This document shows, in pieces, positions 1-64,000 of a stretch of DNA of 64,000 nt. Numbering within the stretch: position 1 is the stretch's first letter; every line of letters begins with the position of its first letter. The stretch lies in contig JAHXIQ010000001.1 of the NCBI GenBank assembly GCA_025655555.1, positions 62,001 through 126,000 of the forward strand, given 5' to 3'. The notes below the pieces were generated by a model. That model was not told the DNA's origin, did not search any database, and worked only from the letters and a program-made list of their open reading frames with translations. The position numbers and the translations under genes are program-made. The stretch comes from Candidatus Thiodiazotropha sp. (ex Myrtea sp. 'scaly one' KF741663) (GTDB lineage: Bacteria > Pseudomonadota > Gammaproteobacteria > Chromatiales > Chromatiaceae).

Positions 1-314
1 CCCTTTACAACACTTAACATAGATCGACGTTGCTTCCCCAATTGCTGGGTAGTGCAGAGAAATGTCGAATTGGAATGATGTTTAAGGGGGGCTAGAGTCC
101 TTTCAATCTTCAGTCCATCTTCGTATCTAAATCATTATCAATATTTTAAAATATAATTGCATTAAAAATGTGGTTACAATTCACTAAATATTGACCTGCA
201 TCAGTTTAGTCTTTTCAATACAAACAACAAGAATCTGGAATATAGTTTTATTTTTTCTAACTGATTGATTCTCAAGTAATACTCGAACCTTGAAATGGCT
301 CGACTATCTTTATC
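1..314. other. AT-rich non-coding stretch at the window edge
   Basis: I see no open frame of useful length on either strand. The tnsB-like frame of the neighbouring remnant stops at 315-317, and the sequence beyond the stop no longer reads as transposase. This is therefore probably unrelated or decayed DNA at the edge of an old insertion. Transposon ends could lie here, but I could not identify repeated binding sites. Confidence 0.4.
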
Positions 315-743
315 CTATCTTGGTCTCCCTAGCTTTTTGTCTTTGGCAATGCAGCGCTTACCTTTAGCGCCTGAATTTCGGTAGTCTGGCAATAAAGCAT
401 TAGGAATTTGCCCTCGTTTCCAAAACTGCCTGGCAATTCGGTACAGATAGGGCTTCGAGACCTCCTTTGTTTCCAGTATTGCATTTATAACCTTTGCCCG
501 TACTTTTGGCTGGTATAAGTTGGGTTCTTCGATCAAAGGCTTCAGCAATCTAAAATTCTTATCCCGAATCTTGATTACTTTTGAATCTGGTTCAGGCACT
601 TCGAGTTGAAGATAGGCATATGGGTCATCTGCTCTGGTGAGATTTTCATCGAGGACTAGTTGTTCAATTGCTGTTGGAGAAAAAGGGGTCGGTGACAAAT
701 GATTATCATTTGAGCAATATACATGATGAAAAAATGAAGCCAA
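315..743 (-). pseudogene. Tn7-like transposase TnsB, N-terminal fragment
   Basis: This 142-residue frame resembles the N-terminal, DNA-binding part of TnsB (the DDE transposase of Tn7-like elements). The telling stretch is near the C-terminus: a tyrosine- and arginine-rich helix, then WKRGQIPNALLPDYRNSG, a basic linker and a closing KLGRPR. In intact TnsB proteins this motif sits before the catalytic DDE core. Here a TAG stop follows GRPR directly and the RNase H-like catalytic domain is missing, so the gene cannot encode an active transposase. No tnsA or tnsC is visible nearby. The surrounding DNA is AT-rich compared with the core genes after 1 kb. I read it as the relic of a Tn7-like insertion. 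The family call rests on motif memory and has not been checked by a search. Confidence 0.6.
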
Positions 744-993
744 TATTTCCCTGGTTCACGAGAACTAATTCCTTAGACTGAAACCAACTTACGAGAACCC
801 CGAGTTCAAGGCCAACGGCACCATTGAATAATGATTGCTGCGCTAACTGATTGAGCAGACTTTAAATATAGAAATCGACCAAGTAGGACGTAGTTGGCTT
901 AATAAACTCAATAGCCGACCGGACAATCCTTCGATCCGGTCGAACAGGTTGGAAGTGACCGGGTGTTAGGCAGGCGCCCCGTATCAATCCAGC

Positions 994-1539
994 CTAAATC
1001 GGCATTACCAATTCTGCAAACTCACCGAGCGAATACCGTACCTCTCCAAGGGAAGGAGGGTCAGCCCGATTCAGGTCATCGAAGCTACCCCGGCATGTCA
1101 TGCGCATTACGTCAGGTTGCCTATCTGAACCCAGCCAGAGATGGTAACCACGCGTCACCATGGGCTTGCCGCCAATGTCGAATCCGACCTTCACAAAACC
1201 CTGTTCAGGCCCAAGTTGCTTGACGACCTGTTCCATGGTGCGTTGCACCTCGGTGACAATAAAACTGTCTGGTTCTATGTCTCTGGGTATGTCGTCCAGT
1301 TTTCTGAGTTCAAAACTGCAATTTGCTTTGTAACGGTCAAACTCTGATTTATTCATTAAAACGCCGCCCTGCAGAAAAACACGCACCTCACCTGCAGGGA
1401 CGCTGACGGTTTTTTTCAAGACAATGGTACTTCCCACCGGTGGGAGATTGTAGGGATAGTTTGGATCATCACTGACCACATAGCGCTGACTGCATGCGGT
1501 CAGCGTGACTAACAGAAAGATAACAAATAACTGTTTCAT
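994..1539 (-). CDS. Putative lipoprotein of unknown function
   Basis: The 181-residue product starts with a short hydrophobic signal ending in the lipobox LTAC (Cys16), so it is probably a lipoprotein anchored by its acylated cysteine. The mature part has no domain I recognise. It includes a strand-rich stretch (VGSTIVLKKTVSVPAGEVRVFLQGG) and two further cysteines. It lies 14 bases downstream of the RNase II-like gene on the same strand, so co-transcription is likely. The start is supported by the well-formed signal peptide and the GGTGAAAGGG-like sequence just upstream. The function is unknown. Confidence 0.75.
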   Translation of the reverse strand: MKQLFVIFLLVTLTACSQRYVVSDDPNYPYNLPPVGSTIVLKKTVSVPAGEVRVFLQGGVLMNKSEFDRYKANCSFELRKLDDIPRDIEPDSFIVTEVQRTMEQVVKQLGPEQGFVKVGFDIGGKPMVTRGYHLWLGSDRQPDVMRMTCRGSFDDLNRADPPSLGEVRYSLGEFAELVMPI

Positions 1540-1553
1540 ACCCTTTCACCTCT

Positions 1554-3365
1554 TCAAAGCACCCTGAAGTAGCAGGTGAGATCCGGCGGGTCGATCTCGC
1601 GCGGCTTCAGTCTGATGCAGTCATTCAGTCCTGCCTGGCTTTTGATACGTATCTTCGCATCCATACCGAGTTCGGGAATCAGTACGGACGCACGCTCCCC
1701 ATCTTTGGCCACAATAACCGCCTCGCCCTGCCAATCGGGATGATCCCGCAGATAGATCAAGCGCCAATGATTGTTCGACAACCTTTCGGTTTTACGGTTC
1801 GCCATACTACCGGCTTCCGCTTCGGCGATTCGTTCAGATATTACATGGATGTCGAGGGGTGTCGTTCCGCTCAAATGGGCACGCAACTGCTGGTGGGTCA
1901 GCAGATCGGAATAGCGCCTTAGCGGACTGGTGGTTCGCGTATAGACAGACAAGCCCAGGCCGGCATGCGGTTCCGGCTGCGTCTTGATCTGAGTTGGTTT
2001 GAAAAATCGCCGATAGGCGTACATACCCGCCAGATCTTCAGGCACGGTGGGTTCATCCGGCGGTGCCTGGGTAGCATAGGGAATCGGGATGTCATTCTCT
2101 TGGCAATAACGGGCTATCGCCTCACCCGCCATCAGCATCAGGTCGGTGATCATCTCCCGGCTCTCATAGCGAGGCAGTGGATGGATCTCGACTTGATGAT
2201 CAACCACTTTGAGCTTTACCTCGGGCAATTGAATGAAGGCGGCGCCGGCCGTCATACGGCGCTTTCGATAGAGCCGGCTCTTGGCCAAGAGCGTAGCAAA
2301 GGGCGGCTCTTGCAACCGCTGCTCGGCTGCTGCGTAGCTGATCCTTTCGACTTTCAGCCATGTGGGTGAGATCTCAATATCCTGTGGCTCTCCCCCATCA
2401 GAGAGGGTGAAACCGATAGACAGCGCCGGCGATCGGTTTTGCAGACCCAGCCCGAGCTGATCGGTTATCGCCTGAGGCAGCATGGGGACCACCTGATCCG
2501 GCAGGTAGAGATTGGCGCCACGGGTTCGGGCATCCTTGTCCATGGGGGAGTCCGGGTTAACCAAAGCGGCCACATCGGCCACATGTACCCAGATACGCTC
2601 ACCCTCCAGACTGATGGCATCATCCGGGTCCTGGTTGTCTTCATCATCGATGGCAAAAGCGGCAAGTTCAGTCAGATCCCGGCGATCCTCCTCTGGCAAG
2701 GGGGGAACGGGGTATTCCGGTTGCGTCATGTCGATCCCCGCCCGTCTTGGATAAGGGTTCTCGTTGGGAGACCAATAACCGGTCCTGACCAGCAACCGGT
2801 GAGCATTGACAGGACTTTCCTGAATCCCAAGTGCCTGCAGAATGCGGCTACTGGTCCGCCTATTCAGGGCCAGTTGCTCCACCTCTCCCAATGCCTTGCG
2901 ATCTTCTTCGATGATACTGCCCTGCTCCACGCGCTGGATAAATTCACTCCAGGACTGCTCCTCGGCAGCTTTCTGCTCACGTGCGGTAATCTCAGCGTCC
3001 ACCAAATCTGCCGGACGCGACCTGATCGCCCCCGGTTCACCCTCAAAATAGATCCCCTCAGCCACCAGCTGCCAGGCGGCCCATGCGGTAGCGGGCGTAT
3101 AATCCCCATAGATCAGCTCACTGAACTCACTGATTTCCGTAGCGCCTCCCTCGAGCAATTCCCAAGTCTCCCTGACCTCCCCCTGCTGGGCTGAAAGCTG
3201 GTTGAGGTTGCTGAGCGGACCGGGATGCAATAGCACCACATCTTTATCCCTCACACGTTTTGTCTTTCCCCCTTCCAGCTCAAGGGAAATTTTGTCGGAC
3301 ACCTCAGTGATTCGCGCCGGGCGAATCTTGTAGAGCACCAGGGCGCCAGTGGTCAGTTTACTCAT
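1554..3365 (-). CDS. RNase II/RNase R-family 3'-5' exoribonuclease (RNB domain)
   Basis: The RNB catalytic domain is clear. The acidic metal-binding cluster IDDEDNQDPDDAI lies near residues 237-249, and the C-terminal catalytic motif YTRTTSPLRRYSDLL follows later. Family members degrade single-stranded RNA processively from the 3' end. The protein is about 603 residues, shorter than RNase R and near RNase II (644). It ends with a small beta-rich segment that may be a reduced S1-like domain. I chose the ATG at 3365 because GGAAGAG lies just upstream and the protein then starts MSKLTTGALVLYKIRPARI. A longer frame from 3443 would overlap the divergent ygfZ promoter. It is transcribed away from ygfZ. 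Confidence 0.9.
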   Translation of the reverse strand: MSKLTTGALVLYKIRPARITEVSDKISLELEGGKTKRVRDKDVVLLHPGPLSNLNQLSAQQGEVRETWELLEGGATEISEFSELIYGDYTPATAWAAWQLVAEGIYFEGEPGAIRSRPADLVDAEITAREQKAAEEQSWSEFIQRVEQGSIIEEDRKALGEVEQLALNRRTSSRILQALGIQESPVNAHRLLVRTGYWSPNENPYPRRAGIDMTQPEYPVPPLPEEDRRDLTELAAFAIDDEDNQDPDDAISLEGERIWVHVADVAALVNPDSPMDKDARTRGANLYLPDQVVPMLPQAITDQLGLGLQNRSPALSIGFTLSDGGEPQDIEISPTWLKVERISYAAAEQRLQEPPFATLLAKSRLYRKRRMTAGAAFIQLPEVKLKVVDHQVEIHPLPRYESREMITDLMLMAGEAIARYCQENDIPIPYATQAPPDEPTVPEDLAGMYAYRRFFKPTQIKTQPEPHAGLGLSVYTRTTSPLRRYSDLLTHQQLRAHLSGTTPLDIHVISERIAEAEAGSMANRKTERLSNNHWRLIYLRDHPDWQGEAVIVAKDGERASVLIPELGMDAKIRIKSQAGLNDCIRLKPREIDPPDLTCYFRVL

Positions 3366-3477
3366 CAGTCTCTTCCGTCTACTCACAATTTCCAGACGAT
3401 TACGGGGAGTTTCGTCACCCGCGGGATCGGGTATGATACGCACTGTCCCCCGTCAAACCCAGGAGCTATTTCCTGTC

Positions 3478-4473
3478 ATGAATAAAGTGTGGTCCGATTT
3501 TCTGGAAGCCCGCCCAGTCGCAGTGGAAACTGCTCATCCAGACTGCGCCCTGAACGATCTCTCCCATTTTGGACTGATCCGGGTCGAGGGGGAGGATGCT
3601 GAGAAATTTCTCCAGGGACAGCTCACCAACGACCTGCGTGAAGTGACTGAAGAACACAGCAATCTGGCTGGCTGGTGCAGCGCCAAAGGCCGTATGCTGG
3701 CCAATTTCCGCTGTTTTCGCCGTGACGACGCCTACTATCTGCAAACCCCGGAAGAGAACATGGCGTTCGTTCTCAAGCGTCTGGGCATGTATGTATTGAT
3801 GGCGAAGGTCAGTCTTACCGACGCTTCTGACGAGTGGGTAAGAATCGGCATCAGCGGAAGCTGTGCGCAACAGATACTCACTACATCCATCGGCTCACTG
3901 CCAGCTGAAGCCAATGATGCCGTGCAACAGAATGATCTGACGGTGATCAGGTTGGCCGGGGCTCAGCCCCGCTTTGAGGTTATCGGCCCGGCCGAAAACC
4001 TGATAGGCCTTTGGCAGGCAGCAGAACCTGCGGCGGTACGTATGGGTGACGGCTATTGGGCACTACAGGAGATCCGTGCAGGCATTCCCACTATTTACCA
4101 GCACACCAGCGAGACCTTTGTACCCCAAATGACCAATATGCAGCTAATCGACGGCGTCAGCTTTACCAAAGGCTGCTATACCGGACAGGAGGTAGTCGCT
4201 CGCATGCAGTACTTGGGTAAGCTGAAACGGCGCATGTACCTGGCCCATGTGGATGCCGACACCCCACCTCTGCCAGGTGAAGAACTGTTCGCCAGCGACA
4301 GCACTTCAGGCCAGGGCGCGGGAAGGCTGGTAGATGCCCAAGCAAGCAGTGGCGGGGGCTATGACCTGTTAGCGGTGATTGAAATAGCCAGTGCGGAGGG
4401 GGCCGAGGTCCGTCTCGGCGAAAAGGGTCCCCGGTTGACGTTGCAGGAACTCCCCTACTCTTTTGCTGAATAG
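3478..4473 (+). CDS. ygfZ: YgfZ-type folate-binding protein (Fe-S / tRNA modification factor)
   Basis: The 331-residue protein belongs to the GcvT-like YgfZ/IBA57 family. It carries the family signature KGCYTGQE at residues 231-238, whose cysteine is essential in E. coli YgfZ. The family uses tetrahydrofolate and supports repair or assembly of certain Fe-S enzymes, including MiaB. The start at 3478 is chosen because AGGAG lies upstream and the N-terminus then begins before the conserved folate-binding fold; the open frame extends further upstream but overlaps the divergent RNase gene. Length and motif are normal for the family. Confidence 0.92.
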   Translation: MNKVWSDFLEARPVAVETAHPDCALNDLSHFGLIRVEGEDAEKFLQGQLTNDLREVTEEHSNLAGWCSAKGRMLANFRCFRRDDAYYLQTPEENMAFVLKRLGMYVLMAKVSLTDASDEWVRIGISGSCAQQILTTSIGSLPAEANDAVQQNDLTVIRLAGAQPRFEVIGPAENLIGLWQAAEPAAVRMGDGYWALQEIRAGIPTIYQHTSETFVPQMTNMQLIDGVSFTKGCYTGQEVVARMQYLGKLKRRMYLAHVDADTPPLPGEELFASDSTSGQGAGRLVDAQASSGGGYDLLAVIEIASAEGAEVRLGEKGPRLTLQELPYSFAE

Positions 4474-4602
4474 TGCGCACGGGCAGGATGCCGACTTAAA
4501 GAAACAGCGATGCCGAGCGATATGTTCCACATCCCTGCAAATAATTGAAGAACGCTTGTGCCCAGGTCAATTGGGTGCAAAATCTAAGGAACCAAACTGC
4601 GC

Positions 4603-5442
4603 ATGATTGATGAAAAAGCCTTTCTCGAAACCCTCAACCAAGCCATAGACAGCAACAAGCTCACTCTGCCTACACTCCCCGAAGTTGCCCTGAAAGTGCG
4701 TAGTGCAGTGGAAGAGGAGAACAGCAACGCTAAACAGGTGGCTGATATCATCGCTACCGATACCGCTTTGTCTGCCCGCATGCTGCAGGTGGCCAACAGC
4801 CCTCTCTATCGTGGCCGGGTACAGATCGATAATCTACAGATGGCAGTGTCCAGACTGGGGGTCAGGCTGGTCCGCAGCCTGGTGGTCAGTCTGATCATGC
4901 AACAGATCTTCCAGGCTACCGACGATTTGCTGGACAAAAAATTCCGCCAGGTTTGGGAAGAGAGTGTTCAGATCGCCGCACTCAGCCGGGTCCTCGCAGG
5001 CGGGCATGATCATCTCGACAAGGACCAGGCCATGCTGGCGGGACTGATTCACAATATTGGCGCTTTGCCGATTCTTGCCATGGCAGAGAACTATGATGAA
5101 CTACTGGAGGACAGCCAGGAGTTGGATCGGGTCGTCGACGCGCTCAGTCCGGAGATCGGCAGCCGTATCCTAAAGGTGTGGGATTTTCCACCTGCTCTCA
5201 TCAAGGTGACGGAGCACTTTCTTGACTTAGGCTACGAGAACGAAAGCGGTGTGGACTACGTCGATTTGGTCCTGGTTGCCCGTCTGGAAGCGCTTGTTGG
5301 AAATGAAAATAGCGTGCCCATGGAAGAATGGATCAATATCCCCGCCTTCACCAAGGTCGGGGTGGAACCTGAGATCAATATCATTGATATCGAAGGGGTA
5401 GCCGATGACGTACAGAATATCGAGGTCATGTTTCTCTCGTGA
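4603..5442 (+). CDS. HDOD domain protein
   Basis: The 279-residue protein is almost entirely one HDOD domain (about residues 15-220). Its opening pattern LPTLPEVALKVRSAVE is followed by ADIIATDTALSARMLQVANSPLYRG, the typical HDOD start. HDOD proteins are related to HD phosphohydrolases but usually lack the metal-binding histidines and act as signalling or scaffold proteins. No GGDEF, EAL or receiver domain is attached. The gene starts with a SD-like AAGGAA upstream of ATG. It lies 30 bases before an ABC transporter gene and may be co-transcribed with it. The specific role is unknown. Confidence 0.88.
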   Translation: MIDEKAFLETLNQAIDSNKLTLPTLPEVALKVRSAVEEENSNAKQVADIIATDTALSARMLQVANSPLYRGRVQIDNLQMAVSRLGVRLVRSLVVSLIMQQIFQATDDLLDKKFRQVWEESVQIAALSRVLAGGHDHLDKDQAMLAGLIHNIGALPILAMAENYDELLEDSQELDRVVDALSPEIGSRILKVWDFPPALIKVTEHFLDLGYENESGVDYVDLVLVARLEALVGNENSVPMEEWINIPAFTKVGVEPEINIIDIEGVADDVQNIEVMFLS

Positions 5443-5472
5443 TAACAAAATCACAACAGTCACAGCCATCCC

Positions 5473-6351
5473 ATGATTGAGGTCGAGCACCTCAGTAAGC
5501 AGTACGCTGGCGTTCTCGCAGTCAACGACATCAGCTTTTCAATCCCCCGCGGTATCTGTTTTGGCCTGTTAGGGCCCAATGGTGCCGGTAAAACCACCAC
5601 GGTGGAGATGCTGGAAGGCATCAAGACCCCAACCGCCGGCACGATTCGTTACAAAGGCGAGGCACTCGGTCAACGGTTTCGCAATGAGGCTGGCATCATG
5701 TTCCAGCACACTGCGCTACAGGAGTTCATCCGGGTCGATGAGGTGCTGAAGATGTTTCAGCAGTTCTACAACAATCCACGTCCCATCGAGGAGCTGGTGG
5801 AGATCTGTATCCTGGACGAGTTCCTCGATCGGGACACACGCAAGCTCTCCGGTGGGCAGAAGCAACGCCTGTTACTCGCCATCGCCCTGATCAACAATCC
5901 GGAAGTGGTCTTCCTGGACGAGCCCACCACCGGCCTCGATCCCCAGTCACGCCGCAACCTCTGGGCTCAGGTAAAGAAGATCAAAGCAGATAACAAGACA
6001 CTGGTCTTGACCACGCACTACATGGAAGAGGCCTACGAGCTTTGTGACGAAATCATTATCATCGACCGGGGTGAGATCATCTCGCAGGGAAATCCCAAGA
6101 CCCTGCTGGCTGACCATTTCGACAACTCGGTCATCACCCTGCCGGTAGCCTCAATACCCGAAGGCTTCCAGCCGGACTCGGCCGCCTCCCTGCATCCACA
6201 GGATGGGCAGATGGATATCCTCACCAAGGACATCGATGCCACTATCCGGCATCTTGTGGAGCGACAGATTTCACTCAGTCAACTGCAGGTACGTTCACCC
6301 ACCCTGGAAGATCTTTTCCTTGAGCTTACAGGACACCATTTGCGAACCTAA
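5473..6351 (+). CDS. ABC transporter ATP-binding protein (ABC-2 exporter type)
   Basis: The protein has all nucleotide-binding motifs: Walker A GPNGAGKTT at residues 34-42, signature LSGGQKQR from residue 125, and Walker B VVFLDEPTTGLDP near residues 146-158. The switch histidine follows in LTTHYMEEA. The 292-residue length and C-terminal extension match the CcmA/DrrA/NodI-like exporter group. Its partner is the ABC-2 permease gene starting at 6521. A 169-base spacer with an inverted repeat separates them, which is unusual for such pairs. The substrate cannot be told from sequence. Confidence 0.92.
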   Translation: MIEVEHLSKQYAGVLAVNDISFSIPRGICFGLLGPNGAGKTTTVEMLEGIKTPTAGTIRYKGEALGQRFRNEAGIMFQHTALQEFIRVDEVLKMFQQFYNNPRPIEELVEICILDEFLDRDTRKLSGGQKQRLLLAIALINNPEVVFLDEPTTGLDPQSRRNLWAQVKKIKADNKTLVLTTHYMEEAYELCDEIIIIDRGEIISQGNPKTLLADHFDNSVITLPVASIPEGFQPDSAASLHPQDGQMDILTKDIDATIRHLVERQISLSQLQVRSPTLEDLFLELTGHHLRT

Positions 6352-6424
6352 ATGCTGACTATTCATGACACCCAAATTAAGAACGACCGCTGCACCGTGC
6401 TAAACCTGCAATACCCAACAGTCT

Positions 6425-6487
6425 GAAGTCCGGTGCCGGGCTTCGTGCCTCAGCCCAACCTACATTTTTGTTTTGGTTGGGTTATAT
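6425..6487. repeat. REP-like palindromic intergenic repeat
   Basis: The spacer between the two ABC transporter genes contains CCCAACC at 6454-6460 and its inverted partner GGTTGGG at 6475-6481. A GC-rich stretch CCGGTGCCGGGCTTCGTGCC precedes it. This layout resembles the REP-type palindromes scattered between genes in many gammaproteobacteria, where related GGTTGGG-containing units occur in many copies. Only one copy was noticed in this window, so the assignment rests on resemblance. Confidence 0.4.
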
Positions 6488-6520
6488 TGCTGACAACCTT
6501 ATCTGCACCATACTCTGACT

Positions 6521-7519
6521 ATGTCTCTTCGCCGTTTCCTCGCCGCCCTGCAAGCCCGCAACCTGGAGTTCCTGCGTGATCGCACTGCGCTGGGTTGGAA
6601 CTTCATCATGCCTGTGCTGATTGTCATGGGTTTCGCCTTCGCTTTCTCCACAGGACATCAGGATCTCTACAAGGTCGCGCTTTTCGGTCAGGCACAGACC
6701 GATACGCCTCTAGCGACATTCCTTGAAACACGGTACATCGATTTTATTCCGGTTGATGATCTGAATGATGCCATCGACAAAGTCGACAGGCACCAACTTG
6801 ACCTGCTTCTCGACCAGGAAGAACAACGCTACTGGGTCAACAGCACCTCGCCAAAAGGCTATCTGTTGGAACAGATTCTGTCATCCTATGGCTTGTCACG
6901 AGAGACGGTAAGCGGCAGTGAGATCCGTTATGTCGACTGGCTGATACCCGGTGTGCTGGGTATGAACATCATGTTCAGTGCGTTGTTCGGCGTAGGATAT
7001 GTGATCGTCAGATACCGCAAGAACGGCGTACTCAAGCGACTTCGCGCCACCCCTTTGAGCGCCTTCGAGTTTCTCTCCGCACAAATCACCTCGCGCATGC
7101 TGATGATCGTGGTCGTCACCATACTCGTCTATGCCGGCACCAATCTGGTTGTCGATTTTCGCATGACCGGCTCTTATTGGTTGCTGCTGCTGATTCTTAT
7201 CCTAGGCGCATTAAGTATGATCAGCGTCGGTTTGCTGATCGCTGCCCGTATCACCAGCGAGGAAGCTGCCAACGGCCTGCTAAACCTGCTTAGCTGGCCG
7301 ATGATGTTACTGTCCGGTGTCTGGTTCTCCCTTGAAGGCTCTCATCCGCTGGTGCAAAATCTTGCACTGGCACTACCGCTCACACACATGATCGATGCGG
7401 CCAGAGCCGTGATGATAGAGGGGGCCGGACTTGCCGATGTCGGTGGACAGCTGATTGCGTTATCGCTCTTTTCCGTCATATTCGTAACCATTGGCTCAAA
7501 AACTTTCCGTTGGGAATAG
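6521..7519 (+). CDS. ABC-2 type transporter permease
   Basis: The 332-residue membrane protein has one N-terminal transmembrane helix (about 27-45), a soluble loop of about 100 residues, and then five hydrophobic segments from about residue 145 to the end. This is the usual ABC-2 permease layout. It includes the conserved amphipathic region before TM2 (VRYRKNGVLKRLRATPLSAFEFL), where the ATPase docks. With the ATPase gene upstream it forms a complete export system. The start codon follows the REP-like spacer. The cargo is unknown; relatives export drugs, polysaccharides or lipids. Confidence 0.9.
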   Translation: MSLRRFLAALQARNLEFLRDRTALGWNFIMPVLIVMGFAFAFSTGHQDLYKVALFGQAQTDTPLATFLETRYIDFIPVDDLNDAIDKVDRHQLDLLLDQEEQRYWVNSTSPKGYLLEQILSSYGLSRETVSGSEIRYVDWLIPGVLGMNIMFSALFGVGYVIVRYRKNGVLKRLRATPLSAFEFLSAQITSRMLMIVVVTILVYAGTNLVVDFRMTGSYWLLLLILILGALSMISVGLLIAARITSEEAANGLLNLLSWPMMLLSGVWFSLEGSHPLVQNLALALPLTHMIDAARAVMIEGAGLADVGGQLIALSLFSVIFVTIGSKTFRWE

Positions 7520-7535
7520 ATAGCGGGCAGATTCA

Positions 7536-8012
7536 ATGAATGAGCAAAATGACTACTTCATGCATCAAGCCCTGGCGCTTGCCCGAGAGGGGATTTCATT
7601 GGGACATGGCGGACCATTCGGTGCAGTCGTCGTCATAGAGGGTGAGATAATAGGCCGTGGCTGGAACCAAGTCGTGCACCTGAAAGATCCCACCGCCCAT
7701 GCTGAGATACTTGCTATTCGGGAAGCCTGCACCACAGTCGGTCACTTCCACCTGCCGAATGCTACCTTATACACGACATGCGAACCCTGCCCCATGTGCA
7801 TGGGCGCCCTCTACTGGTCGCGTATTAGCAAATTGATTTATGGCGCCACTGGAGAAGATGCGGCGTCTGTCGGCTTTGATGACAGACAGATTAAAGACGA
7901 GATAAGGAAACCCCTAAGTGAACAAAATATCGATGCTACACAGCGACTGCATAACGAGTGCAGAGAGTTGTTTCAACAGTGGCAGTCGAGCGATAAGCGT
8001 ATCAATTACTAG
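7536..8012 (+). CDS. Guanine deaminase-like nucleoside/base deaminase
   Basis: The 158-residue enzyme belongs to the zinc-dependent cytidine/guanine deaminase fold. The catalytic HAE lies at residues 55-57 and the zinc cysteines in PCPMC at 84-88 (Cys85, Cys88). The stretch MGALYWSRISKLIYGAT followed by a VGFDD tail fits the bacterial GuaD type better than tRNA-specific TadA. The expected reaction is guanine plus water to xanthine plus ammonia. It sits 16 bases after the ABC permease and 9 bases before the molybdenum hydroxylase genes. A purine link is tempting, but the hydroxylase is predicted to be exported while this enzyme is cytosolic. Confidence 0.85.
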   Translation: MNEQNDYFMHQALALAREGISLGHGGPFGAVVVIEGEIIGRGWNQVVHLKDPTAHAEILAIREACTTVGHFHLPNATLYTTCEPCPMCMGALYWSRISKLIYGATGEDAASVGFDDRQIKDEIRKPLSEQNIDATQRLHNECRELFQQWQSSDKRINY

Positions 8013-8021
8013 AAAATCACC

Positions 8022-8492
8022 ATGCGAATAAAGATCAATCAGACAGAATACGATATTCATGTAGACTCCGACACCCCATTGCTATGGGTTTTACGGGACC
8101 ATTTGAATCTCACAGGTACAAAGTACGGCTGCGGTATCGGTACTTGTGGCAGTTGTACGGTCCTGGTAGATGGGAATCCTGTGAGGTCTTGTATCACCCC
8201 CGTTTCCAACTTTGATGGTAAAGAGATTATTACTATCGAAGGTCTCTCCCCGGATAACAGTCACCCAGTCCAACAGGCCTGGGAGACTTTGCAGGTACCC
8301 CAGTGCGGTTACTGTCAATCCGGCCAGATCCTCTCCGCCATTGCATTGTTGAATAAGAAAATTGACCCATCCGATAGCGATATCGACCAAGCCATGTCCG
8401 GTGTTATCTGCCGCTGCGGCACTTATCCCCGTATCCGCAAGGCGATCAAGCAGGCTGCTGCCAGCTTACGTCTGATTGGTGAAACCCCATGA
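8022..8492 (+). CDS. Molybdenum hydroxylase 2Fe-2S subunit (IorA type)
   Basis: The 156-residue protein has the two [2Fe-2S] domains of xanthine oxidase-family small subunits. A plant-ferredoxin-type cluster uses Cys37, Cys42, Cys45 and Cys57. A C-terminal helical cluster domain has CGYC and CRCG motifs. It resembles isoquinoline 1-oxidoreductase alpha subunit and related dehydrogenases that lack a FAD subunit and pass electrons to cytochrome c. Its last four bases (ATGA) overlap the start of the large-subunit gene, indicating translational coupling. The substrate is not predictable; family members oxidise aldehydes or N-heterocycles. Confidence 0.9.
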
Positions 8493-10618
8493 AGCCCTTT
8501 AGCCCGGACAGGAGAAAATTCCTAAAATTAAGTGCTGGCGTTACAGGGGCCAGTCTGGTACTCGGTATCAATTGGAGTTGTAGCAATGATGCCAATATCG
8601 ATCATACCAGTGGTACTGATGTTTTCATCCCAAATGCGTGGTTGCGGATTGACACGAAAGGTAGTGTCACGGTGCTTGTGGCCGAATCGGAGATGGGGCA
8701 AGGCCCCTTCACGCTCCTCCCCATGATGGTGGCTGAAGAACTCGAAGTCGACTGGCATCAGGTCAGGGTCGAACGCGCGCCTTTGACACCCGTCTATGGC
8801 TACCAGATGACTGGTGGCAGCAGCAGTATCCGCAAAGGCTGGGAAACACTTCGTCAGGCCGGCGCTATCACCAAGGAGATACTACGACAAGCTGCCGCCC
8901 TGTCATGGCATGTGCCCGTCTCAGAATGCCGCGCCGAGCAGGGTCAGATCAGACACATTCCATCAGATAAAACACTCACCTACGCACAACTTGTACCCCA
9001 GGCGGTTGGCGTGCAAATACCCGAAACCGCACTTCTCAAGGAGCCTGAGGAGTTCCACATCATTGGCACGCCGGCACCGAGACTGGATACCCCGGAGAAA
9101 ATCAATGGCAAGGCACGGTTTGGTATCGATATCAAACTGCCCGGCATGGTCTACGCCACCATCACCCATTGCCCGGTTTTTGGTGGTAAGCCAAAAAATA
9201 TCGATGCAGAAAAGACCCGACAGATTAAAGGTGTACTTGATGTCTTCTCAATCGATGAGGGGGTTGTTGTCCTTGCCAAAGACACTTGGACTGCTTTTAA
9301 GGGCAAAGCCGCTCTACAAATAGATTGGGACTTTGGTGACAAGCAATCTCTATCCAGTGACTCAATCATCAAGACACTTGAAGCATTACATATTGATGAA
9401 ACGACAGAGATCGTCAAACAGGGCACCCCTGATAATCTGCTCGATGAGAAAAGTATCAAGAGTCGATATACCTTACCGTTCCAGGCACACGTAACCCTGG
9501 AACCGATGAACTGCACGGCCAGTTACCAGGATGGGAAATTACGTATCTGGGCACCGACTCAATCACCCAGCGAAGCCTATGATGCAGCCAGAGCTGCCAC
9601 CCAATCGAAAATCACACGTGCGACAAACAAGATCAAATCAAAGCTCTTCGATAGCGTTGATGACTCAATTGAAATCAATACCACACTCCTAGGTGGCGGC
9701 TTCGGCAGACGGCTTGAGCAGGACTTTGTCTCAGAAGCCGCTCAAATTGCTCAGCGTATCGAAAAACCTGTACAACTGACCTGGACCCGTGAAGAGGACA
9801 TACAGCACGATTTCTACCAACCTCTGACGCTGCATGAAATGCGGGGCACACTAGATGCGCGAGGTCTGCCTGTGGCTTGGCATCACACAATTAAAGGCAC
9901 CAACGCCAAGCCGGAAGGTGCAAATATTCTGCCATACGATATCCCCCATATTCGTGTCGATTTAATCGATATTGGTAAAATTCTACCTGTTGGTTACTGG
10001 CGTTCTGTACAACATGCCTACAATGCCTTTGCCGTGGAGCATTTTTTTGATGAATTGGCCCATGCGGGTAATCATGACCCCCTGGAGTTGCGCCTTCAGT
10101 TAATGTCGAAGGCAGCAAGATTAAAGAAAACCCTTGAGGTTGCCGCTGATAAAGCAGGATGGAGGCATAACTCCGATCTGTTTGGCGTTGCCTCCCATGC
10201 AGGATTCGGCAGTTATGTATCTGAAATCGTCCAACTCAAAGAACAAGGCAACAGATTAAAAATTGCGAAAATCACTTGTGTGCTGGACTGTGGCATTGTC
10301 ATCAACCCAGATATCGCAAAAGCACAAATGGAAGGATCCATCGTGTTTGGATTAACCGCAGCATTGAAATCATCCATTAAGATTAAAGATGGCCAAGTGC
10401 AACAAAGTAACTACCACAACTACCCTATTCTGAGCATGGCAGAAACACCTCCCATCGAAGTGTTTATCATCGACAGTAATGAAAATCCTGAGGGTATCGG
10501 TGAGCCGGGTGTCCCCCCTCTAGCGCCGGCCATTGCCAATGCATTATTTGCGGCAACCGGCAAACCCGTGACAGATTTACCGGTACCATTCGACAGTCAG
10601 GGGATCAAGGTCACATGA
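8489..10618 (+). CDS. Molybdenum hydroxylase large subunit, Tat-exported (IorB type)
   Basis: The 709-residue protein is the molybdopterin-binding partner of the upstream 2Fe-2S protein. A twin-arginine signal (RRKFLK at 8-13, then a hydrophobic stretch ending in a Cys) predicts folded export to the periplasm. The pterin-binding motif GGGFGRR and the motif [11 protein letters not shown] near residue 671, holding the catalytic glutamate of the family, are both intact. No FAD subunit, XdhC-type chaperone or cytochrome gene is adjacent. Isoquinoline oxidoreductases and membrane aldehyde dehydrogenases share this architecture, so the substrate stays open. Confidence 0.9.
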
Positions 10619-10692
10619 CCGCCTCATTCCACAACCCGCTCAAGGGCTTTGCGTCCGGCTCTCTCATCAAACCTAATTTCGGATGATCTGAT

Positions 10693-12642
10693 ATGTGTGG
10701 TATTGCGGGCATTATGAATTTTCGCAGTGCTGTGCCGCCAAGCAGGGCAGAATTAAAGGATATGATTGAGGCTGTCTACCACCGTGGTCCGGATGGTTAC
10801 GGCTATTTCACCAACCAAAAAGTCGGATTGGCTCATGCAAGACTCAGCATCATCGATATTACTGGTGGAGATCAACCTATTCGAAACGAGGACCAAACTA
10901 TCCAGGTGGTTTTCAATGGTGAGATCTTCAACTATTTGGAGCTTCGTAAAGCACTCATAAAACTGGGACATCGTTTTTATACTCACTCTGATACTGAAGT
11001 TATCGTCCATCTCTATGAACAATATGGGCTGGAATTTGTAGCACACCTCAACGGCCAATTCGCAATTGCCTTGTGGGACGATAACCACCAGCGACTGGTG
11101 ATCGCCCGCGACAGAGTAGGCATTCGCCCCTTGTTCTACACTGAAAATGACGGGCGGCTCTATTTTGCCTCAGAAATTAAGTCACTTTTTTCTCATCCGT
11201 CGATCCCACGAAAACTCAACCTCCGGTCACTGCAAGAAATTTTTACTTTCTGGACAACGCTTCCCCCAAACAGCCTTTTCGATGGAATCAAGACGTTACC
11301 TCCAGGTAGCATGATGATAAACGAGCGGGGAGAGAGAAAAATAATAAAATATTGGGATTGGGATTTTTCACCAGACAATGTCGACAACAACCGTTCAGCG
11401 GAAGATTGGGCAGAAGAACTGAAATCGCTCATGGTCGACTCTGTCAGGTTACAACTTCGGGCAGACGTACCCGTTGGCGCCTATTTGAGCGGTGGGCTTG
11501 ATTCATCTGTTATCACCTCTTTGATCAAAAACTTTACTGACACACCTCTACGTACCTTCTCTGTCGGATTTGATGACAAGGAGTTCGATGAGAGCCGATA
11601 TCAACAAGAACTGGTAGACTACCTAGATACACAGCACAGCCATGTTGTATGCAAACATTCCGATATTGCAAACGCCTTTCCCAAGGTCATATGGCACACC
11701 GAATCTACAATTCTCAGGACAGCACCGACACCTCTCATGCTGCTTTCCGGAGCAGTTGAAGAGGCAGGGTACAAAGTCGTACTGACTGGCGAAGGCGCTG
11801 ATGAAGTATTTGGTGGCTACGACATCTTCAAAGAGGCCAAAGTAAGACGATTTTGGAGTCATTCACCGAATTCGAAATGGCGCCCATTGATTTTGCAACG
11901 CCTATACCCTTATCTAAAACATTCACCGACTGGAAGTGGTACATTTTCCCAGAATTTCTTTCAGCAAGGCCTTGAGGATATTGATAAACCCTACTTTGCA
12001 CATATACCACGCTGGGCGACCACACAACGAGGATTACAATTTCTGTCTGATGAAGCCAAATCAGCTATTGAACAGCAGATTAGATTCGATGACATCAACA
12101 GTCTTCTGCCAAAAAACATACATCGATGGAAGCCGCTTAACCAAGACCAATATATCGAGGCGAATACACTTCTTTCTGGTTATCTTCTCAGCTCGCAAGG
12201 TGATCGTGTAGCCATGGCCAACTCTATAGAGGCAAGATTTCCTTTTCTTGATCACCGCGTCATTGAATTTGCCTCACAGCTCCCTAATCGATACAAAATT
12301 ATGGGGCTCAACGAAAAATACATGCTAAAGAAGGCAATGCTGGGATTAATACCTGACCGGATTAGGAATCGTAGTAAACAGCCTTACCGCGCTCCAGATA
12401 GCCAGTCATTTATTATTGACGGAAAGCCGATAGATTATGTGGCATATCTTTTAAGTGAAGAGCGAATTAGACACTCAGGGTACTTCAATCCAAAAGCTGT
12501 CTCCTTGCTTTTGAAAAAATGCATAAAAGGAAGAGCGGTGGGATTTGCTGACAACATGGCATTTGTTGGGATTCTATCAACCATGCTTGTGGATGAGATG
12601 TTCTTATCTGAGCAAAAGCCATGTGCCATGGATTTTCCATGA
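10693..12642 (+). CDS. AsnB-type glutamine-dependent amidotransferase
   Basis: The 649-residue protein has an N-terminal class II glutaminase domain starting MCGIAGIMNF, with the nucleophile Cys2 exposed after Met removal. The C-terminal synthetase domain has the PP-loop SGGLDSS from residue 266 and a later TGEGADEVFGGY. It therefore uses glutamine as ammonia donor and ATP to activate a carboxylate. True asparagine synthetase is possible, but the neighbours (stand-alone ACP, acyl ligase, NadE-like synthetase) make a pathway-specific amidotransferase more likely. Similar proteins occur in exopolysaccharide/exosortase-linked and natural-product loci. It begins the AT-rich island, whose codon use differs visibly from the upstream genes. 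Confidence 0.88.
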   Translation: MCGIAGIMNFRSAVPPSRAELKDMIEAVYHRGPDGYGYFTNQKVGLAHARLSIIDITGGDQPIRNEDQTIQVVFNGEIFNYLELRKALIKLGHRFYTHSDTEVIVHLYEQYGLEFVAHLNGQFAIALWDDNHQRLVIARDRVGIRPLFYTENDGRLYFASEIKSLFSHPSIPRKLNLRSLQEIFTFWTTLPPNSLFDGIKTLPPGSMMINERGERKIIKYWDWDFSPDNVDNNRSAEDWAEELKSLMVDSVRLQLRADVPVGAYLSGGLDSSVITSLIKNFTDTPLRTFSVGFDDKEFDESRYQQELVDYLDTQHSHVVCKHSDIANAFPKVIWHTESTILRTAPTPLMLLSGAVEEAGYKVVLTGEGADEVFGGYDIFKEAKVRRFWSHSPNSKWRPLILQRLYPYLKHSPTGSGTFSQNFFQQGLEDIDKPYFAHIPRWATTQRGLQFLSDEAKSAIEQQIRFDDINSLLPKNIHRWKPLNQDQYIEANTLLSGYLLSSQGDRVAMANSIEARFPFLDHRVIEFASQLPNRYKIMGLNEKYMLKKAMLGLIPDRIRNRSKQPYRAPDSQSFIIDGKPIDYVAYLLSEERIRHSGYFNPKAVSLLLKKCIKGRAVGFADNMAFVGILSTMLVDEMFLSEQKPCAMDFP

Positions 12643-12781
12643 TGATTTACATAAAATGTATTTATTGTTCTTCAATATAAATCAGATTAAATATTTAGGG
12701 GATTCGGCCGAAATACATGTCAATACCATAATATCGGCCAATAGACAGTACTGAAAGTAATCGAATAAGGCGTTTCAACTC

Positions 12782-13027
12782 ATGTCCGTAGAAGCAAAAA
12801 TCAGAAATTACATCCTAGAGAATTACCTCTTTTCCGACGATCAAGCGTTACTCAACAGCAAAGACTCATTTCTTGAAAAGGGAATTTTAGACTCGACAGG
12901 CATTCTTGAAGTCATTTATTTCCTTGAAGAAGACTTTAAAATTAAGATCGATGATGAAGAGATGATCCCTGAAAATCTTGACTCTGTGAACAACATAGTT
13001 AATTTTATCGAGCATAAATCTGCCTGA
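12782..13027 (+). CDS. Stand-alone acyl carrier protein
   Basis: The 81-residue acidic protein has the carrier-protein motif ILDSTGILE, with Ser38 as the expected phosphopantetheine site. It is not housekeeping AcpP, whose motif is DSLDTVE. The next gene encodes an AMP-forming ligase 16 bases downstream, which probably loads this carrier with a small carboxylic or amino acid. The gene follows a 139-base AT-rich spacer after the amidotransferase gene. Carrier-plus-ligase pairs of this kind appear in exosortase-associated and natural-product clusters. Confidence 0.88.
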   Translation: MSVEAKIRNYILENYLFSDDQALLNSKDSFLEKGILDSTGILEVIYFLEEDFKIKIDDEEMIPENLDSVNNIVNFIEHKSA

Positions 13028-13043
13028 AATGCTACTTTTGTAA

Positions 13044-14555
13044 ATGTTACTTCTCAATAGGTTTAAGGGTGTCGTTGCCAGTCAGCCTGATGCAATTGCC
13101 GTCAAGCAGGGTGATAATTCATTCTCCTATAGAGAACTTAACCGCACAGCATCCAGCGTTGCATGGCATCTCCAAGATCTTGGAATTTCACAGGGAGATA
13201 GAGTCGCACTAGTCTTACCAAACTCATTCGAGTACATCGCTGTTTTTTATGGAATCTGGCTTTCAGGTGGCATAACAGTTGCGCTCAATACCCAAGCCAA
13301 GGCTTCTGATATCAGTAACTGGGTAGAGCATTCAGATGCAGAGTATTTATTCATTGAAGAGAATCACCCTGAGCTGGGTGTGCTAGATGAGCTGATAAAA
13401 ACAGATGTCACTATTGTTCCAGTGAATTGCAGCGCTTCGTCTTCACATTCTGGGCACTCAACCACTTGGCATAAAATAGTCAATGGGAATTTTGAAAACG
13501 ATTACTCTCCTCCGAGTAGAGATGATGTTGCTTCTATAATCTATACATCTGGTACATCAGGAAGCCCCAAAGGGGTCACACTGACTCATGGCAACCTTAA
13601 CTCTAATATAGATTCTATTCTTGGTTATTTATCACTGTCGAGTCGGGATAGTATTGTAAATGTCCTGCCGTTTTTCTACTCATACGGCAATTCAATACTT
13701 CACACTCACCTCGTGGTCGGCGCAAGGTTAGTACTGGAAAACAGCTTACTTTACCCACATCGAGTAGTTGAGCTGATTACAAATGAATCCGTTACAGGCT
13801 TTTCCGGTGTGCCTTCTACCTACTCATTAATTCTTGCAAGAGTAAAACTCGAAGAGTTTAGTTTTCCATCACTCCGATATATGACACAGGCAGGAGGACC
13901 CATGTCGCCTACGCTAAGCGACAAGATTCTTACCGCTCTGCCTAATATTGATTTTTTCATCATGTACGGACAAACCGAGGCAACAGCAAGATTAACCTAT
14001 CTTCCGCCAAAAATGTTACGCAAAAAAAGAGGATCTGTTGGGATACCTATTCCAGGGGTTACGATAGAAATAAAAAACAAGAATAACAAAAATGTTTCCG
14101 TAGGCGAGACGGGTGAAATATACGCCAAGGGAGATAATATTATGCGTGGTTACTGGAAAGATGAGTCAAGCACTCTCAGTACACTCAGAGAGGGGTGGCT
14201 ACATACCGGAGATCTTGCGCATTATGATTCAGATGGTTATCTCTATATAGATGGCAGATCATCAGACATGATAAAAACGGGTGGCAATCGTATAAGTCCG
14301 AAAGAGATTGAAGAAGTCATTCAGGAACTCGATGGTGTAGAAGAAGTTGCTGTTGTAGGCTTACAGGACGATATACTGGGAGAGGTTATTAAAGCTTTTA
14401 TCATACCTACACCGAAGTCTGGATTGAAAGAAATGGCGGTTCGCCGCCACTGTAAGGATAATCTTGCGAACTATAAAATACCAAAATCTATCGAGTTTAT
14501 TAAAACTCTACCAAAAACCGCCTCAGGAAAAATCAAGAGATTTTTACTGAAATGA
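13044..14555 (+). CDS. AMP-forming acyl/amino acid ligase (ANL superfamily)
   Basis: The 503-residue enzyme shows the full adenylation motif set: A3 IIYTSGTSGSPKG from residue 165, A5 YGQTEATARL, A7 GWLHTGDLAHYDSDGYLYID, A8 at the hinge GRSSDMIKTGGNRISPKEIEE, and the catalytic lysine in PKTASGKIKR near the end. It activates a carboxylate with ATP and transfers it to CoA or a carrier thiol. The ACP gene next to it suggests the carrier as acceptor. It resembles the acyl-CoA ligases of exosortase A-linked loci. The substrate cannot be read reliably by eye. Confidence 0.88.
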   Translation: MLLLNRFKGVVASQPDAIAVKQGDNSFSYRELNRTASSVAWHLQDLGISQGDRVALVLPNSFEYIAVFYGIWLSGGITVALNTQAKASDISNWVEHSDAEYLFIEENHPELGVLDELIKTDVTIVPVNCSASSSHSGHSTTWHKIVNGNFENDYSPPSRDDVASIIYTSGTSGSPKGVTLTHGNLNSNIDSILGYLSLSSRDSIVNVLPFFYSYGNSILHTHLVVGARLVLENSLLYPHRVVELITNESVTGFSGVPSTYSLILARVKLEEFSFPSLRYMTQAGGPMSPTLSDKILTALPNIDFFIMYGQTEATARLTYLPPKMLRKKRGSVGIPIPGVTIEIKNKNNKNVSVGETGEIYAKGDNIMRGYWKDESSTLSTLREGWLHTGDLAHYDSDGYLYIDGRSSDMIKTGGNRISPKEIEEVIQELDGVEEVAVVGLQDDILGEVIKAFIIPTPKSGLKEMAVRRHCKDNLANYKIPKSIEFIKTLPKTASGKIKRFLLK

Positions 14556-14604
14556 AAATAAAGAAAACTGGTCATTAGATTTAAACGCCGGAGGGGAATG
14601 ATTT

Positions 14605-15603
14605 ATGAACACACTACTTAAACAATACACCAATGAAATTATTAATTTTGATTGTGAGGGAGAAATTAATAAGATCTGCTCCACAATGCGTGAAGTGATG
14701 CGCAATAAGCTTCGTCGCAGGGGTGTTGTTGTTGCTGTTTCCGGCGGTATCGACAGCACTGTGTGCGCGGCACTGAGTGTCAAAGCATTCGGACCTGGTA
14801 AGGTTTTTCTTCTCCAGCTACCTGAAGTCGATTCAGCAGGTGAAACACAAGATAGAAGCACCATCTTAATAAATCATCTTAAAGCGCCTCACATCAAAAA
14901 CAATATTGCCGACACATTAGAAGCAATAGGTTGTTATTCAGCCAGAGATGACGCTATCCGATCAACATTTCCTGAATATACTGACGGATGGAAAAATAAA
15001 ATCGTAATCAAGGGCGGACTTGATGGGCAAATAAACCACTTCATTCTTGTTGTGCAAAGTCCTGATGGTGGGATATTCGAAAAAAGACTTAATATTAAAG
15101 AATACCTTCAAATCGTAGCAGCGACCAATTACAAACAGAGAATTAGAAAAACAATTGAATACTACCATGCCGACCGATTGAATTATGCGGTAGTTGGAAC
15201 CCCTAATCGACTTGAATATGATCAGGGTTTTTTTGTGAAAAATGGTGATGGTTCTGCTGATCTCAAACCGATTGCACATCTCTATAAAACCCAGGTATAT
15301 GCATTGGCGCGCGCACTTGGGGTTCCCGAGACCGTCTGCAATGCTATCCCCACAACTGATACATATAGCCTCCCTCAAGGCCAAGACGAGTTTTATTTTG
15401 CCCTTGAATACAAGAAAATGGATCAGGCCTTGTGGGCATATAATGTTGGTGCCTCTGCTCAATCATTAGCAGATATGCTAGAAATTGACCTAAAGCAAGC
15501 TGAATACATTTACAATGATATCGAAACAAAAAGAGTTACAACGCAATACTTACACTTTAGCCCGTTTCTGATGGAGCTGATGCCTGAAATCAAACACAAC
15601 TGA
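14605..15603 (+). CDS. NadE-like ATP-dependent amide synthetase
   Basis: The 332-residue protein has the adenine-nucleotide alpha-hydrolase fold of NAD synthetase. The PP-loop SGGIDS lies at 46-51, and the NadE-like core GDGSADLKPIAHLYKTQVYALAR is followed by TTDTYSLPQGQDEF. It lacks the glutaminase domain of large NadE proteins. An insert of roughly 50-70 residues between the P-loop and the core differs from E. coli NadE. NadE normally amidates nicotinate adenine dinucleotide. Here, next to an amidotransferase, ACP and ligase, I infer a pathway-specific amide-forming role. A strong SD (GGAGGGG) precedes the ATG. Confidence 0.82.
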   Translation: MNTLLKQYTNEIINFDCEGEINKICSTMREVMRNKLRRRGVVVAVSGGIDSTVCAALSVKAFGPGKVFLLQLPEVDSAGETQDRSTILINHLKAPHIKNNIADTLEAIGCYSARDDAIRSTFPEYTDGWKNKIVIKGGLDGQINHFILVVQSPDGGIFEKRLNIKEYLQIVAATNYKQRIRKTIEYYHADRLNYAVVGTPNRLEYDQGFFVKNGDGSADLKPIAHLYKTQVYALARALGVPETVCNAIPTTDTYSLPQGQDEFYFALEYKKMDQALWAYNVGASAQSLADMLEIDLKQAEYIYNDIETKRVTTQYLHFSPFLMELMPEIKHN

Positions 15604-15611
15604 CTTATCTT

Positions 15612-16667
15612 ATGAAGTACTCTGTAGCACAGGTTGATATTCTTAAGGAAAAAGAAGCTATCATCAATTTCTGGAATGAAAACAATCAAAAGAAACTAAA
15701 CGAGAAGTTCTCATGGATTTATGAATCCAATCCAGATGGATCTGCGAATGTGTGGTTACTTACTGACAATGAATCATCAGACATTGTCGGTATGGTTACT
15801 CTTTTTCCGCGTAATTTTGAATATTCAGGAAAAACCTACAGAGCAGGTATTTTGGGTGATTTCTACATCCAAAAATATCATCGATCATTTGGGCCTGCTC
15901 TTATGCTCATAAGGACAGTAACTGAATCTTTTGAAACCCTTAACTTCGATTTTATTTATGGCTTTCCAAATACCAGTGCAACCCCTGTATTAAGACGTGC
16001 AGGATTCACCCAACTCGGCCGACTGGTAAAATATGTTCGTCTTTTTAATATTGAAAGATTACTTCAAAGTAAAATTATAAACTCAACGATTATTACTCAA
16101 TTAATATCTATATTTGCTAAACCATTTATCTCACTTCTTTACCCAGACACCTGGAACTATAACTACGGGCGATATAATTTTAGTGTCTCCAATAGTATTC
16201 ATTTAGGCATAAATGACTTGATTGATAACTATAATGAAACATGCTTTAGCACTCAAAAGTCATATAAATATCTAAACTGGAAATATGAGCAGGACCCGGA
16301 CGACGATAATATTTTTTTTAACATGTTTGATAAACATGAGAAGTGTATAGGTTGTGTTGTCTTCCGCCTAGATTCAAATACCGTTGAGATCAGAGAGCTT
16401 ATACACACTGATAATCCCCGACAAACAGCAGATCTTTTGTCTGGATTTTTTAAATACGTGAAAAGAAAAAAAGCTGAATACGCATATCTGATTCCTTATG
16501 AAAATAGCTGCATACTATCTCTTGTCAGCGATCTTCAGTTATCACGAGGCGACAGATTTGGCGCAATAGTATTCCTTACTAATAAGCAGAAGGATTTTAA
16601 CGGAGAAATCACGAAGCTACTTACTGCTTCTAAAATCAATTTATATCTTACAGATCAGGACACTTAA
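15612..16667 (+). CDS. GNAT-like N-acyltransferase
   Basis: The 351-residue protein has a GNAT-type core in its first half, with IVGMVTLFPRNF (central strands) and AGILGDFYIQKYHRSFGPALMLIR resembling the acyl-CoA binding region. FIYGFPNTSATPVLRRAGFTQLG follows, a pattern typical of acetyltransferases. The C-terminal half repeats some of these features (YAYLIPYENSCILSLVSDLQ), suggesting a double GNAT fold as in FemAB-like proteins. It is the last gene of the plus-strand arm, 8 bases after the NadE-like gene. It may acylate the pathway product. No closer assignment is possible by eye. Confidence 0.7.
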   Translation: MKYSVAQVDILKEKEAIINFWNENNQKKLNEKFSWIYESNPDGSANVWLLTDNESSDIVGMVTLFPRNFEYSGKTYRAGILGDFYIQKYHRSFGPALMLIRTVTESFETLNFDFIYGFPNTSATPVLRRAGFTQLGRLVKYVRLFNIERLLQSKIINSTIITQLISIFAKPFISLLYPDTWNYNYGRYNFSVSNSIHLGINDLIDNYNETCFSTQKSYKYLNWKYEQDPDDDNIFFNMFDKHEKCIGCVVFRLDSNTVEIRELIHTDNPRQTADLLSGFFKYVKRKKAEYAYLIPYENSCILSLVSDLQLSRGDRFGAIVFLTNKQKDFNGEITKLLTASKINLYLTDQDT

Positions 16668-16806
16668 CTTGCTGCCAGACAAATGACGCCATACTAATTA
16701 AAGAACGTAGATTATGAAATATGATCGATAATTTATCATCATATAGCAACGCTGATAGCTTTTATCAGGAATTTTACCTAAAAACATAATTAACTAGCAT
16801 CACTAC

Positions 16807-18249
16807 TTAATTGTTTTTGAAAAAAACACCATTCTCACACGCTAACAATCTGCTATATTCTTCAACTTCCTTGTCAGTTGCATATATTGAAAAATAATTA
16901 GTTAACCTTGCTAACAACTTCATCCTAGTTATTTTATCTATTTGCGCTTTTTTTCTTTGGTAATCCAGCTCTTGCCCCTGAAACCTGGTTAAATCAGTCT
17001 GTAATGAAACAAGAGTAGGATAGTCTTTGTGTTTCTGTATGTAACTGGAAACCGTCTCAATATCTTTATTCAAAGTAGATATATAAGACAATGTATAAGG
17101 ATGGAACAGTTCGGGCCAGTACTTTTTAATATCGAGCTTTATTGAAGAAGATACTTCCTCAATATTCTCCTCCGTTTTCTGTTGTAATTGTTTTATGTTA
17201 ACAATATTTTCTTGGATCTCACTTTTCATATTTTTCAACAGTTGCCTATCCATACCCAAATCATGCTTACTCGCTAAATATTCTGCGATGCTCCAGTAAA
17301 TACTTTTTTCATCTTCATTGCCTGACGACCATCTAAGGTACCATGGCGTCCATTCTTCTAGGTACATCTCACTGGATGATCTTGATAAATCCTTGCTCTC
17401 ACCTACCATTAACGCATAAATATGTGACTCTCGGTAAGAAACAGAACCATCATTATTAATATCAACGGAAACTGGCAGCTCCTGTCCATTTCTAGTTGCA
17501 CCATTTAGGGGAGCAAAAAAGTATGTGGAGTAATCCCTGTATTCTTCTTTGTTTGTATTGAGCGAGCACCCCTCGGATTGATCGTAGGGAGATTCCGCAA
17601 AAAATCCACACCTATTTTGCTTTGCCAATTCATTTGACTCTGGGTCTTCATAAATCAAATGGTAGAATCCGCCTGAATAACACTGTGGAAAAACAAACCT
17701 GATCAATGACTCTGCGTGAGCACTGTCAAGAATTCCATCAACTTCTCCGACATCTAATTTCTCATCACCCCATACCTTTATTGTATTGTATCGAACGTCA
17801 TCTTCATTGAGATCTCCGTGACCATTAAATACGATAAGTATTTCACTCTCTTTGTCTGTAGCATTAAGCAAGTTAAGAATTGACTTTGACAGCTCGTCTT
17901 TTCTTGTCGAGCCAGACAACTCTGGTACTCCATTAATTTTAAATCTGAGTCGATGTGCATCGCCAAAGTCAAATACCCGTGATAAAGGCTGCATTAAATC
18001 CGTAGAATCGGTATCGTCAAAGAAAGCAACATCCTTCTCTTCTGTATTACCAGCCGCATAATAATTTTTTATTGTATTACTTGATTTTTTCAAAATTTTA
18101 CTTAGCCACTCGACATTATCCTCTATTTGCCCTTGTGAATTACTGATTGTATTCCCACCTCCTACTTGAATTATCACTGACGAATCGGCGTGAATACTTT
18201 TCGCCAAAGAAAATAAGAGCAAAAAAAGCAATAAATACTTAGCCATCAT
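16807..18249 (-). CDS. Secreted caspase-like (clan CD) protein with EF-hand loop
   Basis: The 480-residue product starts with a signal peptide (hydrophobic 4-16, probable cleavage near HADSS). It shows the clan CD catalytic pair: His144 in FNGHGD and Cys190 in FVFPQCYSGGF. These fit the caspase/legumain/gingipain fold. At 263-274 the loop DINNDGSVSYRE has the acidic/polar spacing of a calcium-binding EF-hand. Residues from about 325 to the end are helical with likely coiled coil. It overlaps the upstream small membrane-protein gene by 11 bases. Target and activation are unknown; calcium-triggered processing is only a guess. Base composition is AT-rich like the rest of the island. Confidence 0.75.
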   Translation of the reverse strand: MMAKYLLLFLLLFSLAKSIHADSSVIIQVGGGNTISNSQGQIEDNVEWLSKILKKSSNTIKNYYAAGNTEEKDVAFFDDTDSTDLMQPLSRVFDFGDAHRLRFKINGVPELSGSTRKDELSKSILNLLNATDKESEILIVFNGHGDLNEDDVRYNTIKVWGDEKLDVGEVDGILDSAHAESLIRFVFPQCYSGGFYHLIYEDPESNELAKQNRCGFFAESPYDQSEGCSLNTNKEEYRDYSTYFFAPLNGATRNGQELPVSVDINNDGSVSYRESHIYALMVGESKDLSRSSSEMYLEEWTPWYLRWSSGNEDEKSIYWSIAEYLASKHDLGMDRQLLKNMKSEIQENIVNIKQLQQKTEENIEEVSSSIKLDIKKYWPELFHPYTLSYISTLNKDIETVSSYIQKHKDYPTLVSLQTDLTRFQGQELDYQRKKAQIDKITRMKLLARLTNYFSIYATDKEVEEYSRLLACENGVFFKNN

Positions 18250-18634
18250 TATTGCTCCAATCTATTAAAATTGCTGGTAACGCAGCAATCGCTATGATTA
18301 ATCCAAGTATAGTCGGTATCATTGACGACATAAGGACAGCAGCAAAAACAAAAATAATAGCTAGCAGTAGAATTGGCAGCCCAAGTGGTTTTGGCAAGTA
18401 CTTTCTACAGATTATAAAAAAGAGCACAGTAGGCAAAATCACGAAAAAAGAATTAAGCCAATCAACCAAAACAATCTTTAAAAGTCTTCTTTTGGATTCG
18501 TACAGATAATAGTCTACTAAGGCACTATCACCCAGGAGATAGTCCCACATCATCTGGACACACAGTGAAACAGGATAAGCAAGAAGTACAATCAACCCTA
18601 GCCATAACCATCTACTGTTAATTGAATAATTCAT
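18239..18634 (-). CDS. Small integral membrane protein of unknown function
   Basis: The 131-residue protein has about four hydrophobic helices (roughly 9-27, 57-75, 81-100 and 102-124) and a short soluble loop after the first. I do not recognise the family. It overlaps the caspase-like gene by 11 bases and follows the carbamoyltransferase gene by 9 bases, so all three probably share one transcript. It may be a membrane partner of the exported caspase-like protein, which is inferred from position only. Confidence 0.65.
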   Translation of the reverse strand: MNYSINSRWLWLGLIVLLAYPVSLCVQMMWDYLLGDSALVDYYLYESKRRLLKIVLVDWLNSFFVILPTVLFFIICRKYLPKPLGLPILLLAIIFVFAAVLMSSMIPTILGLIIAIAALPAILIDWSNNDG

Positions 18635-18643
18635 TACTCAAAA

Positions 18644-20338
18644 TTATTTTTTAACTATAAAATCATCGATAACAAGAACATCTAGACCAGTTGAAAAAAA
18701 GCATCTGATAGCATGTAGTGGTGATTCAACTATAGGCTCTCCCATAATATTAAAACTCGTATTTAATAAAACAGGTATACCCGAGAGCTTACCAAATTCT
18801 GTAATCAATTGATGATATCGCTGATTAGTCTCTTTTTTAACAGTTTGCAACCTCGCCGATCCGTCAACGTGGGTTATAGCCGGAATGAGATCTTTTTTAT
18901 CCTCCTTTACATCGCAAACTTTTAGCATAAAAGGTGCTTCAACTTCGATATCAAAAAACTCATCTTTAGCTTCAACCGTAGCAGATGGCGCAAATGGTCG
19001 GTATGCCTCCCTGTGCTTAACCTCAGCATTAATCTTGTCTTTCATACCATCAAGCGTTGGATCCGCTAAAATGCTTCTATTTCCGAGTGCTCTTGGGCCT
19101 ATCTCCATCCGTCCTTGAAACCACCCTATAATATTTCCGGATCGAAGCATCTCTGCAGTCTCCTTGCAGACGTCTTTTGACTCTTTAAAAGGAAGTTTGC
19201 ATTCTTCCAATATACGCCTGATATCTTCCTTGAGATAATGGTTACCAACATAAGGATTGCTATGAAAGAATCGTTTCTTATTACCAAGTATTTCATGATG
19301 CACGTAATAAGCAGCACCAATAGAGGTACCATTGTCACCAGCCGCCGGCATCACATAAAGGTCCTTAAATCGAGTCTCTCTTAAAATCCTACCATTCATA
19401 ACGCTATTTAATGAAACACCTCCAGCAAGCACAATATGTTCGGCTTTCGTCTTTTTCTCTAGATACCTGCATATTTGTAACACTTTATCTTCAAGCACCT
19501 TTTGAAATGCAGCAGCCACATCGTGGTGGTGATCAAGAAACTCACCATCATTTTTCCTTGGTTTACCAAATGTACTGTAGAACTTGTCAGAACATCGACG
19601 TCGACTCCAGTTCTGGTAGTTAAAGTAAGAGAGATCAATCGTAACGGTGGCATCATCATTAACCGTAACTATTTTGTCGACTATATTGTAAAAACGACTC
19701 GGGTCTCCAAAGGGTGCTAACCCCATGGTTTTACCCTCATCATAATTAGGTCTGAAGCCGCAGAACTCAGTTGCTGCCTCATAAAAAGAACCTAATGAGT
19801 GAGGAAACATCGTCTCAGAATATTTCTCTATGGAACCTTTACTTGCCTCGCCTACAAACAGGGTCGACCATTCGCCAGAACCATCAAGCGATAACAATGC
19901 CGCATCTTCATAAGGGGATAAGAAGTATGTACCCGCTATGTGTGACATATGATGCTCAACAAAGTGAACTGTCGGTTTATTGTTGTTACGAGTAAACGAT
20001 TCATACCACTTATTAAAATCCCGCAACTTAAAAATAGTGCCTTTTAACTCATGTGAAATAAATGGCCCCATTTTTAGACCCAGTGATAGGCAATATACTA
20101 ATTTTTTAAACCAGTGCTTAGAAGGCTTTATAGAGACTGCAATATGATCAATTTCACTCGGATCAATATCTGCATATTTCAAACATTGCTCTATTGCATT
20201 ATTAGGAAATTGGTGTGAGTGTTTTTTACGGGTAAAGCGCTCTTCCTCTAGAGCAACAATCAGTTCACCATCTTTCAAGAGGCATGCTGATGAGTCATGA
20301 AAAAAGTAGTTAACGCCAAGAATAATCATGAAATGCAT
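18644..20338 (-). CDS. Carbamoyltransferase (NodU/CmcH/TobZ family)
   Basis: The 564-residue protein has both family domains. The N-terminal Kae1-like domain has HHMSH at 129-133, LLSLDGSGEW and DEGKTMGLAPFG. The C-terminal YrdC-like domain contains WFQGRMEIGPRALGNRSILA. These enzymes make carbamoyl-adenylate from carbamoyl phosphate and ATP and transfer the carbamoyl group to a hydroxyl of a sugar or antibiotic. ATG at 20329 is a plausible alternative start, because GGAG lies about 10 bases before it and the family usually starts near ILGVNYFFHDSS. It sits 16 bases after the FemAB-like gene. No sugar-building genes lie beside it, so the acceptor is unknown. Confidence 0.92.
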   Translation of the reverse strand: MHFMIILGVNYFFHDSSACLLKDGELIVALEEERFTRKKHSHQFPNNAIEQCLKYADIDPSEIDHIAVSIKPSKHWFKKLVYCLSLGLKMGPFISHELKGTIFKLRDFNKWYESFTRNNNKPTVHFVEHHMSHIAGTYFLSPYEDAALLSLDGSGEWSTLFVGEASKGSIEKYSETMFPHSLGSFYEAATEFCGFRPNYDEGKTMGLAPFGDPSRFYNIVDKIVTVNDDATVTIDLSYFNYQNWSRRRCSDKFYSTFGKPRKNDGEFLDHHHDVAAAFQKVLEDKVLQICRYLEKKTKAEHIVLAGGVSLNSVMNGRILRETRFKDLYVMPAAGDNGTSIGAAYYVHHEILGNKKRFFHSNPYVGNHYLKEDIRRILEECKLPFKESKDVCKETAEMLRSGNIIGWFQGRMEIGPRALGNRSILADPTLDGMKDKINAEVKHREAYRPFAPSATVEAKDEFFDIEVEAPFMLKVCDVKEDKKDLIPAITHVDGSARLQTVKKETNQRYHQLITEFGKLSGIPVLLNTSFNIMGEPIVESPLHAIRCFFSTGLDVLVIDDFIVKK

Positions 20339-20354
20339 ACTCCATTCAGAAAAA

Positions 20355-21458
20355 TCATTTTAATAACCCTCTCACTTTTTTCTTTGAGTGTAAGAAAGCT
20401 TTAGCTAATCGACCTCTGGTACCAGAGTTAAAATATTGAACGCAATAGACAGGCCGTTTATTTAAGTGCCACCTGTCGGCCCATTCCGGCGCCGTCACCA
20501 AATTCACCTCAGCCATACTATTATCCATACTTGTATCTTCAAGAAACTTCAACATTAACAGGTTGCCGACACCGTAGCTTTTTAAACTTTCTTGATAAGC
20601 AACTTTCAGGATATACCATGTATTTCTTAACTTGATACACAACTGGCCAGCAGCCGCCTGTCCACTAATGTTAAGAATATTAATTTGAATTGACCTGTCA
20701 GTTGAAAATTGGACTAACAGCTCTTTGTAAAAAGAAACCAATTCAGGATGATACTTGATTGCAGTAGATGTACCTTCCTCTCCTTTCCATCCTGAAGCTT
20801 CAATATCGAAAAATGTTTCACACGCTTCTTCAAGGAAACCTGCACTATTGACAAAACTTACCTCGAGTGCTCCCTTTTCTTTTTCTGCCCGCTTACCCAG
20901 TCTCCTAATATTTTTTATAAATTTCTTTGACAAATTTTCATCAAATTTCCCTGAAGGCCAATCAAAGTAAGCGCTCTCACTCTTAGTCGAGAAATGCGCA
21001 TCACTCTCCTGAATGATTCCCAGGAAATCAGATTTGCTGCTTATTTTATCTATCAGAAGATGACTCCACTGAATACCTTTTTTCTGGGTAAAATAGTCTA
21101 TGGCTCGTCGGACATCATTTTTTGTGGCCAACTCTGAATTTAAAAGCACATCAGAATGTGCACTATGTTTATGTGCAGGCAAGCTGATTATCTGGTTACG
21201 AATATTAAAACCATTCGAATGATTTAGTTGCAATGGCAGGATAAGAACAACTTCACCGTGTTTATGTAACACAATAAAATAAAGCGGTACCTCGATAAGC
21301 CATTTTTGAAGTGCGTACATCCATCGCCACTCGAGAAAATACGTAGGGTTATCCATACCTGCAAAGAGCTTATCCCATGAGTCTCTTATTGCCTCAAGCC
21401 CTTCAATCCCTTCAAAAATTGAAATTTCCTGCAGCTGGATATCATTATTCTGCCCCAT
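20355..21458 (-). CDS. FemAB/BioF2-like GNAT acyltransferase
   Basis: The 367-residue protein fits the Acetyltransf_6 (BioF2-like) family related to FemAB. The N-terminal part reads WDKLFAGMDNPTYFLEWRWMYAL. A central stretch holds KKFIKNIRRLGKRAEK, and the second GNAT half has AAGQLCIKLRNTWYILKVAYQESLKSYGVGNLLML. The conserved WADRWHLNKR near the C-terminus is typical. Relatives occur in polysaccharide and exosortase loci and probably acylate sugars or amino groups. It opens the minus-strand arm of the island; about 800 bases of non-coding DNA lie upstream. Confidence 0.82.
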   Translation of the reverse strand: MGQNNDIQLQEISIFEGIEGLEAIRDSWDKLFAGMDNPTYFLEWRWMYALQKWLIEVPLYFIVLHKHGEVVLILPLQLNHSNGFNIRNQIISLPAHKHSAHSDVLLNSELATKNDVRRAIDYFTQKKGIQWSHLLIDKISSKSDFLGIIQESDAHFSTKSESAYFDWPSGKFDENLSKKFIKNIRRLGKRAEKEKGALEVSFVNSAGFLEEACETFFDIEASGWKGEEGTSTAIKYHPELVSFYKELLVQFSTDRSIQINILNISGQAAAGQLCIKLRNTWYILKVAYQESLKSYGVGNLLMLKFLEDTSMDNSMAEVNLVTAPEWADRWHLNKRPVYCVQYFNSGTRGRLAKAFLHSKKKVRGLLK

Positions 21459-22253
21459 ACCCCCACCTTTGATAGTCTTTCCCCAATTTCGGGAAAGAGA
21501 TCCCCCTGTTAATAAACCCAGTCAATCTCAGTATCTCGTCATGTCTAACATGAAGGGTTAAACAAAATTCTAATTATTCTTCAGCACTCGGATTTGACTT
21601 TAATTACTCTTCCTATCAGTACTTTAAATCGTGCTCATGACTTCTCAAATCATTATGCAGTACCCTATAGCAGCACAAAATAGTTATTTTTTTGTGTGTA
21701 TTATTCGTACAGTGATACTAAGGCGCTTATGAGTAAAAGCATTTTAATTATATTTTTCAATCCCTCATGCCATTATCTCAACACCCATATCAATAGCAAT
21801 CTAGGAGGATACCACTCATGGAATAGCTTCCTAATTCACGAGCTAACCTAGAAAGCGAGAATACTTGAACAACATCATTCCGCTCATCAAGAGTTATACC
21901 ATTATAGGTTACAAATCAATATCTTAATAATACTGGAAAGCACATACTCTCAATTCAGGAGCCTATGACTCACAACAATCAAGGTATCTAAAGTCTAGAA
22001 GAAGATATTTATCGAATTGGTAAGAATGATAACAATCACAGATTCATTACCATTGACATCAGAAGTGTTTTGAATCGTTAAAATCTTAGAATAGTTTAAA
22101 TATCTATACTTTCATCGTACGCATATTCCCCTACAAAACACTTTAGAAGTGTCGGTTTCTAGCACGCCAAACATCCTATAAAACAGATGTAAATCAACCC
22201 TGAGCCCAATAGGGAAAACTAAGCCTGTTAAAAAAACCTCATTCAGTTAATTC
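21459..22253. other. AT-rich non-coding stretch at the end of the accessory island
   Basis: No frame longer than about 60 codons exists in 795 bases. The best short frame (21729-21851, 40 codons) has no good ribosome site. The stretch presumably holds the promoter of the minus-strand arm, near 21459-21600. Otherwise it looks like decayed DNA at the island boundary. I see no tRNA, obvious direct repeats or transposon ends. Confidence 0.5.
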
Positions 22254-23132
22254 TCATACTTGCAGCGCCTGGGTAGCAACATGGAAAACCCTTGTTTCTT
22301 CATCAGACCAACCGACTTGGTGCCGTCCAAGCGAGGTTCTGTCCAATTTAGCACTTAGTTTTCCGAGAGTAGTCAGTCCCTCATCATAACCTTTCCACAT
22401 CACAATTAGTTTTTCGATCAGGGAGAGGTAGCGAATTCCCTCCATCTCAGCATCAAGTGAGTAAACATGCCCATTAGGCAAAATATACTGGCTTTCAGAA
22501 TAGAGATATTCATGTGCATTTTCAGCTGTAACATCACCACCTCTCAGCATCAGATCACTAAGCGTGGGGAGCGTAGTCGGCAGCTGAGGACAATCTGATT
22601 CTACGCCTTGAAGCACGGGATAAAATGCCGTTTTACCTCTCACATCGCTGGTATATTCAAAATCCAACTTTTGTTCCAGTTCCAATAAATGAGGATTTAG
22701 CTGCCAACCAGGAGCAGCGAAGGCTTGCGGTCTTTTAAGAAAAACCGATTCATACGCCTCAACTGCCAGCATCATCTGCTGCTGGGTCCAGGTCTCATCG
22801 GCGAAGGCCGCCTTGCTAACCCATGCGACACGATCGTAGCCCAGCAGTCCTGTTTCGTGCCCGGCGGCAGCTGCGGATCTCATGACCTCTGATGCTCGTC
22901 GCGAGATATGGGGTGGCAGCAACAAGGTGCCATAGAGCCGGGAACTGAATTTTAGATGCGACCGCCAGGGCTGTAAGGCACTCCGCCCAAACAGTTGCCC
23001 ACTCCGATCCGGCCCCATGGCGAAAAAGAATGAGGCCTGAACCTGATACTCATCAAACAACCGCAAAAGATTCGGCACACCTTCAAGTGCACCCTGTAGG
23101 GTATTGACACAGATTCTCAAACCAATATTCAT
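22254..23132 (-). CDS. ArnD-like NodB-fold protein lacking catalytic residues
   Basis: The 292-residue protein aligns along its length with ArnD (deformylase for undecaprenyl-phosphate 4-formamido-arabinose): GLRICVNTLQGALEGVPNLL at the start, PTTLPTLSDLM and DAEMEGIRY later. The active-site residues are changed, however. The E. coli RIDVDT is RICVNT (Cys8 and Asn10 for the two Asp). GLHAWDHHAW is GLLGYDRVAW (Leu97, Arg101, Val102 for His). HAEVEG is DAEMEG. Metal binding and the general base are therefore lost, so it is probably a non-catalytic or repurposed paralogue. The start overlaps the end of trhP by 4 bases. The E. coli sequence is recalled from memory. Confidence 0.75.
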   Translation of the reverse strand: MNIGLRICVNTLQGALEGVPNLLRLFDEYQVQASFFFAMGPDRSGQLFGRSALQPWRSHLKFSSRLYGTLLLPPHISRRASEVMRSAAAAGHETGLLGYDRVAWVSKAAFADETWTQQQMMLAVEAYESVFLKRPQAFAAPGWQLNPHLLELEQKLDFEYTSDVRGKTAFYPVLQGVESDCPQLPTTLPTLSDLMLRGGDVTAENAHEYLYSESQYILPNGHVYSLDAEMEGIRYLSLIEKLIVMWKGYDEGLTTLGKLSAKLDRTSLGRHQVGWSDEETRVFHVATQALQV

Positions 23133-24433
23133 TTCTGATCCAGATAGCGGCAGAGCAAGCCGTTTTCCGCCACCTCCCGGGGCAGTCTCAGACGTACCCG
23201 ATAACCACCGCCAGGCGCCTCCACCATTGAATTACCCTGTAGATCTTCCATCTGCTGCAAAACAAAATTTTGATTACCTGCCGGCGTCATCAGCTCCAAA
23301 CGATCACCGACTCGCAGTTTGTTTTTCACATCCACCTGAGTCAGGCCAGACACCGGATCGATTTCGGTAATTTCCGCTACAAATTGCTGTCGCTCGGTCT
23401 GGGAACTGCCGAAACGGTAGTTCTGCAACTCTTGAGACTCATGGCGCTGATAAAACCCATCCGTATAGCCGCGATTGGCAAGACTCTCCAGATCAGCCAT
23501 CAGTGTGGTTTGGAAAGGCCGACCGGCCACAGCATCATCGATTGCCTGCCGATAGACCTGTGTCGTACGAGCAGTGTAGTAGTGGGATTTGGTGCGCCCC
23601 TCAATCTTCAGGCAGTCGACACCGATCGCAACCAGTTTGTGGACATGCTCCACCGCCCGCAGATCCCTGGAGTTCATGATATAGGTGCCGTGTTCGTCCT
23701 CGAAAACAGGCATCTGCTCGCCAGGCCGGTGAGGCTCCTCGAGAAAATAGACATTTTCAGCCTCTGGATGACGACGGGTACCGCCAGGCCCTGCCTCGGG
23801 TTCAGGTCCGGCCACAGGTTGGGAGAGTTTATAGTCCCAACGACAACTGTTGGTACAGGTACCCTGATTGGCATCCCGGTGGTTGAAATAACCTGACAAG
23901 AGACAGCGTCCTGAATAGGCGATGCATAGAGCACCATGGACAAAAACCTCAAGCTCCATCTCGGGACAAGCCTGTCGGATCTCTTCCACCTCTTCAAGTG
24001 AGAGCTCCCGAGAGAGAATCACCCGTGATACGCCTTGCTGTTGCCAGAAGCGTACTGCCTCTGCATTGACTGTATTAGCCTGTACTGAGAGGTGTATCGG
24101 CATCTCCGGCCAGGCCTCTCGCACCATCAGAATCAGACCGGGATCGGACATAATCAGGGCATCAGGCCCCATCTCGATCACGGGCCGGAGATCCTTGATA
24201 AAGGTCTTCAGCTTGGCCCCATGAGGCATCACATTGCAGGCCAGATAGAATTGCCTCTGCAAGGCATGAGCCTCGGCGATACCGATGGTCAGATTCTCCT
24301 GCAGAAAGTCATTGTTGCGGACACGCAGGCTATATCGCGGCAGTCCCGCATAGACCGCATCGGCGCCATAGGCAAAAGCATAGCGGGCATTCTTCAAAGT
24401 TCCCGCTGGAGAAAGAAGTTCCGGTGTTTTCAT
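23129..24433 (-). CDS. trhP: U32-family protein TrhP (YegQ), tRNA hydroxylation
   Basis: The 434-residue protein matches the YegQ branch of peptidase family U32. It starts PELLSPAGTLKNARYAFAYG and has the long signature VFVHGALCIAYSGRCLLSGY followed by CTNSCRWDY, whose cysteines fit the family Fe-S or metal site. In E. coli, TrhP makes 5-hydroxyuridine at tRNA position 34 using prephenate. The length is close to E. coli TrhP (about 450). The gene is coupled to the ArnD-like gene downstream through a 4-base overlap and lies 23 bases after the ChaN-PDZ gene on the same strand. Confidence 0.9.
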   Translation of the reverse strand: MKTPELLSPAGTLKNARYAFAYGADAVYAGLPRYSLRVRNNDFLQENLTIGIAEAHALQRQFYLACNVMPHGAKLKTFIKDLRPVIEMGPDALIMSDPGLILMVREAWPEMPIHLSVQANTVNAEAVRFWQQQGVSRVILSRELSLEEVEEIRQACPEMELEVFVHGALCIAYSGRCLLSGYFNHRDANQGTCTNSCRWDYKLSQPVAGPEPEAGPGGTRRHPEAENVYFLEEPHRPGEQMPVFEDEHGTYIMNSRDLRAVEHVHKLVAIGVDCLKIEGRTKSHYYTARTTQVYRQAIDDAVAGRPFQTTLMADLESLANRGYTDGFYQRHESQELQNYRFGSSQTERQQFVAEITEIDPVSGLTQVDVKNKLRVGDRLELMTPAGNQNFVLQQMEDLQGNSMVEAPGGGYRVRLRLPREVAENGLLCRYLDQK

Positions 24434-24456
24434 AGGGAAGTGGCAGCTCTCGGTGA

Positions 24457-25563
24457 TCAGTTGAGCGTAACGGAGAAGGTCTCCCGGAAAGTACCGAGTA
24501 ACAGGCGCTCACGCTCCACCTCAAGCTGCACCTGATCCCCAACTATCTTGTCCATCAGTGCGATTCTGATATCTGTATAGCTGGAGATGGGTTCACCGTT
24601 GATGGTGAGCACACGATCACCCGATTCAACACCGGCCTTGGCCGCTCCACTCTCTTTGTCGAAACCACTCACACTGGGCGGTGAGTTTTCGAGATCCAGA
24701 AATACACCCAGTTTGCCGGATGGTGGGAGCTGAGTGCTTTCAGTCACAATTAAATAGTCACCCATGCTTGAGTCCAGCCCATCCGCCCGGTTGGCGTTGA
24801 GAATTACGGCGTGACTGACAGGCGTGCGTCGCATCATACGAGAGGGAATACCTTCTCGATAGACCAGGTGTCCGACGCCGGCCAAAATCACCATATGCCC
24901 CTCAGGATTGGCTTGTAGCCAGTCTGCCGCCTGCTCGGCCATGCCTTCGTCCCATAACAGCTGCACATCGAGAAAATTTTCGAATTCGCGACCCTTCATA
25001 TGAGGATGCTGATCATAGATCGACTTGATGCGATCCCGATACGCGGTATTCTCACGGTCGATCTCTCTGGGCAGACGTGCTTTATCACTATCGGAGAGAC
25101 TATCAATACCGGCCTTGCCGACCTGCTGTGTAATCTCCTTCTCCAGGTTGAGTGCGATCAGCGGTATCCCATGCTCCCTGGCAAAGCGGAAAATCGGCCG
25201 GTATAGCCGATAATCGAAACGCCAGCGCTCGAAATACTCCGTCTCACGCAGCAAGTCGCTCTCATCAATCTCACCGGCGATATATCTGTCCAGCACCGGC
25301 TGAAACGGCTGAAAAAAGAACTCGAGACCCACCGCAAGATCAGGGTGCCGCTCGTGCAGGCCCTGAATAATCGCCAGCTGATTGAGGTGATGCTGATACT
25401 GGTCGTGGGACTCTCCGACAAAAACCACTTGTTTGTCGGCCACCTGTTCTACCAAGTCGGACAGATCCATCAACGCTGAAAGATCGACCACGGTATTAGC
25501 GGGTTTTTCATCAGCGTATGCCCATGTCATGATGCCGACCAGGAGAAGGATAAGGGAACTCAT
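24457..25563 (-). CDS. ChaN-family protein fused to a PDZ domain
   Basis: The product begins with a signal peptide (ATG at 25563: MSSLILLLVGIMTWAYA; an ATG at 25572 adds three residues). Next comes a ChaN/Tiki-like domain with VFVGESHDQYQHH, VGLEFFFQPF and VILAGVGHLVY. ChaN proteins bind haem; related Tiki proteins are metalloproteases. From about residue 270 a PDZ domain is evident: GVFLDLENSPP, then AAKAGVESGDRVLTINGEPI. The fusion suggests the domain recognises a protein C-terminus in the periplasm. It has no lipobox cysteine, unlike lipoprotein ChaN. It is divergent from the M1-type protease gene. Confidence 0.82.
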   Translation of the reverse strand: MSSLILLLVGIMTWAYADEKPANTVVDLSALMDLSDLVEQVADKQVVFVGESHDQYQHHLNQLAIIQGLHERHPDLAVGLEFFFQPFQPVLDRYIAGEIDESDLLRETEYFERWRFDYRLYRPIFRFAREHGIPLIALNLEKEITQQVGKAGIDSLSDSDKARLPREIDRENTAYRDRIKSIYDQHPHMKGREFENFLDVQLLWDEGMAEQAADWLQANPEGHMVILAGVGHLVYREGIPSRMMRRTPVSHAVILNANRADGLDSSMGDYLIVTESTQLPPSGKLGVFLDLENSPPSVSGFDKESGAAKAGVESGDRVLTINGEPISSYTDIRIALMDKIVGDQVQLEVERERLLLGTFRETFSVTLN

Positions 25564-25644
25564 ACGAATCACAGCTTGTCCCTCATGCAGCGGGTAGTGA
25601 ATAACATCAGCGTATCAAAAAAGATTGCAAAAACCATGGGCGTT

Positions 25645-27774
25645 ATGACCAAAAAAACCTTCATCCGTTGCATTCTGCCGGTTCTGCTCTTGTTTTGCAG
25701 CCCCGGAATTTTTGCCGGATTACTGAATCACGACATCCACCTCAGACTCGACCCCGTCGGGGAGACGATTCAGGTCGCTGACCAGATCACGCTACCCGAA
25801 GGGCTGGAACCTACCTTTCTCCTGCATGCGGGTCTGGAACCCCGGAGCCCCACACCCGGTGTGGATATCATTAAAAGCAAACGTATCGAGGGCCAGGTTC
25901 CACTTGTCGCATACCGAGTCAGTCTGCCCTCAGGCATTCAGCAGTTTCGTCTCGAATATGGCGGCAGGATCGTCCACGATTTCACCACCCTCAAAGAAAG
26001 CCCTGGTAAAAGCCGTCAGCGTCTGGCTGGGACAATTTCCTCTCAGGGCGTCTATTTGGATGCCGCCACCGGTTGGTACCCCTACTTCCCCGACACCCTG
26101 CATACTTTCTCCCTGCGGGTTGATCTGCCTGGCGATTGGCTGGCCGTCAGTCAAGGGGCAGGACCTGCTATACAGAACCCAGGCGAGAAGCAAACCATCC
26201 TGTGGGAAGAAACCCACCCGCAGGATGAAATCTATCTCATTGCCGCTCCCTATAAGCTGTACCGTCACTCAATCGGTGATATCGAAGCCCAGGTCTTTCT
26301 CAGACAGGCTGATAGCGCATTGGCAAAGCGTTACCTGGAGGCAACCGAAACCTATCTGCAGATCTATCAGCAACTCATTGGCCCCTACCCCTATGCAAAA
26401 TTTGCCCTGGTGGAGAATTTCTGGGAAACCGGATACGGCATGCCCTCATTCACACTCCTGGGCTCCAGGGTCATACGCCTGCCATTCATACTCCACTCCT
26501 CCTATCCCCACGAGATCCTGCATAATTGGTGGGGCAACAGTGTATTCGTGGATTATGAAAGCGGTAATTGGAGCGAAGGACTCACCAGCTATCTGGCGGA
26601 CCACCTGATTGCAGAGCAGCGAGGGAAAGGCGTCGACCACCGCCGTTCCGCGCTAAAACGTTATGCCGATTTCGTGGATCAAGAAAACGACTTTCCACTG
26701 AGCGACTTTCGCGGGCGCCATACCACCGCCAGCCAGGCCGTAGGGTACGACAAAAGCCTGATGCTATTTCACATGCTGCGTCGCAAGCTGGGGGACGAGC
26801 GATTTATAGAAGGACTCAGGCAGTTCTATCGGGAAAACCAGTTCCGCACGGCTGGGTTCGATCAGCTACAAGCCGCCTTCGAAGCCGTCAGCCAAGTTTC
26901 CCTCGGTGCATTTTTCCAGCAGTGGACCGGCAGAGCTGGTGCACCGGCGCTGGCCGTGGACCAGGTAGATGTCCAACAGACTGCCAAGGGTTACCGTCTA
27001 ACAGGTGTGCTTCGTCAGACCCAAGACAAACCGATTTTTGCACTTCAAGTTCCCATCGCCATTCAGTGCCAGGATAGCAAAACTGTTATTGAAAACATCA
27101 CTATGGCAAAACGAGAACAACCTTTTACTGTCGAGCTACCGAGCAAACCGCTGTTATTGAGTGTAGACCCCTGGTTCGATCTCTTCAGACAACTTGATAG
27201 CGCAGAGACACCACCCAGTCTGAGCCAACTCTTTGCTGCGGATAAGGTCACCATTATCCTCCCTGCATCGGCAAAGGCCCCTCTGCTGGAAGCCTACCGA
27301 GAATTAGCCCAGAACTGGGCCGCAGACTATGCCGATGCGGAAGTTAGACTCGACAAACAACTGAAACATCTACCGGATGACCGCCCTGTTCTCTTGCTCG
27401 GCTGGGAAAACCAGTTTCTTAAGCCCTTCTTAGATGGACTGTCGAAATTTCCTTTCAACCATTCGCCGCACAACCTGACCCTGGCAGGCAAGCATTTCGA
27501 TCGGGAAAACCACAGTTTTGCTATGGTTCAACGCCCACAGACTTCACAGCACCCTCTGATCTGGATCGGTAGCCAGACCCCGGAAAGCCTACCGGGCCTG
27601 ACGAGAAAACTGCCGCACTATGGTAAATACAGCGCCCTTGTATTTATGGGCTCAGCGCCCGAGAATCAGCTGAAGGTTCAGTGGCCTGTGATTAAAAGCC
27701 CGTTGCTGATAGAACTCTCGACATCAAACCAACCCCCTATTCTGGTAGATCCGCCTCCCCTCTTCACACGATAG
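25645..27774 (+). CDS. Atypical M1-family (gluzincin) metalloprotease, secreted
   Basis: The protein (about 709 residues) has a signal peptide (MTKKTFIRCILPVLLLFC) and the zinc motif HEILH at residue 289, with a third ligand Glu in NWSEGL. The usual M1 exopeptidase motif GAMEN is replaced by VENFWETGYGMPS, and the HEXXH-to-Glu spacing is 17 residues instead of 18. It may therefore differ in specificity. The N-terminal beta domain and C-terminal extension (from about residue 430) are present. The start is uncertain: upstream in-frame ATGs at 25576 and 25636 exist, but 25645 gives the cleanest signal peptide and leaves a promoter gap to the divergent ChaN gene. Confidence 0.8.
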   Translation: MTKKTFIRCILPVLLLFCSPGIFAGLLNHDIHLRLDPVGETIQVADQITLPEGLEPTFLLHAGLEPRSPTPGVDIIKSKRIEGQVPLVAYRVSLPSGIQQFRLEYGGRIVHDFTTLKESPGKSRQRLAGTISSQGVYLDAATGWYPYFPDTLHTFSLRVDLPGDWLAVSQGAGPAIQNPGEKQTILWEETHPQDEIYLIAAPYKLYRHSIGDIEAQVFLRQADSALAKRYLEATETYLQIYQQLIGPYPYAKFALVENFWETGYGMPSFTLLGSRVIRLPFILHSSYPHEILHNWWGNSVFVDYESGNWSEGLTSYLADHLIAEQRGKGVDHRRSALKRYADFVDQENDFPLSDFRGRHTTASQAVGYDKSLMLFHMLRRKLGDERFIEGLRQFYRENQFRTAGFDQLQAAFEAVSQVSLGAFFQQWTGRAGAPALAVDQVDVQQTAKGYRLTGVLRQTQDKPIFALQVPIAIQCQDSKTVIENITMAKREQPFTVELPSKPLLLSVDPWFDLFRQLDSAETPPSLSQLFAADKVTIILPASAKAPLLEAYRELAQNWAADYADAEVRLDKQLKHLPDDRPVLLLGWENQFLKPFLDGLSKFPFNHSPHNLTLAGKHFDRENHSFAMVQRPQTSQHPLIWIGSQTPESLPGLTRKLPHYGKYSALVFMGSAPENQLKVQWPVIKSPLLIELSTSNQPPILVDPPPLFTR

Positions 27775-27808
27775 GCCAGAGCCACTTTCAAGTCCCACCC
27801 GATACTCT

Positions 27809-27838
27809 TTGTTAATCACCTAGGGTTTTCGTTAGAAT
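27809..27838 (+). promoter_or_regulatory. Sigma70-like promoter of the aryl-polyene cluster
   Basis: TTGTTA at 27809-27814 and TAGAAT at 27833-27838 are 18 bases apart, close to the sigma70 consensus. They lie about 70 bases before the first cluster gene (ACP). This is the only clear promoter match seen at the 5' end of the tightly packed block, so it may drive most of it. No operator was recognised. Confidence 0.45.
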
Positions 27839-27906
27839 ACTGCCGCAGTGGCGCCCCCTGGGTGAATCCACCTCATTAATTACTTTTTTCATTGGAAAAC
27901 AACTTG

Positions 27907-28170
27907 ATGGACAATATTTCACCCAGCGAACTCGAAGTGGCAAAGTTAATTGTGGAGACCTTGAACCTGGAAGATACCAGCGCCGAGGAAATAGAATCCC
28001 AGGCACCGCTCTTCCGGGACGGACTCGGACTTGACTCGATTGACGCACTGGAGCTCTCTCTGGGCATCAAGCAGCAGTACGGTATACAACTCAAAGCTGA
28101 TGATGAGAACATCACTGAGATCTTTTCATCTCTCGCCAGTCTGACCCGTTTCATACAGGACAACCGTTGA
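27907..28170 (+). CDS. Acyl carrier protein of the aryl-polyene cluster
   Basis: The 87-residue acidic protein has the carrier motif GLGLDSIDALEL with the phosphopantetheine serine in DSID. APE clusters usually encode two ACPs; only this one is visible here. ATG at 27907 is preferred over the upstream in-frame TTG at 27892. The stop TGA overlaps the TTG start of the dehydratase gene (TTGA), so translation is coupled. It would carry the growing polyene chain. Confidence 0.9.
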   Translation: MDNISPSELEVAKLIVETLNLEDTSAEEIESQAPLFRDGLGLDSIDALELSLGIKQQYGIQLKADDENITEIFSSLASLTRFIQDNR

Positions 28171-28481
28171 CAGACTGGGAAGTGAAAACAGCCCCATTCA
28201 GGCAGGACCACCCCTGTCTGGCAGGCCATTTCCCCGGTAATCCCATCATTCCTGGCACACTGATTCTCGATCGGGTGATTGATACATTGACGCAAAAGTA
28301 TCCAAACCTTGTGGTGAGCGAGGTGGTGAGCGCGAAATTCCTCCACCCGCTGAAACCGGGTGAACATCTCACCATTGCCTACAGAGAAAACCCTGGCGAG
28401 ATGCTGTTTGAATGCCGCACGGGAGATACGCCACTCTCATCTGGCAGATTGAAGCTGAGTCCATCGGGTGAGCCGCTTTGA
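28167..28481 (+). CDS. FabZ-like 3-hydroxyacyl-ACP dehydratase (hotdog)
   Basis: The 104-residue hotdog protein has the FabZ-like active-site stretch AGHFPGNPIIPG with His21. It probably removes water from the 3-hydroxyacyl-ACP intermediates of polyene elongation. In E. coli two such subunits (ApeI and ApeP) work together, and this could be the ApeI-like one. The start codon is TTG at 28167, overlapping the ACP stop. Its own stop overlaps the next TTG start. It is shorter than FabZ (about 150 residues), as expected for the APE type. Confidence 0.85.
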   Translation: MTDWEVKTAPFRQDHPCLAGHFPGNPIIPGTLILDRVIDTLTQKYPNLVVSEVVSAKFLHPLKPGEHLTIAYRENPGEMLFECRTGDTPLSSGRLKLSPSGEPL

Positions 28482-29413
28482 GCAAAGACTGGAAAGCCCA
28501 TCAGGAGCGGGGCTCCAACATCATGTTGCATGTGATCCGCTGGGTCGCACTGCATCTAGGACGCGGTCCGGCACGCAGTCTGCTCTATCCCATCACACTC
28601 TATTTTCTGCTCACCGCATCGAGCCAGCGGCGCGCTTCCCGTGAATTTCTCAGCCTGGCATTGAACAGACCCGCGAATCTGCGCGATGTCGCACGACACA
28701 TTCACACCTTTGCCAGCACGATTCTCGACCGGGTCTATATGATGACCGACAGGTACGACTGTTTCGATCTGACCATCAACAACCATGAGTTGATCGCTGA
28801 GTTATTGGATCAAAACAAGGGATGCGTCCTGCTGGGTTCGCACCTTGGCAGCTTTGAGGTGCTGCGGATTACCGCTGTGGTGAGGCGAGAACTTCCGGTC
28901 AAGATACTCATGTATCCTCAACACAATGAGATGATGGTTCGAATTCTTTCAGAGCTCAATCCCTCACTGAGTGAAAATATCATTCCCCTTGGCCAGCCAG
29001 ATACCCTGATACGGGCAAAGGAGAGTGCCGCATCGGGATCGATTATCGGTATGCTGGGTGATCGTGTCGCCGATAGCGGAAAGACAGTCACCTGCCAGTT
29101 TTTCGATAAACCCACCACATTTTCTCAAGGGCCAATATTGTTTGCCTCTCTCCTCAAGGTGCCTGTGTTCCTCTTTTTTGGACTCTATAAGGGTGGGAAT
29201 CGATACGAGATTCATATCGAACCATTCGCCGACCAGATCCCTCTTACACGTGGATCGCGGGAGAAGGATATTCAAGAATGGACTCAGCGCTATGCAGCGC
29301 GATTGGAACACTTTGCCAGATCAGCCCCCTACAACTGGTTCAATTTCTATGACTACTGGAATGTACATCAACGCCCCGTAGAGGCAAATCCACAGGATGG
29401 TGTACCGGGATAG
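28478..29413 (+). CDS. LpxL/HtrB-like lysophospholipid acyltransferase
   Basis: The 311-residue protein has the acyltransferase HX4E motif in GSHLGSFEVLRI, followed by the family stretch IIGMLGDRVAD and the C-terminal YNWFNFYDYW. LpxL-type enzymes acylate lipids from acyl-ACP. In aryl-polyene clusters such a domain is thought to attach the polyene to a lipid anchor or an additional acyl chain. In many APE clusters it is fused to a glycosyltransferase; here the two are separate genes (see 37675). The start is TTG, overlapping the previous stop by 4 bases. Confidence 0.88.
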   Translation: MSKDWKAHQERGSNIMLHVIRWVALHLGRGPARSLLYPITLYFLLTASSQRRASREFLSLALNRPANLRDVARHIHTFASTILDRVYMMTDRYDCFDLTINNHELIAELLDQNKGCVLLGSHLGSFEVLRITAVVRRELPVKILMYPQHNEMMVRILSELNPSLSENIIPLGQPDTLIRAKESAASGSIIGMLGDRVADSGKTVTCQFFDKPTTFSQGPILFASLLKVPVFLFFGLYKGGNRYEIHIEPFADQIPLTRGSREKDIQEWTQRYAARLEHFARSAPYNWFNFYDYWNVHQRPVEANPQDGVPG

Positions 29414-29459
29414 CCAGACAGATACCGGGTATGGTTGTTGATCCAGATGGAGTTATGAC

Positions 29460-30056
29460 ATGACTATTGGTCAGAGATTATTGAGCCGTGCAGCTTTACT
29501 GCTTGGTCTGCTCCTGGCGACCCAGATTCAGGCGGAAACATCTACCTGGACTCTCGCTCAGCTTATGCTGCAGCTCTCTGAGATCGAGCATCGGGAAACC
29601 CGCTTTACCGAAACCCGCGAGCTCTCTCTTTTGAATCATGCCCTGGAGTCACAGGGCACACTCTCATTCAGCGCACCAAACAGTCTGACCAAACAATTCG
29701 ACCCGCCAGACGGTCTAGGATATGGGATAGAAGGGAGCCGCTTAACCATCCGAAAATCCGACGGCAGCATGGAAACCCTGTTGCTGGATCACTCACCCCA
29801 GTTATTGGCCTATATTGCTTCCCTGAGAGCGGTGCTTGCGGGTGATTTACCTGCCCTTTCCGTCCATTTCAAGACCCGATTGAAAGGGAGTTCCAATAAC
29901 TGGCAGCTCACACTATTGCCTCGAGAATCGGCGCTCTCACTACAGGTTTCACAGATAGAAGTCACTGGACAGCAGGCAGATATTCGACAATTTGTCGTGA
30001 CCGAACAGAGTGGAGACCGAATCATTACCCAGCTTCACACACCACGTGAAAACTAA
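29460..30056 (+). CDS. LolA-like outer-membrane carrier protein of the APE cluster
   Basis: The 198-residue protein has a signal peptide (hydrophobic stretch to about residue 25, ending in QAE) and a LolA-like single-domain beta fold. The early motif RHETRFTETRELSLL is typical of cluster-associated LolA-related proteins. They are thought to carry the lipid-linked polyene across the periplasm. GGAG precedes the ATG by 6 bases. It is followed directly by the MMPL exporter gene, a pair conserved in aryl-polyene and xanthomonadin loci. Confidence 0.85.
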   Translation: MTIGQRLLSRAALLLGLLLATQIQAETSTWTLAQLMLQLSEIEHRETRFTETRELSLLNHALESQGTLSFSAPNSLTKQFDPPDGLGYGIEGSRLTIRKSDGSMETLLLDHSPQLLAYIASLRAVLAGDLPALSVHFKTRLKGSSNNWQLTLLPRESALSLQVSQIEVTGQQADIRQFVVTEQSGDRIITQLHTPREN

Positions 30057-32370
30057 AAGCCACACGCTTCTCATCCTCTGGCTGGGTGCTCTGATCCTGG
30101 GTGGCTGGTGGATAAGCCAACAGACAAAACTGCGCTCCGACCTCAGCCTTTTCCTGCCGGACGGCGACTCCTTCGAGCAACAGTTTTTACTGTCGGAACT
30201 CCATCAGGGATACGCGACGCGCATCCTGCTGATGGCGATCAGCGGTGGCGATGCTTTTCAGCGGGCTAATCTCAGTCAGTCTTTGCTCGGCACTCTGCGT
30301 CAAGGCGACCTGTTCAAACGGGTTGAGAATGGCACACCCGGCAATTTCGAGATCGATTCTCGACTATTTGATTATCGCTATCTTCTCAATCCAGAGGCGA
30401 CCTTCTCACAAGACAGTTTAAGCAACGCACTTCAAACTCGGCTCAAGGAACTGCAATCTCCCATTCCCTCTCCATTCAAATCGCTACTACCTCGTGATCC
30501 TACCAATGCCTATGCCGCCATGCTCAGCCAATGGCAATCTCAGAAACACGTTAAACGCTCAGAAGGCGTCTGGGTTTCACGTACCGGCGATATGGCCATC
30601 CTCCTGGCTGAGACCAGAGAAAACGGACTCTCCATCGAACAGAATCAATCGATGCTTAAACAGATTCGAGGTGCATTCGAGCAGCTTGACACATCAGGCC
30701 AGCATGAACTGATCATCAGCGGTCCCGCCGCCTTTAGTGTGCAAGCCAAAAGCACCATCGAAAGAGAGAGCCGTTTACTCAGTCTGTTCGCCTCTTTCGC
30801 TATCGCTGCACTGCTCTTCCTGGCCTACCGGTATATCCCCTATCTGCTCTATGCCGCGCTACCTCTTTTCAGTGCCGTATTGATATCGATAGTCATCACC
30901 AGTTGGATATTCGGTGAGCTCCACGGCATCACACTCGCCTTCGGCATAACACTGCTGGGCGTCACATTGGATTATCCCGTCCATCTCTTCAGCCATATCC
31001 AAAATAGAGAGCGTCCAGTCAACGCCATGATGCGCATCTGGCGTACACTGGGGCTGGGTGTCATCACAACCTGCCTGGGTTACCTGGTGTTGATCACCAC
31101 CGCTTTCGAGGGACTGAAACAACTTGGCGTCTTTACCCTGATTGGGCTGATGACCGCCGCACTCAGCAGCCGCTATCTATTACCACATCTCTACACCAAG
31201 TCATTCGTTCCGCCTCAGCACCGGGGAGCCGCCCTTGTCTCATTCCTGGCCAATCCGCATCGACGGTTACCAATCGCTGTCATACTTGCTTCCATTGTTA
31301 TTACCCTGTGGTCGATGCTCTCAGCACATGATCTTTGGAATGACGATATTGCGGTACTCTCGCCTCTGCCGTCATCCCTGATATCCCAGGACCGTGATCT
31401 GAGAAAACAACTCGAGGCCAACGAAACCAATCATATGATCCTTATCAATGGAAGCGACATGGAGCAGTTGCTGCAACGTTGTGAGTCGCTGAAACAAGTC
31501 ATAGCAATAGCAGTGGAGGAACAGCTGCTGGGTGGCGCTACTCTGCTCTGTGACTATCTGCCAAGCCAGAAACTGCAGCACCAACGACAGTCCCGCTTCC
31601 CTGAACCGGATCTCTTGATTCAGCGTGTCCAACAATCTCTTGAAGGACTGCCTTTCCGCCAGGATGCCTTTGCACCCTTCATTGATGACATCAAAGCCAG
31701 CCAGTCACTCACACCGCTAACCTATGAAATGACAAAAGGTACGCTATTGCGGGATCGTCTGTCGCCGTTTGTCAGGCAGACAGCAGATGGCTGGATGGCA
31801 CTGGCACCACTTCAGCATGTGGTCGATAGCGACTCCCTTTCACACCGATTGGGTGAAGCACAACCTGGTGTGCAATACCTCAACCTTCGCAAGGAGACCA
31901 GCCAGTTAATTGGCGATTTTCGAGAAGAGGTTTTGCAGCATGTCCTGCTGGGTGTCTGTCTGATGCTTGTTGTCCTCTGGGTGGGACTGAAATCCCTCCG
32001 ACAGGCCCTGGCTATCCTGTTGCCCATTGCCTTGGCTATCTTACTGACGACTTCCTTACTGAGACTCATGGGAGAGGCGATGAATCTTTTTCATCTGATC
32101 TCTCTCATGCTGGTATTGGGTATCGGTATCGACTACAGCCTGTTCTTCTCCCGTAAATCCCATGATCAAAAAGAAAAAAATCACACACTGCATGCGCTGG
32201 GGGTTTGTGCTTTAAGCACAATCAGTGTCTTCACGATTCTTGCCACTTCCAGCATTCCAGTCCTGCACGCCATTGGTCTGACCGTTGCGATCGGTGTCAG
32301 CATGAGTTTTCTAACTACTTACACCTTTTCCAGCTCGACCACTGTGCCGAAAGAGGACGCACGTCCATGA
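30046..32370 (+). CDS. MMPL-family (RND) exporter of the APE cluster
   Basis: The product (about 774 residues) has an N-terminal transmembrane helix, a large periplasmic domain, six helices (about residues 240-400), a second large periplasmic domain and six more helices from about 620 to the end. This duplicated layout is that of MMPL/HAE-3 transporters. LVLGIGIDYSLFFSRK near helix 10 has the acidic residue typical of proton-driven RND pumps. It presumably exports the polyene lipid to LolA-like carrier protein. The start is unclear: GTG at 30010 or GTG at 30046 (given here), both overlapping the previous gene. Confidence 0.88.
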   Translation: MKTKSHTLLILWLGALILGGWWISQQTKLRSDLSLFLPDGDSFEQQFLLSELHQGYATRILLMAISGGDAFQRANLSQSLLGTLRQGDLFKRVENGTPGNFEIDSRLFDYRYLLNPEATFSQDSLSNALQTRLKELQSPIPSPFKSLLPRDPTNAYAAMLSQWQSQKHVKRSEGVWVSRTGDMAILLAETRENGLSIEQNQSMLKQIRGAFEQLDTSGQHELIISGPAAFSVQAKSTIERESRLLSLFASFAIAALLFLAYRYIPYLLYAALPLFSAVLISIVITSWIFGELHGITLAFGITLLGVTLDYPVHLFSHIQNRERPVNAMMRIWRTLGLGVITTCLGYLVLITTAFEGLKQLGVFTLIGLMTAALSSRYLLPHLYTKSFVPPQHRGAALVSFLANPHRRLPIAVILASIVITLWSMLSAHDLWNDDIAVLSPLPSSLISQDRDLRKQLEANETNHMILINGSDMEQLLQRCESLKQVIAIAVEEQLLGGATLLCDYLPSQKLQHQRQSRFPEPDLLIQRVQQSLEGLPFRQDAFAPFIDDIKASQSLTPLTYEMTKGTLLRDRLSPFVRQTADGWMALAPLQHVVDSDSLSHRLGEAQPGVQYLNLRKETSQLIGDFREEVLQHVLLGVCLMLVVLWVGLKSLRQALAILLPIALAILLTTSLLRLMGEAMNLFHLISLMLVLGIGIDYSLFFSRKSHDQKEKNHTLHALGVCALSTISVFTILATSSIPVLHAIGLTVAIGVSMSFLTTYTFSSSTTVPKEDARP

Positions 32371-33032
32371 CAGACCAGGAGCCCCCGCCAGATACACACC
32401 GTTCCCATCGATGGCTAAACAGAACCCTGCTGTTGTTGCTGATTGCCTATCCTCTAACGCTCCACCTCGGGATAGTGGAGAATGGAAGCCTGTTGCCAAC
32501 AGTCACCATTCTAGTTGGTCTGATATGGCTATCAGGTCTGAGTATGATTGCCAACAAACACCGGATTGGATGGCTCTTTATCTCAGGCGGGGGAATGCTT
32601 GCTGCTTGGCTCTACACACAAGCGGGCGATCCTGTGCTGGTACTAAAGCTACCCCCCATTCTGATCAATGGCATACTTTTCATGCTTTTCTCCAGCACCC
32701 TGTTACCGGGGAAACAACCGCTGATTTCACGCTTCGCAGAGATAATGCACGGGCACAAGCTCGATCCTGTTGCTATACGCTATACCTACGGTGTCACGGT
32801 TCTCTGGTCCGTCATGTTTATGATCATGATAGTGGAGAGCGTATTACTGGCGCTCTTCGCTACACCTGAAGTTTGGTCGCTGTTCACCAATTTTATAAAC
32901 TACGCACTGATTGGATTGGTCTTTTTTATTGAATACCGCATACGCATACGTAAACTTTCCCATCTGCAACATCCAGGATTTACAGCCTTTCTATTATCAC
33001 TACGACGTATCGAATGGCGGAAGCTGATATGA
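32367..33032 (+). CDS. COG4648-like membrane protein of the APE cluster
   Basis: The 221-residue protein has five to six hydrophobic segments (near residues 21-40, 43-60, 66-82, 90-106, 150-170 and 180-195). It begins with a short hydrophilic tail (TDQEPPPDTHRSHRW). It resembles the conserved membrane protein of aryl-polyene loci (COG4648). Its role is not established; assistance in membrane anchoring or ligase function is possible. Its ATG overlaps the exporter stop (ATGA), and its own stop overlaps the next ATG (ATGA), so the block is one translational unit. Confidence 0.75.
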   Translation: MTDQEPPPDTHRSHRWLNRTLLLLLIAYPLTLHLGIVENGSLLPTVTILVGLIWLSGLSMIANKHRIGWLFISGGGMLAAWLYTQAGDPVLVLKLPPILINGILFMLFSSTLLPGKQPLISRFAEIMHGHKLDPVAIRYTYGVTVLWSVMFMIMIVESVLLALFATPEVWSLFTNFINYALIGLVFFIEYRIRIRKLSHLQHPGFTAFLLSLRRIEWRKLI

Positions 33033-34390
33033 ATGGAAATAATACCCAGCTACTACACCACCAGCCGGCCCAGACCGTTGCCTTTCGAAGGGGTCAGCCC
33101 ATCTCAGCAGAGGACTTTCTCCTCGATGTGGAGCGGGCCGCCAGTGGACTGCCGGACCATCGCTATGTGTTCAACCTCTGCGAGGACCGCTATCACTTCA
33201 TGGTGGGCTTTGCTGCGGCTCTGCAACGCAGGCAAATCACCCTGATGCCGCAAAACGCAACGGCAGGTGCCGTCAATAACCTGCTGGAAGATTTTCCGGA
33301 CAGCTATTCTCTGGCAGAGCAACCGACCGGAGAAATCGCCACTTCACACATCAACTACAAAGACCTGATGCAAAGTGAATCTCCGCTAAAACCTGGATCG
33401 GTATTGCTGGAACCCGATCAAACAGCGGCAATCCTCTTTACTTCAGGAAGCACCGGCAAACCCAAAATGCATCCTAAAAGCTGGGACAATCTGAAGACAG
33501 AAGCAGCGCTTGCCCTGACACACTTTCCATTTAATACACACAACATAAAAAGCATTGTGGCTACCGTGCCCTCACAACATATGTACGGTCTAGCCACAGC
33601 TATCCTCTTTCCATGGCAGGGCGCCATCGGTATCGACACGGGACGTCCTTTTTTTCCTGCGGATATCTGCCAGGCGCTGTCACGGTTACCTGCCCCACGG
33701 GTACTGGTCACGACACCGCTTCATCTTCGTGCCTGTGTCGCTGCAGGGCTCGATTGGCCCTCTATAGAGTTCATCATCTCCGCCACTGCACCACTTGCAC
33801 CGTCACTGGCTGCTGAAGCCGAGCAGAAAATGGATACACAAGTCTTCGAGATCTACGGCTCAACCGAAACGGGATCCATTGCAGGCAGGCATACGGCGGT
33901 CGATGCCTCATGGAAGCTCTATGAAGGTATCGCGATCCACCCTCACACGGAAGGCTGTGAAGTGGAAGGAGGACATTTAACGGATAAAATCATGCTCAAC
34001 GACCTTATCCGGCTCAATGCCGATAACAGCTTCCAACTGCTGGGACGCGACAGTGACATACTGAAAATCGCCGGAAAGCGGGCCTCGCTGAGTGACCTTA
34101 ATCATCAATTGATCCATATTCCCGGTGTGATCGATGGCACCTTCCTATTACCCGAAGGTAATAGGAGGGAAAATCTGCGCCTATCGGCTCTCGTGGTGGC
34201 ACCTTCACTTACAAAGCGAGAGATCTTGCAAGCATTGGCGAATTCGATCGATGAAGTCTTCTTGCCACGACCACTGCATCTGGTTGAGTCACTTCCACGC
34301 AACGCCACCGGTAAATTACCGAAGAGTGCGCTAGAGGAGTTACTGAACTCCCTGCGTAATGATAATCAGTCAAATCAAGAAAATGCCTAA
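33029..34390 (+). CDS. Acyl-ACP synthetase-like AMP-forming ligase (APE)
   Basis: The 453-residue protein is a short ANL-family enzyme with ATP-binding motif ILFTSGSTGKPKMH and the later FEIYGSTETGSI. Its hinge reads LLGRDSDILKIAGKR and the catalytic lysine lies in PRNATGKLPKSAL. It probably activates the aryl starter acid for ACP, as proposed for the acyl-ACP synthetase (ApeH) of E. coli. I chose ATG at 33029 because GGAAG precedes it by 7 bases and it overlaps the previous stop. A GTG/ATG a few codons earlier (33014) is possible. The unit ends about 140 bases before the ketosynthase. Confidence 0.88.
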   Translation: MNGNNTQLLHHQPAQTVAFRRGQPISAEDFLLDVERAASGLPDHRYVFNLCEDRYHFMVGFAAALQRRQITLMPQNATAGAVNNLLEDFPDSYSLAEQPTGEIATSHINYKDLMQSESPLKPGSVLLEPDQTAAILFTSGSTGKPKMHPKSWDNLKTEAALALTHFPFNTHNIKSIVATVPSQHMYGLATAILFPWQGAIGIDTGRPFFPADICQALSRLPAPRVLVTTPLHLRACVAAGLDWPSIEFIISATAPLAPSLAAEAEQKMDTQVFEIYGSTETGSIAGRHTAVDASWKLYEGIAIHPHTEGCEVEGGHLTDKIMLNDLIRLNADNSFQLLGRDSDILKIAGKRASLSDLNHQLIHIPGVIDGTFLLPEGNRRENLRLSALVVAPSLTKREILQALANSIDEVFLPRPLHLVESLPRNATGKLPKSALEELLNSLRNDNQSNQENA

Positions 34391-34532
34391 ACACCGGGAG
34401 CAGTGTGTAGCAAGGGAATTTTATTCCTAATTGTCTTATAGAATATCTTCGTCACCATTGTGCTGCGCCATCAGGACTCGCATAATGTGCGGCTGTCGCA
34501 TGCATGACCGCCTGACCCAGCGATGACCGAAA

Positions 34533-35729
34533 ATGATGGCAATCTCACCACTCACTATTTCCAGCTATACCCTGACCAATGCCCTTGGACGAGGTAACAA
34601 TGCCTCACACTCAGCTCTGTTTGAGGGAAGAAGTGGCTTGCGCCCCTGTGATCTTGAAGATGTCGGTCTGAAGACATGGATCGGCCGGGTTGATGGATTG
34701 GAAGCCATAGCATTGCCGGAAAATCTGTCTGCGTATGACTGCCGCAATAATCGCCTGGCCTATCTTGCGCTACAACAGGATGGCTTCTCTGAATCTGTTG
34801 ACAAGGCCATTTCACAATACAGCGCAGAGCGAATCGGGATTTTCATCGGTACCAGTACCTCGGGCATTGCAACTACCGAACAGGCCTATCTGCATAAAAA
34901 TCCAACGACTGGGCAATTACGCGCTGACTATGAGCCCGAGAAAACACACAATGTGTTCTCTTCCACCTCGTTTCCCAGAGCATTTTTGGGACTACGCGGA
35001 CCGGCTTTGGCGATCTCCACCGCCTGCTCCTCCAGCGCCAAAGTATTTGCAGCAGCTCATCGATATATCGAGTCTGGTCTCTGCGATGCTGCCGTGGTGG
35101 GTGGTGTAGATTCCCTCTGCATGACCACACTCTATGGTTTCAACTCGCTGGACCTGATCTCCGAGGCCCCCTGCCGTCCCTGGGACATCGAGCGACAGGG
35201 CATCAACATTGGAGAGGCAGCAGGTTTTGCACTACTCGAAAAAACTGATGCTGCGTCAACAGGACCGAGGCTTTTGGGCTATGGCGAATCGAGTGATGCC
35301 TATCATATGTCCACCCCTCATCCACAAGGCGCCGGCGCTGTCCTTGCCATGCAACAGGCACTGGACCGTGCTGGTGTAACACCGGACGATATTGACTATA
35401 TCAACCTGCACGGTACTGCCACCCGCGCTAACGACCTGGCGGAAGACAAGGCTGTGGTCCAGTGCTTCGGCAATCGGGTCAGCTGCAGCTCGACCAAAGG
35501 CTTTCTCGGCCATACTTTGGGAGCAGCGGGTATCACAGAGGCGATTATCTCTCTGCTGTGTCTCAATTCCGAGCTGATTCCAAAGAATCTACAGACTGAA
35601 AATCCAGACCCGGAGCTGCATGCGAACGTGACGCTCACGACAGAGCGACGAAAGCTCAACTATGCCCTGACCAACTCCTTCGGTTTTGGCGGCAATAACT
35701 GCAGCCTGCTGTTTGGACGACCCGTATGA
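34533..35729 (+). CDS. Beta-ketoacyl-ACP synthase (APE chain elongation)
   Basis: The 398-residue protein has the complete Cys-His-His triad of FabB/FabF enzymes: Cys165 in STACSSSAK, His293 in NLHGTATRAND and His327 in GHTLGAAG. It condenses malonyl-ACP with the growing polyene. It pairs with the non-catalytic partner encoded next (35726), as the ApeO:ApeC dimer does in E. coli. Its stop overlaps the next ATG by 4 bases. No second stand-alone ketosynthase is visible in the cluster, although most APE loci have one for chain initiation. Confidence 0.93.
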   Translation: MMAISPLTISSYTLTNALGRGNNASHSALFEGRSGLRPCDLEDVGLKTWIGRVDGLEAIALPENLSAYDCRNNRLAYLALQQDGFSESVDKAISQYSAERIGIFIGTSTSGIATTEQAYLHKNPTTGQLRADYEPEKTHNVFSSTSFPRAFLGLRGPALAISTACSSSAKVFAAAHRYIESGLCDAAVVGGVDSLCMTTLYGFNSLDLISEAPCRPWDIERQGINIGEAAGFALLEKTDAASTGPRLLGYGESSDAYHMSTPHPQGAGAVLAMQQALDRAGVTPDDIDYINLHGTATRANDLAEDKAVVQCFGNRVSCSSTKGFLGHTLGAAGITEAIISLLCLNSELIPKNLQTENPDPELHANVTLTTERRKLNYALTNSFGFGGNNCSLLFGRPV

Positions 35730-36520
35730 TTCGCGTTGCTATTCATGCAGTCGGCCTGATGGCGCCCGGTCTACCCGGTTGGCTAGAGTCTGTCGCTGTC
35801 TTGCAAGGAACGGCACCTTATCGACAAGAACCCTTGCCACCGCTGAAACCTGCCATGCTGAAACCCAATGAGCGCAGGCGAACCACTAACACCATTAAAC
35901 TGGCACTGGAGGTCTCCGCTGATGCTTTGGACCAGGCGCCAATGCAGGATGAACTACTCTCCGTGTTTGCCTCCACTCACGGTGACCTTGATATTATCAA
36001 CCAGATCTGTAGCGCCCTGACTCAGGATGAGCGACCGGTCTCCCCGACCCAGTTCCATAACTCGGTACATAACGCACCTGCCGGCTACTGGTCCATTGCT
36101 GCAGGTTATCAGCAGACTTCCACCAGCCTCGCAGGTTCAGACGGTACATTTTCTGCGGGCCTTCTCGACGCAGCCGTCCAGACAGTGACTGAAAATAAGC
36201 CGGTCTTATTGGTGGCTTATGATCTTCCTGCACCGGCCCCACTGAATGAGGTCATCACTATTGATTCGACCTTTGCGGTTTCACTGCTGATCTCTAACCA
36301 AGTTGAAGGTAAGGACAACTTGGGGATCATTGACATAGAGACACAGCGTGATCTGTTAGAGAGTAAAATGCAGCACGCCCAGATGGAGGCACAGCGACTG
36401 GCAAGTCCTGCAGCGAGATCACTCCCTCTACTTGAAGCACTGGCAGCAAGAAACAAGACCATTCTGAATTTGCCCTATCTACCCGATCTGAATCTAATGG
36501 TTGGGCTTTCTCAATGCTGA
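35726..36520 (+). CDS. Chain-length-factor-like ketosynthase partner (APE)
   Basis: The 264-residue protein is a short ketosynthase-like fold (N-terminal type). The motif FSVASTHGDL resembles STHGD in APE chain-length factors. The site corresponding to the catalytic cysteine reads SLAGSDGTFSAG, with no cysteine. It therefore cannot condense acyl groups itself and should form a heterodimer with the upstream ketosynthase to set chain length. Length, missing cysteine and coupling to the ketosynthase gene all fit the E. coli ApeC type. Its stop overlaps the next start by 7 bases. Confidence 0.85.
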   Translation: MIRVAIHAVGLMAPGLPGWLESVAVLQGTAPYRQEPLPPLKPAMLKPNERRRTTNTIKLALEVSADALDQAPMQDELLSVFASTHGDLDIINQICSALTQDERPVSPTQFHNSVHNAPAGYWSIAAGYQQTSTSLAGSDGTFSAGLLDAAVQTVTENKPVLLVAYDLPAPAPLNEVITIDSTFAVSLLISNQVEGKDNLGIIDIETQRDLLESKMQHAQMEAQRLASPAARSLPLLEALAARNKTILNLPYLPDLNLMVGLSQC

Positions 36521-36948
36521 CCCCTCAGGAAATTTGTCAGTTGATGCCCCACGATGGCGCCATGTGTCTCTTAGAGACGCTGCTTCATTGGGACGAAGAA
36601 CATCTGGTTTGCAGCACTGAAACCCATGTCAGCATTGAAAACCCACTACGACACCAGGACCGGCTGAGCATCATTCATGCGGCAGAGTATGGCGCTCAAG
36701 CCATGGCCCTGCATGGCGGTTTATTGGCAAAGCAGTCAGGCAAGTCACCCGTCGCCGGATTTCTGGTTAGCCTGCGTGGAGTGAAGCTTTATCGCCAGCA
36801 CCTTGATGATACAGAGTTTCCCTTACAGATCACCGCTCGGAAATTGTTGGCTGACGGTGGAAATCTTCTATATGCTTTTGATCTGACCCTGAATCACATC
36901 CCGGTTGCCGAAGGTAGTGCGGCTGTTATGGCACATAGGGGGATATAG
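36514..36948 (+). CDS. Hotdog dehydratase, ApeP-like
   Basis: The 144-residue protein has a hotdog fold with the FabZ-type start LMPHDGAMCLLE, His13 being the likely catalytic residue. The pattern FLVSLRGVKLYRQHL fits the second dehydratase subunit found in aryl-polyene clusters. It probably pairs with the product of the 28167 gene. It is followed 3 bases later by the ketoreductase gene. Confidence 0.82.
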   Translation: MLTPQEICQLMPHDGAMCLLETLLHWDEEHLVCSTETHVSIENPLRHQDRLSIIHAAEYGAQAMALHGGLLAKQSGKSPVAGFLVSLRGVKLYRQHLDDTEFPLQITARKLLADGGNLLYAFDLTLNHIPVAEGSAAVMAHRGI

Positions 36949-36951
36949 TCC

Positions 36952-37671
36952 TTGAAGCGTGCACTTATCACTGGTGGTAGTGGCGACATTGGCTCCGCCA
37001 TCTGCCTGAGGCTGGCCTCAGCCGGCCACCATGTCATCGTACATGCCAACCGCAATCCGGACCGTGCAGAGACTTTAGTGGAGGAGATCCGAAGCCTGGG
37101 GGGTTCTGCTGAAATCTGCTGTTTTGATGTCAGGGAGACGGAAAGTACTACACAGGCAATCGAGAAATTACTCAGTGACGGCCCTATACAGATCCTGATC
37201 CATAATGCAGGCATCCACGACGATGCACCACTGGCAGGTATGCAACCTAACCAGTGGAAGCGTGTCATCGATGTCTCTCTAAATGGTTTTTACAATGTCA
37301 CACAACCTCTGTTACTGCCGATGATGGCCACGCGCTGGGGACGGATCATTTCCATCTCTTCCATAGCAGGCATCATGGGAAACAGGGGACAGGCCAACTA
37401 CGCAGCAGCTAAAGCCGGGCTGCATGGTGCCTGTAAGTCACTTGCCATAGAAGTCGCTTCCCGTGGCATCACCGTTAACACTATCGCACCGGGCATTATT
37501 TCAGGCCATATGACAGACCAGGTATTTGATGATCAGGCCATCAAGCAGATCGTCCCTATGAAGCGGGCGGGGAAACCTGAAGAGGTTGCTTCATTGGTCA
37601 ACTATCTTGCTTCTCAAGAGGCGGGCTATATCTCAGGGCAAATACTCTCAATCAATGGAGCGATGGCGTAG
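36952..37671 (+). CDS. FabG-like 3-ketoacyl-ACP reductase (APE)
   Basis: The 239-residue short-chain dehydrogenase has the NADPH site TGGSGDIG near residue 6 and the catalytic set: Asn in HNAG, Ser in SISSIAG, and Tyr-Lys in NYAAAKAG. A C-terminal PGII...M is followed by GQILSINGAMA. It reduces the beta-keto group before dehydration. The start is TTG (36952), the third TTG start in this cluster. It is 3 bases before the glycosyltransferase gene. Confidence 0.9.
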   Translation: MKRALITGGSGDIGSAICLRLASAGHHVIVHANRNPDRAETLVEEIRSLGGSAEICCFDVRETESTTQAIEKLLSDGPIQILIHNAGIHDDAPLAGMQPNQWKRVIDVSLNGFYNVTQPLLLPMMATRWGRIISISSIAGIMGNRGQANYAAAKAGLHGACKSLAIEVASRGITVNTIAPGIISGHMTDQVFDDQAIKQIVPMKRAGKPEEVASLVNYLASQEAGYISGQILSINGAMA

Positions 37672-37674
37672 AAG

Positions 37675-38424
37675 ATGGATACAGCCCTCGTCATACCTGT
37701 CTTTAATGAAGCCGCCACCATCCGGGAGGTCGTGCTACAAGCCCGAGATAAAGTCGATCAGGTGATCGTGGTTGATGATGGCTCAGCAGACGGAACAACC
37801 CAACGATTGCAGGATCTCGACATTCATCTCCTCAGGCATGAAAGCAACAAAGGCAAAGCCGCTGCCCTCCAGTACGGTTTTTCCCACGCCTTATCACTAC
37901 ATGCAAAAACCATCATCACACTGGATGGTGATGGTCAACATAACCCGGAAGAGATACCAAAACTACTGGATGCTGTGAAAAGCAGTCCTGACACGATCAT
38001 CATCGCAGCACGCCTCAAGCAGCGACAAAATGCGCCCAAGCTCCGTCTCTTCGCCAACCGATTTGCTGATTTCTGGGTCTCATGGGCAGCAGGTTATCCG
38101 GTCATCGATTCACAGTCCGGCTTTCGACTCTACCCGGATAAAATGTTGCATTCCGTACAGTTGGACACGGCAAAGCAGAATGGGTTTGTCTACGAGAGCG
38201 AAATACTCATTGAAGCGGCAAACAACAACTTTTATAGTATCTCCATTCCGGTAGAGTCGATTTATCGAAATGAGGGACGTGAAAGCCACTACAGACCTTG
38301 GACGGACACTTGGCGAATTGTTCGCATGATTGCATGGCGCTTGATACGTAAAGGCATGTATCCATCCGGACTTTTCCGAAGCCTCAAAATCCTGCCAGAC
38401 CCACGCAATCAGCCACTAGGATAA
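37675..38424 (+). CDS. Family 2 glycosyltransferase
   Basis: The 249-residue GT-A enzyme has PVFNEAATIREVV near the start, the nucleotide-binding VVDDGSADGT, the metal-binding LDGDGQHNPEEIPKL and YESEILIEA later. This is the dolichyl-phosphate-mannose-synthase-like pattern. No membrane helices are obvious, so it is a soluble or peripheral form. In related clusters this activity is often fused to the acyltransferase and presumably glycosylates the polyene lipid. Its position directly after the ketoreductase supports an APE role. Confidence 0.88.
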   Translation: MDTALVIPVFNEAATIREVVLQARDKVDQVIVVDDGSADGTTQRLQDLDIHLLRHESNKGKAAALQYGFSHALSLHAKTIITLDGDGQHNPEEIPKLLDAVKSSPDTIIIAARLKQRQNAPKLRLFANRFADFWVSWAAGYPVIDSQSGFRLYPDKMLHSVQLDTAKQNGFVYESEILIEAANNNFYSISIPVESIYRNEGRESHYRPWTDTWRIVRMIAWRLIRKGMYPSGLFRSLKILPDPRNQPLG

Positions 38425-38514
38425 TTGTCGTTTAAAAGGATTCTTTGTACTGCGCTCATCCCACAACAACAGAAATAACAACTTTTTTAACCACTCACGT
38501 AAGGGAGTATCGAT

Positions 38515-38913
38515 ATGAAAATAAAAAACTTTAAAAAACTGGCTTTTATCGCTGTAATTGTGTTGACAATTGGACTGATCGGCTGCCGCACAGCACCCGT
38601 TTACAATGTCACTGACGCACCGGTTAATGCCTCAAGCAAAGTCAGCGCCACTGATGTGAAGAAAGCCATTATGTCTGCCGGTGCAGGTCTTGGATGGCAG
38701 ATGAAAGAGGTCAAGCCAGGCCACATTGTGGGCAGCCTTTTCCTCAGAAAACACTCAGCCGTGGTGGATATCCCCTTCACCGCCTCCGGTTACAGCATCC
38801 AATACAAGGACAGCACTGAGCTGGGTTACGACGGTAGCAACATACACGGCAACTACAACGGCTGGATTCAAAATCTTGATCGTTCCATTCAGGCACGTAT
38901 CGCATCAATGTAA
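38515..38913 (+). CDS. Putative lipoprotein
   Basis: The 132-residue protein begins with a lysine-rich start and a hydrophobic helix ending in the lipobox LIGC, so it is probably an anchored lipoprotein. The mature region reads as a small alpha/beta domain (ATDVKKAIMSAGAGLGWQM, then VVDIPFTASGYSIQYKDST), similar to short outer-membrane proteins of unknown function. GGGAG lies 6 bases before the ATG. It follows the glycosyltransferase by 90 bases and may be the outer-membrane partner of the APE system, which is inferred. Confidence 0.8.
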   Translation: MKIKNFKKLAFIAVIVLTIGLIGCRTAPVYNVTDAPVNASSKVSATDVKKAIMSAGAGLGWQMKEVKPGHIVGSLFLRKHSAVVDIPFTASGYSIQYKDSTELGYDGSNIHGNYNGWIQNLDRSIQARIASM

Positions 38914-39041
38914 ACATTATGTAGACCCATTCTGATCTGCCGTCAGTGAGTCATCCTCCCCGGATTCTCGCTGGCGGCGAGCATTCTCCTCTTCATCAGA
39001 TCGTCATCATCTGAAATAAAAACACCAGGCAATCTACCTCC

Positions 39042-39713
39042 ATGCAATTCGATCCAGAGCAGGGAAAAGTCGATTGGGATGGTCTCTCAACATTCTTTAT
39101 CACCTTACTTTTCATGACAGTGACACTGGGTATACCGCTGTTGATCAACCTGCGTTATGTCTACCTCATAGCCAAAAAATCCCGCAGTGACACCTCGGAA
39201 AAACAGCTACTGGTCTTCGGAAAGCGCCTGAATCAGGGACAAATCGATGATGACTACCGGCAACGTCTGACGAAAGCCAGCCAATTAATGCAGGCCTCTA
39301 GGGAACGACAGTTAATACTGCTTGGCGGTGCTATCAATTCAAGTGAAATCAGCGAAGCCGCCGCCGGACAAACCTGGCTTGAGACATCAGGCATAGAAAC
39401 ATCGCGAATGATGCGTGAGGAGAAATCTCAAAATACGTTGGAGAATCTCAAGCACGCCAAGCAACTGATGCAAGGGTTATCAAGTGGACCTGTGGCGATG
39501 ATCAGTAACCGATATCATCTTGCACGTATTCACACTATCGCCAGCAGTCTTGGCATTGAACATCAACTCTGCGCCTGTGAAGAACAATTGGACATTTCAT
39601 TAAGAATATTTCCCCGGCTAGTGATGGAAGCCTGGTATATCCTCTGGTTCAACACTGGAAAAAAATGGGCCCACATCATTGGCAGCCAACGCATGATCGA
39701 TCGTGTGACATGA
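39042..39713 (+). CDS. YdcF/DUF218-family membrane-anchored protein
   Basis: The 223-residue protein has one membrane segment (about 18-35) and a soluble DUF218 (YdcF-like) domain. The domain includes QLLVFGKRLNQGQID, then LILLGGAINSSE and SNRYHLARI with the conserved RxxxxNTxxN-like region near MREEKSQNTLENLK. DUF218 proteins are linked to envelope processes but lack a settled reaction. Its TGA overlaps the next ATG (ATGA). Confidence 0.82.
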   Translation: MQFDPEQGKVDWDGLSTFFITLLFMTVTLGIPLLINLRYVYLIAKKSRSDTSEKQLLVFGKRLNQGQIDDDYRQRLTKASQLMQASRERQLILLGGAINSSEISEAAAGQTWLETSGIETSRMMREEKSQNTLENLKHAKQLMQGLSSGPVAMISNRYHLARIHTIASSLGIEHQLCACEEQLDISLRIFPRLVMEAWYILWFNTGKKWAHIIGSQRMIDRVT

Positions 39714-40279
39714 ATATACTGCTCTCGGGTCTTCTCGCTTTTTCTCTCCTTTTATCAACCGGGTTGGTTAGTGGGAGTGAGGAACTGCCGACAAACTGGC
39801 AGTTACTGATCGGATACGGTGAATCCCATCCCGGCTGGGGTGACACCCAAGAACGGGTCGAAACCCGGGATTTGATCCTGCGACATGAGCGCCCGCAAAA
39901 TCGAATTCGCGGTCAAGGCTGGTATCGCAATCGTCGCTCCCTACAGATCGAATTGCCTTTACACCTATTGAAACAGCCCGAAGAGCCACCCATGGCCGGT
40001 ATCTATTTCAATGCCTGCTGGACTTTTCTGGCTGATCGTCGCTACCAGCCCTATCTGTTGGCAGGTGGAGGCCCGCTCTACACCAATGCGGAAATTCCAG
40101 GTACAAGTTCAAAACTCAAAGGCGCGTATCAAGCAGCAGGGGGTGTGAAAATTCGTCTACAGAAGACTGAAATGAGCATCGAGTACCGCTACCATCATGT
40201 ATCCAATGGCGGTATCCAAAAACCCAATGACCCGCTCAACTCGGGCAAACTGCTTTTCGGCTTCCGCCTACCCTTTTAA
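39710..40279 (+). CDS. PagL-like lipid A 3-O-deacylase
   Basis: The 189-residue protein has a signal peptide (residues 1-22) and then an outer-membrane beta-barrel with alternating hydrophobic strands. The near-C-terminal motif YRYHHVSNGGIQKPND carries the PagL His-x-Ser pair (His163, Ser165) and Asn166. It ends in Phe, typical of outer-membrane barrels. PagL removes the 3-O-linked acyl chain of lipid A. The position equivalent to the P. aeruginosa catalytic Glu appears to be Asn177, which may matter for activity. It overlaps the YdcF-like gene by 4 bases and the opposite flavoprotein gene by 12 bases. Confidence 0.8.
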   Translation: MNILLSGLLAFSLLLSTGLVSGSEELPTNWQLLIGYGESHPGWGDTQERVETRDLILRHERPQNRIRGQGWYRNRRSLQIELPLHLLKQPEEPPMAGIYFNACWTFLADRRYQPYLLAGGGPLYTNAEIPGTSSKLKGAYQAAGGVKIRLQKTEMSIEYRYHHVSNGGIQKPNDPLNSGKLLFGFRLPF

Positions 40280-41521
40280 ATCGGACCCCTGGCTACAGGC
40301 CTGTGCGATGGCATCAACCGCTCGGGCATGCTGGCGGACACAGGGATTCTCTTGATCCCAAACATACCCGGCAAGCACTGAACAAATCTGGTTTTGAAAG
40401 CTCTCCGGCTTCACTGGCGAGTAAAATATGGTTGGCAGACGATCGTCATACCAGGCATTGACGAAGGTTCTGAATGTATCCACACCCATCATCAGGTGGT
40501 CGACGTACTCCTGCTGCCAATCCGGAGATTCACCAGCCAATTCTCGAATCGCCGTTTTGGCCGCACGGTTGGCTGATTCAAGCGCCAAAGTCACACCAGA
40601 GGAAAAAACCGGATCAAGAAACTCTGTAGAATTACCCATCAGCGCGAATCCCTTACCAAAGAGCCGCTTGACTGAAATGGAGTAGCCGCCGATATGCCTG
40701 ACGGGAAAACAAAAACTTGCAGATTCAAGCCGCTCCCTAGTATTCGGATTATCATTCACGATCGCCCTCAGCTTCTCATCGGGATCTTCAGGATAGCGGG
40801 CCAGATAATCCGGCTTTGCCACAACGCCGATAGAGGTCCTGCCGTTGGAAAATGGGATAATCCACATCCAAGCGTTGTCCGGGTCGTCCAATGAACAGAT
40901 CCAGATACGCCCCTCCGCATCCCCTGCCGGCCGTTTGTCTCCCGTCACATGGGTGAAGTAGGACTCGCGCAGCGGCAGTGATGACGCTTCATCCAAATTC
41001 AACAGTCGTGGCAACACGCGTCCATAGCCACTACCGTCCAGAATAAAACGTGCTGATACACTGACTTCAGAACCGTCTGGTGCTTGCAGAATAGACGTCG
41101 ATGACCCATCCTCTGCAAAATTCACTTCATTGACTGCATGTTGCCAAAGTATGGGCACACCGAGTGCTGAAACAGTCTCTGCCAGCACTTGATCAAACTG
41201 CTCACGCTGTACTTGATAGGTATACGACCAGCCATTGGTGAATTGCTGAGAGAACTTGAATGTGCAGGTTTCACCGCCACGCTTGAAGACTGCGCCATCC
41301 TTCATCATGAAATTTTGTGATTTCACCGCATCAAGCATCCCCGCCTCGTCAAGTAGATCCATACAGCGAGGTAGCAGACTTTCTCCAATCACAAAGCGGG
41401 GAAAGGTCTCTTTCTCCACAATCAAGCATTGGAGATCTGAGTTATGAATAAGGGAGGCTGCCGAAGCACCTGCCGGTCCTGCACCTATGACAAGCACATC
41501 GGTTTTATAGTTTTTCATCAA
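40268..41521 (-). CDS. FAD-dependent oxidoreductase with halogenase-type WxWxIP motif
   Basis: The 417-residue protein has a N-terminal FAD-binding motif VLVIGAGPAGASAAS. It carries the flavin-dependent-halogenase signature W218-M-W220-I-I-P223 (in NAWMWIIPF) and a Lys (K74) in the FMMKDGAVF region, where halogenases place their reactive lysine. Related flavoproteins are common in APE and xanthomonadin loci. It may halogenate (for example brominate) the polyene, or be a non-halogenating family member. It runs opposite to the cluster and its 3' end overlaps the PagL-like gene. Confidence 0.8.
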   Translation of the reverse strand: MMKNYKTDVLVIGAGPAGASAASLIHNSDLQCLIVEKETFPRFVIGESLLPRCMDLLDEAGMLDAVKSQNFMMKDGAVFKRGGETCTFKFSQQFTNGWSYTYQVQREQFDQVLAETVSALGVPILWQHAVNEVNFAEDGSSTSILQAPDGSEVSVSARFILDGSGYGRVLPRLLNLDEASSLPLRESYFTHVTGDKRPAGDAEGRIWICSLDDPDNAWMWIIPFSNGRTSIGVVAKPDYLARYPEDPDEKLRAIVNDNPNTRERLESASFCFPVRHIGGYSISVKRLFGKGFALMGNSTEFLDPVFSSGVTLALESANRAAKTAIRELAGESPDWQQEYVDHLMMGVDTFRTFVNAWYDDRLPTIFYSPVKPESFQNQICSVLAGYVWDQENPCVRQHARAVDAIAQACSQGSDLKG

Positions 41522-41583
41522 ATATTCATCCCTTACAACTGACCCTTGAACTAGGGCCTGTTAGATATGTCATTTAACATGGC

Positions 41584-41859
41584 TTAATCACCAGAGATGG
41601 CATCACCCACAGATTTACGGACATTTCCAGCACCCTCTTTGGTTGCATCCCAGACCTCACCACTGCCTTCCTTGGTAGCTTCCCAGGCTTCTTGGCTTCC
41701 TTCTGCAACACCATCCCATGCCTCTTTCGAGCCTGATTTCACCCCATCCCAAGCCTTACCCACGGCAGATCCAAAACTGCTACCGGAATTATCACTATTT
41801 GCTGAAGTTGCAAATACACTCAACACTATCGATAGGATGAGAAGCCATTTTTTTTTCAT
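41584..41859 (-). CDS. Small secreted protein of tandem 11-residue repeats
   Basis: The 91-residue protein has a signal peptide (about 1-22). Its mature part consists of 11-residue units with tryptophans at 37, 48, 59 and 70, exactly 11 apart, in a pattern like KEAWDGVAEGS. A fifth unit without Trp follows. The 33-base period is visible in the DNA. Eleven-residue repeats of this kind form amphipathic helices, as in LEA proteins and apolipoproteins, so binding to membranes or protection is plausible. GGAGAG before ATG at 41859 sets the start. It lies 23 bases after purL and before the flavoprotein. Confidence 0.8.
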   Translation of the reverse strand: MKKKWLLILSIVLSVFATSANSDNSGSSFGSAVGKAWDGVKSGSKEAWDGVAEGSQEAWEATKEGSGEVWDATKEGAGNVRKSVGDAISGD

Positions 41860-41882
41860 CACACTCTCCACAAATCAATCAC

Positions 41883-44800
41883 TCAATCGACCCAGAGGCG
41901 TGCGTTGCGGAACAGCCTCAACCAGGGTGCATCCTCCTCCCACCCATCAGGGTGCCAGGAGTGCTGTACCGTACGGGTCACCCGCTCGGGGTGGGGCATC
42001 ATGATCGTTACTCTACCATCAGCATTCGTTAGCCCGGTGATACCCTCCGGGGAGCCATTGGGATTTGCCGGATAGCGGCTGGCAACTTCTCCGCTGTTTT
42101 CCAGATAACGCAATGATGTCAGCTGTCGGGCTGCGGCAAGGTGGGCGTCATCACGAAACTCTGCCCTGCCCTCGCCATGGGCCACAACGATAGGCAGTTT
42201 CGAGCCAGCCATCCCCTGCAGCAGGATCGAGGGAGTATCAGCGACCTCCACCGTCGCTAACCGAGCCTCGAACTGCTCGGATCGATTACGTACAAAATGG
42301 GGCCAGTGATCAGCACCCGGAATTAATTCATGTAGATTTGAGAGCATCTGACAGCCGTTACAGACCCCCAGTGCAAAGGTGTCCTGGCGATTGAAGAAAC
42401 GTTCGAAAACTTCCCTGGCCTGGGGATTAAAAAGTACCGACTTCGCCCACCCTTCTCCAGCACCGAGCACGTCTCCGTAGGAGAAACCGCCGCAAGCAAC
42501 CAGGCCTTTGAAATCCACCAGGTCGACCCGACCCTCAATAATATCCGACATGTGAACATCAATCGGCTCGAAACCCGCCCGATGAAAGGCGGCAGCCATC
42601 TCGAGTTGTCCGTTAACGCCTTGCTCACGCAAAATTGCCATGGGTGGCCTTACACCACTGGCAATCATCGGGGCCGCTACATCTTCATTGTGATCAAAAC
42701 TCAGTGAGATCTGAAGACCAGGGTCCGCCTCTGCAATACGCTCATATTCTTCATTCGCACACGCTGGATTGTCGCGCAGTGCCTGCATCTGCCGGGTGGT
42801 GTCCGACCAAGCCTGCTGGAACGCTACCCGAGTGCCGCTCAGAATAGACTTGCCCGCTCTGCAAAACACAATCTGGTCATCACTGTTGAGGGAACCAATC
42901 ACATGGCTGTTACGCCCTAGCCCCGCATCGTGCAGTAACTTCAGCACATCATCCGTATCTGCATGCAGTGTTTGTACGACAACACCCAGTTCCTCGTTGA
43001 AAAGCACTGCCAGATCATCCTCACCGAGGTCGTCAATATCCACAGTGATGCCACAGCGGCCAGCAAATGCCATCTCACATAACAGTGTGAAAAGCCCCCC
43101 ATCAGAACGGTCGTGGTAGGCCAGCAGCAAGCCACTTCGTTTGAGTTCCTGAATCAAATCGAAGAACCGCTTGAGGCTGTCCGGGTCATTCAAATCTGCA
43201 CCGTAGTGTCCCATTTGACCGTAGACCTGAGCCAATGCGGAACCACCAAGGCGATTCATCCCCTTACCCAAATCGATCAGTATCAGGTCGGTATCACCCT
43301 TATCTTTGCGTAATTGGGGAGTCAGCGTATTCCTCACATCGCTCACCGGTGCAAAGGCGGAAATAATCAGTGACAGGGGTGCCGCCATCTCTCTCTCTTC
43401 ACCGGCCTGTTGCCAGACTGTCTTCATAGACATGGAGTCCTTGCCCACAGGAATCGAGATACCGAGCTCAGGACAGAGCTCCATACCCACTGCCTTGACA
43501 GTCTCATATAGCTTGGCGTCTTCACCAGCATGCCCGGCAGCCGCCATCCAGTTGGCCGAGAGTTTGATATCACTGATTTTTTCTATCTGTGCAGCAGCGA
43601 TGTTGGTAATCGCTTCTCCGATAGCCATACGTCCCGAAGCAGGCGCATCGATCAGGGCCAGTGGCGTTCTCTCACCCACCGCCATCGCTTCACCGGTGTA
43701 GCCCATCAGTCCGGAAGAGGTCACAGCCAGATCCGCCACCGGTACCTGCCAGGGCCCGACCATCTGATCCCGTGTCACCATGCCGGTGATGGACCGGTCT
43801 CCAATGGTGATCAGGAAGGTCTTATCAGCCACTGTCGGTAGATGCAGGACTCTTAGCGCCGCGGCTTTCAGGTCAACACCACTAAAATCCAGGTCGGGTT
43901 TTTTGTAGGTTTTATGATGCACATCCCGCAGCATGCGGGGTGGCTTGCCAAACAGCAGGTTCATTGGGATATCGATGGGATTGTTGTCGAAATGGCCATC
44001 TCCCAGCACCAGATGTGTCTCATCGGTAGCCTCGCCTACGACCGCATAGGGACATCGCTCGCGTTCGCAGATGGCTTTAAATTCATCCAGTTTTTCCGCA
44101 TCCACCGCCATCACGTAGCGTTCCTGGGATTCGTTACACCAAATCTCCATGGGCGACATGCCCGGATCATCATTGGGCACTGCTCGTAGCTCGAAGCGCC
44201 CGCCCAAAGCCGCATCATGCACCAATTCCGGCAGTGCGTTGGAGAGTCCACCGGCGCCGACATCATGAATAAACAGAATCGGATTCTCGCCACCAAATGC
44301 CCAACAGGCGTCGATCACCTCCTGACAGCGCCGCTCCATCTCGGGATTGGAACGTTGCACTGAAGCGAAATCGAGGTCTTCCGCCGATGTGCCGCTGGCC
44401 ATGCTCGATGCGGCGCCACCACCTAATCCAATCAGCATGGCGGGACCGCCTAATACAACGAGTGGCGATCCTTCAGGAAAACTGGTCTTTTCGATATGCT
44501 CACTTCGAATATTACCGACACCCCCTGCCAGCATGATCGGTTTATGATAACCGCGCAGTTCCTGACCACCCGGTCCCGGCACCATTGCCTCAAAGGTACG
44601 AAAATAGCCACACAAATTGGGACGTCCGAACTCATTGTTGAACGAAGCTGCACCAATGGGGCCTTCCAACATGATATCCAGGGCCGACACAATACGATCG
44701 GGCTTACCGAATTCGATTTCCCAAGGCTGCTCTCCCTCGGGCAACTTGAGGTTGGAGACGGAGAAACCACACAGGCCTGCCTTGGGTTTGGAACCCTTAC

Positions 44801-45770
44801 CAGTGGCGCCTTCATCACGGATTTCACCACCTGAACCGGTAGCCGCGCCGGGATCAGGGGAGATGGCAGTGGGATGATTGTGGGTCTCCACCTTCATCAG
44901 AATGTGCACATCCTCCCGACCAAAACCGTACACCTGTGACTGTGGGTCCAGGACAAAGCGCTCTGCCTTATGACCGCTGATCACTGCCGCATTATCTTTA
45001 TAAGCAGATAGCACGTCATCCGGGGAACAATCAGTGGTATTACGAATCATCTTGAACAGCGAGTGTGATTGGGCTTCACCGTCTATGACCCAGTCAGCAT
45101 TAAATATCTTGTGCCGGCAGTGCTCCGAATTGGCCTGGGCAAACATCATCAGCTCAACATCTGTTGGGTTGCGCTGTAATGCCTGGAAACTGTCAACCAG
45201 ATAGTCGATCTCGTCATCGGATAGCGCCAATCCCAATTCCAGATTGGCCGCGGTAAGCGCCGGCTTTCCACCACCGAGTACATCAACCTGCAGGTAGGGT
45301 TTTGGCTCGGCCCGATTGAACAGACAGGTTGCATCTTCCAGATCGTTCAGCACCACCTCAGTCATACGATCGTGGAGCAGACCGGCCGCCATATTAAACT
45401 GCTCATCGCTTAACGTTTGCCCGCTCACCTTAAGGGAATAGGCGATACCCCGCTCCAATCTTAGGATCTGGGTCAGCCCGCAATGATGGGCTATATCGGT
45501 GGCCTTGCTCGACCAGGGGGAGAGCGTACCTGGCCGTGGCACCGCCAGTAACAGCGTGCCCTCCGGCTGATGGGACAGCATCGCCGGACCATAACGCAGT
45601 AACCGGTTCAGAATAGACATCTCCTGATCGTCCAAAGGCTGATCGATGTCGGCAAAATGGACATAGTCGGCAGCAAGTTCAACCGGAGCGTTGAGAATAT
45701 CGCCAAGGCGACGGGTGAGTTTCTGTAGACGAAAATCGGAGAGTGCGGGTGCACCACGGAGAATCAGCAT
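41883..45770 (-). CDS. purL: Phosphoribosylformylglycinamidine synthase
   Basis: The 1295-residue protein matches the large gammaproteobacterial PurL in length. It has an N-terminal linker, the FGAM synthase domains with [13 protein letters not shown] and [10 protein letters not shown], and a C-terminal glutaminase with [19 protein letters not shown], its Cys nucleophile in GVCNGCQ and the HGEG histidine motif. It converts FGAR, glutamine and ATP to FGAM in purine synthesis. No other purine gene is adjacent. No PurR-type operator was recognised upstream. Confidence 0.97.
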
Positions 45771-45898
45771 CGTTCGGCCTTATGTCCTACGGATAGAAAA
45801 GGCTAATGATACTCGAAAACTGTCTGGGAGTTGATGGTCTGGTCAGGGATGGATTCTAAAAATTAGTAGAAGCTGAAGGTGTGCTTCGAGAGGAAAAG

Positions 45899-45936
45899 GA
45901 GGTGACTGGATGCATCGGAGACAAACCAGCCACCTC
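45899..45936 (-). terminator. Intrinsic terminator of the small Cys-rich protein gene
   Basis: On the minus strand, GAGGTGGCTGG (45936-45926) pairs with CCAGTCACCTC (45909-45899) as an 11-pair stem including one G-U, followed by CTTTTCC. It lies 10 bases after the stop of the 45946-46269 gene. The wobble pair forms only in the minus-strand RNA, which supports that direction. Confidence 0.65.
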
Positions 45937-45945
45937 AAAACGGCG

Positions 45946-46269
45946 TTAGCCGTGTCTCTCCTCTCTCATCATCTCTACTTTTTCTGTGGACTCAGGCCGG
46001 GCATTGAAACCGGTCTTCGCCCCCTTCTCCTCCTTGCTTTTATTCACCTCTTTCTTTGCCTTGCCACTCGATGCACGGCAATATGCGGAGACGTTATTGC
46101 CGTTCTTGGTGGTATAGGCAGACACCCAGATACACGACTGATGATCCAAGCAGGTTGATTCCTCAAGCCCCTTGCACTGGCTAGCCGCTTCCGCTGTCAA
46201 TGCAGTGAAGCTGAAAGATGAAATAAGGGAAAAAGAAAGTAAGGTTCGACTAAATCCTTTTATTACCAT
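45946..46269 (-). CDS. Small secreted protein with four cysteines
   Basis: The 107-residue protein has a signal peptide (to about residue 29, AEAA). A compact domain follows with cysteines at 32, 40, 46 and 64, in the pattern CKGLEESTC...CIWVSAY...YCR. These could form two disulfides. The tail is highly charged (Lys/Glu-rich). I do not know the family name. AGAGGA 8 bases before ATG at 46269 supports this start. It has its own terminator downstream. Confidence 0.7.
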   Translation of the reverse strand: MVIKGFSRTLLSFSLISSFSFTALTAEAASQCKGLEESTCLDHQSCIWVSAYTTKNGNNVSAYCRASSGKAKKEVNKSKEEKGAKTGFNARPESTEKVEMMREERHG

Positions 46270-46389
46270 AACAAAGTTCCTCTTTGTATTTTTGAAGTAT
46301 TGGGTAATGAGTACTACCCGAGCCCAGTGTATAACGAAACTGTCTGAGCACAAGTCGACTTATAAAAAGCGTGACACAGATCAGATCCG

Positions 46390-46680
46390 CTAATAAGACC
46401 CCCCGGTCGTATTCTGATTATCCTTCCGGAAGGGGAAGAGTATCGACTTCTGGCAATGGTGACTAAAACGTTACAACTAAACAGACCGAGCATAAGGAAG
46501 CGTGAATTTATTTCACATTTTCACTGCCAAATCAAAGGATTGATTTTTCTCAATGACCCAGATGCATGGGGATGGTTGAATAGCACCAAGTCAGACGGGA
46601 ATTCTACTTCCCATTGGCTTATCTCCTCCATCCTCCTTTGGTATAAACCGCTTCGGCACTGTTCCGAAGCGGTATTTTTT
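46390..46680 (+). ncRNA. Candidate small RNA ending in an orphan terminator
   Basis: A strong intrinsic terminator on the plus strand (46647-46682) has no plus-strand gene before it. The nearest protein genes on both sides run minus. The 250-300 bases before it therefore probably hold a small RNA. They contain several GGA-containing stretches (near 46434, 46496, 46536 and 46569), which could be CsrA/RsmA sites, but no known RNA family was recognised and no clear promoter was seen. The 5' end is a guess. Confidence 0.3.
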
Positions 46681-46682
46681 TG
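46647..46682 (+). terminator. Strong intrinsic terminator on the plus strand
   Basis: ACCGCTTCGG (46647-46656) pairs perfectly with CCGAAGCGGT (46664-46673) around a 7-base loop, followed by ATTTTTTT. The T-run lies on the plus side, so the main direction is plus. It may also weakly stop malQ transcripts coming from the other side. Confidence 0.75.
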
Positions 46683-46745
46683 CCTGGCATTTTTTATATT
46701 CTGCTATCTGCAAAGCCGGCAGATATTCTGGCCTGTTAACAGACT

Positions 46746-48260
46746 CTAGCAGCGGCCATATATACTGACCCGATGAAGTAGACGTTCTACCGTATCGGGT
46801 TCTACTTGATCCCAACTAAAGCGCCAGCCCCAGTTGCCTTCAGTGGTGCCCGGAGTATTCATTCGATAATCCGCCCCCAATCCCAGCACATCCTGCATAG
46901 GAATGATCGCCAGATTGGCGCGCGATGCGAGTGCGCTTCGTATCATAGGCCAGGGCATGACCTCATTGGAACGCCCCAGATAGTCGTCGACAAAGCCACG
47001 TGAGGCGTCGTCAAGGCTGGTATACCAACCCAATGTCGTATCATTGTCGTGGGTACCGGTGTAGACCACGGAATCCCGCGTGTGATGAAACGGCAGATAG
47101 GGATTGTCCGCTCCCCCTGAGAAGGCAAATTGGAGAATTTTCATACCGGGCAGTTCGTGGGCTTTGCGCATGGCCTCGACTTCCGGGGTAATGATACCCA
47201 AGTCCTCTGCAACCAATTCAAGATGGGGCAACGCCTGGTAGAGCTTGCTGAAAAGCCTCTCCCCCGGCGCTTTGACCCAATGACCGTTAATCGCTGTCTC
47301 TTCCGTCGCCGGTATCTCCCAATAGGCCTCGAATCCTCTGAAGTGATCGATCCGTAGAAAATCGAACAGCGTCGACTGCACCTTGAGGCGATTGATCCAG
47401 AAACTGAATCCGTCTGCCTCCATGACATCCCAGCGATAGAGTGGATTTCCCCACCGTTGACCGGTCTCTGAAAAATAGTCCGGCGGCACACCGGCCACGA
47501 CCCGGGGATGGCCATCCTCAAGCAGATCAAAAAACTCTCTGTGCGCCCAGACTTCCGCACTGTCATGCGCCACAAAGATTGGCACATCACCGAACAACAA
47601 CACACCTCGTTCATTGGCGTAGTGTTTGAGACTCAACCACTGGGTGTAGAAGAGATATTGTTCAAACTTCGTCGCTTCAATGAGGTGTTTCAGTCTCGCC
47701 CTGGCCATCGCCAACCCCTGCGGCTCCCGGTCTCGCAGGGTTTTGTGCCAATCCCACCAACACCCCTTCTCTTCCGCACGCAGCGCCTGAAACAGTGCAT
47801 AGTCTTCCAACCACCAACCCTGCTCCGAAGTAAATCGCTGGAAATCGGCCTGATCACTCTCAGAAGCCCGCTCTTTAAAACCCTCCCAAGCGAGTTTGAT
47901 GGCGTAGGCCTTGGCCTCATCCGACAGCTTCCCTTCCGTAGCGGGTGTCTCGTCCAGCCATCCCCGCTCTTGTGGCATCTCAAGACTGATTAGCCGTGGA
48001 TTCCCCGCGTACATGGAACTGCTCTGGTACGGAGAATTATCATGCATGGTCGGGCCAATCGGCAGTATCTGCCAAACGCACATGCCCGCCGAGACAAGAA
48101 AATCGACGAAACGATACGCATCACTACCCAGGTCACCCACCACACCGGCGCCTGGCAGCGAAGTAATATGCAACAGAATACCAGCTCGTCGGCGTGTCAG
48201 TAGCTGGTGAGTTGATGTGTTCGAGATATCCGCAGCCTCATTCATTGACCGGACACTCAT
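46746..48260 (-). CDS. malQ: 4-alpha-glucanotransferase (amylomaltase)
   Basis: The 504-residue GH77 enzyme has the family motifs ILLHITSLPG near the start, FRIDHFRGFEAYWEIPA with the nucleophile Asp, the acid Glu in LELVAEDLGIITPEVEA and YTGTHDNDTTLGW. It disproportionates maltodextrins and links amylase products to glycogen metabolism. It precedes nothing on its own strand but follows the GH57 amylase gene by 47 bases, as in other glycogen clusters. ATG at 48245 is an alternative start. Confidence 0.93.
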   Translation of the reverse strand: MSVRSMNEAADISNTSTHQLLTRRRAGILLHITSLPGAGVVGDLGSDAYRFVDFLVSAGMCVWQILPIGPTMHDNSPYQSSSMYAGNPRLISLEMPQERGWLDETPATEGKLSDEAKAYAIKLAWEGFKERASESDQADFQRFTSEQGWWLEDYALFQALRAEEKGCWWDWHKTLRDREPQGLAMARARLKHLIEATKFEQYLFYTQWLSLKHYANERGVLLFGDVPIFVAHDSAEVWAHREFFDLLEDGHPRVVAGVPPDYFSETGQRWGNPLYRWDVMEADGFSFWINRLKVQSTLFDFLRIDHFRGFEAYWEIPATEETAINGHWVKAPGERLFSKLYQALPHLELVAEDLGIITPEVEAMRKAHELPGMKILQFAFSGGADNPYLPFHHTRDSVVYTGTHDNDTTLGWYTSLDDASRGFVDDYLGRSNEVMPWPMIRSALASRANLAIIPMQDVLGLGADYRMNTPGTTEGNWGWRFSWDQVEPDTVERLLHRVSIYGRC

Positions 48261-48307
48261 TGAGTAAGCGGTATTTCAAAGTGATTGTTGGAATCAAAGA
48301 ATGTCGC

Positions 48308-50017
48308 CTAATCATTTTTTATCATCACACCGCCGAGTGAAGGATCCCCACTACCCACCGCAAACACCTGTTTGAGATAATCAGGCTGGGGCTCTTCCAA
48401 CAGTTCGTATAGATGCGACAACTGAAGCCGGAACAGCCTTTCGAAGTCGCTGACGGTTGCTCCGGGATTATAATCACCAAACCACCAAAACCAGTCAGAA
48501 CCTTCACAGATTGCAAGCTGCTTCTCGAGTTCCGACAGCTGCTCTTCCGAGAAGGATTTCCTTTGCAGGATCTGATCATAATCCTGCTTGGCCTGTCCAA
48601 GCATATCCCAGGCCCGGTTCTTATCCTTGTCCCCAATCCAGGTGGTAAAGGTACCGTAAACCCAGCTACCCGCCACCAGCCGCGAAAGTTTGGGTGAGAG
48701 CTTTTTGTGTCGTTTCTGAATTTCCGAAAAAGTCGTCAATTGCAATCGAGGATGCTCTGCAATCCTTTCATACATGGCATGGAGAAAATAGCTGCCGTTG
48801 TTCGGGTAATACTCCCAGGCGTTCTCACCATCCATAATGATAGAGACGACAGCCTGTGGGTTGTCTTTGTTGGCTTCTGCAATGTTGACCAGATGGTTGA
48901 TCAGATCACCCACCGCATCGTCAGCATGCCACTCTCCATAGGTAAATCCGATCAGGTCGGACAAGCCGTCGTCTCGAAAGTACATATTGAGACGCCCCTC
49001 TTGCAGCCGGTAGGCGGAATGGACCCAGTTCTCGGGTAGATGGGAGTCTCCTCCCAACGCCATAAGACTGTTACTGAGTACCTGCTGACCCGAGGCAGCC
49101 CATTTAAAGCCCTCTTCCTCCAGCATTTTGATGGTTGCCTCACTGACGGCGCCTTCTGATGGCCAGCAACCCAGAGGACGAAAACCAAAATGCTTCTTGA
49201 AGACATCGATACCCTTGCGGATATGCCAGCGAGCGCGGGCCTCGCCACCGGGATAGGCCTCCAGTTGCGGCATGCCAATCTCAGGCAGTGCCTCCTTGGC
49301 GCTATCCAAATCAATCAGGAGCGGTACGATAGGATGCGCATAGGGGGTGACGGAGAGCTCAACCTGCCCATCCTTGGCCAGCGTCCGATAGCGTGATGTC
49401 AGGCTGCTTAGGTGCTCCCAGATCAACTCAACCAAGCGCCGTCGATCGTCAATATCGTAACCATGCCCCTTAGCCTGCAGGGAACGGACCCGCAGGTCGT
49501 TGATACGCGCACATTCCCCCATCCAGGCCAGGTGATACCAGATCAGGAGATCGATCAGAAACTGGTCATTGAGATAGGGAATCATCGCCTGATTTTCCAG
49601 TGCATGCTTGGCCAGGCTCGCCAATTCACCATAATGTTTGAATCTATGGATAAGACGATTCTCATTGGCGCGTAAACACGCTGCAATAATCGTTTTGCGG
49701 GATTCAATGTCTACCGGCAAGCCAGGACCGGCAAGTGCAGCCAATAACGGATCACGAATCAGAATGCCGCGATCAAGCCAGGCCTTGATCTGTTCCGCAT
49801 AATCATCGATCTGTTCCAACAGTACGGGAGCGAAATTGACCACCGCCTTGGCATCTGGATTATTCTCCAAATGCGCAGCCATATCCGCATAATCCTTGAT
49901 GCCATGCAGATAGACCCAAGGCAGATGATAGTCACTCTTTTCAGGCCCTTTGTAGTAGGGCTGGTGCATATGCCAGCAGAAGACAACCTGCAGTGGGTGT
50001 GGCGTACTAGCGGACAT
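48308..50017 (-). CDS. Glycoside hydrolase family 57 alpha-amylase-type enzyme
   Basis: The 569-residue protein carries the GH57 motifs: HMHQPYY near the start, [10 protein letters not shown] with catalytic nucleophile Glu288, and [12 protein letters not shown] with Asp396. GH57 enzymes cleave or rearrange alpha-glucans; alpha-amylase, branching enzyme and 4-alpha-glucanotransferase activities all occur. The gene overlaps the end of glgC by 11 bases and precedes malQ, suggesting glycogen breakdown or reshaping. The exact specificity cannot be told by eye. Confidence 0.9.
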
Positions 50018-51275
50018 GGTGGATAACCTGTCCCAGCATCTCTGGCGTTACCAGCACAACACCCTGTTCACTGACATAAAAACGCTCGGTATCAGCCGCT
50101 GGATCCTCACCGATGACAGTTCCTTCCGGAATATCACAGCCCCGGTCTATGACCGCCTTGGTGATACGGCAATTGCGGCCGATATTCACATCCGGGAGGA
50201 TGACTGAATGATCGACCTCGCTATAGGAGTTGACCCGCACATTGGAGAAAAGCAGTGAATCCTTCACCTTGGCGCCAGAAATAACACAACCACCGGAGAC
50301 CATGGAATCCACCGCCATACCGCGACGTTCATCGTCGTCAAAGACGAATTTTGCCGGTGGCAGCTGCTCCTGGTAGGTCCAGATCGGCCAACTGCTGTCA
50401 TAGAGATTCAAGGGCGGCGTAACGCCGATCAGCTCAATATTCGAGGCCCAGAAAGCGTCGATGGTCCCCACATCGCGCCAGTAGGCCTGTTTACCGCTGG
50501 TGGTGTCTGTAAAGGGATAGGCCTGAACACGATACTTCTCAATCACTTTGGGGATGATGTCCTTGCCGAAATCGTGGGTTGATTCCGGTGTATCGGCATC
50601 CTTGATCAGCTGCTCGAAAAGAAATTTGCGGTTGAAAACGTAGATGCCCATGGATGCCAGCGCCACATCATCCCTACCCGGTACAGGCTTGGGTTGATCG
50701 GGTTTCTCCTGGAATTCGATAACCCGATTGCTCTCGTCCACGGTCATGACACCGAACTCTTTGGCTGTCTCCTTATCCACCGTGAGACACCCAACCGTCA
50801 TGTCCGCACCGGACTCCACATGCTCGGCAATCATGGTGCCGTAGTCCATCTTATAGACATGGTCACCCGCCAGCACCAGCACATAGTCGGGATTGTGGCT
50901 ACGCAGAATATCCAGATTTTGATAGACCGCATCGGCAGTCCCTTCGTACCAACTGCTCTCGATCCTCTGCTGAGCCGGTAACAACTCAACAAACTCACCG
51001 AACTCACCACGCAGGAAGCCCCATCCCCGCTGGATATGGAGAATCAGCGAGTGCGCCTTATACTGGGTTAATACCCCAACCCGGCGAATTCCAGAATTGA
51101 TGCAGTTGGACAGCGGAAAATCGACAATTCTGAATTTCCCACCGAAGGGAACGGCAGGTTTGGAACGCCACTTGGTCAGATGCTTCAGACGCGAACCTCT
51201 CCCGCCTGCCAAAATCAGAGCCAAAGTGTTGCGCGTCAAACGACTGACGAAGCGTGGATTCTGTTCGCTTATCAT
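50007..51275 (-). CDS. glgC: Glucose-1-phosphate adenylyltransferase
   Basis: The 422-residue protein has the nucleotidyltransferase motif [15 protein letters not shown], then [30 protein letters not shown] holds the catalytic Asp. A left-handed beta-helix C-terminus follows. It makes ADP-glucose, the committed step to glycogen. ATG at 51275 (preceded by GGGGGA) gives the standard N-terminus. Its start lies close to the divergent glgB gene, so both share a promoter region of about 110 bases. Confidence 0.95.
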
Positions 51276-51385
51276 CACTATCCCCCATGGCCAGGCCAGC
51301 CACAAATTACCGCAGATTCTTTTCCAGCTATGTTAACATCATGTCCCCTTCGAGTCGTAGCCGAAGAAGCCGAGTGACCATAAAT

Positions 51386-53566
51386 ATGAAAAAGTCATCC
51401 ACTCCCATTCTGTCCGAACCGCTTCAGCGTATCGCCGATGCGAAACACCACGACCCATTCGAGGTACTTGGGTGTCATGCCAGCCGGGGCAAGTGCCTGA
51501 TCCGTCTGTTTATGCCGCAAGCCGAGCACGTGGCACTGTCAGCGGATCAACAGGAGATACCGCGTATTGAGGGTACGGACTTCTTCGAGCTCGAACTGCC
51601 AGAGGATGAAGTGACTCACCCCTACACACTCGAATGGCAGGACAAGTTCGGCACCACGCATCTCTCTCACGACCCTTACAGCTTCGGCACCCAGCTACCT
51701 GAGTTTGATATCCATTTATTCAGTGAGGGTAAACACCGGCACGCATACCGTTTTTTCGGTGCACATTCCCATCAGGCTGACGACATTGCCGGGATTCTAT
51801 TCGCCGTGTGGGCACCCAACGCGGCACGGATCTCCGTAGTGGGTGATTTCAACCAATGGGATGGCCGTACACATCCCATGCGTTCCCGTGGCGGTTCCGG
51901 GGTGTGGGAGATTTTTATCCCGGATATCGGAATCGGCAGCTGCTACAAGTTCGAGATACTATCTGCCGATGGCGATATCTCGCTGCGCACAGATCCGTAT
52001 GGTAACCATTTTCAGGTTCGACCTGAGAACGCCAGCATTGTCGTACAGGACAGTGATCATATCTGGAACGACCACGACTGGATGTCACATCGCAGTGACA
52101 CGGACTGGCAGCAAGAACCCATGTCGGTCTACGAGGTACATCTCGGCTCATGGCGACAGGATGCGGATGGCAACTTTCTCAACTACCGGGAGTTGGCCCA
52201 CCAACTCTGCGAACATCTCAAGCGGACGGGATTTACCCATATCGAACTGCTACCGATAACTGAGCACCCACTGGATGGCTCCTGGGGTTACCAGACCACA
52301 GGCTACTTCGCGCCGACCAGCCGCTTTGGCACACCGGATGATTTCCGATATTTCGTCGACTATCTGCATCAGAATCATATCGGCATTTTACTTGACTGGG
52401 TGCCTGCCCACTTCCCGCGAGATCGTCATGCGTTGGCCCGCTTCGACGGCACCGCCCTCTACGAGCACGACGACCCCCGCCGGGGTGAGCATCGTGACTG
52501 GGGCACGCTGATCTTCAACTTCGGCCGAAATGAAGTTCGGAACTTCCTCATCTCCAGCGCCATCTACTGGCTCGAAGAGTTCCATCTCGATGGTCTGCGT
52601 GTGGATGCCGTGGCCTCCATGCTCTATCTCGACTACTCTCGGGAACCAGGGGACTGGCTGCCGAACCAATATGGCGGCCGCGAGAATCTTGAAGCGGTCG
52701 ACTTCCTGCGGGAACTCAACAGCGTCACCCATGACCTGCATCCCGGCACGTTGATGATTGCCGAAGAGTCCACTGCCTGGCCACAGGTTTCACGCCCGAC
52801 ATGGCTCGGCGGCCTCGGATTCAGCATGAAATGGAATATGGGTTGGATGCACGACACCCTCTCCTACATGTCACAGGACCCAGTCTATCGTCACTATCAC
52901 CACGACTTGCTGACTTTCGGCTTGCTCTACGCCTTTACCGAAAACTTCGTCCTGCCGTTTTCCCACGATGAAGTCGTGCATGGCAAGGGCTCCATGATCG
53001 ACAAGATGCCTGGGGATGGCTGGCAGAAATTTGCCAATCTCCGACTGCTCTATACCTACATGTTCAGCTATCCGGGTAAAAAGCTGCTCTTCATGGGCAA
53101 CGAATTTGCTCAGGGCAGAGAGTGGAATGAAAGTGAAGCACTCGATTGGTATCTGCAGGATCAACCCTACCACAGCGGCATCTCAACCCTTCTGTCCGAC
53201 CTGAACAGCCTCTACAAGCAGTTAAAGCCATTGCATCAGGTAGATTTTGAATTCGGTGGTTTCGAATGGATCGACTGTCACGACAGTTCCCAGTCCATTC
53301 TCAGTTATCTGCGTAAAGATCGCGAGGGCCGGGAGGTCCTGGTCATACTCAATTTCACACCGGTACCAAGAGAGAACTACCGGATCGGCGTCAGCCACCC
53401 GGGCAGCTATCGGGAGATTTTCAACTCGGACTCCGAATACTACGGAGGTAGCAACATGGGCAATGGCGCCCCCATCCCCACAGAGCCCGAGCCATGGATG
53501 GGACGGAATCATTCAATCAATCTGACTCTGCCACCACTGGGGGCGATACTCCTTGAAAGGGAATAG
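51386..53566 (+). CDS. glgB: 1,4-alpha-glucan branching enzyme
   Basis: The 726-residue GH13 enzyme has the N-terminal domains of E. coli-type GlgB (728 residues). Its catalytic core carries [18 protein letters not shown] (nucleophile Asp), IAEESTAW (acid Glu) and [10 protein letters not shown]. It forms alpha-1,6 branches in glycogen. The start is taken at ATG 51386; GTG at 51374 is possible. It is divergent from glgC and convergent with pgi, whose end lies 28 bases away. Confidence 0.95.
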
Positions 53567-53593
53567 ATATATCCCTTAGTTGGAAGAATCGGC

Positions 53594-55240
53594 TTACTTC
53601 TTCCGGTGATGGCGGTAGTAGCTGATGAGCCCCTGCGTCGAGGCATCATGTGGGTTTGATTTCGCATCATCCAGTAACTCTTCAAGAATCACACCCGCCA
53701 GCTGCTTACCCAGCTCTACTCCCCACTGATCGAAGGAGTTGACCCGCCAGATCGCACCCTGCACGAAGATTTTATGCTCATAGAGTGCGATCAGTGACCC
53801 CAACCGGCTCGGCGTAACCCGATCGATGAGTAGGGTGTTGGTGGGTTTGTTACCTGGAAAAATCTTATGGGGCAAAAGGTCAACGATCTGTTCCGCATCA
53901 AGCCCTGAAGCCTCCATCTCCTGCCTGGCTTCCTTGCGGGTCTTGCCCCTCATCAGTGCTTCAGTCTGCGCCAGACAGTTAGCAAAAAGTATCTGTTGAT
54001 GATCCCCCGATTCATTGTGGCTGTTGATCGGAATAAGGAAATCGCAGGGAATCATCTGGGTACCCTGGTGGATCAGCTGGTAAAAGGCGTGTTGACCGTC
54101 AGTACCGGCGGTACCCCAGATCACCGGCCCGGTCGCATATTCCACAGGCCTGCCAAAGCGGGTCACTCGCTTACCGTTACTCTCCATATCGGCCTGTTGC
54201 AGATAATCAGGCAGATACCGCAGATACTGATCGTAGGGCAGAATTGCCTGTGTACGTGCCTGAGCAAAATCGACATACCAGATACCCAACAGTGCCATGA
54301 TGACCGGCATGTTTTCCGATAAGTCGGCATGCAGAAAGTGCTCATCCATCTCATGCGCACCCTGCAGCATTTCATAAAAACTCGTCATACCGATTGCTAT
54401 GGCGATTGGCAGCCCGATGGCTGACCAGAGTGAATAGCGGCCTCCGACCCAGTCCCAGAATTCGAACATATTGTCAGTATCGATACCGAATTCAGCCACC
54501 TGCTCTGCATTTGTCGACACCGCCACGAAATGTCTGGCCACCGCTTTTTCGTCTGTCAGCGTATCGAGCAGCCAGGCCCGTGCGGTCAGGGCATTGGTCA
54601 GTGTCTCCTGGGTGGTAAAAGTTTTAGAGGCCACGATGAATAGCGTGGTCTCGGGATTGAGACCCTTAACCGTCTCCAGCAGATGCGTACTATCTACATT
54701 GGAAACAAAATGCAGACGTAACTTGGGATCCTGGTAATGCTTCAGCGCCTCACAGACCATTAAAGGTCCGAGATTCGATCCCCCAATGCCAATATTCACC
54801 ACATCGGTGATCGCCTTACCGGTAAAGCCCTTCCATTCTCCTGATCGCACATCATTGGAAAAAGACTCCATCTTGTTGAGAACGTCATTCACACCCGGCA
54901 TGACATCCTCGCCGTCAAACCAGATGGGGCGATTGCTGCGATTACGCAAAGCAACATGTAATACTGCCCGGTTCTCCGTATTGTTGATGCGCTCACCGGC
55001 AAACATGCGCCTGCGCCAGCCGTCCACATCTGCCGCGTTAGCCAAACCAAGCAGCAGATTCAATGTCTTCTGTGTCGCTCGATTCTTAGAGTAGTCAAGT
55101 AAAATGCCGCATTGTCGAATGGACATTTGCTCGGATCTTTCCGGGTTCTCGCTGAACAGATCCCGCATCTGAAGCGGTTCCACCTCAGACCAGTGAGACG
55201 CTAATGCGGCCCATTCAGCTGTCTTGTTTAGCTCTGTCAT
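53594..55240 (-). CDS. pgi: Glucose-6-phosphate isomerase
   Basis: The 548-residue protein matches E. coli Pgi (549) in length. It has the signature stretches [31 protein letters not shown] and [13 protein letters not shown] near the C-terminus. It interconverts glucose-6-phosphate and fructose-6-phosphate and connects gluconeogenesis with glycogen synthesis here. The gene is divergent from glgA with a 204-base gap that likely holds both promoters. Confidence 0.97.
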
Positions 55241-55444
55241 GCTTGGTTCATTCTTGCTTGATTGACAATGTCAGTGAATATGGTTTTTATGGCTGAAGGC
55301 TAAAAAACATTACCTCTTGTTGAGGCAAAATAAGCGGCGCTCCGCCTCAATACCCGTTTTTCCAACACTAGCATAATAGCTAATAGCGGTATTGGACAAA
55401 AAAACGTTTAGAATAGCCAACGTGTAGTGTTTCATGACTGGATA

Positions 55445-56914
55445 ATGAAAAAAATGAAAATCCTCTTCGCCAGTAGCGAAGCCGCCCCATTGATAAAGAC
55501 TGGCGGGCTTGCCGATGTAGCTGGCAGCCTGCCGGTTGCTCTACGTCATATCGGTCACGACTGCCGATTGATCCTGCCAGGTTATCCCGACGTCATGAGC
55601 AAGGCTGACGGCCTCAAAACAGTCGCCGAATTGAAATTGCCAGGAGAGAAAAAACCGGTAAAGCTACTTCAGGGCACGAGTGGACCGCACGCCGTTCCAC
55701 TCTATGTGGTTGATGCTCCTCACTGGTTTGACAGACCCGGAAACCCCTATCTCTCCCCCGACGGAGACGATTGGGAAGACAATGCGGAACGCTTCACCTG
55801 TTTCTGCCGGTCGGTTGTAGCGATGGCGCTCAATCAAGCCAAACTCGACTGGCAACCTGAGATTATTCACGCAAATGACTGGCAGACAGGTCTTGTGGCC
55901 CCGCTGCTGCAAGACGCAAAACAACGACCAGCCACCCTGTTTACCATTCACAATCTGGCCTATCAGGGCCTGTTCGATCAGAAGACCTTTTTAAAACTCA
56001 ATCTTCCTTCGCATTTATGGTCCTACGAGGCGCTGGAGTTTCACCATCAACTCTCTTTCATCAAGGGCGGGATCGCCCTCTCAGACCGGGTTAACACCGT
56101 CAGCCCAACCTACGCTGAAGAGGTTAAAACCGCTGAGTTCGGCTATGGCCTGGAAGGTCTGCTGCAGCACCGCGGCAGCCATTTCAACGGTATCCTCAAC
56201 GGGATCGATTACCATGTCTGGGACCCTTTGAATGATCCGAGTATCGCCGCACCCTACTCCGCCGACGATATGGCCGGCAAGCGGCAAAACAAGCTGGCAC
56301 TGCAACGGGAATTTGGTTTGCCTGAAGCCGAGCATATTCAACTGTTCGGTTACATCGGCAGACTGGTCGATCAGAAAGGCGTTGATCTCATCCTTCAGGT
56401 ACTGCCCGGCCTGATGGATTCAGGCGTACAGGTAGTCATGCTCGGCTCCGGTAATAAGGAACTGGAACATGCATTGGAGAGAATCAACAGGAAATACCAT
56501 AGCCGGGTAGGTGTCAAAATTGGCTATGACGAGGGCTTGTCACATCGCATCGAAGCCGGTTGTGACTGTTTTCTGATGCCTTCTCGCTTCGAACCCTGCG
56601 GGCTGAATCAGATGTATAGCCTGCGATACGGCACCGTGCCTGTTGTACGAAACACCGGTGGACTTGCCGATACAGTGATTGATGTCAATCCGACAACACT
56701 GGCAAACGGCACCGCTACAGGATTCGTTTTCGACATCGCTGATGGCAGTAGCCTTTGGCGTGCTCTAGAACATGCAATCCATTTCTATCTGCGTTCTGAG
56801 ACAGACTGGGAAATACTGGCGCGTACTGGTATGCAGCAGGATCTCAGTTGGGAGGCAAGCGCTCAGCACTATCTCGAGCTATATCAGATGGCGATAGACG
56901 ATCCCGGTATTTGA
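55445..56914 (+). CDS. glgA: Glycogen synthase (ADP-glucose)
   Basis: The 490-residue GT5 protein starts with KILFASSEAAPLIKTGGLADV, whose KTGGL binds ADP-glucose. It ends with the second motif FEPCGLNQMYSLRYGTVPVVRNTGGLADTV. It extends alpha-1,4-glucan chains. Two in-frame ATGs (55445 and 55454) precede the conserved start; the first is given. With glgB, glgC, pgi, malQ and the GH57 gene nearby, a complete glycogen pathway is encoded here except a phosphorylase and debranching enzyme. Confidence 0.95.
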   Translation: MKKMKILFASSEAAPLIKTGGLADVAGSLPVALRHIGHDCRLILPGYPDVMSKADGLKTVAELKLPGEKKPVKLLQGTSGPHAVPLYVVDAPHWFDRPGNPYLSPDGDDWEDNAERFTCFCRSVVAMALNQAKLDWQPEIIHANDWQTGLVAPLLQDAKQRPATLFTIHNLAYQGLFDQKTFLKLNLPSHLWSYEALEFHHQLSFIKGGIALSDRVNTVSPTYAEEVKTAEFGYGLEGLLQHRGSHFNGILNGIDYHVWDPLNDPSIAAPYSADDMAGKRQNKLALQREFGLPEAEHIQLFGYIGRLVDQKGVDLILQVLPGLMDSGVQVVMLGSGNKELEHALERINRKYHSRVGVKIGYDEGLSHRIEAGCDCFLMPSRFEPCGLNQMYSLRYGTVPVVRNTGGLADTVIDVNPTTLANGTATGFVFDIADGSSLWRALEHAIHFYLRSETDWEILARTGMQQDLSWEASAQHYLELYQMAIDDPGI

Positions 56915-56971
56915 GTCCGCCTACTCAATTCTTTGTCGCAAAGGCTGGTTTTGAACAGATAAAACCTGGGG

Positions 56972-57352
56972 CTATGCCGCCTGGGTCGGTATGGCGTCGC
57001 CCGTATGGGTCACATGATTCCCTTCATCCAGATAGACCAGTGTCGGCTTGAACTGTTTCATCTCCTCGGCACTCAGTCCCGCATAGGCACAGATGATAAT
57101 CCGGTCACCGGGCGCTGCTTTATGTGCAGCCGCACCGTTCACCGATATCACACGGGATCCTGCCTCAGCCTGGATGGCATAAGTGGTAAAACGTTCACCA
57201 TTGGTAACGTTGTAGATCTGAATCTGCTCGTATTCCTGAATACCCGCAAGCTTCATTAAATCAACGTCTATGGCGCACGAACCCTCATAATCCAATTCGG
57301 AGTGGGTGACGCATGCCCGGTGTAGTTTACACTTGAGTACAGTCAGCTGCAT
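56972..57352 (-). CDS. panD: Aspartate 1-decarboxylase
   Basis: The 126-residue proenzyme carries the self-cleavage site in DYEGSCAID, where the Gly-Ser bond breaks to make the pyruvoyl group. The conserved [15 protein letters not shown] precedes it and [10 protein letters not shown] follows. It makes beta-alanine for pantothenate. It lies 76 bases after panC on the same strand, so panB, panC and panD probably form an operon. Confidence 0.96.
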
Positions 57353-57428
57353 GAATTACATGCCCTTCTGGGTGGATGAACGGATGATTATCTGCGATCT
57401 TGGATCGGCTATCAACCAAAAAATGCTG

Positions 57429-58286
57429 CTATGCAGCAATTAGATTATCGATCAAACGGGTAGTTCCGAGATAAGCGGCGGCCAAAACCACCATTGGCCC
57501 CTCATTGTTATCCGGGATTGCCAGATCCTCAGCACGACGAATAACGTAGTAGTCGGGACGAAAACCTACTGTTTTCAGAGCCTTCAACGCCTCTGCTTCT
57601 AGTCCGGCATAGTCCTTATCTCCGCTGTTTATCGCTGAAGCCGTTGCCTGCAGTATCTTATAGAGATTAGGGGCTTGCCGGCGTTCTGCAGCGGTAAGAT
57701 AGCCGTTACGAGAACTCATTGCCAGTCCATCCGTCTCGCGAATTGTGGCTTTCCCTATAATCTCTATGGGTATCGCCAGGTCTGTCACCATGCGTCGGAT
57801 TACCATCAGTTGCTGAAAATCCTTCTCACCAAACACAGCAATATCCGGCTGCACCATATTGAGTAGTTTGCAAACAATTGTGGCGACACCGACAAAATGC
57901 CCGGGGCGGCTGGCGCCACAGAGAATTTCCGAAATATCCGGCACCTCGACCCGGGTCTGCTGACCGGCGCCTGCCGGATAGATGGCCTCTGCTGTGGGTG
58001 TAAAAAGCAGATCTGCACCCATACCCTCAAGTTTTAGCCTGTCCTCATCAAGCGTCCGTGGGTAGGCATCGAAGTCCTCGCCCTCACCAAACTGCATTGG
58101 ATTGACGAAGATACTCACAACGGTACGGTCTGCACGTTGCCGAGCCTCTGCAACCAACTCTAAATGCCCTGCATGTAGATTTCCCATGGTCGGCACAAAG
58201 GCGATCTTCTCTCCAGACTGTCGCCAACCCGCTATTGAAGTCCGCAACGCTTCAAGTTCATTCAAAAGCAACATTGTCACGCTCAA
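57429..58286 (-). CDS. panC: Pantothenate synthetase
   Basis: The 285-residue protein has the nucleotide-binding motifs FVPTMGNLHAGHLELV (HxGH) and the later GEKDFQQLMVIRRMV and MSSRN. It joins pantoate and beta-alanine with ATP. The TTG start at 58286 overlaps the panB stop (TTGA); an ATG at 58274 is an alternative that drops four residues. Gene order panB-panC-panD is standard. Confidence 0.95.
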   Translation of the reverse strand: MSVTMLLLNELEALRTSIAGWRQSGEKIAFVPTMGNLHAGHLELVAEARQRADRTVVSIFVNPMQFGEGEDFDAYPRTLDEDRLKLEGMGADLLFTPTAEAIYPAGAGQQTRVEVPDISEILCGASRPGHFVGVATIVCKLLNMVQPDIAVFGEKDFQQLMVIRRMVTDLAIPIEIIGKATIRETDGLAMSSRNGYLTAAERRQAPNLYKILQATASAINSGDKDYAGLEAEALKALKTVGFRPDYYVIRRAEDLAIPDNNEGPMVVLAAAYLGTTRLIDNLIAA

Positions 58287-59083
58287 CTGAAGCCGTGTTC
58301 ATCAGCCGGAAAACTGCCATCCTTTACCGCTGTCACATAATCCCGAAGGGCCTGCAGGATAGATCCTCCGGTTTTGAGAAAATCTTTTACAAAACGCGGG
58401 GGATGGGGATTCATGCCCAACATGTCATACACCACCAGCACCTGCCCATCGCAATTGATACCGGCACCGATACCGATGACAGGGATGCGCAAGGAGAGTG
58501 TAATCTCTGAAGCAAGCGCCGACGGCACGCACTCTAGCACCAGCATATCGATGCCCGCGTCCTGTAATGCGAGCGCTTCTTGTCGAATGGCTTCTGCTCG
58601 ATCAGCCTCACGTCCCTGTACGCGATATCCACCCAGCTTGTGCACAGACTGGGGCAGCAGTCCAAGATGACCACAGACAGGAATACCCTGAGCCGTAATC
58701 TGCCGGATGACCTCTATCTGTGTGGCGCCACCCTCCAGCTTTACCATATGAGCACCGCCCTCCTTCATCAATCTGCCTGCCGACTCTAACGCCAAGTCAG
58801 GCGTGCGATAACTCATGAAGGGCATATCGGCTATCAGCAATGTCCTTTTTCTGGCCCTGGCCACATTGTGGGTGTGGTAGATCATCTCATCCAGGGTAAC
58901 CGGTAGTGTGCTCTCCTGTCCCTGTATCACCATACCGAGAGAATCCCCGACCAGAATTACATCCACACCAGCCTCCTCCATCAAGTGGGTCAGGCTGGCA
59001 TCGTAGCTGGTCAGGACACTGATTTTCTGCTGCTGAGATTTCATCTCCTGCAGTTGTCTGACGGTTACGGATTTTGCGCTCAT
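58283..59083 (-). CDS. panB: 3-methyl-2-oxobutanoate hydroxymethyltransferase
   Basis: The 266-residue TIM-barrel enzyme has SVLTSYDASLTHLMEEAGVD, the metal-binding VILVGDSLGMVIQG and GHLGLLPQSVHKLGGYRVQG. These are typical PanB signatures. It adds the hydroxymethyl group from methylene-tetrahydrofolate to ketoisovalerate. Its length equals the usual 263-266. Start ATG 59083 follows 63 bases after the deoxynucleoside kinase gene on the same strand. Confidence 0.96.
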   Translation of the reverse strand: MSAKSVTVRQLQEMKSQQQKISVLTSYDASLTHLMEEAGVDVILVGDSLGMVIQGQESTLPVTLDEMIYHTHNVARARKRTLLIADMPFMSYRTPDLALESAGRLMKEGGAHMVKLEGGATQIEVIRQITAQGIPVCGHLGLLPQSVHKLGGYRVQGREADRAEAIRQEALALQDAGIDMLVLECVPSALASEITLSLRIPVIGIGAGINCDGQVLVVYDMLGMNPHPPRFVKDFLKTGGSILQALRDYVTAVKDGSFPADEHGFS

Positions 59084-59146
59084 CTTTTATTCGTTTTAAT
59101 ACCGTGTGTGGAATCCAATCTTAGCATGCCGTTTGCTAGGGTGACC

Positions 59147-59836
59147 TTATAACAACAAGGGCATCGGATTGAGATAGCGGCGTTGCGGCCCCTCGGCACA
59201 GATGTGATTCACCAGCAATTGGAAATCGGCTTCGCTCTCAAGCGGATTAATTGCAGCGGCGTTGATGATCAACAACGGTGAACGTTCGTAGAAATAGAAG
59301 AACTCGGTATAGGCGTCGCAGAGCCGCTGTAAATAGTCTCTGTCGATGGTCCGCTCCTGCGGCCTTGATCGACGCCTGATCCGTTCCAACAGAACATCCA
59401 CCGGTGCCTGTAGATAAACCACCAGGTCCGGCGCAGGCGCCTGTAATGTCATACGCTCATAGACCTGCTCATAGAGTTTCATCTCTTCCGGATCAAGATT
59501 GATCTGAGCGAACAGTCTGTCTTTCTCAAGCATAAAATCCGCAATGAGTCGCTGCTTGAACATATCTCCCTGTTGCAGGTCGCCCATCTGTTGACTGCGC
59601 TGAAAAAGAAAGAAGAGCTGAGCAGGAAAAGCCGACTCCCGGGGATTCTCATAGAAACGCTGCAGGAAGGGGTTCTCTTCAGCCGCTTCCAGCAGGGTTT
59701 CACCTCTGAAATGATCGGCAAGACGCTTCACAAGACTGGTCTTGCCGACACCGATCGGACCCTCTACGACCACAAACCCCGGCAACTCGACCTGATCAGG
59801 CAATCCGTTCAATACCTGTCTCCGATATGCTTTCAA
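59147..59836 (-). CDS. Deoxynucleoside kinase family protein
   Basis: The 229-residue protein has the P-loop VVEGPIGVGKTSL near residue 24. The dNK pattern LFFLFQRSQQMGDL, the catalytic DERS-like region and RIRRRSRPQER (LID arginines) follow. Such proteins phosphorylate deoxyguanosine/deoxyadenosine and stand between folK and panB in many gammaproteobacteria. It overlaps folK by 41 bases, which is long; ATG choice could be later (for example near residue 10), but none is better supported. Confidence 0.82.
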   Translation of the reverse strand: MKAYRRQVLNGLPDQVELPGFVVVEGPIGVGKTSLVKRLADHFRGETLLEAAEENPFLQRFYENPRESAFPAQLFFLFQRSQQMGDLQQGDMFKQRLIADFMLEKDRLFAQINLDPEEMKLYEQVYERMTLQAPAPDLVVYLQAPVDVLLERIRRRSRPQERTIDRDYLQRLCDAYTEFFYFYERSPLLIINAAAINPLESEADFQLLVNHICAEGPQRRYLNPMPLLL

Positions 59837-60296
59837 GGAGATTATTCAGCAACCCGACACCGGGAATCATCAGGTCACCGGGGGCAATCTCCGCCAGTGG
59901 ATAGAGTACGAATGCCCGTTCAGCGATACGGCAATGGGGCACCTGCAATCGGGCTGTTTCGATAGTCATATCGCTGAATAGCAGCAGATCGAGATCCAGC
60001 GTACGGGGGCCCCATCGCATACCCTGCCGCTTCCTCCCATGCCTCTGTTCAAGCGATTGCAGTTCATCCAGCAGCTCCTCGGGTGACAAAGCAGTCAAGA
60101 GACTGGCAACAGCATTGATGAAATCGGGCTGATCAGACGGCCCTACGGGACTCGTGCGATAGAGTGATGATTTCTTACTCAATGCGGTATTAGGCAGATG
60201 AGACAGTTCAGTCAGGGCTTTTAAGACCTGTGACTGCGGTTGCTCCAGATTGCTGCCCAACCCTACATAGGCAGTCACCCGATCCGGTTTAATCAT
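59796..60296 (-). CDS. folK: 6-hydroxymethyl-7,8-dihydropterin pyrophosphokinase
   Basis: The 166-residue protein has the HPPK signatures AYVGLGSNLEQP, TSPVGPSDQPDFINAV and the DLDLLLF motif in RWGPRTLDLDLLLF that binds ATP and magnesium. It provides the pterin diphosphate for folate. The ATG at 60296 is supported by the family N-terminus; the open frame upstream belongs to pcnB on another frame. It overlaps the pcnB end by 8 bases. Confidence 0.95.
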   Translation of the reverse strand: MIKPDRVTAYVGLGSNLEQPQSQVLKALTELSHLPNTALSKKSSLYRTSPVGPSDQPDFINAVASLLTALSPEELLDELQSLEQRHGRKRQGMRWGPRTLDLDLLLFSDMTIETARLQVPHCRIAERAFVLYPLAEIAPGDLMIPGVGLLNNLLESISETGIERIA

Positions 60297-61674
60297 CGGC
60301 AGTTGCAGTATTCTTTGGCTTTCGGCGTCTGCGCCGTCTTTTTCTTCCCTGCGTTTGCTGTCCTTCTGCCTGTGGTGACTCTTCCTGCGGCTGCCTCTCC
60401 TGAAACCGGGTCCACCAATCAGCCTCGGCCTGATCCACTTCGCCTGACTCAGCACGTAAAAGGAGAAAATCGTAGGCAGCTCTGAACCGGGGATGCCCCC
60501 GCAGACGATGCGGACGCTTGCCATTGTGCTGCCAGAAACGAGATTGCAACTGCCAGATATCCCGCATCGGGTAACTGAAACGTTTAGGGATGGAAATATG
60601 CTTGGCCTGCTCGGCCAACACTTCCGAAGCGGCAATCTGTACCGCTTCATACACATGAGTACCTGACGCCTGCAACGCTTCAGAGCGCAGCCGTACCGGC
60701 TCCCACAACAGAACCGCAAACAAGAAAGCAGGCGTAACCGGCTTTCTCTCCTGGATGCGTTTATCGGTATTCTGTAAACCACGATTCACAAAGGTAATGG
60801 GGAACTCATGATCCTCATGGGAAAGAGCCTCTTCCGTAGCCGGAAAGAGCTGAGCAAAAAGATCGTAGTGGCGCAGCTTTTCAAATGTTTCCAGTGCAGT
60901 GCCGGCAAGAAACAGCTTCAGCACCTCCTCAAACAATCGTGCTGCCGGCACGTCTTGCAACAAGACTGCCAGGCGATTCATCGGCGCTTCAGTCGCCGGT
61001 TCAATAATGAATCCAAGCTTGGCGGCAAAACGCACTGCGCGCAGCAGTCTGACTGGATCTTCCCTGAAACGGCTTTCGGGATCTCCCAACAGGCGGATTA
61101 CCCCGTTATGCAGATCATCAATACCACCGGCATAATCGATGACTGAGAAGTCCTCCACACCGTAGTAGAGGGCATTGATGGTGAAATCCCGACGTTGGGC
61201 ATCCTCTTCCAGTGTCCCGTAGACGTTGTCGCGGAGAATCCTGCCATTTTCCAGCTGCCGGTCATCCTGTTTTGCGACCTCCTGGTTACTGCGGAAGGTG
61301 GCCACTTCGATAATTTCGCGTCCAAAATGAACATGCGCCAAACGAAAGCGGCGCCCGATCAAGCGGCAATTATTGAAGACCGACTTGACCTGTTCCGGTG
61401 ACGCATCGGTCGCCACATCGAAATCTTTCGGTTCACGCCCCAGCAAGAGATCGCGCACACCACCGCCCACTAAATAGGCTTGATAACCTGCACTATTCAG
61501 GCGATAGAGCACTTTAACCGCATTCCGACTGATGTTGGCGCGGGAAATATTGTGCTCATCTCTGGGGATGCTGATCGGTGTCGGGATGGCACAACTTCCG
61601 GTTGAGCTTTTCGCAGCGGAACCGCTGACAAATCCGCTCAATTTCTTTTTCAGCCACCTGGTAGCTTGTTTCAA
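60289..61674 (-). CDS. pcnB: Poly(A) polymerase I
   Basis: The 461-residue protein has the nucleotidyltransferase core YLVGGGVRDLLLGREPKDFDVAT with the DxD metal pair, RRDFTINALYY and EDPVRLLRAVRFAAKLGF. The C-terminus is highly basic (RKRRRRRRKPKN), as in PcnB from related bacteria. It adds poly(A) tails that promote RNA decay. The length fits PcnB rather than the tRNA CCA-adding enzyme, which lacks the long basic tail. It precedes folK on the same strand. Confidence 0.93.
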   Translation of the reverse strand: MKQATRWLKKKLSGFVSGSAAKSSTGSCAIPTPISIPRDEHNISRANISRNAVKVLYRLNSAGYQAYLVGGGVRDLLLGREPKDFDVATDASPEQVKSVFNNCRLIGRRFRLAHVHFGREIIEVATFRSNQEVAKQDDRQLENGRILRDNVYGTLEEDAQRRDFTINALYYGVEDFSVIDYAGGIDDLHNGVIRLLGDPESRFREDPVRLLRAVRFAAKLGFIIEPATEAPMNRLAVLLQDVPAARLFEEVLKLFLAGTALETFEKLRHYDLFAQLFPATEEALSHEDHEFPITFVNRGLQNTDKRIQERKPVTPAFLFAVLLWEPVRLRSEALQASGTHVYEAVQIAASEVLAEQAKHISIPKRFSYPMRDIWQLQSRFWQHNGKRPHRLRGHPRFRAAYDFLLLRAESGEVDQAEADWWTRFQERQPQEESPQAEGQQTQGRKRRRRRRKPKNTATADD

Positions 61675-61760
61675 ATGTCAGACCACTAGAGATAAAAAAA
61701 TGAACCAGGTGATTGAGCCTGGCAACCAAGTCAGTATAATACCGCCTTTCTCATTAAACT

Positions 61761-61835
61761 GCTCCCTTCGTCTAGTGGTTAGGACGCTGGCCTCTCACGC
61801 CGGTAACAGGGGTTCGAGTCCCCTAGGGAGTACCA
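61761..61835 (+). tRNA. tRNA-Glu (anticodon CTC)
   Basis: The cloverleaf is readable. Acceptor GCTCCCT pairs with AGGGAGT (a G-U at the first position). The D-arm contains TCTAGTGGTTAGGA, the anticodon loop CTCTCAC gives anticodon CTC, and the T-arm reads AGGGGTTCGAGTCCCCT. CCA is encoded at the end. It decodes GAG. It is followed at once by a terminator and stands alone, flanked by genes on the opposite strand. Confidence 0.95.
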
Positions 61836-61842
61836 AACGAAA

Positions 61843-61872
61843 AAGGCCGCAATATCTGCGGCCTTCTTTTTT
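61843..61872 (+). terminator. Intrinsic terminator of the tRNA-Glu gene
   Basis: AAGGCCGC (61843-61850) pairs with GCGGCCTT (61858-61865) around a 7-base loop, followed by CTTTTTT. It lies 7 bases after the tRNA. The reverse strand also has a T-run, so it may also stop galU transcription. Confidence 0.8.
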
Positions 61873-61891
61873 CCAGAAGCCGTGTTCCTGA

Positions 61892-62779
61892 TCAGAGTTT
61901 CTCAGCCAAATCCTTGAGATAGGTATTGAAATCATCTCCCAGCTCAGCATGTGACAGGCCATACTCCACTGTTGCTTCCAGATACCCCAGCTTGCTGCCA
62001 CAATCGTAACGTTTGCCTTTGACCCGGTAGGCGCGGACTTTTTCGTATTTCAGTAACTCGGCAATCGCATCGGTCAGCTGAATCTCCCCCCCGGCACCTC
62101 GCCCCGTCTGCTTGAGCAGGGCAAAGATACGTGGTGTCAGAATATAGCGCCCGACCACCGCCAGGTTAGAGGGTGCAACCTCCGGTTTCGGTTTTTCAAC
62201 GATGGAAGTGATAATCGCCGTTTCACCATCATCATCCTCAATCTCAACGATGCCGTATTTGTGCGTCTCCTCTGGCGGCACTTCCTCGACCAGGATCACA
62301 CTGCATTGATAGCGCTCATAAATCTTGCTCATCTGTGCAATGGCGCCGACCCCGTCATCACCGCGTATCAGGTCATCGGCCAGGATCACGGCAAAGGGTT
62401 CATCACCCACCACCGACTCGGCACAGAGTACTGCATGTCCCAGGCCTAAGGCTTCTGCCTGACGTAGATAAATACAGTCCACATTCGCAGGCAACACATT
62501 CTGGACCTTGTCCAACAATTCGGTCTTGCCCGCATCCTTGAGTTCAGACTCCAGTTCGTAGGCTTTGTCGAAATGATCGGGTATCGAACGCTTATTTCGG
62601 CCAGTGACAAAAACCAGTGCATCGACCCCAGCTTCCTCAGCCTCCTCGGCTGCGTATTGGATCAGTGGCTTGTCCACTACAGGGAGCATCTCTTTGGGAT
62701 TTGCCTTGGTAGCCGGAAGAAAGCGTGTGCCTAAACCGGCTACAGGAAAAACAGCCTTTCTTATTTTCTTACTCATCAT
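61892..62779 (-). CDS. galU: UTP-glucose-1-phosphate uridylyltransferase
   Basis: The 295-residue protein has the nucleotidyltransferase start [20 protein letters not shown], the catalytic region [16 protein letters not shown] and [14 protein letters not shown]. These are classic GalU features. It makes UDP-glucose for cell-envelope glycans. In this window it complements the ADP-glucose-based glycogen block, since it uses the same glucose-1-phosphate. Confidence 0.96.
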
Positions 62780-62852
62780 TGCTCCTGAGATGCATCACTG
62801 GCTATTGTAAAAATTTCAAATAGGGTATGGAGGCTAAAATGGACTGTCAACG

Positions 62853-63557
62853 TCACTGACCATCAATCTCAGCATTGATTGCTTTGAGTGCCTGTATCGG
62901 GTCCGAAGCTGCGGTGATTGGCCTACCCACCACCAGATAGCTCGAACCTGCGGTTATTGCCTCACCCGGCGTCATGACCCGGCGCTGATCATCCTGGGTT
63001 GCTGTCTTGGGCCTGACACCCGGTGTCACCAGCATGAATTCATCACCAATCTGTCGGCGAATCTCTACCGCCTCCAGGGGGGAACAGACAACGCCATCAA
63101 GACCGGCGGCCTTTGTAAGATTCGCCAACCGCAGGACATTGTCTGCCGGTTCGCCCCGAAAACCCACCTCAGCGATATCCTCTTCAGACAGGCTGGTGAG
63201 AATGGTTACAGCTACCAGTAACGGTTTATGGCTCCTCTGTTCCAGTCGCTCCCTGGCCGCTACCATCATGCGGCGTCCACCTGATGCATGGAGATTCATC
63301 ATCCATACTTCCAGGTCGGCAGCCGCATCACAGGCAGCCGCCACGGTATTGGGAATATCGTGAAACTTCAGATCGAGAAAGATTTCGAAACCCCGCTTTC
63401 TCAGACTCTCCACGAATGGGGGTCCAAAGCGAGTAAACATCTCCTTACCCACCTTTAAGCGACATAAAGTTGGGTCCAACCTGTCCACCAGCTCTTCAGC
63501 TTTTGCCTGATTGGGATAATCCAAAGCGACGATAACTCTAGCCTCTGAGTGTTGCAT
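62853..63557 (-). CDS. pyrF: Orotidine 5'-phosphate decarboxylase
   Basis: The 234-residue TIM-barrel enzyme has [18 protein letters not shown] and the catalytic [11 protein letters not shown], which carries the Asp/Lys pair. VTPGVRP follows later. It makes UMP. It lies 70 bases after lapB on the same strand, the gammaproteobacterial lapAB-pyrF order. Confidence 0.97.
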
Positions 63558-63627
63558 ATATCTTATTTTCCTCGTTGCCCCAAGGGTCAGTCAGTGCGAT
63601 GTTTGTTGCTGGTGAGTGTACCGGATA

Positions 63628-64000
63628 TTACTGCCCGACCAATGCCGCGCCCCTTGCCAGGCCATGTACCGGTTTGATGCTGCCCCAGGTTTTACAGCTT
63701 GGGCAGTGCCAATGAAGTTTCCTTGCCGTATACCCGCACTGTTCGCACAGAAAGGCGGGCTGCTTCTCGATAAGTTTGAGCACAGACTTCAGTAGTACTT
63801 CCAGGGTCTCTCTCGGACTCTCCTCACCACGCAACAGATTCAGTCTGACCAGGCGTTCCAACCCCTTCAGATCCGGATGATCGGACAGATGCTTGAGCAC
63901 CATATCCACAGCAGCGCCCTCACCCTCATTCTCTGAAGTCATCTCTGCGAGATAAAGTAATGCCTCTGTACATTCGTGACGCTTATAGATCGCCTGCAGA
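63628..64000 (-). CDS. lapB: LapB (YciM), C-terminal part, cut by window edge
   Basis: The frame is open across the window edge (LQAIYKRHE... upstream of residue ATG at 63942), so the N-terminus lies beyond 64000. The visible 124 codons hold the last tetratricopeptide-like helices and the C-terminal rubredoxin-type metal site CEQCG...HCPSC. LapB regulates LPS synthesis by controlling FtsH turnover of LpxC. The order lapB-pyrF matches E. coli. Confidence 0.9.
   Translation of the reverse strand, partial: LQAIYKRHECTEALLYLAEMTSENEGEGAAVDMVLKHLSDHPDLKGLERLVRLNLLRGEESPRETLEVLLKSVLKLIEKQPAFLCEQCGYTARKLHWHCPSCKTWGSIKPVHGLARGAALVGQ

Follow-up and report, generated by a model that had tools for sequence, protein, structure and literature searches.

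Comparison across genomes supports the genes for an AsnB-type amidotransferase, an acyl carrier protein (ACP), an AMP-forming ligase and an NadE-like amide synthetase as a real conserved set, with a GNAT acyltransferase as a frequent fifth member. These five genes (unit A, Table 1) lie on the plus strand at 10693-16667 of the window, which is the whole 64,000-nucleotide stretch of Candidatus Thiodiazotropha sp. DNA that was analysed. Genes for a FemAB-like acyltransferase, a carbamoyltransferase, a small membrane protein and a caspase-like protein (unit B) follow on the minus strand at 16807-21458. The initial annotation had described 10693-21458 as a single AT-rich island, but it is two units and not one, since each occurs without the other. 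Our preferred reading, to which we give not far short of an even chance, is that an ACP-loaded acid is amidated and then passed on to an acceptor molecule, which is probably a surface glycan. The acid would be an amino acid where the ligase is D-type and a non-amino acid where it is S-type, as in the window.

Table 1. Genes of units A and B in the window
Feature	Coordinates	Strand	Remarks
AsnB-type glutamine-dependent amidotransferase	10693..12642	+	Cys2 glutaminase (by eye) and synthetase half; below TIGR03108 cut-off
ACP/type II carrier protein	12782..13027	+	DS-type phosphopantetheine site (by eye)
AMP-forming ligase, stand-alone, S-type	13044..14555	+	Motif FFYSYGNS, Ser in amino-acid-Asp column
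NadE-like amide synthetase	14605..15603	+	NF002048 subfamily; SGGIDST intact
GNAT acyltransferase	15612..16667	+	Acetyltransf_9; starts 8 bases past NadE stop
Unit B caspase-like (clan CD-like) protein	16807..18249	-	Signal-peptide-like start (by eye)
Unit B small hydrophobic membrane protein	18239..18634	-	
Unit B carbamoyltransferase, NodU/CmcH-type	18644..20338	-	
Unit B FemAB-like acyltransferase	20355..21458	-	Acetyltransf_6; without TIGR03019 match

Layout and composition of the segment

All the genes named in the initial annotation are intact ORFs whose profile matches agree with the families assigned, and the genes for the caspase-like and small membrane proteins can be added to them. 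Pfam found no PKS, NRPS or glycosyltransferase domains in the nine proteins, as had been stated. The reported AT-richness was also confirmed, with a GC of 0.35-0.45 in the genes versus 0.522 in the remaining window. It is lineage-specific, because the nearest relatives have the first four genes of unit A at the same site at ordinary GC. Among four relatives measured (L048, L056, L057 and L059), the AsnB, ligase and NadE genes had about the GC of their flanks and the small ACP gene was lower. Trees of AsnB, ligase and NadE group the window with the same relatives in all three. Therefore, the GC of the relatives and the agreeing trees rule out AT-richness as a sign of a newly acquired module. 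Promoter-like sites (31 vs 33.2 in shuffles) and terminator-like sites (10 vs 8.2) were about equal in number to those expected from the shuffles.

The carbamoyltransferase, small membrane and caspase-like genes travel together, and the FemAB-like gene joins them in some loci. Unit B stands outside the amide pathway. One explanation, following the initial suggestion, is that all nine genes serve a single pathway for amidating and carbamoylating a carrier-bound acid, which their adjacency in the window would fit, as would one metagenomic locus (L070) in which a carbamoyltransferase gene converges on the module. We regard this as the least probable explanation, with hardly any chance of being correct, since two loci (L139 and L140) carry unit B with no unit A next to it, the core of the nearest relatives stands at this site with no unit B, and homology searches found no carbamoyltransferase beside the module in the other 100 of the 101 fetched loci, several of which are short. 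In the caspase-like protein, GHG (H144) and QC (C190) are invariant among 15 aligned sequences. It has no homologues on plasmids and no solved homologues by sequence at E up to 5. A role in anti-phage defence was considered and rejected, as none of the nine proteins matched a PADLOC family at E 0.01.

Conservation of the core genes and their partners

Two samples were compared. The class draw was an even draw of 369 gammaproteobacterial genomes, 17 of which, the window included, had the NadE subfamily over its cut-off. Relatives of this NadE were also found in at least 405 loci of named genomes, mostly Proteobacteria, and the best 80 of these were chosen by NadE similarity. A total of 101 module loci were fetched. 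AsnB, ACP and ligase were all within 5.5 kb of NadE in 12 of the 16 other class-draw genomes (13/17 with the window); taken singly, ACP was near NadE in 16/16, AsnB in 14/16 and ligase in 13/16. The three were together in 53 of the best 80 of at least 405 named-genome loci, where ACP was present in 70, ligase in 69 and AsnB in 58. At least one of these genes was within about 1.5 kb in 16/16 other over-cut-off NadE loci vs 0/13 of the sub-cut-off NadE-family loci fetched, and the linkage to over-cut-off NadE is more than chance. Near NadE, a ligase went undetected in 11/80 best named-genome loci and 3/16 class-draw loci. Six of the 80 had no partner gene near NadE, and 4 of these 6 start at or near a contig end. 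Carriers of the module include rhizobial plasmids, where the annotations of the genes name asparagine synthase and NAD synthase; all four plasmid loci examined had the core and a GNAT-family match somewhere in the locus. The five unit A genes are also together in a genome of the same family but a different genus (G386). A similar oxidoreductase pair, judged by eye, stands next to them there.

The 80 loci selected for NadE similarity have GNAT far more often than the class draw does. It directly follows NadE in 23/80 vs 1/16 loci, and a GNAT-family protein is somewhere in the locus in 38/80. Within the class draw, the family was found in the fetched stretch of one of the 16 loci (L044) and in the G137 locus, one of the 13 sub-cut-off loci, which is a broken module-type NadE. 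In the five nearest relatives GNAT does not adjoin the module, and the G350 genome lacks it altogether. A genome scan with GNAT as query gave no match, and no solved homologues were found by sequence at E up to 1. Thus, neighbourhood comparison of the five plus-strand genes upheld AsnB, ACP, ligase and NadE as conserved together, but GNAT is not constant.

The NadE-like protein scored 451.5 bits with NF002048/PRK00876 (cut-off 313) and 140 bits with TIGR00552 (cut-off 63.65). Like NH3-dependent NAD synthetase, it has the SGGxDS motif and a conserved C-terminal half, in which the residues aligned with ordinary NadE are kept. In contrast to ordinary NadE, it has about 53 extra residues (108-160), among which C110, Y111, R114, D115, W129 and K132 are invariant in 16 aligned sequences, and it has a constant ACP partner. 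It is also a second NadE-family gene, because a separate two-domain NAD synthetase ORF, recognised by eye, lies elsewhere in the genome. A phage origin was rejected: of 31 phage records that match the protein, none covers 80% of its length.

The window ligase has Ser, not Asp, at a column that lines up with the NRPS A domain and whose Asp, from work on NRPS, we take to bind the amino acid. Asp stands there in 23 single-type loci, and Thiocapsa marina (L081) is one genome with such a D-type ligase. One D-type ligase had its best matches in NRPS A domains and also matched an L-prolyl carrier ligase. Because the window ligase lacks the amino-acid-binding Asp, its substrate could be narrowed in type; prediction from specificity residues went this far and did not name the substrate. 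In 24/101 loci, a gene for a PrmC-type glutamine-amide methyltransferase lay no more than about 4.2 kb from NadE. It was present in 20/23 loci with a D-type ligase vs 0/57 other single-type loci, a test that ignores relatedness and for which the clade count (9 D-type groups on the NadE tree, 7 of them with PrmC) is a partial control only. Like GNAT, this gene is much more frequent among the 80 similarity-selected loci than in the class draw, where 2/16 loci (L043 and L046) had it.

Exosortase context and related systems

Some copies of the module are embedded in exosortase-type EPS loci and others stand by themselves, also on rhizobial plasmids. At least two XrtA-EPS markers were found in 10/16 class-draw loci and 18/80 best named-genome loci; EPS markers were absent in 38 of these 80 and in all four plasmid loci. 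Steroidobacter gossypii (L115) is one carrier that has the module among EPS genes. Accordingly, the resemblance to exosortase A-linked loci noted before was real, in that module loci are often among XrtA-type EPS genes. With counts read by hand, 12/17 NadE-type genomes had any exosortase match vs 105/352 others (p 9e-4), and there was no enrichment over the XrtA cut-off (4/17 vs 68/352, p 0.75). The genome itself, for which a search had been recommended, has one exosortase match at C6 (173.6 bits, short of the 208 required by the XrtA-specific model), adjoined by PrsK/PrsR-like, export and kinase genes that were named by eye, and eight PEP-CTERM matches over cut-off outside the segment.

The XrtA/PEP-CTERM EPS accessory enzymes belong to the same enzyme classes, but the module proteins tested fall below their cut-offs. 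With TIGR03108 (cut-off 816.9), the window AsnB scored 451.8 bits and four module AsnBs elsewhere 412-442, and no gene in the genome passed. With TIGR03098 (cut-off 592.35), the window ligase scored 353.5 bits and four other module ligases 400-458. The FemAB-like protein had no TIGR03019 match at 1e-3. Exosortase-locus membership of AsnB, ligase and FemAB was ruled out by these models. The module also differs in its NadE-like enzyme, often a GNAT, a PrmC-type enzyme in some loci, and its ability to stand alone.

Synthesis of N-acetylglutaminylglutamine amide likewise has terminal amidation by an AsnB-type enzyme, but the window AsnB scored 384.7 bits with its model (TIGR03104, cut-off 570.1), and the window set adds a carrier protein and a ligase. 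A separate ligase and carrier are shared with the stand-alone adenylation systems (L-prolyl with PltL or PigG; DltA/DltC). The window ACP is nearest to carriers of this kind, its best solved matches being peptidyl carrier proteins (2my5, PigG). Unlike these systems, the window set has two amide synthetases and a ligase without the amino-acid Asp; Pfam found no DltB (MBOAT) or DltD domain in the nine proteins. The solved chain nearest to AsnB is a hydroxyamidotransferase (7ylz). For actinonin and matlystatin, the AsnB-type enzymes ActJ/MatC are reported to act on the route to a succinamic-acid-type group, in clusters that contain N-oxygenase and carboxylase/mutase genes (PMC5719088). Pfam found neither among the nine window proteins. 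No description of this gene set was recognised in the open-licence literature among the matches listed.

Proposed pathway and alternatives

Amidation of a carrier-bound acid, as first suggested, is the best reading, and it is strengthened because of the PrmC-type amide methyltransferase near NadE. Judging from its family, the ligase would adenylate a carboxylic acid and load it onto the dedicated carrier protein. Free carboxyl(s) of the acid may then be turned into carboxamide(s) by AsnB, using glutamine, and by the NadE-like enzyme, using ammonia. The context suggests that the window GNAT would take the completed acyl group off the carrier and attach it to an amine or hydroxyl acceptor, probably an amino sugar in a glycan that is exported; other loci may employ other acyltransferases. 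A D-type ligase likely activates an alpha-amino acid, e.g. Glu or Asp, and the PrmC-type enzyme would N-methylate the amide. An S/A/G-type ligase, such as that of the window, likely activates a non-amino acid, with no methylation. Conservation, gene order, the coupling of flavours and synteny were observed directly. In its widest form, the proposal is of a widespread carrier-protein pathway in which a relative of NAD synthetase was recruited alongside AsnB and the two supply surface glycans with acyl groups that bear carboxamides. It would have two interchangeable flavours: in one the acyl group derives from an amino acid and is N-methylated by a recruited relative of release-factor methyltransferases, and in the other it is not of amino type and is left unmethylated. 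We hold this form more tentatively. If true, the module genes encode enzymes of an undescribed glycan or small-molecule decoration, new substrates have been taken on by relatives of NAD synthetase and of PrmC alike, and the type of substrate could be predicted from sequence through the ligase flavour.

Another explanation is sugar-acid amidation, in which a nucleotide-linked uronic acid is the substrate of AsnB, of the NadE-like enzyme or of both, and the ligase, ACP and acyltransferase acylate the same glycan separately. NadE normally acts on a carboxylate on a dinucleotide, and AsnB-type uronamide synthases occur in O-antigen loci; the EPS context of part of the loci and the conserved NadE-matching half are consistent with this. 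We consider it unlikely, since no partner is as constant as the carrier protein (16/16, and 70/80 of the best of at least 405), no EPS marker is in the four plasmid loci, and PrmC tracks the ligase type, which links the amide with what the ligase activates. A small soluble product, i.e. an acylated amino-acid or dipeptide amide that serves as compatible solute or signal, seems similarly improbable. The AsnB score with TIGR03104 points to it, as do a PrmC-type enzyme suited to a Gln-like amide and plasmid modules whose core has no glycan gene annotated next to it, but that cut-off was not attained and EPS linkage was seen in 10/16 class-draw loci. Finally, the NadE-like protein could be a spare ammonia-dependent NAD synthetase among an ordinary EPS accessory set. 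This would agree with its NCBIfam name, NAD(+) synthase, and with the aligned residues kept in its C-terminal half. It is very unlikely given the two-domain NadE ORF elsewhere in the genome, the subfamily segment with its six invariant residues, and an ACP linked in 16/16 class-draw loci.

Gene content and history of the enzyme set

Nine genes, all intact, were found between 10693 and 21458, as seen in the table. Successive plus-strand genes, from AsnB to GNAT, are 139, 16, 49 and 8 bases apart. The convergent minus-strand genes are spaced, from the FemAB-like gene on, by 16 bases, 9 bases and then an 11-base overlap. The genes named in the initial annotation were all present, but the small membrane and caspase-like genes had been overlooked. 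That annotation had also described a single island; the conserved enzyme set in it is real, but the minus-strand genes (unit B) were wrongly read into it. The plus-strand genes (unit A) are a real, conserved and uncharacterised enzyme set, separate from unit B.

Features of the window and of compared loci (enzyme assignments by family matches)
Feature	Location	Strand	Observation
Unit A: AsnB-type amidotransferase, ACP, AMP-ligase, NadE-like synthetase (NF002048/PRK00876 subfamily), GNAT	10693-16667	plus	
Unit B: FemAB-like, carbamoyltransferase, small membrane, caspase-like (signal-peptide-like start) proteins	16807-21458	minus	
Oxidoreductase pair	8022-10618		
Low-GC region	8489-23132		GC drops stepwise from left flank to segment middle; one right-flank gene low too; some low-GC genes have orthologues of ordinary GC in relatives
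Conserved right flank	22254-23132		Weak hit to polysaccharide deacetylase, 22.5 bits against a cut-off of 23.1
Exosortase, own genome	contig C6:109073-109849		173.6 bits, under XrtA cut-off
GNAT and PrmC-type methyltransferase pair, Sinorhizobium medicae ml29	locus L154, 22043-23883		About 10 kb from module; adjoins gene annotated lipopolysaccharide biosynthesis
D-type and S-type ligases	locus L041, 3140-6733		Close together in one module locus

GC was 0.35-0.45 in the segment's genes, compared to 0.522 outside. AsnB, ACP, ligase and NadE (the core) are found at this position, with conserved genes on either side, in a same-genus genome and in four genomes of lucinid symbionts or Chromatiales. 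The window clusters with these five relatives in the AsnB, ligase and NadE trees (support 1.0, 0.996 and 0.971, respectively). The GC of these three genes was close to that of the flanks in the four relatives measured, with ACP lower. Because of the same site, the shared trees and the flank-like GC in relatives, these comparisons indicate that the core was vertically inherited and that the AT-richness arose in the window's lineage, or entered it by exchange, together with unit B.

GNAT and the four minus-strand genes were not found at this site in the five relatives. GNAT may be an old module member that near relatives have lost, since a genome from another genus of the family (G386) holds all five plus-strand genes together, adjoining an iron-sulphur/molybdopterin-type oxidoreductase pair that resembles, by eye, the window's pair. 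Another possible explanation is that GNAT was gained in the window's lineage.

In the proposed mechanism, the ligase would load an acid onto the carrier protein, the AsnB and NadE-like enzymes would form one or more carboxamides, and, in the window, GNAT would carry out transfer. In loci with a D-type ligase, which has Asp at the amino-acid-binding column, a PrmC-type enzyme would methylate the amide. Family evidence supports this proposal: the window's carrier is closest to peptidyl carrier proteins and its AsnB to a hydroxyamidotransferase. The NadE-like protein has an intact SGGIDST and about 53 residues without a match in ordinary NadE, with residues invariant across 16 aligned sequences. 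Further support comes from a separate two-domain NadE ORF on contig C2 of the same genome (by eye, at a site of weak family matches). The available text of PMC3376133 describes single-domain NadE as ammonia-dependent and the SGGxDST motif, and that of PMC5719088 describes AsnB-like enzymes in succinamic-acid warhead pathways.

Ligase type and PrmC-type methyltransferases

A profile search found a PrmC-type (N5-glutamine) methyltransferase in 24 of the 101 module loci, never more than about 4.2 kb from NadE. Its gene lies between those for the ligase and NadE, just past NadE, or beside the ligase. The proteins tested scored near the PrmC model cut-off, some over and some under. The ligase types differ at one column, which was Asp in 23 single-type loci (mostly LAFDYGLY) and Ser, Ala, Gly, Asn or Thr in 57, with Ser in the window. 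This column aligns with an Asp of an NRPS A domain, and Asp at that position in NRPS enzymes binds the alpha-amino group. The PrmC-type gene was present in 20 of the 23 Asp loci compared to 0 of the 57 others (Fisher p 5e-16, relatedness ignored; four PrmC loci without a classified ligase were left outside this table), and in none of five loci holding both ligase kinds. D-type loci formed nine groups on the NadE tree, seven of them with PrmC. The three D-type loci without PrmC were S. medicae WSM419 and two loci ending 0.9 and 1.8 kb past NadE; in ml29, of the same species as WSM419, the gene was present farther off. This coupling makes the enzyme set directly testable.

Recurrence of the minus-strand unit

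The FemAB, carbamoyltransferase and caspase-like genes were found in the same order in genomes G395 (locus L139) and G418 (L140), whose carbamoyltransferases are 61-62% identical to the window's. No NadE over the cut-off was found in G418, and G395 carries the module on a contig other than unit B's. Unit B recurs independently of unit A. The caspase-like gene was found in two of 56 other family genomes and 13 of 368 others in an even draw of gammaproteobacterial genomes (15 other loci). A carbamoyltransferase lay within about 1.5 kb in seven of these, each with a small membrane gene in between, which was recognised from homology in L139 and by eye, from a hydrophobic ORF, in the remaining six. 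A FemAB-like gene was present in four of the 15 (L139, L140, L150 and L151, of which only L139 and L140 were fetched wide). The unit of carbamoyltransferase, small membrane and caspase-like proteins is common to the window, L139, L140, L146 and L148-L151, with invariant His-Gly and Gln-Cys in the caspase-like protein. In L140, unit B appears by eye to be placed among polysaccharide genes. A sortase-like or glycan-linking role for the unit would be speculative.

Distribution and exosortase context of the module

NF002048 matches over the cut-off were found in 17 of the 369 genomes of the draw. All 16 other over-cut-off loci had one or more of the partners AsnB, ACP and ligase within about 1.5 kb of NadE, compared to 0 of 13 sub-cut-off NadE-family loci. 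In wider stretches around NadE, 12 of the 16 had all three partners (AsnB 14, ACP 16, ligase 13); the G137 locus, where NadE is broken and no partner is present, was left out of this count. GNAT was found in L044 alone among these intact loci, plus the broken G137 locus. A scan of named genomes gave at least 405 NadE relatives, of which the best 80, selected by similarity and not a random sample, were kept. All three partners were present in 53 of the 80 and none in six, four of which begin less than 2 kb from the locus start. Of the 80, 38 have a GNAT somewhere in the locus, and in 23 it immediately follows NadE.

At least two of eight exosortase-type exopolysaccharide (XrtA-EPS) markers were found in 10 of the 16 draw loci and 18 of the 80 named loci. 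In 38 of the 80, all 14 markers used were absent (several loci were short). Among seven markers tested, TIGR03006, TIGR03019 and TIGR03027 pass cut-offs; the other four are best matches below cut-off. A genome-wide search, as the initial annotation had suggested, recovered an exosortase on C6 and eight PEP-CTERM matches over cut-off. The exosortase's neighbours by eye are response-regulator, histidine-kinase, export and kinase genes, and the window genes had no match at 1e-4 in the surrounding 54 kb (C6:80000-134000). A study of floc formation (PMC9012009) mentions that the EPS cluster of Zoogloea and Aquincola contains two genes for asparagine synthetase.

Plasmids from two Mesorhizobium, from Nitratireductor and from Sinorhizobium also carry the core and have a GNAT-family match in the locus, with TniB/TniQ-type transposition genes alongside in Nitratireductor. 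Three Luteimonas loci (L119, L122 and L132) have the order AsnB-ACP-PrmC-NadE-GNAT, but a ligase was not detected in these loci and may be located elsewhere. In L113, L131 and L135, on contigs labelled Planctomycetes, Caldithrix and Latescibacterota, a NadE-type gene had no module partner detected (L135 starts 1.8 kb upstream of its NadE). Six loci encode, no more than about 6 kb from NadE, a KAS III-type protein (ACP_syn_III) that could be another user of the carrier-bound acyl group. It was tested directly in L077 and assigned by clustering in L097, L076, L081, L066 and L067.
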